A stretch of DNA of 29,371 bases from a virus: the IMG/VR virus record IMGVR_UViG_3300025873_000027, positions 1 to 29,371 of that record, one strand, 5' to 3'. A model generated the notes under the pieces. The model had not been told where the DNA came from, searched no databases, and saw nothing but the letters and a program-made list of their open reading frames with translations. How positions within the stretch are numbered: the first letter of the stretch is position 1; every line of letters begins with the position of its first letter. A program made the position numbers and the translations under genes. Positions 1 through 29,371 of this stretch are shown here, in pieces.

Positions 1-77
1 GTTTCGGGCAATTTTTTGCTAGTGATCTGGACACCCCCAGCTATGTATATATATAATTATATCGATATGTTATAGTA

Positions 78-119
78 GTATTCATTGCATACTATATGAT
101 GGTATTCATTGCATACTAT
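78..119. repeat. Tandem 15-bp dyads, likely operators
   Basis: The 18-mer GTATTCATTGCATACTAT occurs at 78-95 and again at 102-119, exactly 24 bp apart. Within it GTATTCA-T-TGCATAC is an inverted repeat with six of seven matching positions, which is the form of a dimeric repressor site. The core TTGCATACTAT recurs at 2659-2669 on the other side of the adjacent minus operon. A repressor or replication iteron is possible; the cognate protein is not evident. Confidence 0.6.
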
Positions 120-287
120 TATATTAGTAGCTTAATTTATAATGATTCTAATAGGATAAACAAGGCACAAAAAAAATAGCACTAACAATGTAGTACTACA
201 GTATTGATACGATTTATACGATGCTAGGCAATCTTAGTATGCTCTAATCGATTTAACTTCATTATATATACACAAGTATACAAGCAT

Positions 288-313
288 AAAAAAAGAGCCG
301 TTAAATAGACTCT
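288..313 (-). terminator. Weak minus-strand intrinsic terminator
   Basis: Read on the minus strand, AGAGTC and GGCTCT form a six-pair stem with one G-U pair, an eight-base loop and a following run of T. It is a second candidate end for transcripts of the 473-2398 operon that pass the hairpin at 424-448. Confidence 0.45.
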
Positions 314-363
314 AAATTAGTTTATATTAATATAGCTATATAAAGCTCAGAAATTAGCACAAT

Positions 364-389
364 AACATATATAACTTTCTATATATGTT
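364..389. repeat. 10-bp inverted repeat AACATATATA / TATATATGTT
   Basis: Perfect 10-bp arms (364-373 and 380-389) are separated by ACTTTC. The arms are almost pure AT. It could be an extruding hairpin or a protein-binding dyad; there is no T run that would make it a terminator. Confidence 0.5.
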
Positions 390-423
390 TACCTGGCGTT
401 GATAGATCAAAAATTTTAGCCAC

Positions 424-448
424 AAAAAAAGCCTCAATAAAGAGGCTT
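424..448 (-). terminator. Intrinsic terminator of the 473-2398 operon
   Basis: On the minus strand AAGCCTC and GAGGCTT (perfect 7-bp stem, loop of six) are followed by a run of about seven T. It lies 25 bp past the stop codon of the last small gene (473-637), as expected for the end of that operon. Confidence 0.75.
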
Positions 449-472
449 AATTTAGTATTCAAAAACATAAAT

Positions 473-637
473 CTACATATATATATAATACTCACTATTC
501 CAATATATATAAATTTGCTTCAGCGTAAAGGCTTTTTTATATTGTATGCATTGGCAACGGTAATGATTAGAATTTACCTTAATAACATTGTCCGAATTTA
601 GCCACTCAATAAATAAATCTTTCTTTGTATTCTTCAT
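473..637 (-). CDS. 54-aa hypothetical protein, last gene of minus operon
   Basis: A 54-codon reading frame begins MKNTKKDLFIEWLNS and ends in an aromatic, Tyr/Ile-rich tail. It has a paired-cysteine RCQC near residues 27-30. It starts 19 bp after the stop of the upstream gene (656-988), with an A-rich leader typical of Bacteroidota initiation regions, and is followed by a terminator. I recognise no family. Its position, direction and tight spacing support it being real. Confidence 0.55.
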   Translation of the reverse strand: MKNTKKDLFIEWLNSDNVIKVNSNHYRCQCIQYKKAFTLKQIYIYWNSEYYIYM

Positions 638-655
638 AGTGTTTTTTTTAGTTGT

Positions 656-988
656 TTATATATGCTTCTGAATGTAATAAAGTTTATTACTATTAATGTA
701 GTAATAGTATAACCGTTCTAAATTCACGCCTTGCGAACTATTTAATCCGATAAAATGCTTAGGGTTATTTTGCGCTAATTTAATCCATTGTTTGCAGGTA
801 TATAGTCTATCGAATGTTCTACGGTTAGTTTGTACGGAATTGCTTACAATGTGCTTAAAATGCTTTATTTGCTCATTCAAAGCAAATAATAAAGCATCGT
901 TATACTCTTCAAATTTATAAACCGTTTCAATTTCTTTTGTGCCAAAAAATAGGCGCTTTTCTGTAGTTACTTGGGTTATTTTATACAT
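656..988 (-). CDS. 110-aa hypothetical protein
   Basis: Basic, Tyr/Asn-rich protein of 110 residues that I do not recognise. The N-terminal half (MYKITQVTTEKRLFFGTKEI) looks beta-stranded, and the middle (about 45-85) is helical with Lys, Asn and Gln. No signal peptide or membrane segment is visible. It sits 11 bp downstream of the 1000-1377 gene and 19 bp upstream of the 54-aa gene, so it is clearly part of the same minus-strand operon. Base composition is more AT-rich than in the late genes. Confidence 0.7.
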   Translation of the reverse strand: MYKITQVTTEKRLFFGTKEIETVYKFEEYNDALLFALNEQIKHFKHIVSNSVQTNRRTFDRLYTCKQWIKLAQNNPKHFIGLNSSQGVNLERLYYYYINSNKLYYIQKHI

Positions 989-999
989 AGTCTTTTCTT

Positions 1000-1377
1000 T
1001 TAGTAGTTAAGTAAATATTTACGAATTTCTAAAGCGTTATTGTTAATCTGCATAAATTCACGAAATAAACTTATATCATAAAAATAAACTTTATTTGCGC
1101 AATTTTCAGACTCACGGCAAAGTATATTGGAATAGTAAATCAACAAAGATATTCTATCTTTTTCGTGTATTGCCACTTTTTGAATGCCATAATTAGCTTC
1201 AAAATTACTGTAGAATTCTTTGCTTATTTTTTCGAATTGTAAATTTATCTTTTCTATTATTTCGGGATTAGTTCGCTTTAATCCCAAATTAAATAAATAG
1301 TCTAAATTGTTAAGTTGCAAATTTAGCGTATTGATTACTACTAAATTATTATTTGCGTTAAATTGTGCTTCATTCAT
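1000..1377 (-). CDS. 125-aa hypothetical helical protein
   Basis: Unrecognised protein of 125 residues, largely alpha-helical and rich in Asn, Leu and Ile; helices around 35-60 (PEIIEKINLQFEKISKEFYS) could form a coiled coil. Two cysteines (CRESENC, about 88-94) are close together. The start is supported by AAGAGGAAT six bases before ATG, one of the better ribosome-binding sites in this operon. It lies between the GP88-like gene (33-bp gap) and the 110-aa gene (11-bp gap). Confidence 0.75.
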   Translation of the reverse strand: MNEAQFNANNNLVVINTLNLQLNNLDYLFNLGLKRTNPEIIEKINLQFEKISKEFYSNFEANYGIQKVAIHEKDRISLLIYYSNILCRESENCANKVYFYDISLFREFMQINNNALEIRKYLLNY

Positions 1378-1410
1378 AATTCCTCTTGTTTAAGTTAGTA
1401 AGCGTTTAAT

Positions 1411-2061
1411 CTAGTGTATAATTAAGCCTATTTTATGGCTCTCTTTTGATATGGCTATTAAATCATTTTTTGAAGCGTTAATATATCCTGCATTAATTAA
1501 GTCCGTTTCGCTTTCAAAAATTTTAGAATGTCTGTCTTTTGATTCATTAATTAACTTGTCATTTTTTGAACCTAAAGAAAAAATAAGCGTTAAATTTTCA
1601 GGTATTGATTCAGTTAATTTATCAAATAAAATTTTGCTTTTTGTGTATGCGTAAAATTGAACATTCGAAAATTTGTTTATAATTTCGAACCAACTATTAA
1701 TATACTCAAAATTGTAAAAATCGCCACTATCGTGAATTCGAACGTGCGAAGCTTTTCTTCGCTCTATTGCATTTGTCATTTTTTCAATGAATAGGCTTTT
1801 TTCTTTAGTCAACAAATATCTTTTTTCATACGCTTTTTTAGTATTTGTCCATATAAACGAACCTTTTCGGGCATAGCAAAATTTTGCGCATTCACCTGCA
1901 AAAGGACAAGTTGCTTTCCCTGTTGTGTGGCTTCTTAAGGCAGTAATGCCAAAATTGTAAAGTCTTATATTATTTTCTTTCGATGTTTTACGCATCTTGT
2001 CATTTTGCGTTAAAATTTGAGTATGTTTCAAATCAAATAAATCTTGTGTAGTGAATTTCAT
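1411..2061 (-). CDS. GP88-family protein
   Basis: A 216-residue protein resembling the phage GP88 family (gene product 88), whose biochemical role is not established. Diagnostic stretches are the cysteine cluster CPFAGECAKFCYARKG at about residues 52-67, the HDSGDFYN segment near 110-117, and the FYAYTKSK segment near 136-143. These occur in the same order and spacing as I recall for the family. The cluster spacing resembles metal- or iron-sulfur-binding Cys motifs, but I would not call it radical SAM from sequence alone. The second cysteine cluster I remember in the C-terminal part of many members is absent here, and the protein ends with KIGLIIH. The start lies 4 bp after the stop of a two-TM small protein. 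Confidence 0.7.
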   Translation of the reverse strand: MKFTTQDLFDLKHTQILTQNDKMRKTSKENNIRLYNFGITALRSHTTGKATCPFAGECAKFCYARKGSFIWTNTKKAYEKRYLLTKEKSLFIEKMTNAIERRKASHVRIHDSGDFYNFEYINSWFEIINKFSNVQFYAYTKSKILFDKLTESIPENLTLIFSLGSKNDKLINESKDRHSKIFESETDLINAGYINASKNDLIAISKESHKIGLIIH

Positions 2062-2065
2062 AGTT

Positions 2066-2242
2066 TTATATTTTTCCTGTTAAAATAATCTGAGCTATTG
2101 CGAATTCTATTGCCACGCAAAAAAGCATTGCAATTGGCAAATCTAAAAAGTAGAAAATTGTAATCAATACAATTGAGCCAAATAAGCCCACAAATAATAT
2201 GCAAGCTGCAAAATGTAGTAAGTGAATTAAAAAAGTCTTCAT
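2066..2242 (-). CDS. 58-aa small membrane protein
   Basis: A 58-residue reading frame beginning MKTFLIHLLHFAACILFVGL. Two hydrophobic stretches (about 4-31 and 34-54) separated by a short Asp/Pro turn suggest a two-pass membrane hairpin with short ends. It fits exactly between its neighbours: 3 bp after the 50-aa gene and 4 bp before the GP88-like gene. That packing is the main evidence that it is translated. Function unknown. Confidence 0.6.
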   Translation of the reverse strand: MKTFLIHLLHFAACILFVGLFGSIVLITIFYFLDLPIAMLFCVAIEFAIAQIILTGKI

Positions 2243-2245
2243 AAG

Positions 2246-2398
2246 TTAGTTTTTAGAATTAAAATAATTTGTATAAAAAGGCATAAAAAAAGAACGATAA
2301 AGAATTTTGTATTTATAAACAAAAATAAAATTTTCTGTTTCTTCAGCTCTTAAAGCTAGTTCAAATTTAGTCTGTTGTAAAGGTGCAAAATGTCGCAT
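2246..2398 (-). CDS. 50-aa hypothetical protein, first gene of minus operon
   Basis: A 50-residue basic, aromatic-rich reading frame (MRHFAPLQQTKFELALRAEE, then many Tyr, Phe and Lys). It is the first reading frame downstream of the promoter at 2440-2470, with a leader of roughly 35 bases, and stops 3 bp before the next small gene. No family recognised. A leader peptide is an alternative reading. Confidence 0.5.
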   Translation of the reverse strand: MRHFAPLQQTKFELALRAEETENFIFVYKYKILYRSFFMPFYTNYFNSKN

Positions 2399-2439
2399 AG
2401 TTTGAAAATTTAGGTAGTTAGTTAGTGATTAAGAATAGC

Positions 2440-2470
2440 CAAATATAAACAATTGTTTAAAACCATACAA
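2440..2470 (-). promoter_or_regulatory. Bacteroidota-type promoter for minus operon
   Basis: On the minus strand TTG (2470-2468) is followed after exactly 20 bp by TATATTTG (2447-2440), matching the -33 TTG / -7 TAnnTTTG promoter form of Bacteroidota housekeeping sigma factor. It points at the 50-aa gene starting at 2398. Confidence 0.75.
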
Positions 2471-2494
2471 GAAAAAACGAAAATAATATAAGGA

Positions 2495-2591
2495 ACACAC
2501 ACGCACGCACACGCACACGCACACACACGCACGCACACACACGCACACACACGCACGCACACACACGCACGCACGCACACGCACGTATATA
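2495..2591. repeat. 97-bp alternating purine-pyrimidine (AC/GC) tract
   Basis: Every step from 2495 to 2591 alternates purine and pyrimidine, mostly AC and GC dinucleotides in an irregular order, ending GCACGTATATA. Such sequence can adopt left-handed Z-DNA under negative supercoiling. It lies between two divergent promoters and is strikingly different in composition from the AT-rich surroundings. Length may vary between isolates by slippage. Confidence 0.9.
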
Positions 2592-2719
2592 AAAATAATT
2601 CAATAATCCTAATTTAAACCTGGTTTTTTCAAATTAAGTGAATTTAATTTTGTTATGCTTGCATACTATAGGCAAAATAAAACACCACAAAAAAACATAT
2701 AGACAAAGCAAGATATATA

Positions 2720-2817
2720 GATCACTCGATATGTAGCCTCCCCTACTCCACCGATATTTTCGAGTTCAAACCTCCTCTCCCCTACCGCCTGGAGCTGTTT
2801 GGATCGTTTTTTTTTTT
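2720..2817 (+). other. Pyrimidine-rich block ending in hairpin and T11
   Basis: A C/T-rich stretch (2736-2790) with two related pyrimidine runs, CCTCCCCTACTCC and CCTCTCCCCTACC. CTCGA (2725-2729) can pair with TCGAG (2760-2764). CAAAC-CTCC (2767-2775) can pair with GGAG-CT-GTTTG (2791-2801), and an 11-T run follows at 2807-2817. This could be a small RNA with a terminator, or part of an origin. No gene is evident between 2471 and 3000; the AT-rich part 2818-2935 shows nothing else I can name. Confidence 0.4.
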
Positions 2818-2935
2818 CTATTTACTATTATTAATTAAAAATTGTGGTAGTTTTAAATAATTTTGAAGTGATTTCTAATTAAAAACAAATCGATTTGATT
2901 TAAAATAACTTTATTAAAGTTTTTTAATTTATGAC

Positions 2936-2966
2936 TTGTGAGATAAAATAAAGTTTCTTACATTTG
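2936..2966 (+). promoter_or_regulatory. Promoter of the early/replication operon
   Basis: TTG at 2936-2938 and TACATTTG at 2959-2966 are 20 bp apart, the same architecture and spacing as the divergent promoter at 2440-2470. Transcription would begin near 2973 and lead directly into the gene at 3001, which has TTTTGAGAG before its ATG. Confidence 0.75.
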
Positions 2967-3000
2967 TTAAAGAATTACAAACCAAAAATCATTTTGAGAG

Positions 3001-3273
3001 ATGAGAAAAGAATTAACTAAAACGGTTCGACCTTATATAATAGAAGGTTGGAATGCTAATAACGAAATTGAAGCTTACGATTGCAAAGTAAGTTTCGCTA
3101 CTTTCCCCCAAGATTTTGATGGTTCTAATTACCCTAGGATTAGATTTGATATTATATTGATGAATGGTCAAACACAAGACAATTTTCATTGTGCAAAACC
3201 ATTTGTCGATATGATTCAATGTATATCTAATCAGCTATATAATAAGATAGGTGGGTTAGACCCTGAAGCGTAA
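3001..3273 (+). CDS. 90-aa hypothetical protein, first early gene
   Basis: First gene behind the early promoter. The 90-residue product begins MRKELTKTVRPYIIEGW and is mostly beta-strand-like through residue 60 (alternating hydrophobic residues, FDIILMNGQ), with a short helix at the end. I recognise no family. First position in the early operon is where host-takeover or regulatory proteins often sit, but nothing in the sequence shows that. A 100-bp gene-free gap follows. Confidence 0.7.
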   Translation: MRKELTKTVRPYIIEGWNANNEIEAYDCKVSFATFPQDFDGSNYPRIRFDIILMNGQTQDNFHCAKPFVDMIQCISNQLYNKIGGLDPEA

Positions 3274-3373
3274 GGTGTCAATAGTGAAAGTTCCATTTTG
3301 GAGAGTGTAGGATTTAAGAAAACATACCGCCCCTCCTATTATTAACAAGAGTAAACATAAATTAGTAAGTATT

Positions 3374-3862
3374 ATGAACGGACATTGGAAGAAACAGTTT
3401 AACTATGAGTATCTAGGATCGTACTCGTTAGAAGGGAAACGAGAGATTGTAGTAAGTATTAAGGGAGTCGGTTCGGCTAAAGTAACAGGTCAGAACGGAA
3501 GAAAGGAGGATTGTTTTGTTGTATATTTCAACGAGATGGATAAGCCGATGATACTCAATCGAACTAACGCAAAGGCAATCGAGAAGGTAGCTGGTAGTGG
3601 GTTAGTAGAGGATTGGGTTACTGTTAGGGTTACTCTGTATGTAGAGAAGGGAGTTAAGGCTTTTGGTGATGTTGTAGATGCTCTTAGGATTAGAGATAAG
3701 AAGCCTAGTCAGAATAAGATGACTAAGGAAGTTGAAACTGCTATGTTAGATGCTATTAAGAGTGGTCAAGTAGGCAAGGTAGAATTAGCTGTATCAAAGT
3801 ACACAATGAATAACACTCAAGAGCAAGCTATTATGAACGCATTAAAGGAGGCTAAAGGATGA
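3374..3862 (+). CDS. 162-aa hypothetical early protein
   Basis: 162 residues in two parts: a beta-rich N-terminal region to about 112 (repeated strand patterns such as KREIVVSIKGVGSAKVTG) and a helical C-terminal tail from about 115 (MTKEVETAMLDAIKSGQ). No family is recognised with confidence. Its 3' end overlaps the next small gene by four bases (ATGA), and the PD-(D/E)XK nuclease follows closely, so it may act with that nuclease in DNA recombination or replication; that is inference from position only. Confidence 0.75.
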   Translation: MNGHWKKQFNYEYLGSYSLEGKREIVVSIKGVGSAKVTGQNGRKEDCFVVYFNEMDKPMILNRTNAKAIEKVAGSGLVEDWVTVRVTLYVEKGVKAFGDVVDALRIRDKKPSQNKMTKEVETAMLDAIKSGQVGKVELAVSKYTMNNTQEQAIMNALKEAKG

Positions 3863-4032
3863 TTCACATTATATTATATTGGATTTTATCTATTGCTGAT
3901 GCACCTATATTTATATGGATTGCATTTTGGTTACACTTAGTTGGTAGTATGTTTCAATTTTTGGGTAGCTTTTTCAAAGGAAAATCCGACAGCATAAATC
4001 TGAAAGACATAGGAAGAGATGAAGAATTTTAA
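3859..4032 (+). CDS. 57-aa single-pass membrane protein
   Basis: A 57-residue frame starting at the ATGA overlap with the previous stop and overlapping the next gene by 14 bases. Residues 3-39 are strongly hydrophobic (IIL, IFIWIAFWLHLVG, MFQFLG), with a charged C-terminal tail (KDIGRDEEF). Translational coupling on both sides is the main evidence. A membrane protein placed next to an exonuclease gene is unexplained; I cannot assign a role. Confidence 0.6.
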   Translation: MIHIILYWILSIADAPIFIWIAFWLHLVGSMFQFLGSFFKGKSDSINLKDIGRDEEF

Positions 4033-4792
4033 CGATGACAGCGAGTACTACGGTGATTGGGAGTGGACTACTAATTCTCAATTAGGTTATGTACAGAAGT
4101 CTCCTTCATTCTATTGGATGATGCGTAATGGAGGCAAGATAGATGGACCAGCTTTAAGGTTCGGTAATCTGTTTCACACTTTAGTCCTTGAGCCACAAGA
4201 GTACGCTGAGAGATTCGTGATCTTTAATCCTGAAGACAGACCTGATAAGTTAAAGGGGATGACAGCTAAGTTTAATAAAGCTTGGAAAGCCCGATTAGAA
4301 GAGACTTGTAAGGAGGAGGGTAAATTACTAATGAGCCTTGATGATTACGAGTTAGCTCTAAGGCTTCGTAATAAGATGGAGGGAGTCCAGGAGATTAAGT
4401 CTATGTTGGATGCTTCTGAGAAGGAAGTTCCAAAGACTTGGGTGGATTTCAACACAATGAGTAAGTGTAAAGGTAAATGTGATATGATTATCGATGGTGA
4501 TGTGATTGTGGATATTAAGACCACAGGAACAGACATCAAAGATTTCAGAAGGAAAGCTTACAACTATGGTTATCATCGACAGGCTGCTTTTTATCTTGAT
4601 GGTTTTGAGGCTAAAGAGTTTATATTCGTAGTGATAGAAACGAAAGCTCCACATCAGATAGGAGTGTTTAGGGCTTCAGAAGATTTCCTTTCAAGAGGAA
4701 GAGAGGAATATATTAGTTTATTAGAAACAAAAAAGCGATATTGCGAAAGTAATACACAAGCTACTAACCACATTATACACGAAGAATTATGA
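4019..4792 (+). CDS. PD-(D/E)XK phage exonuclease (DUF3799/RecE-like)
   Basis: Predicted DNA exonuclease of the PD-(D/E)XK superfamily, resembling DUF3799 / RecE-type nucleases found in phage recombination modules. The expected motif series is present: a helical FGNLFHTLVLEP with H53, then the core KGKCDMIIDG...VDIKTTG with D155, D165 and K167 as metal-binding and catalytic residues, then the YGYHRQAAFYLDG helix with Q188. Length (257 aa) fits the family. It would resect double-stranded DNA ends to single strands for annealing. No single-strand annealing protein is recognised next to it; the unknown 162-aa protein upstream is one candidate partner. RBS AGGAAGAG lies just before the start. It overlaps the DnaA-like gene by 4 bp (ATGA). 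Confidence 0.85.
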   Translation: MKNFNDDSEYYGDWEWTTNSQLGYVQKSPSFYWMMRNGGKIDGPALRFGNLFHTLVLEPQEYAERFVIFNPEDRPDKLKGMTAKFNKAWKARLEETCKEEGKLLMSLDDYELALRLRNKMEGVQEIKSMLDASEKEVPKTWVDFNTMSKCKGKCDMIIDGDVIVDIKTTGTDIKDFRRKAYNYGYHRQAAFYLDGFEAKEFIFVVIETKAPHQIGVFRASEDFLSRGREEYISLLETKKRYCESNTQATNHIIHEEL

Positions 4793-5232
4793 GAGATACT
4801 TCAACAATAACAGACAAAGAAAAGTTAGCACTACGAGATGCTGTTGAGTTTTCTTGCGATTATTGGATGGTTGATCCATCAATGATATTTAGTAAGGACA
4901 GAGCAAGACGATTAGTTTATGCTCGACATTCAGCTAAATACTACCTTACCTATCTACACAAGAATCTATCCCTTCCTAAGATAGCTCAGTTAACAGAATG
5001 TGACCATTCTTCTGTTATTCATTCCAGAGATACCTTTGAAGATTTAACCTACAGCGAATCTGATTTTGCTATATTAAAGAGGAGATTAGTTGTTCGTAAG
5101 GATAAGAATGAATTGGAAGGGATTACCAAAACTCTATTTACTGAAATCCAAACAATAATCACAACCAAATTATCGATTGATGCTAAGACAGAAGCGATGA
5201 TTGATTTATTCAAGCAATATGAAAATAGATAG
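4789..5232 (+). CDS. Stand-alone DnaA domain IV-like DNA-binding protein
   Basis: 147 residues. Positions about 38-85 match DnaA domain IV, the helix-turn-helix that reads DnaA boxes: basic ARRLVYARHSAKYYL, then LSLPKIAQLTECDHSSVIHS, where DnaA proteins have the DHTTVLHA signature. There is no AAA+ ATPase, so it cannot act as an initiator motor alone. The remaining C-terminal part (90-147) is helical and unrecognised. Placed between a nuclease and the SSB-like gene in the replication operon, it may bind an origin, compete with host DnaA, or load other factors. I found no canonical TTATNCACA box in the control region at 2471-3000. Confidence 0.8.
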   Translation: MRDTSTITDKEKLALRDAVEFSCDYWMVDPSMIFSKDRARRLVYARHSAKYYLTYLHKNLSLPKIAQLTECDHSSVIHSRDTFEDLTYSESDFAILKRRLVVRKDKNELEGITKTLFTEIQTIITTKLSIDAKTEAMIDLFKQYENR

Positions 5233-5452
5233 AATTGATGTAGCTACGGAGGAAATCGTAGAAAACTGTGATGAGTATTTAATCATATCCTGTGAGTTTA
5301 AAAAGGGTGATGAGTATGTTACAAGGGCAAATGTTAGTACAGATGGAGAGTTATTAAGTGAAGCCCTCGTAGAAGAGATGTTATTAAGTGAGGAGTTAGC
5401 GGACTTCCTAATAAAAACAGTCCGAGATTATGAAATCCAAAAACCAAACTAA
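5219..5452 (+). CDS. 77-aa acidic hypothetical protein
   Basis: The frame can be opened at a TTG (5201), but the ATG at 5219, overlapping the previous stop by 14 bases, is the likelier start and gives 77 residues (MKIDRIDVATEEIVENCDEY). About 20 Asp/Glu against 8 Lys/Arg make it clearly acidic, with a beta-rich N-terminal half and a helical second half (ELLSEALVEEMLLSEELADF). No family recognised. Its position directly before the SSB-like gene suggests a replication accessory or a protein-binding partner. Confidence 0.65.
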   Translation: MKIDRIDVATEEIVENCDEYLIISCEFKKGDEYVTRANVSTDGELLSEALVEEMLLSEELADFLIKTVRDYEIQKPN

Positions 5453-5459
5453 AAGAGTT

Positions 5460-5819
5460 ATGGGAAATTTAGAGATGAAAGGAACAATTAAGGTTGTTTC
5501 AGAAGTACAAGAAGGAACAGCTAAGAGTTCAGGTAACGCTTGGAAGAAGTTAACCTTCGTAATTGAAACTGGAGGAGAGTATTCAAAAGATGTAGCTTTC
5601 ACCGTGTTCGGAGAAGAGAAGGTAGATAACTTTCTAAAGTTTAACAAAGTTGGTCAATCTGTAGATGTTAGCTTTAATGCTGAGTCGAGAGAGTTTAACG
5701 AAAGGTACTATACCGACCTTCAAGCTTGGAAGATATTTACTTCTACTGATGAGAATGGTAAAGAACCTGTTGCTGCCGAATCAAACGGATTCAGTAAAGC
5801 AAGCGACTTACCGTTCTAA
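5460..5819 (+). CDS. SSB-like OB-fold protein (DUF3127)
   Basis: Resembles the DUF3127 family of Bacteroidota, OB-fold proteins related to single-stranded DNA-binding protein. The body reads as five strands (EMKGTIKVVSEVQ, WKKLTFVIETGG, KDVAFTVFGEEKV, GQSVDVSFNAESREF, YYTDLQAWKIF) and ends in an acidic flexible tail finishing DLPF, the kind of tip by which SSB recruits partner proteins. Likely covers ssDNA during phage replication and recombination. I choose ATG 5460 because it lies just past the previous stop and follows AAAAGAG; ATG 5430 (overlapping) and ATG 5475 are alternatives. A terminator-like hairpin follows within 10 bp. Confidence 0.8.
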   Translation: MGNLEMKGTIKVVSEVQEGTAKSSGNAWKKLTFVIETGGEYSKDVAFTVFGEEKVDNFLKFNKVGQSVDVSFNAESREFNERYYTDLQAWKIFTSTDENGKEPVAAESNGFSKASDLPF

Positions 5820-5827
5820 GATATATA

Positions 5828-5866
5828 AAGGGGTTGTAAGGGAATATTCTCTTATAGCCCCTTTTA
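5828..5866 (+). terminator. Hairpin terminator/attenuator after SSB-like gene
   Basis: A 16-bp stem (5828-5843 with 5848-5863, three G-U pairs) with the loop ATAT, followed by a short T run. It lies inside the operon, so it probably lowers read-through to the replication genes or stabilises the upstream message rather than ending the operon fully. Confidence 0.65.
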
Positions 5867-5910
5867 TACCACCACTACTACCTAACCTAACCTAAAACGA
5901 TTTGATAACG

Positions 5911-6552
5911 ATGGCTAAAAGATTCACCGACACTACGAAGTGGAATGAAGATTGGTTTCTTGACCTGACTAACCCACATAAATTATTCTGGAATTACATC
6001 TGTGACAATTGCTGTCACGCAGGTATATTCAAACCTAACAAGAGGATGTTCGAACTTCTTGTAGGAGTAAAGATTGACACGGATCAGTTCTTATCCGATG
6101 TAAACAAAGATAAACATAGAGTATTAGTATTGAGTAATGGTAGATGGTATCTAACAGGATTCATCTTATTTCAGTACGGAACGAAACTTAACGATAAGAA
6201 TAGGGTACACAAGTCTATATTAGAGATTCTATTAAAAAACGATATAGTTTGGGAGGATAAAGAAGTACAGCTATCTATTGAATCTGACACTACTAAGTCA
6301 ACAGATAAGTCACCGACTAATAAGGCAACACCACAATCTATTGAGGAAGCAGTAGCCTTCTTTATTGAAAAGGATAGCACTAAGAGAGAGGGTGAGAAGT
6401 TCTACAATTTCTATGGCTCTAAAGGATGGAAGGTAGGTACATCCCCTATGAAGAATTGGCGATTGGCTGCTACTAATTGGATTGGAAGAAACACACAAGC
6501 ACAACCAAGTTCGGATTACTTAGGTAGCCAACTCAAGCAGATGAAATCATAA
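5911..6552 (+). CDS. Phage replication initiator-like protein (O/DnaT-like role)
   Basis: 213 residues from ATG 5911 (a TTG at 5902 would add three residues but is less likely). The N-terminal part, with KRFTDTTKWNEDWFLDL and LFWNYICDNCCHAG, is of the winged-helix type that opens many Bacteroidota phage replication proteins. A Ser/Thr/Lys-rich linker (about 120-145) leads to a C-terminal block (KFYNFYGSKGWKVG, PMKNWRLAATNWI) that I associate with phage helicase-loader/replication proteins. The gene directly precedes and overlaps by one base (TAATG) the helicase gene, the classic initiator-helicase pairing. It probably recognises the origin and recruits the helicase. Family membership is by recall, not search. 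Confidence 0.65.
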   Translation: MAKRFTDTTKWNEDWFLDLTNPHKLFWNYICDNCCHAGIFKPNKRMFELLVGVKIDTDQFLSDVNKDKHRVLVLSNGRWYLTGFILFQYGTKLNDKNRVHKSILEILLKNDIVWEDKEVQLSIESDTTKSTDKSPTNKATPQSIEEAVAFFIEKDSTKREGEKFYNFYGSKGWKVGTSPMKNWRLAATNWIGRNTQAQPSSDYLGSQLKQMKS

Positions 6553-7493
6553 TGGCTTCGGGCTATAGAGTTACCTCTAATCAAGAGGTTACGGACTATT
6601 GTAAGAAGATTTATACAAAAGGATATACCAAAGGATTAACTACAGGAATAAAGCCTTTAGACCCTCACTATACCTTCCGTAAAGGTGAGCTTACAATAAT
6701 GACTGGATTTGCTAATATTGGTAAAACCACATCTCAATTATTTCTAATGATAATGGCAGCGAAGCTGTACAATTGGAAATGGTTAATGTACTGTCCTGAG
6801 AACGAACCTGTGGGTGATCTGATGATAGACATTGCTGAGATGTATTGTGGCAATACAGCCGACAAAGATTTCTCTAGTAGAGTTAATCAGGATGAATACC
6901 TTAGAGCTATCCAATGGGCTTACGACCACTTTACGGTGCTTACATTCGATGAGACTCCAACAGTTAATGAAGTGTTAGATGCTTTCGAGGATTATATGCA
7001 AGTAGCTGAGATAGATGGATGTTCTATCGACCCTCTTAACGATTTGCGTTCTGCTGACAAGCAATCTAAGTACGATTACTACTACGATGCCTTGAGCGAT
7101 ATTAGAAGGTTTATCAAGCGGAATAAGTTAGCTTTCTACCTTGTGGTTCATCCAGGTACAGCAGCCAATAGAAGAAGAAATGAAGATGGCACTCGACCTG
7201 CTCCGAATATGAGCGATGTAGAATATGGTGCTATGTTTGGGAATAGAGCTGATAACTTTATTGTGTTTCACAGGAATCCTCAGAGTGACAAGTGGAATGT
7301 TACTGAGATACATCTACAGAAGGTAAAGTTCCAGAAATTGGTAGGTGTACCGACTCCTGAAACTACTCCTATTTGTTTGTTCTACTCGTATCAAAAGAGG
7401 AGATTCCAGTACCTAAATGAGAACGGTAGTTTAGTTGACCCAATAGAAATGATAGATAAGAAAATAGTTGATGACCCGAATTGCCCTTGGTAG
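6552..7493 (+). CDS. DnaB/RecA-fold replicative helicase-like ATPase
   Basis: 313-residue RecA-fold ATPase similar to the C-terminal motor domain of DnaB-type replicative helicases. Walker A is GFANIGKT (residues 52-59). CPENEP (81-86) supplies the likely catalytic Glu, and GCSIDPLNDL, with D160, occupies the Walker B place (IDYL/IDPL in DnaB). LVVHPG with H200 is motif H3-like. The N-terminal primase-interacting domain of full DnaB is missing, as in many phage versions. Start codon overlaps the previous stop (TAATG), so translation is coupled to the initiator-like gene. Expected to unwind DNA at phage forks; a RadA/RecA-like recombination role is less likely. Confidence 0.8.
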   Translation: MASGYRVTSNQEVTDYCKKIYTKGYTKGLTTGIKPLDPHYTFRKGELTIMTGFANIGKTTSQLFLMIMAAKLYNWKWLMYCPENEPVGDLMIDIAEMYCGNTADKDFSSRVNQDEYLRAIQWAYDHFTVLTFDETPTVNEVLDAFEDYMQVAEIDGCSIDPLNDLRSADKQSKYDYYYDALSDIRRFIKRNKLAFYLVVHPGTAANRRRNEDGTRPAPNMSDVEYGAMFGNRADNFIVFHRNPQSDKWNVTEIHLQKVKFQKLVGVPTPETTPICLFYSYQKRRFQYLNENGSLVDPIEMIDKKIVDDPNCPW

Positions 7494-7547
7494 TTCGGTT
7501 TAAATTTACTACATTCGGATTGTTATTAACTAAAACCTATTATTGAG

Positions 7548-8630
7548 ATGTTAAAAATTGGAACAGATTTTAGTGGAATCGGATCACCCGAAACTGCTTT
7601 GAAACGATTAGGGATTCCTATAGAAGAGGTGTTCGCTTGTGAAATAGATAAATATGCTCGTAAGAGTTATGAAGCTTTACACTCACCTGTAACATTCTAC
7701 GAAGACATTACTACTCGTAACCATTCAGAAGTACCACAGCTCGATTTATATGTAGCAGGTTTCCCTTGTCAAACTTTTTCTATGGCAGGTAGGCGTAGAG
7801 GGTTTGAAGATACAAGAGGAACGCTTTTCTACAATGTAGCTGAGTTCATTAAAGAGAATCAACCGAATTGCTTTATATTAGAAAATGTTCGTGGATTGAT
7901 GTCACACGATAATGGTCGTACTTTTCAAACGATTATAGATGTATTAAGTAATGGAGGTGGAACGGTTAATAATCAAATGGGTTTAGACTCTATTGATAAT
8001 GGATTGGGTTATCACATTCATTATAAAGTTCTTAATACTAAGAATTTTGGTATACCTCAAAATCGTGAGCGTATATTTATTGTAGGATTCAAGCATTCTA
8101 GGGTGTTTAATTTTCCGAAAGAATTTCCTCTTAAATTAAAGCTTAAAGATATTCTTGAAGATAGCGTTGATGAAAAGTATTATCTTAGTGGTAAAATGCT
8201 TGAGTATTTAAAGACCGCCAAACGAGCTTTACCTTTTACTGACCCAAATACAAAGAATGTAACTAACTGTATAACGGCTAATTACCATAAGCAATCTACT
8301 GATATTGAGTATATAATTCACAACCTACAACGAAGAAGTGCAGATAGACCTTCGATTAAAAAGGATAAAAACGCAGGTGGAACAGGTCATCTAAGTAAAT
8401 CGGATGGAACTGTTTACTGTTTAGACTCAGCTAATACTCAGGCTGTGGAGAACAACAAACGAATAAGAAGACTAACTCCTTTAGAATGTTGGAGGCTTCA
8501 AGGATTTACAGATGAAGAATTTCATAAGGCTGAGAAGACTAATTCTAACAGCCAACTTTACAAGCAAGCAGGTAACTCGATTACGGTTAATGTAATGGTA
8601 GAGTTATTAAAGAAAATTTACCTAAAATAG
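7548..8630 (+). CDS. DNA (cytosine-5-)-methyltransferase
   Basis: A complete C5 cytosine methyltransferase, 360 residues. Motif I is GTDFSGIGSPETAL (5-18) for S-adenosylmethionine. Motif IV is GFPCQTFS with catalytic C74. Motif VI is ENV (112-114), motif VIII is QNRER (171-175), and the C-terminal motifs IX/X (RRLTPLECWRLQGF, YKQAGNSITVNV) complete the fold. The target-recognition region (about 185-300) is variable and does not reveal the site. No restriction endonuclease is recognised beside it, so it is an orphan that probably protects phage DNA from host restriction. A 54-bp gap with a possible weak promoter (TACATTCG at about 7518) precedes it. Confidence 0.93.
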   Translation: MLKIGTDFSGIGSPETALKRLGIPIEEVFACEIDKYARKSYEALHSPVTFYEDITTRNHSEVPQLDLYVAGFPCQTFSMAGRRRGFEDTRGTLFYNVAEFIKENQPNCFILENVRGLMSHDNGRTFQTIIDVLSNGGGTVNNQMGLDSIDNGLGYHIHYKVLNTKNFGIPQNRERIFIVGFKHSRVFNFPKEFPLKLKLKDILEDSVDEKYYLSGKMLEYLKTAKRALPFTDPNTKNVTNCITANYHKQSTDIEYIIHNLQRRSADRPSIKKDKNAGGTGHLSKSDGTVYCLDSANTQAVENNKRIRRLTPLECWRLQGFTDEEFHKAEKTNSNSQLYKQAGNSITVNVMVELLKKIYLK

Positions 8631-8638
8631 ATTATATT

Positions 8639-8983
8639 ATGCCTGATGAAATTACAATAAAAGCGATTAACTTATTAAGAGAGTGTGATCCAAATTTAGA
8701 CGAGATGGGTAGTATGGATAAATTCTTAGAGCATCAGTTCGAATTAACTAGGATGCGTGACCAATATGTAAGTTACTCTAACCATCCACAAGCTGAGAAG
8801 ATGAAGAAGCGATTAGAGGTGTTTGAGGAGAGCAGCCAGGCTTTTACTTGGGTGTACTTTCAGATGCTCCAATATAAGCGTGAGAAGGTATTAGCTAATG
8901 CGAATGAGTTAGAGATGGCGAATGCTGTTATAGAGTTAAAGAACGAGTTGAATATATTAACTAAATTGAATAAGGATGAATAA
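8639..8983 (+). CDS. 114-aa helical hypothetical protein
   Basis: Almost entirely alpha-helical, with heptad-like stretches (EKMKKRLEVFEESSQAF, ANAVIELKNELNILTK) that suggest a coiled coil and dimerisation. No family recognised. Starts 8 bp after the methyltransferase stop and overlaps the next gene by 8 bases, so it is co-expressed with both. Confidence 0.75.
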   Translation: MPDEITIKAINLLRECDPNLDEMGSMDKFLEHQFELTRMRDQYVSYSNHPQAEKMKKRLEVFEESSQAFTWVYFQMLQYKREKVLANANELEMANAVIELKNELNILTKLNKDE

Positions 8984-9407
8984 AAAAGAACTTGATTTAT
9001 TAAATAGATTCGCATCGAAATATAATGTTGATTGCAAACCGACTAAAAGCGAAACGGCTTTTTGGGATTTCACTTACGAGTGGGATGATAGGAAGTTCTA
9101 TTGCGAGATGAAGCAGCGAAACTTCACTTTAGATGAAGCGATGGAGAAATATCCTGAAGGATTACTCCTGGAGATGCACAAGTATGAGCGAATCCTGAGA
9201 AGGACTAAGAATGAAAAAAGCGCACAGGGTCTTTACTTCAATTTCTTCAGCGATAATAAAGCTCTAGTGTTCAATTTGAATAAGTTAAAGGTAGATAAAT
9301 GGCAATGGAGAACGATGCCTGAATCTACTGAATTTGGTAAAAAGAGATTTGTGTATAAGTATGTCACTTTTGTTGATTACGATAAGGGAAAATTGTTTTA
9401 TATTTGA
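8976..9407 (+). CDS. Possible PD-(D/E)XK-fold protein
   Basis: 143 residues. The pattern AFWDFTYEWDDRKFYCEMKQRN, with D31, E44 and K46, followed by a helix with E66 and K69 (LLLEMHKYERIL), is that of small phage PD-(D/E)XK nuclease-fold proteins: acidic residue, strand, E-x-K, then a helix with an L-E-x-x-K-Y pattern. The C-terminal half is beta-rich and basic. The call is a pattern match and could be wrong; if correct it may be a structure-specific nuclease working with the replication genes upstream. It is the last gene before a strong terminator. Confidence 0.5.
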   Translation: MNKKELDLLNRFASKYNVDCKPTKSETAFWDFTYEWDDRKFYCEMKQRNFTLDEAMEKYPEGLLLEMHKYERILRRTKNEKSAQGLYFNFFSDNKALVFNLNKLKVDKWQWRTMPESTEFGKKRFVYKYVTFVDYDKGKLFYI

Positions 9408-9453
9408 GGTATAATAAGTGTTTCTCATTAAGTTTTAGGTTAGTAACGGAGGG

Positions 9454-9488
9454 GAGCGATTCTATTAATTTAGGATCGCTCTTTTTTT
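9454..9488 (+). terminator. Intrinsic terminator of main early operon
   Basis: GAGCGATTCT (9454-9463) pairs with AGGATCGCTC (9472-9481), ten pairs with one G-U, loop of eight, then CTTTTTTTA. It is the strongest terminator on the early side and lies 47 bp past the stop at 9407. Confidence 0.85.
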
Positions 9489-9489
9489 A

Positions 9490-9511
9490 TTGAATATATT
9501 TTGTATATTTG
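9490..9511 (+). promoter_or_regulatory. Probable promoter for 9539-9975 genes
   Basis: TATATTTG at 9504-9511 is a perfect -7 element, directly behind the terminator and 28 bp before the next start codon. The nearest TTG (9490-9492) is only 11 bp upstream, too close for a standard -33 box, so the -33 is weak or overlaps the terminator. Confidence 0.5.
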
Positions 9512-9538
9512 GTATATATTAACTAAAACAATTGAGAG

Positions 9539-9754
9539 ATGGTAAAAGAAAAGTCTAAGTACTACACGAATAAAGCTATCAGAACTAAGATAGATAGATT
9601 GTTAGAGTTGAATGCTCGGAATGTGTCTAACGAGAGTACAGGTAGTAAAAATGATTTAGGTAGTAAGGAACTTGTACAGGAAGCTTGGGTGGAAATTCAG
9701 AATAAGATAAAGGAACTCGATCCGATGTTTTACGAAGTAATTAAATCAAGGTAG
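9539..9754 (+). CDS. 71-aa hypothetical protein
   Basis: Small basic helical protein (MVKEKSKYYTNKAIRTKIDR) of unknown family, with a polar Ser/Asn/Gly segment in the middle (about 30-42). TTGAGAG just before the ATG serves as ribosome-binding site. It stops 2 bp before the next gene, so the two form a pair read from the promoter at about 9504. Confidence 0.65.
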   Translation: MVKEKSKYYTNKAIRTKIDRLLELNARNVSNESTGSKNDLGSKELVQEAWVEIQNKIKELDPMFYEVIKSR

Positions 9755-9756
9755 TT

Positions 9757-9975
9757 ATGAGTAGGATAGAAGATAAAGTCTGTGAAAAGATATTAGAGCG
9801 AGCTGAAGTAGGTAAATCTAAATATGGCACTACGATGGAGAGAACCGATTTAAGTCGCTTAGAGTGGCTTATTCACGCTCAGGAAGAAGCGATGGATTTG
9901 TGTGTGTACTTGGAGAAGCTAATACACGAAGAAGAAAGTAAGCCATTCAAGTACGAATGGAATATAACAGAATAG
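9757..9975 (+). CDS. 72-aa MazG/NTP-pyrophosphohydrolase-like helical protein
   Basis: The segment RAEVGKSKYGTTMERTDLSRLEWLIHAQEEAMDLCVYLEKL is written across residues 15-57; its KYG, then E-E-xx-D pattern with acidic residues spaced along one helix resembles phage all-alpha nucleotide pyrophosphohydrolases (MazG / dATP-dGTP diphosphohydrolase type). The protein (72 aa) is shorter than those enzymes and may be a minimal dimeric version that hydrolyses nucleoside triphosphates, or a non-catalytic relative. Ends right before a strong hairpin. Confidence 0.5.
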   Translation: MSRIEDKVCEKILERAEVGKSKYGTTMERTDLSRLEWLIHAQEEAMDLCVYLEKLIHEEESKPFKYEWNITE

Positions 9976-10007
9976 AAAAAGGAGCTTTAATTAGCTCCTC
10001 TTTTTCA
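9976..10007. terminator. Bidirectional terminator between 9975 and 10034 genes
   Basis: AGGAGCT (9980-9986) and AGCTCCT (9993-9999) form a perfect 7-bp stem, with A-rich left and T-rich right flanks (AAAAA, CTTTTTC). It can end plus-strand transcripts from the early side and minus-strand transcripts from the SH3-barrel gene. Confidence 0.8.
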
Positions 10008-10033
10008 TTTTAACCCCCTAAAATTCAATATAA

Positions 10034-10306
10034 TTAGCTGTTAGAAATCCACAACTCTCTTCCTTCAAACCTGATTGATTTGATGCTTTCTAGTTTAATA
10101 GTTCTGTAACCCTTTTGTTGTGTGTCCCAAACAATAACATTACCTCTTTTCTTAGGATTATACTTTAAGCCTTCGCCACTTGTGTATTTATGTACACCAG
10201 TTCGGCAGTTCATAAATCTGATTTTACCATTTGCTTTTCTAAAAGTAACTCCAAAGAATTTACCTTTTGTTGATTCGATGATTGTGTTTAATAAAGTGGT
10301 TTGCAT
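10034..10306 (-). CDS. SH3 beta-barrel fold-containing protein
   Basis: A 90-residue protein matching a small family common in Bacteroidota phages and annotated as SH3 beta-barrel fold. Typical stretches are KGKFFGVTFRKANGKIRFMN, the CRTGVHKYT segment, GLKYNPKKRGNVIVWD and GYRTIKLESIKSIR, all strand-turn-strand with basic surface, which fits binding of nucleic acid or protein; function is not known. ATG 10306 is chosen over the upstream ATG at 10363 because the -7 box at 10347-10354 would place the transcript start downstream of 10363. It is a single-gene unit of its own between opposing operons. Confidence 0.75.
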   Translation of the reverse strand: MQTTLLNTIIESTKGKFFGVTFRKANGKIRFMNCRTGVHKYTSGEGLKYNPKKRGNVIVWDTQQKGYRTIKLESIKSIRFEGRELWISNS

Positions 10307-10346
10307 AATTTCTAGTTGTTTGGTTAATATCTTTCTTTGTTCTCTA

Positions 10347-10373
10347 CAAATATAAGTAAACATTTGTTAACAA
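10347..10373 (-). promoter_or_regulatory. Promoter of SH3-barrel gene
   Basis: On the minus strand TATATTTG (10354-10347) is a perfect -7 box; a TTG at 10373-10371 is 16 bp upstream, slightly short of the usual spacing. It separates this gene from the late operon, whose terminator lies at 10388-10414. Confidence 0.6.
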
Positions 10374-10387
10374 CCTAATCTTAGGAC

Positions 10388-10414
10388 AAAAAAAAAGGAT
10401 AAAATTAATTATCC
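10388..10414 (-). terminator. Intrinsic terminator of the late operon
   Basis: Minus strand: GGATAA and TTATCC (6-bp perfect stem, loop TTAATT) followed by a run of about nine T. It is 12 bp past the stop of the 45-aa gene and closes the roughly 17-kb late transcript. Confidence 0.8.
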
Positions 10415-10426
10415 CTCTTGCATACC

Positions 10427-10564
10427 CTAGCTTCCACAAGCTTCGCAATCTTCATCTTCAATACCACAGGTTTCAGGTTGCTCTTGGTCTGTCAAACCCT
10501 CTATCCAACTACCAAATACATCTTCTGCTACTTCTTCGGGTGTTTTGTCTTTTCTTTTATCCAT
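10427..10564 (-). CDS. 45-aa acidic cysteine-containing protein
   Basis: MDKRKDKTPEEVAEDVFGSW... then a tail with CGIEDEDCEACGS. Three cysteines, two of them as CxxC at the C-terminus, suggest metal binding or redox activity; the protein is strongly acidic. It overlaps the T7-endonuclease-I-like gene by 37 bases in another frame and is followed by the operon terminator. The frame is short, so confidence is moderate. Function unknown. Confidence 0.5.
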   Translation of the reverse strand: MDKRKDKTPEEVAEDVFGSWIEGLTDQEQPETCGIEDEDCEACGS

Positions 10565-10926
10565 TCTATAGGTATAGTTTTATCAGCCCATTTAATATTA
10601 TGCTTCTCACACCATTGGCTGTATGTGGTTAGAGAGCCTTTGAAAATCTTGTTCTTATGTCGTTGAAAAACCATCCTAATATCTTTATCAGGATGTTGCT
10701 TGATGACTAACAGCATCTTCTTCCTGTCTGCTGAAGTAAATCGACCTTTTAGCTCACAAACAATTCCGTTTGGAAGTATAACATCGGGAGTATATTTGCG
10801 CTGTTCTGATACCTCGTAAAAGAGATTGAGAGATTCGTACTCAAATGGTACACCTTGGTCATCCAATAGTGAACAGACTTCTCTCTCATAATTACTTCGG
10901 AATCTTATGGTGGGGGTTATTCTCAT
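10528..10926 (-). CDS. T7 endonuclease I-like Holliday-junction resolvase
   Basis: 132 residues, close in pattern to phage T7 endonuclease I (gp3), which cuts four-way junctions and branched DNA before packaging. The nuclease core is complete: E14 in RSNYEREV, D48 in YTPDVILPNG, and E58-L-K60 in CELKGRF. Then DRKKMLLVIKQHPDKDIR and the C-terminal GSLTTYSQWCEKHNIKWADK and IPIEWIKE follow in T7 order. It lacks the T7 C-terminal extension. Located at the end of the late operon rather than with replication genes, so it probably debranches concatemers for packaging. It overlaps the HNH gene by 35 bases. Confidence 0.9.
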   Translation of the reverse strand: MRITPTIRFRSNYEREVCSLLDDQGVPFEYESLNLFYEVSEQRKYTPDVILPNGIVCELKGRFTSADRKKMLLVIKQHPDKDIRMVFQRHKNKIFKGSLTTYSQWCEKHNIKWADKTIPIEWIKEKTKHPKK

Positions 10927-11200
10927 AGTATGTTTTCTTATTATGGCATTTGTGGCAAAGCCCTTGAAGATTGGAAATTTCTAATTCAGAACCTCCGTTT
11001 TTTATGGGATTAATGTGATCCACCATTTGTGCTTCAGTTACTATACCTTTATCCTCACAATGAACGCATAACGGATTCTGTCTTAATACATATCCTCGTA
11101 GCTTGCGCCACTTAGTAGTTCGATAGAATGAAGTATCACCACCCCAAGATTGATTCTTCTTTAAGTAGTGAGGAGGTCTTTCTTTGGGTAACTTTGGCAT
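10892..11200 (-). CDS. HNH endonuclease
   Basis: 102 residues with a complete HNH core: CVHC zinc ligands (about 45-48), the DHI catalytic motif near 61-63 with following NPIKNGG, then SNLQGLCHKCHNKK with the second Cys pair. Such small HNH proteins in HK97-type phages often assist terminase in cutting at cos sites, usually from a gene next to terS. Here the gene lies about 17 kb from terS at the other end of the late operon. Either that role is performed in trans or, if the genome ends lie elsewhere, the distance is less than it seems. A homing-type nuclease is less likely given its compact operon position. Confidence 0.9.
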   Translation of the reverse strand: MPKLPKERPPHYLKKNQSWGGDTSFYRTTKWRKLRGYVLRQNPLCVHCEDKGIVTEAQMVDHINPIKNGGSELEISNLQGLCHKCHNKKTYYENNPHHKIPK

Positions 11201-11203
11201 ATA

Positions 11204-11611
11204 TCAACTGATATTTAATTCAAATCCTTCAGCTTCGGTGGACTCCAATAACTCATTGAGAGTTCTTCGTGATGCTGTAATATCCAACAAGGAATCCCTG
11301 TTGATTTTTCCAAACCTAGAGCCAACAAGAATACACCCTCTTGTGTCGGTGTTATAGTTTCCGTAATGAATAAGTATGTATCTTCGATTGGGAACATCCT
11401 GTAATATAATATGATTTTTATACTTCTCCGAACTTCTGTGCTTACATTTATAAACACCTTTAGGAATACAAGATATATTACGCATATTAGCTTTCCAAGG
11501 TAACTCTAAAGTGACACATTCAAAAATTTTCTCTAAGCCATCGAACAATGTAAGATGACCTAGAGTTTGATGACTATCATCTTCCAACCTTGTTAGGAAA
11601 GCTTTATACAT
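11204..11611 (-). CDS. DUF5675-family protein, candidate lysis enzyme
   Basis: 135 residues resembling the DUF5675 family. The stretch CIPKGVYKCKHRSSEKYKNH, followed by ILIHYGNYNTDTRGCILVGS with a conserved His and a Cys, looks like a small peptidoglycan-active fold, with H118-region residues available for metal or thiol chemistry. I infer a lysis role from its position directly after the holin-like gene and because no other endolysin is recognisable in the window. It overlaps the holin-like gene by 8 bases. No signal peptide. The catalytic mechanism cannot be stated from sequence. Confidence 0.7.
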   Translation of the reverse strand: MYKAFLTRLEDDSHQTLGHLTLFDGLEKIFECVTLELPWKANMRNISCIPKGVYKCKHRSSEKYKNHIILQDVPNRRYILIHYGNYNTDTRGCILVGSRFGKINRDSLLDITASRRTLNELLESTEAEGFELNIS

Positions 11612-11873
11612 CCTTTTTAAATATATTTTTCAGCTTTTTTTTATCACACTTAGAACATTTTTCGTTACTTAAAAAGCACAGAGGTAATACAGCAATAGCA
11701 GCTAGGCATAATACTTGCCAGGTTATACCACTAGAATCTATATTAGCGACTGAAGCTACAGCAAGTACACCTGATACTGTTCGTTTAGAAGACCATTTTC
11801 CTTTATTGTCTTTGAACATCTCAGGAATAATAGCTATAATGCTTTTTGCTATTATTTTAGGTATGACAGCCAT
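11604..11873 (-). CDS. Holin-like membrane protein
   Basis: From ATG 11873, which follows the previous stop directly (TAAGATG), the product is 89 residues: hydrophobic stretch about 3-16 (VIPKIIAKSIIAIIP), a polar loop, hydrophobic regions about 34-45 and 50-66 (VLCLAAIAVLPLCFL), then a very basic cytoplasmic tail (KCSKCDKKKLKN). Two or three membrane segments plus a charged tail and a lysis-side neighbour are what a holin shows. Longer starts at 11897 and 11927 are possible but overlap the upstream gene. Holin families are too varied for a firm call. Confidence 0.6.
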   Translation of the reverse strand: MAVIPKIIAKSIIAIIPEMFKDNKGKWSSKRTVSGVLAVASVANIDSSGITWQVLCLAAIAVLPLCFLSNEKCSKCDKKKLKNIFKKDV

Positions 11874-11874
11874 C

Positions 11875-12054
11875 TTACTTTTCTTTTGGATCGCCATTAT
11901 TTTGGATAAAGAAAGCAATAAGGTCATCTAAATAACCGAATACTTTATTATCTTTAATAGTAGGAGTTAACCTTACTATGATACGAGCTACTGCTAAAAT
12001 TGCCAATAACAACTCAGCTCCGTTAGCTAATAAAAAATCTAAAACTTCTCTCAT
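11875..12054 (-). CDS. 59-aa small membrane protein
   Basis: MREVLDFLLANGAELLLAIL begins a 59-residue frame with a hydrophobic helix at about 5-28 and a polar, mixed-charge C-terminal part ending GDPKEK. It abuts the holin-like gene (stop 1 base before the chosen start), so the two are probably translationally coupled; it could be a second holin subunit, an antiholin, or a spanin-like accessory. Confidence 0.55.
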   Translation of the reverse strand: MREVLDFLLANGAELLLAILAVARIIVRLTPTIKDNKVFGYLDDLIAFFIQNNGDPKEK

Positions 12055-12138
12055 AATACTTGTTTGTTTAACTTAATTTATGTAAAGGTAATGAAAAAAC
12101 AGGAGAAAAGGTAGTAAAATCCCATTTTTTCAAAACCT

Positions 12139-12306
12139 CTACAATTTCTTTTTTCTAATTTTTCTTATTTCTTGATACCACTTATATATACCGAATGTAA
12201 CGGCTAATATTAGTGAGGTCATTTGTAACCATTGTTCTGCATCTGATATGCTTATGCTAATAGCTGCGACTTGGGCTATTGCTATTTCCGTTATGTCTTT
12301 GTTCAT
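12139..12306 (-). CDS. 55-aa single-pass membrane protein
   Basis: MNKDITEIAIAQVAAISISI opens a 55-residue frame; residues 24-42 (QWLQMTSLILAVTFGIYKWY) form a membrane helix and the end is very basic (RKIRKKKL). It sits 8 bp after the big tail gene and 84 bp before the 59-aa gene, in the usual place of lysis accessory proteins. The gap 12055-12138 shows no gene or clear signal. Confidence 0.55.
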   Translation of the reverse strand: MNKDITEIAIAQVAAISISISDAEQWLQMTSLILAVTFGIYKWYQEIRKIRKKKL

Positions 12307-12314
12307 TTTCAAAA

Positions 12315-15300
12315 TTAACTTTCTATTATAGAATAGGTTACATATATATCTAATTCTACATCCCCATTAAAACCTGAACCACCTGCGTAAACTTCTACTG
12401 CTCTATTATCGGTATCACCCTGAGATATTTCACCATTGATAGGAGGGCAATTATAAGTTCTGTTTCCAGTTTCATTATTCATAAAATCTCTAATATACCC
12501 TGTGTAAGTTCCGTACGTAGTAGTTCTATGCTGACCTATATATAGATTATTACTTGATGTTTCGGTTGATGTCCTGTCTGCAAAAATCATAACATTCGAC
12601 ACACATATCTTATACCCAGAGCCTGGAGCTGCTATTAACTCTATAGCTGTAGTTTCCAAAGCTTTGTATTGAGCTATAGTTATTCCAATCTTCTTTGTCC
12701 TTGTTAATCCATCTTTATCGAAGTAAGGAAAACCATCAAGGTTGTATAATGTATTAGTAGTAGAAGTAGGGTGAATTGATTCGGGTCTTAACACTATTGG
12801 TTTTTCAGCATTTAATGCCGTATCTGTAAATATAGCTACAATCTCTTCATCGCCACTACCTGCACTAGAACCATTCGCTCTAATCTGAACTGTTCCATTT
12901 CTAGCTCTATTTGATAAAGCTACTATATCAGGATTATGGATTGTTAATATAGCTCTATTAGTACCATCGTAGTCATCAGGGTATTGTATCACCGACACTC
13001 CCGAACCGCCATTTACATCAGAATCTAATACAATATCACCACCACTTTTTAAGTTCAGATTTCGTTTTAAAGGGTCGTTATCTATTTCTAAGAAACCTGC
13101 ACCACCAAAAGCACCACTATCGTTAAATTGGACTTGCTTACTACTACCTCCAGGAGAACCACCTGATGAATTTATTTGAGCAATTAAACTTCCTTTCGTT
13201 GGTATTAATCTACTAGATGTAGTATAAACATACGAAGGTGTAAAAGAATTAATATAAATAGTCGTATCACCTTTTTCAGCTGCCGTGTTAACAGTCACCT
13301 TTTCAATAAGCCTCTGAGCATTATTAGACACCATCATTAGGTCTGTGTTAGCGGTAATATCTACCGTTAATGGCTTTACTGTTAATTGAGTAAGAGATGT
13401 ATTTAATGGACTTAAAATTTCGTTTAATACAGATATACTATCCTCTTCGGTGAAATTTTTAACATTTATATTCAACAACTCTTGTGTTATTGTTGGTGAT
13501 GTGTTATCATAACCTATATTCGTGTCTGGATATTCTGTCGTTATAACAGGAGTCACTATAGATGACGTTATTGTACCTGAAAAAGACCATTGAGCTTTAT
13601 TAGGATTATAAGACATTTTATTGAAAGCTAATATCTCAACTACAAACGAACCATCCTCATTTTCATACCATCTATTGAATCCTGTTGAAGGAATCGTTGA
13701 TAGACCATTGGAATAATTATTTGGAGGCTCTATTAAAGTCGCTTCAAGTTGGATTGCGTTCCTGTAATTAAAATATAGAATATCATCAGTAATAAGTTTA
13801 TGTATCTTATGAGATGTTCCTGTACCATTTATTTGCCAAAGATTAGTTTGTATAAAGTTATATCCATCATCCACCCATAAAGCAAACTTACTTATAGTTG
13901 TCGGTCCATCATTAAATATTATGTCTGCTATTACAAGGTTTTCAGCATTATTTGATGCGTCATCATCATCCGTTACATAAGAGTCAACTACTGATCCTGC
14001 AAAAATTTCACCATCTTTATATGGATAAACTTTAATAGATTCAAATTCAACATCAATATCATAACCATCCCATTTAGAATCATATCTTGAGCTAATAGTT
14101 CCATCATTTTCTTGAACAGCAAACCAATCACCACCTCCTAAAGCAGAATCCCAAGAGCCATAATAATCATTATATAAAAAAATACCTTGAGCCTCTGATA
14201 CCGTACTTATGAGTGTGTCTATTTCTACATCAAATTCACTTGGACCATCCACATCTCCATTAGCAGCAGTAGTTTGAAGAAACAGTAAATCAGATTTGAA
14301 TACCATAGCATTATCTATGTCTGTTTCTGAACCATTATTTTCCCAATCAGTTGCAATATTATAGCCATTACCTGCAAACTCATCTAAATCTGGCGTTATG
14401 TTTTGATTAGAAAATGGTACTAAATACCTATCATTAGGTGCTACAGAATCACTTGATTCGACTTTTAACCAAAAAGGAAATATAATTCTCCCGAAAAAAC
14501 TTTGAGTTGGAGTAACATTACTTTGTTTTGTTACTTTAATTTTCATTTTAATCCGAAGCTTAAAACTCACATCATCCCCATCCTCAAAATAACCTAACAA
14601 ATTCGGTCCAGTCAAATCTTGACCATAAGGTATCCAGCCAGCATTAGGCATTTGCCATACAGGGAAATAACCTAATTGATATATATTTCCATCATCACTT
14701 GGATTGAAATCTATCTTAACTGAACCTAGTTTATTTCCATATTTCTTTGTTCTATTATAGAATCCAGGTTCTCCAACATCACTTTTATTTGTTGCATAAG
14801 AAGGATATTCACCTATAGCACTATTAAGGGATTCAGTAGTATTAGAGTCAAAAGTTCCATCTTTTTGATAGTTAAAGTAATCGTGAGTGCTTCCATCAGC
14901 TAATAACCAATATTGAATAAAGGTATATTTACCGTTTGAGAATACAAATCTACATTGAAAGATTTTACAAATTTGAACTAATATATCATAATATGTTTTA
15001 AATTTAACAACATTATTCAGGTCATCTAACTCAGTAAAAGCAGCCCTATTTATCGCAGTTAGATAAACAGGATCATCTGATGTAGACATATTAGTTTCAT
15101 ACCATCTCACTTTGGTCGATAAAACAACATCTGAATCTGATAATATAGAATTGTTATCTAATTTACCTATTATGTCAGATAAAATATCTGTAAATCGACT
15201 CCTTCCAGTAATAACATTACCATCATCATCTTTATAATCTATTTTTTTTAATAAATCAACACCATCTGTTGCTTGTATCTTAAAGTCAAATGGATAAAAT

Positions 15301-15677
15301 GAATCTTTTATTGATACAAGTTTCTTGTTAACTTGACCTAACCAATAGAATGTGTAATTATCTCCATCTGGAGTAAAATCGTTTGCTGCGTTAAAAACAC
15401 CATCCTTTAATATCTTAACATTAAACCTACCATCTTCAGACTCACCAAGGTCGGTAGACAGAGCTTTCTTTATCGAATCATCTACATTCATTATAAATGA
15501 AACGGTGGAAGCCTTTATTAAATCATAGGTGTTAGCACCTCCATTGAAGTTAATGGAAAATCCATCACCTCTTAGAGTAAATTCAGTAGATGAACCACTA
15601 AATTCATTATCGTGTATCTCTACCTTATAAAGTTCTTTTCGTATATTACGAAATTCTGCGTGAAATCTTATTGCCAT
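12315..15677 (-). CDS. Large tail-tip / host-recognition protein
   Basis: 1120 residues, directly after the tape measure gene where siphophages keep baseplate hub and receptor-binding proteins. Residues 1-330 (starting MAIRFHAEFRNIRKELYKVE) look like a hub/tip domain with alternating strands; the middle is Asp/Asn-rich beta structure. At about 835-855 a Gly/Ser/Pro hinge (SSGGSPGGSSKQVQFNDSG) is the kind of linker common in phage fibres, followed by beta-rich modules (KSGGDIVLDSD, PIVLRPESI) and a C-terminal domain with aromatic loops (YGTYTGYIRDFMNNETGN) likely to touch the host surface. So one polypeptide probably joins tip structure with receptor binding. Exact fold is not assignable by eye. 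Confidence 0.7.
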   Translation of the reverse strand: MAIRFHAEFRNIRKELYKVEIHDNEFSGSSTEFTLRGDGFSINFNGGANTYDLIKASTVSFIMNVDDSIKKALSTDLGESEDGRFNVKILKDGVFNAANDFTPDGDNYTFYWLGQVNKKLVSIKDSFYPFDFKIQATDGVDLLKKIDYKDDDGNVITGRSRFTDILSDIIGKLDNNSILSDSDVVLSTKVRWYETNMSTSDDPVYLTAINRAAFTELDDLNNVVKFKTYYDILVQICKIFQCRFVFSNGKYTFIQYWLLADGSTHDYFNYQKDGTFDSNTTESLNSAIGEYPSYATNKSDVGEPGFYNRTKKYGNKLGSVKIDFNPSDDGNIYQLGYFPVWQMPNAGWIPYGQDLTGPNLLGYFEDGDDVSFKLRIKMKIKVTKQSNVTPTQSFFGRIIFPFWLKVESSDSVAPNDRYLVPFSNQNITPDLDEFAGNGYNIATDWENNGSETDIDNAMVFKSDLLFLQTTAANGDVDGPSEFDVEIDTLISTVSEAQGIFLYNDYYGSWDSALGGGDWFAVQENDGTISSRYDSKWDGYDIDVEFESIKVYPYKDGEIFAGSVVDSYVTDDDDASNNAENLVIADIIFNDGPTTISKFALWVDDGYNFIQTNLWQINGTGTSHKIHKLITDDILYFNYRNAIQLEATLIEPPNNYSNGLSTIPSTGFNRWYENEDGSFVVEILAFNKMSYNPNKAQWSFSGTITSSIVTPVITTEYPDTNIGYDNTSPTITQELLNINVKNFTEEDSISVLNEILSPLNTSLTQLTVKPLTVDITANTDLMMVSNNAQRLIEKVTVNTAAEKGDTTIYINSFTPSYVYTTSSRLIPTKGSLIAQINSSGGSPGGSSKQVQFNDSGAFGGAGFLEIDNDPLKRNLNLKSGGDIVLDSDVNGGSGVSVIQYPDDYDGTNRAILTIHNPDIVALSNRARNGTVQIRANGSSAGSGDEEIVAIFTDTALNAEKPIVLRPESIHPTSTTNTLYNLDGFPYFDKDGLTRTKKIGITIAQYKALETTAIELIAAPGSGYKICVSNVMIFADRTSTETSSNNLYIGQHRTTTYGTYTGYIRDFMNNETGNRTYNCPPINGEISQGDTDNRAVEVYAGGSGFNGDVELDIYVTYSIIES

Positions 15678-15686
15678 TTTTTTGTC

Positions 15687-18377
15687 TTAATTTCCCTCGA
15701 TAGGTGTAGTTGTCGAGATGTTACTGAAATAAGGTACTTGATGCAAATGGTTAGATGTTGATAAAGTTTCCCCACCTGTTTCGGCTGCAATTTTATTTCC
15801 TTGAATAGTAGCTATCTGAATACCTTCTGAGTCTAACGAACCATAAACCTGTACTCTAATATTTTGAGAACCCATCATTCCTTGTAATTTATCTAATGGA
15901 GCAATTACTTCGGGATTGCTTCTTGCACCTGAATATTCACCCATTAACCCTAATGTTGGACCAGATACAATACCACCATTGGCAAATGCAGGGATCGGTT
16001 GAGCAGCAATGGCAGCAATCTGAATAGCACCTGCAATACCAATTGCAATAGCAAGAGGTGGTACGGCAACATTAGCTGCGACCTGAGATGCTACCTGTAC
16101 GATAGCGTTAAACATAGCTTGTGCTTTTTCTAGCTTGGCTTGTTTTTTCTTTAGTTTATTAGATTTCTTGAACGAATCCTCTTCTAATTTTCTTAAAAGC
16201 TCTGCTTGCTGTTTAGATGTTGCTGATTGGTAGGCAGCAGACTCTTCCATTAAAGATTTCTTTCTATCAAAAAGTTCTTGGTCTTTAGCAATTTGTAAAT
16301 CGAACTGCGTATTTAGTACTTCATTTATTCCTGAGAATGCTGCCTCTACTCCCATTGCTATGTTCTCAAAAGTAGTTTTACCATTCTTTTGCATAGTACC
16401 AAATATTTCACCAACCGTTACTTGAACTGAGGTAAAGGCATCCTTTACTTTATCACTAAATGATTTAGTAACTTCATTTAGTGGACCAATAAACGGTGGT
16501 GGTGCTAAAACTCCAAAGCTTGATGATGCCTGGGTTGGGGTTGGTGTTCCAGTTGGGATTGGGGTTTTTGCTTGAGCTGCAGTTGAACCTATTTCATCTA
16601 ATTGTTTTAGGTAGTCAGCTACAGCTTGCGCAGCAGTATCGAATTGACTTGTATCTTTACTTAATTCATCTCTTAAATCTTCTAAAGCCTCTCTTTGGTT
16701 TTCAGTGATTTTATTATTAGACCCAAGAGTACCAATCCAAACCGTTGTATTTTTATTTAAGTCAAAATATTCACCTTTTATATTGCTTAGAGTTTTCTCT
16801 AATTTGGTTTGCGTAGAAAGATTACCACTCAGCTCAAATCCAACAGTTTTATAAATCTTTCTCAAAGCTTCTAAAGCCTCGTCTTCCTTGGCAATTAACT
16901 CACGACCCTTTTTAGACTTCTCGTTCATCAACTCTTGCAACCTCTCAGATTCAGCCTGTAGTTGTAGTTTTTTTAAGAACGAAGTATTAGATTGGTCTAA
17001 AGCTAGTTTTATATCTTCATTAGCAATCTTTTCAGCTTCCATATTCTCAAGGAAGCCTGGGTATTCAGTTTGTAACTCTTTTATAAGTTCAATCCTTTTT
17101 TCCGACCCCTCATTGGCAGACATCGCTCTTTCGGCTAGATTACTTAATGCTTCTTGTTCTTCTATAAGATTATCAGTAACGCTACTACTCTTCAAAGCTA
17201 AAAGCGCAAATGCACCACCCAATAATCCTATACCAATAGTAACGGGGTTAAGTAGAGCTATTAAAGCTCCCACACCTATTAATACTGGACCAAGTACAGT
17301 CATTATTCCACCTACTGTAATTATAAGCTTTTTAGTAGAGTCATCAAGATTAGCGAATCCTGAAGCAAATGAAGTTATACGACCAATTATAGGTACAACA
17401 ATCTCAGCGAGTAAAGCTCCTAATTCTAATTTAAGACCTTCTATAGCAGATTGCATTTTCTTAACTTTAGCGAAGGTTGTTTCACCCATCGCTTTAGCCA
17501 TCTCATCAAGTCTACCAGTATTCTTAGCATAACTCTTTGCTAACTCATCTACTTTCTTCTTATTTTTTGATAAAATTAATAGTTGAGCAGCAGCAGTTTT
17601 ACCTGCCATTGTGGATGCATCAATAATATCCATCTCACCTTTAGCAATTCGATCTAAGGTTTCACTAAATGGAATACCTTTTTGTGCTAATTCTATAAAT
17701 ATCTTACGAAGTCCTGTACCTGCTTTGGAAGCTTTGATACCATTATCCATAAGAACACCCATCATACCTGCTAACTGATTAAAATCAACACCAACAGAGT
17801 TAGCAGCCGTACCGGCGTGACCGAAAGCTGTACTAAAAGTACTAAGTTGAATAGATGAATTAGCCGATGCTGATGCTAAAGTGTTAGCCACGGAAGCTGC
17901 GTGTTCGGCAGATAATCCGAAAGCGTTTATTGAAGATGCTACGGTGTTGGCTGCAAGAGATAAATCTTCTCCTGTTGCTAAAGCTAATTTTAGTACGGAA
18001 GATTCCATACTCATAATTTGCTTTGGATTAAACCCTTTTCTACCAAAAACTAACTGTAAATCAGCTACTTGTTGTGCTGTAAATTGGGTGGTAGCACCTA
18101 ATCTTTTAGCTTCGGCAGTAAGCATTTTAAACTCTTCAGCCGTAGCTCCAGTTATAGTTTTAACTTTCATCATACCATTCTCAAAATTAGAGAATGTATC
18201 GAAAGCTGATTTACCTAAAGCTACAAGAGGCGCAGTAATCCCAAACGACATCATCGAACCTAATCGAGCAGAAGTTTTAGCAAATTTAGTAAGTGATTTG
18301 TTTGCTTTACCTAACCCAGATTCTAAGCCTTTTATATTGGCTGCGACAATTATCGAGATGGTTTTTATTGAACCCAT
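15687..18377 (-). CDS. Tail tape measure protein
   Basis: 896 residues. The N-terminal 1-300 contains the TP901-type tape-measure core (ENGMMKVKTITGATAEEFK, LGATTQFTAQQVADLQLVFG, VDFNQLAGMMGVLMDNGIKA). Hydrophobic stretches at about 345-390 (LIITVGGIMTVLGPVLIGVG) are the segments thought to enter the host membrane. A coiled-coil and Ala-rich part at about 690-790 precedes the usual Gly-rich ending (FANGGIVSGPTLGLMGEYSG). It sets tail length; at roughly 0.15 nm per residue the tail would be near 130 nm. The start ATG overlaps the stop of the frameshifted chaperone gene (TAATG). Confidence 0.95.
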   Translation of the reverse strand: MGSIKTISIIVAANIKGLESGLGKANKSLTKFAKTSARLGSMMSFGITAPLVALGKSAFDTFSNFENGMMKVKTITGATAEEFKMLTAEAKRLGATTQFTAQQVADLQLVFGRKGFNPKQIMSMESSVLKLALATGEDLSLAANTVASSINAFGLSAEHAASVANTLASASANSSIQLSTFSTAFGHAGTAANSVGVDFNQLAGMMGVLMDNGIKASKAGTGLRKIFIELAQKGIPFSETLDRIAKGEMDIIDASTMAGKTAAAQLLILSKNKKKVDELAKSYAKNTGRLDEMAKAMGETTFAKVKKMQSAIEGLKLELGALLAEIVVPIIGRITSFASGFANLDDSTKKLIITVGGIMTVLGPVLIGVGALIALLNPVTIGIGLLGGAFALLALKSSSVTDNLIEEQEALSNLAERAMSANEGSEKRIELIKELQTEYPGFLENMEAEKIANEDIKLALDQSNTSFLKKLQLQAESERLQELMNEKSKKGRELIAKEDEALEALRKIYKTVGFELSGNLSTQTKLEKTLSNIKGEYFDLNKNTTVWIGTLGSNNKITENQREALEDLRDELSKDTSQFDTAAQAVADYLKQLDEIGSTAAQAKTPIPTGTPTPTQASSSFGVLAPPPFIGPLNEVTKSFSDKVKDAFTSVQVTVGEIFGTMQKNGKTTFENIAMGVEAAFSGINEVLNTQFDLQIAKDQELFDRKKSLMEESAAYQSATSKQQAELLRKLEEDSFKKSNKLKKKQAKLEKAQAMFNAIVQVASQVAANVAVPPLAIAIGIAGAIQIAAIAAQPIPAFANGGIVSGPTLGLMGEYSGARSNPEVIAPLDKLQGMMGSQNIRVQVYGSLDSEGIQIATIQGNKIAAETGGETLSTSNHLHQVPYFSNISTTTPIEGN

Positions 18378-18745
18378 TATTTCTGCATTTTTTTAAGTAT
18401 TTCCTTATGTCGAGCAACATCTGCCTTTATTTGTTCAGGCGATGCAATAATCTTATTAGGTATGTTTTCATTATCCCAAGGAAGAGGTAGGAATTGTTTA
18501 GGTTTAAGAGGTCTTTTAAGGTTTGGTGATGCTATTATATGAGCCAACACCCTAGTTCGCTCCCAAGACTCTCTTATATTAGCTTGAGCTTGATTATTAT
18601 AACCTTTTAGAGTGTTGTTAAAGGAACGAGGGGTTAGTTCATATAATTGCTCATACGCTAACCCCAACATTCCTAATCCAATTTCCTCGAGTTTATCCCA
18701 ATCAATTTCTCCTGAGTCCTCATCGATTTCCTCTCCCTTGACTAC
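18377..18745 (-). CDS. Tail assembly chaperone, -1 frame extension (gpT-like)
   Basis: The frame open from 18745 to 18377 is in the -1 register relative to the 99-aa gene upstream and has no stop in between. A -1 slip at GGGAAAG therefore yields a 221-residue fusion: 99 residues, 25 bridging residues beginning VVKGEEIDEDSGE, and a 97-residue part starting MLGLAYEQLYELTPRSF. That last part resembles the second domain of siphophage tail chaperones, helical with a Trp/Arg core (ESWERTRVLAHIIASP). An independent start at ATG 18670 exists, but the unbroken -1 frame and position before the tape measure gene favour the fusion, as in lambda gpG/gpGT. Confidence 0.85.
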   Translation of the reverse strand, partial: VVKGEEIDEDSGEIDWDKLEEIGLGMLGLAYEQLYELTPRSFNNTLKGYNNQAQANIRESWERTRVLAHIIASPNLKRPLKPKQFLPLPWDNENIPNKIIASPEQIKADVARHKEILKKMQK

Positions 18746-19041
18746 TTTCCCTCGGCTTGGGGTTGATCCAATTGGAAAGCTTCAAAGATTTCATTTAACT
18801 TGCCGAAATCTTCATTATCTAACCAATCTTCAATATCAGCGATTTTGTAATTAAACTTTTCACCGTTTTTCTTCGCACCGTACTTTAAACCATAATATGC
18901 AATTATGCCTATATGTTCTAACTCAGTACCAAGTTTATTTAACTCATTTAATTTAAGACCACAATCCATACAGATGTGTTTTAATCCTAAATAAGAAAAC
19001 CTAATAGGTCGTAATTGACCACCTAACTCTACCTTTTTCAT
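18742..19041 (-). CDS. Tail assembly chaperone (gpG-like)
   Basis: 99 residues (MKKVELGGQLRPIRFSYLGL, ending QAEGK), lying between the tail tube and tape measure genes, the invariant place of the siphophage tail assembly chaperone. It is helical and moderately acidic, with two Cys (CMDCG) near 24-27. This is the short form; most ribosomes should stop at TAG 18744-18742, and a fraction slip to give the long form. Both coat the tape measure protein while the tube polymerises and are absent from the finished tail. Confidence 0.85.
   Translation of the reverse strand: MKKVELGGQLRPIRFSYLGLKHICMDCGLKLNELNKLGTELEHIGIIAYYGLKYGAKKNGEKFNYKIADIEDWLDNEDFGKLNEIFEAFQLDQPQAEGK
18745..18751 (-). promoter_or_regulatory. 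Programmed -1 frameshift slippery site GGGAAAG
   Basis: In the zero frame the codons are GAG GGA AAG TAG, so the heptamer G-GGA-AAG is in the correct X-XXY-YYZ phase and ends right at the stop codon. The same heptamer drives the lambda G/GT frameshift. After a one-base backward slip the reading continues GTA GTC AAG without stop into the downstream part. Confidence 0.9.
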
Positions 19042-19066
19042 ATTTTCTACCTTTTATTAATAATTA

Positions 19067-19471
19067 CTACGATACTTCTAATTCAGCCGTTCCTGTTAAA
19101 GAAATAGACCAAGATGTGTTTTCCTCTACACCTGCATCCATAGATACACTTGTAATTAAGGCATCGCCTGTGTATGTAACTGGTGCTGGTGTTGCTGAAT
19201 CAGCATCGTCTAATACGAAAGTAACTACTACTTCACCTCCAGCAATTAACGCTGCTATGTTAGTATCAGAATCCCCTTCGGTAATATCCACAAAAGAATC
19301 ACCACTCATTTCCCAAGACATTAGTCCTGCTAAACTTTCAGACCAACCTGCTGATGATTTAGTTGTTGAATCTCTTAAATCTCTACTTATAGATAGAGAA
19401 GCAGAAGTACAATGTGCCAATGCTGTTCCAGCTATGGAAAGTACGACTCCTGTTGCATTTTGAATTGCCAT
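19067..19471 (-). CDS. Major tail tube protein
   Basis: 134 residues, beta-rich, with the pattern GVVLSIAGTALAHCTSASLS ... SAGWSESLAGLMSWEMSGDS ... YTGDALITSVSMDAGVEENT ... WSISLTGTAELEVS seen in small siphophage tail tube proteins (TP901-1/phi13 type). It polymerises as hexameric rings to form the non-contractile tail tube. Between the tail completion gene and the chaperone gene, as in the usual order. It has no extra Ig-like domain, which in this phage seems instead to sit in the neighbouring completion protein. Confidence 0.9.
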   Translation of the reverse strand: MAIQNATGVVLSIAGTALAHCTSASLSISRDLRDSTTKSSAGWSESLAGLMSWEMSGDSFVDITEGDSDTNIAALIAGGEVVVTFVLDDADSATPAPVTYTGDALITSVSMDAGVEENTSWSISLTGTAELEVS

Positions 19472-19477
19472 TTTATT

Positions 19478-20251
19478 TTAGTTTTTAATTATTAAACAGT
19501 TGAAAATTATCTCTTTGTAGAATTTTTCAGCAGACTTAAAGTAATTATCGTCTAATGTTTCAAAACGAAATTTAGCTGTATAATCTACTGAATCCTCAGT
19601 ATAAGTTACTGAGTATAAATCTAAAGCTTCTACAACGGCTTTAGCTTGGTTATATGTTGTGTTGTAATCGTCAGCGAAAGCAATAATTCGGATCGATACA
19701 TCACAAGAATTTAAAGAATTTCCTTTTGACAAGAAATTGCTAACATTCATTATTTCGAAGGTTGTACAAGGATAATTCGCTCCTTGAGGTATAATAACAG
19801 GAAACACCTTATTATTAAATTCTTTTACTGAGACATTATCTATTGAGATATTTCCTGTAGCACTTTCTGAGAATATAAGACTTGTACCATCTGCAGTAAA
19901 ACTACCACTATATGTGGTGTAAGTTGTCGGTACACTTTCTAAGTTAACGTGTGTGGCAACACCATTTGAGATATTCAACTGACCTCCACCATCCTCGCTT
20001 TTAGCTAAGAGAGTGTAAGAGTATGTTTTGCCCACAGTAAAAATACTCGTCTGAGTTAAGGTAGACGTAGGGGTTTTAGCTAAATAACCAAAGCCACCTG
20101 ATGTTGTTGCACCTCCTGTTTTATCCCAATCACTATCAGTAGCAAAATCACCATTAACAACCAACTCACTACCCAAAGCATTATTAGCAGCGTTGAAGTC
20201 AGTTGATGAACCTAATTTGTCAAATATTTTCTTACCTATTACAGCGAACAT
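19478..20251 (-). CDS. Tail completion protein with inserted CBM-like domain
   Basis: 257 residues. The ends match the tail completion/terminator family (DUF3168 type): MFAVIGKKIFDKLGSS at the start, then from about 147 NKVFPVIIPQGANYPCTTFE, with the usual VxxPQGxxxPxxxxE pattern and a helical-beta C-terminus. Between them, about residues 27-145, is a foreign beta-sandwich: GSELVVNGDFATDSDW, FTVGKTYSYTLLAKSEDGGG, TTYTTYSGSFTADGTSLIF and ISIDNVSVKEF, the hallmark run of CBM4/9-like carbohydrate-binding domains. Normal family members are about half as long. The core should cap the tail at the neck; the insert would project outward and could bind surface sugars. Confidence 0.8.
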   Translation of the reverse strand: MFAVIGKKIFDKLGSSTDFNAANNALGSELVVNGDFATDSDWDKTGGATTSGGFGYLAKTPTSTLTQTSIFTVGKTYSYTLLAKSEDGGGQLNISNGVATHVNLESVPTTYTTYSGSFTADGTSLIFSESATGNISIDNVSVKEFNNKVFPVIIPQGANYPCTTFEIMNVSNFLSKGNSLNSCDVSIRIIAFADDYNTTYNQAKAVVEALDLYSVTYTEDSVDYTAKFRFETLDDNYFKSAEKFYKEIIFNCLIIKN

Positions 20252-20252
20252 A

Positions 20253-20801
20253 TTATAAACCTGCTTTTTTAATTATCTTACCTAATAACTTTAGTAAATC
20301 TTTCTCAGCCCTCGTAGAGATTGCTGTTCCTTTTTGGTCAACAACTTGACCTAAATAATCAGGTTGTTTCGGCATAACACCGACTGATTTACCACTTTTA
20401 TGGTATCTAATACCTTCCGATCCATCTAAAGAAAAAGCAGCTAAATTTCTACTAAATTTTCCTTTTACAAAGGTTTTGTTAATTTGCTTTAATCGTGGTC
20501 CAATAAATATTCCAGGCTCTCTACTTCTTTTAGCTGTGATAATTCCAATAGTTTGAGCCATTGATTTACCTCGCTTAATACCTCCTGTGCTTGGATTATA
20601 CCTTGCTCCTGGAGTTTTATGTTTTGAACCTTGCTTAAACTTCTGTATTGCTGCTCTAACTGCCATTTGACCTGCAGGTCGGAGAGCTTTATTCACGATA
20701 GAACGAGATTGTCGAGGAGTTTTACCAATCTGTTTCAGAGCTTGTTTAACAGCCTGAACACCAATAATTTTTATCTTATTTTTAGACTGGGTTTTCATCA
20801 T
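20253..20801 (-). CDS. HK97 gp10-like neck/tail protein
   Basis: 182 residues, very basic N-terminal two thirds (KNKIKIIGVQAVKQALKQIG, RQSRSIVNKALRPAGQMAVR), resembling the HK97 gp10 family of head-tail joining proteins, which is typical in this position. The C-terminal part includes GSEGIRYHKSGKSVGVMPKQ and a helical end. Overlaps the preceding head-closure gene by 20 bases. Two adjacent ATGs (20801 and 20798) make the exact start uncertain by one residue. Confidence 0.8.
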   Translation of the reverse strand: MMKTQSKNKIKIIGVQAVKQALKQIGKTPRQSRSIVNKALRPAGQMAVRAAIQKFKQGSKHKTPGARYNPSTGGIKRGKSMAQTIGIITAKRSREPGIFIGPRLKQINKTFVKGKFSRNLAAFSLDGSEGIRYHKSGKSVGVMPKQPDYLGQVVDQKGTAISTRAEKDLLKLLGKIIKKAGL

Positions 20802-21153
20802 CTAAATCTTGTTTAACAAACACTTCAATGAACTCTTTTCGTGGGTCTAATACCCATCCTAGAATATCATAGTTTTCACCATACGAATCCTGTAATCTCC
20901 AATTAGACTTGATAGCCTTAGTATCGGAACTATATCGGATCGTAAATACAAACCTTGAATACGATTGAAGCTCGTTACCTTCAAACTTCTCCTTTACATC
21001 TCTAAGAGTCTTTACATTTTTGTTAGCCCAAACGGTAACAACATCTGTATAAGTCTCTGTAATCCCCCCGAAAGAGTCTTGAGTAAAGTTAGGTTCTTGT
21101 AACTTGATTCTCTCGTTGAAATCCCCTGCCTTTATTTTGCTTATGAAAGCCAT
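20782..21153 (-). CDS. Head closure / head-tail adaptor protein
   Basis: 123 residues with the pattern of SPP1 gp16-type head closure proteins: AGDFNERIKLQEPNFTQDSF, GGITETYTDVVTVWANKN and GENYDILGWVLDPRKEFIEV, all beta-barrel strands. It seals the portal channel and docks the tail. Starts directly after the connector gene stop and overlaps the gp10-like gene. Confidence 0.85.
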   Translation of the reverse strand: MAFISKIKAGDFNERIKLQEPNFTQDSFGGITETYTDVVTVWANKNVKTLRDVKEKFEGNELQSYSRFVFTIRYSSDTKAIKSNWRLQDSYGENYDILGWVLDPRKEFIEVFVKQDLDDENPV

Positions 21154-21786
21154 CTAGTGATAACATTTATAAGGTTGCAATAAGATTTCTGATGCCATTG
21201 GGAATCTACGCTTTCTGTCCTCTCTGAAATAATACATATCAGACACAATCAATTTGATTGCTTGCTTTACAGCATTCGGAACATCGGAAGCTGCTGAACC
21301 CATTCCTGTCTTAAACTTGAACCAATATGTGTTAGAAGCGTTAGCCTCTAATGTTGGACTGCTAAAATCGGAATTAGTATGAACTATAGATGGATTTGAA
21401 TAAGTATCTACATAAGCTTCATAAGAGCCTTGTGCTGCTCCATCAACATCTATCCAATTAACAGGATATACAGCTTCAACTGCAGGTACTCCTTCCTCGG
21501 CAGGTTCCGCTTCTACCGATAATAATGTGCAATCAGGAAACAATAAAGTCGCTTGATTACGGACATCATTAAAATAGAGTTCGTATTCGTGTTCAATGAA
21601 ATTACGATTGCAATAGTTTTCAGCCATTTCAGTCGCAGCCTCAATATAAGCACTTAACAGCGTATCTTCATCTGAAGTGTCTATACGCAATTGTGATTTA
21701 ATTTCAGGTACAGAAACTACCAATGTGGCAGGATCAGTAACCAATTTTAAATCTCCTTGAATATGGATGTTTGGATTAAGATACAT
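21154..21786 (-). CDS. Head-tail connector protein (gp6-like)
   Basis: 210 residues; the segment VSVPEIKSQLRIDTSDEDTL followed by LSAYIEAATEMAENYCNRNF is the helical signature of gp6-type connectors that sit under the portal ring. The middle (about 75-150) is a beta-rich extension (PAEEGVPAVEAVYPVNWID) longer than in HK97 gp6. Follows the capsid gene after a 66-bp gap containing a hairpin. Confidence 0.85.
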   Translation of the reverse strand: MYLNPNIHIQGDLKLVTDPATLVVSVPEIKSQLRIDTSDEDTLLSAYIEAATEMAENYCNRNFIEHEYELYFNDVRNQATLLFPDCTLLSVEAEPAEEGVPAVEAVYPVNWIDVDGAAQGSYEAYVDTYSNPSIVHTNSDFSSPTLEANASNTYWFKFKTGMGSAASDVPNAVKQAIKLIVSDMYYFREDRKRRFPMASEILLQPYKCYH

Positions 21787-21809
21787 ATAGTTAAATAGAT
21801 ATATAAAGA

Positions 21810-21829
21810 AGAGAGGTTTTACCCTCTCT
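21810..21829 (-). terminator. Hairpin after major capsid gene (partial terminator)
   Basis: Minus strand AGAGAGG and CCTCTCT form a perfect 7-bp stem with a six-base loop, followed by TTCTTTATAT, a broken T run. It probably acts as a weak attenuator or a 3' stabiliser so that the capsid message is more abundant than the connector message. Confidence 0.55.
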
Positions 21830-21852
21830 CCCTTAGTTTATATTGATTATTA

Positions 21853-23136
21853 TTATGCTGTACCTACTTCAGTAGTTAAAGATGTACCTTTAACGAATGA
21901 ATCACCGTGAGCAACACCCCAATCGATATATTGGTTAACAACCAATCTTACTTCACCCAAGGCAGCTTGAGTATATGGGTCTACGATAATATCTAAACCA
22001 CCGAACATTCCGATGTATAATTTAGAGAAATCACCGAACAAAAAGTCTCCACTTCCTGCGCTTGTTCCTGGAACTTGAGCAGCTTTAGCAGGTGCGTTAG
22101 AGAAATAAGTTGGATAACCATTCACTAAACTACCTTGCATTCCTACATTTACAGCAGCAACAGCGGCAGATTGTTTCAAGTCTTTCATAAGAACTGGATT
22201 AGCTACATAAGCTAAGTTTCCAGAAAGACCTTCATTCACAGCTAACTCTTGTTCAGCAGCCACGAAATCAGAATATATTGATACATTAGCTTCGTAAGTA
22301 GCAACTTCAGTAAAGCCAGCAGCACCACCACCATCAGCAATAGCTTCTGGAGCATCCGAAACATCGGTTGATGCAAACATAGCTGTATCAATTAATGCAC
22401 CTGCAGCACGACCTAAGTCACTAAGGATAGCATTTTGCGCTCCCATACCGTTTTGCAATAAAAGTTGCTTAGAAATATCAACAAAAGAAGTTAATCTTTT
22501 TGGTGATAAAGTTAATTTAGAAAACTGTGCGCCTTGGTCTGTACCTGTAGTAACCTCACCTTTCCAAGATACACCTTGCTTACCAACGATTGGTAAAACA
22601 GAGTCACCTGCAAGTCCAGTTAATACATTAGCACCTACTTTATCAAATACAGTAGCCTCACGAAGTGCATCAGCATAACTCATTATTGCTTTTGGGGCGA
22701 TTGCTGAACCACCTTGAGTTATATCAGTTCTCTCCTCAAAATAACGAGCAGGGATTCCTAAACCTTGAACAACACGACCATTTGCTCTAGCTTCTGCTAC
22801 AGCTTCATCGTGTAATTCTTTTTCAACACCATCAAGATTGTTATTCATAAAGCCTGAAATAGCCTTGAAGATAGAGTAAGAACGAACATCGCTTTTTTCT
22901 TTACCTAAAGTAGAAACAGAGGTAGATTTAGAAGCAATCTCAGCGTTCAATTTTTCTTGTCTCTCAACAGTATTAACATCTTTTCCCATCTTATCGATAG
23001 ATGACATCATTGTGTCATAACTAGCTTGTTCTTCAGTATTGAAGTCACGAGCTTCTGATTTGCAAGTATCTAACAACTCACCTGCTTTTTTAATCAGGTC
23101 AGCACGATCTTGTCTTAATTCAACAGAATTTTTCAT
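21853..23136 (-). CDS. Major capsid protein, HK97 fold
   Basis: 427 residues. Residues 1-100 are a charged coiled-coil (MKNSVELRQDRADLIKKAGE), the delta/scaffold domain normally cut off by the protease encoded upstream. The shell domain follows with typical elements: SYADALREATVFDKVGANVL, LTSFVDISKQLLLQNGMGAQ, and the C-terminal VDPYTQAALGEVRLVVNQYI with DWGVAHGDSFVKG. About 415 copies are typical for T=7, but the T number cannot be read from sequence. No lysine crosslink claim is made. Confidence 0.95.
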   Translation of the reverse strand: MKNSVELRQDRADLIKKAGELLDTCKSEARDFNTEEQASYDTMMSSIDKMGKDVNTVERQEKLNAEIASKSTSVSTLGKEKSDVRSYSIFKAISGFMNNNLDGVEKELHDEAVAEARANGRVVQGLGIPARYFEERTDITQGGSAIAPKAIMSYADALREATVFDKVGANVLTGLAGDSVLPIVGKQGVSWKGEVTTGTDQGAQFSKLTLSPKRLTSFVDISKQLLLQNGMGAQNAILSDLGRAAGALIDTAMFASTDVSDAPEAIADGGGAAGFTEVATYEANVSIYSDFVAAEQELAVNEGLSGNLAYVANPVLMKDLKQSAAVAAVNVGMQGSLVNGYPTYFSNAPAKAAQVPGTSAGSGDFLFGDFSKLYIGMFGGLDIIVDPYTQAALGEVRLVVNQYIDWGVAHGDSFVKGTSLTTEVGTA

Positions 23137-23137
23137 T

Positions 23138-29371: not shown

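Follow-up and report, generated by a model that had tools for sequence, protein, structure and literature searches.

A predicted lambda-type −1 frameshift in the putative tail assembly chaperone gene of a phage related to Bacteroidota phages

The closest described counterpart of the locus reported here is gpG/gpGT of phage lambda, a programmed −1 frameshift of the same type (PMC5009743). Frameshifts of the G/GT type are also described for tailed phages with dsDNA genomes (Xu, Hendrix and Duda 2004, cited in PMC5009743; PRFect sets, PMC10885494) and likewise involve two overlapping open reading frames (ORFs), which lie before the tape measure gene and are joined by a slippery site. The mean distance from slippery site to stop codon is 26 nt in the SEA-PHAGES set of PRFect and 36 nt in its Xu set (PMC10885494). 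Here, we describe a locus that falls within this known category (lambda gpG/gpGT-like programmed −1 frameshifting), in a 29,371-nucleotide stretch of viral DNA (IMG/VR record IMGVR_UViG_3300025873_000027; hereafter the window), whose less ordinary features are a distal hairpin and a stop codon that abuts the slippery site. In contrast to lambda, the window has its stop directly after the heptamer and a distal stem-loop in the −1 part, its proteins have no above-cut-off sequence match to lambda families, and its closest named relatives, phages of Cellulophaga and Bacteroides, infect Bacteroidota. An earlier note, made from the letters alone, had spoken of Flavobacteriia phages, which these relatives make plausible but do not prove.

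The features of the locus, all on the minus strand, are as follows.

19067..19471 (−): upstream gene, major tail (tube) protein (PF06199, E 1.2e-11; phrog_1407, E 1.8e-21)
18742..19041 (−): putative short form, a 99-aa gpG-like tail assembly chaperone ORF, TAG included (reading frame, 89 relatives, weak BFVD fold matches)
18745..18751 (−): slippery heptamer G-GGA-AAG in X-XXY-YYZ phase (kept by all 89 distinct relatives; its codons invariant in 30 diverse sequences)
18742..18744 (−): zero-frame stop TAG abutting the heptamer (distance 0 in 85/89, 3 nt in 4/89)
18729..18739 (−): purine-rich tract AAGGGAGAGGA just 3′ of the stop, encoding K/E-G-E-E in the −1 frame (largely conserved)
18377..18745 (−): −1 frame extension of 122 aa, the T-like part, TAA included (phrog_16333, E 9e-18)
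18668..18670 (−): first internal ATG of the −1 frame, start of a 97-aa ORF (not universally conserved)
18623..18673 (−): RNA stem-loop in the −1 coding part, with arms 18673..18653 and 18642..18623 (folding energy against synonymous-codon shuffles)
15687..18377 (−): downstream gene, tape measure protein (PF10145, E 1.6e-29; phrog_1533, E 1.8e-69)

The upstream ORF (19041..18742, −) encodes 99 residues and ends in the codons GAG GGA AAG TAG, so that GGGAAAG (18751..18745, −) sits at offset 2 within its frame (G.GGA.AAG), in phase and directly at the stop, just as the earlier note had read it. The −1 frame stays open over 18781..18377 (−), bounded upstream by a TGA (18784..18782) and ending at a TAA (18379..18377), and frame reading bears out that it runs up to where the tape measure gene starts. 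When the two frames are joined at the heptamer, the product is the long form of 221 residues that had been claimed (99 + 122, with the junction ...QAEGK-VVKGEE...); the downstream portion had, however, been given as 97 aa, which is the number of residues that follow the first ATG (18670), whereas the −1 frame in fact adds 122. The TAA of the long form and the tape measure start codon have one base in common (TAATG; 18377..18379, −), an overlap by which tape measure translation could be coupled to frameshifted ribosomes, and its spacing differs among relatives. Taken together, heptamer conservation, the purifying selection acting on the −1 frame, the constraint on synonymous sites of the heptamer and gene order support the lambda-type programmed −1 frameshift proposed earlier, and we consider it very probable (roughly 95%), as judged from sequence, that the locus is a single tail assembly chaperone gene with two products, the longer of which would arise by −1 slippage at GGGAAAG.

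Relatives were collected by scans of viral contigs and, after removal of duplicates, comprise 89 distinct sequences that are 74-100% identical in the 99-aa part. Mutation of the heptamer in close relatives had been set beforehand as a refuting test; no such mutation was found, and GGGAAAG is in phase in every one of the 89. The stop comes one codon later in four and directly in 85, the latter being a distance of 0 nt that is unusual against the means of the PRFect sets; 83 sequences use TAG as this stop and six use TAA. A set of 30 diverse sequences shows no variation at either codon, GGA or AAG, and has G throughout in the last position of the codon before them. In the late genes of the window, GGA accounts for 28% of glycine codons, AAG for 29% of lysine codons and TAG for 14% of stops, the preferred codons being GGT, AAA, GAA and TAA; conservation of the heptamer goes beyond chance. 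In the same 30 sequences, the heptamer has a synonymous conservation value of 1.29, at about the 95% level for the gene maximum (1.288), a statistic that is marginal when taken alone because equally high values occur near the gene start; the invariance of the heptamer is the stronger fact. The purine-rich tract just 3′ of the stop reads AAGGGAGAGGA in the window and mostly GAGGGAGAGGA in relatives, and is kept although the protein constraint there is only E/K-G-E-E.

The alternative that survives best, although we regard it as very unlikely, is that of two independent genes, in which the 97-aa protein would be made from its own start (ATG 18670) or by ribosomes that re-initiate past the TAG. 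An in-frame ATG is indeed present at 18670, and a start codon lies near this position in most relatives; some of them, however, have TTG, GTG or a codon that is no start in its place, and in the window the ATG sits within a strong hairpin. The invariance of the heptamer would also lack a reason if the genes were independent. The roughly 25 codons upstream of the ATG are conserved as −1-frame protein: within the 75 nt that follow the heptamer, none of 40 distinct sequences has a stop in the −1 frame, whereas both other frames have stops in all 40, and the −1 frame upstream of the first possible start has a pN/pS of 0.27 in these 40 sequences, indicating purifying selection. Differences in this stretch fall mostly on third codon positions (4097:2187:8342 by position), and residues W16, D17, E20 and G25 of the extension, all upstream of the 18670 ATG, are invariant. 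Since the zero frame has already ended, no other coding frame accounts for this constraint, and because the −1 frame is constrained before any start, initiation at 18670 is not the sole source of the downstream part. These data support the reading that the second part would be translated as an extension rather than solely from its own start; independent translation from 18670 alone seems unlikely, and an extra internal product is possible.

Still less probable is the joining of the frames by transcriptional rather than ribosomal slippage. This possibility draws on distant Cellulophaga and Bacteroides relatives, whose junctions are stretches of 8-10 A on which the polymerase could slip. The Cellulophaga phages phi39:1, phi10:1 and phi17:1 and Bacteroides phage F4 have an ORF pair in the same place before the tape measure gene, and homology to the window family is supported by profile matches of the downstream parts of phi39:1 (99.7%), F4 (98.4%) and phi17:1 (96.8%) and of the upstream part of phi10:1 (96.5%); the remaining profile comparisons with the parts of these four phages were not significant. 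Unlike the GGGAAAG of the window, the junction of phi39:1 and phi10:1 is composed of eight A and puts the second ORF in frame +1 (or −2), while that of F4 has nine A and that of phi17:1 ten, with the second frame at −1 in both. By comparison, the junction in the window and in all 89 close relatives contains only GGG and AAA runs, which, to our knowledge, are too short for known transcriptional slippage, and the conserved unit is a ribosomal heptamer in codon phase. All four pairs are annotated as separate hypothetical genes, except that the first ORF of phi10:1 is unannotated. In our numbering of loci, the A-run junctions of the Cellulophaga and Bacteroides pairs lie at about 2148-2156 (L160), 1433-1441 (L161), 1458-1466 (L162) and 1189-1198 (L247), and a further distant relative (L165) carries GGGAAAG in phase roughly 30 nt ahead of its stop. 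That the split is a sequencing error or a decayed gene, as might be suspected when the window is one virus contig that lacks close named relatives, is refuted by the relatives, since the same split occurs at the same site in 89 distinct sequences and both parts are conserved as protein.

In the proposed −1 slippage model, most ribosomes would end at the TAG and produce the 99-aa short form, while a minority would shift, with tRNA-Gly and tRNA-Lys slipping back by one base on G-GGA-AAG (to GGG-AAA). Shifted ribosomes would then read 122 codons in the −1 frame to give the 221-aa protein, and tandem slippage of this type would be expected, by analogy to lambda, to generate few long forms among many short ones (PMC5009743). 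If the analogy to gpG/gpGT extends to function, the common part would serve as a coat on the tape measure protein and the extension would bring in tail tube subunits, with neither product remaining in the virion. What the sequences show is the site with its phase and strict conservation, the coding constraint on the −1 frame and the order of the genes; the slippage itself, its efficiency, the tandem mechanism and the chaperone roles are best read as predictions. We also speculate that slow termination at the abutting stop gives ribosomes a second chance to slip.

The putative chaperone function is deduced mainly from the position of the gene between the tail tube and tape measure genes. Profile matches of the −1 part to Phage_TAC_6 (E 0.011, 16.6 bits versus the 23.4 required) and a match to the Pfam family Phage_tail_T (E 0.093) remain below cut-off, and the PHROG matches of both parts are to families of ‘unknown function’. 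AlphaFold models were made for fold searches; a search of the PDB with the model of the short form gave nothing significant, and a search of BFVD returned matches with weak E-values to viral proteins, some of them named tail assembly chaperone. One of the fold matches, the 247-residue viral protein A0A0K1LMC7, covers both parts, as the joined form would. Weak as they are, these matches of profile and fold are in line with tail assembly chaperones. Sequence searches for solved structures found none, and scans of bacterial genome contigs found no relatives in bacterial genomes.

The stem-loop begins 71 nt past the heptamer in the window, lies in a range of 60-95 nt downstream and is the most structured place of the gene (z −4.5 against synonymous-codon shuffles in the window). 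Across 18 representatives, the median z is −3.5, and the structure is far beyond synonymous-codon shuffles in 16, the two in which it is absent both belonging to one clade; judged by energy, 73 of 87 sequences have a strong form of it, and it changes about twice on the tree. Cells of the stem-loop are paired in 83.5%, compared with at most 48% when slid, and covariation of the stem is above all shuffles in a shuffling test. A tree-based test of paired covariation in the distal stem was not significant, with few independent events, and RNAalifold over the whole region recovered a partial stem only; since independent covariation events are too few, the evidence for the stem is its folding energy relative to synonymous shuffles. 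An Rfam search gave a chance-level match only. The region adjoining the heptamer is not unusually folded, either in the window against synonymous shuffles or, within the 104 nt 3′ of the heptamer, in most of 10 relatives, and it thus contains no classical adjacent stimulator.

The stem-loop itself is too distant to act as a usual stimulator and is reached only by ribosomes that have already shifted. Its 5′ arm contains the internal ATG (18668..18670, −), and our best guess, as yet unproved, is that it masks this start codon, a role that we favour because initiation in Flavobacterium is reported to be tuned by mRNA structure (PMC6847099). We more doubtfully entertain the idea that the hairpin and the abutting stop act as a coordinated control, a two-element version of the lambda switch in which the hairpin hides the sole early start codon of the −1 part and the adjacent stop tunes slippage. 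If so, the downstream part would be produced only via frameshifting, in hosts whose ribosomes rarely use Shine-Dalgarno sequences. Bacteroidota ribosomes are described as handling Shine-Dalgarno pairing differently (PMC8710568; also PMC9976891).

If the −1 slippage reading is correct, the lambda heptamer is in use, and strictly kept, across a large group of marine phages related to Bacteroidota phages, for which a limited literature search found no earlier report of a heptamer frameshift. Annotation splits such genes into hypothetical ones, and the conserved pattern offers a simple rule for joining them. The junctions GGGAAAG, A8, A9 and A10 form a natural series for studying how recoding signals change.

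Elsewhere in the window, a C-5 cytosine DNA methyltransferase gene (7548..8630, +; PF00145, E 2.7e-76) lies amid replication genes, a GP88 family protein is encoded at 1411..2061 (−; PF17338, E 1.1e-38) and a Phage endonuclease I gene (10528..11200, −; PF05367, E 2.5e-46) adjoins an HNH endonuclease gene (PF01844). Just downstream of the terminase large subunit gene, 25385..25879 (−) encodes a small protein that weakly matches sigma-70 region 4.
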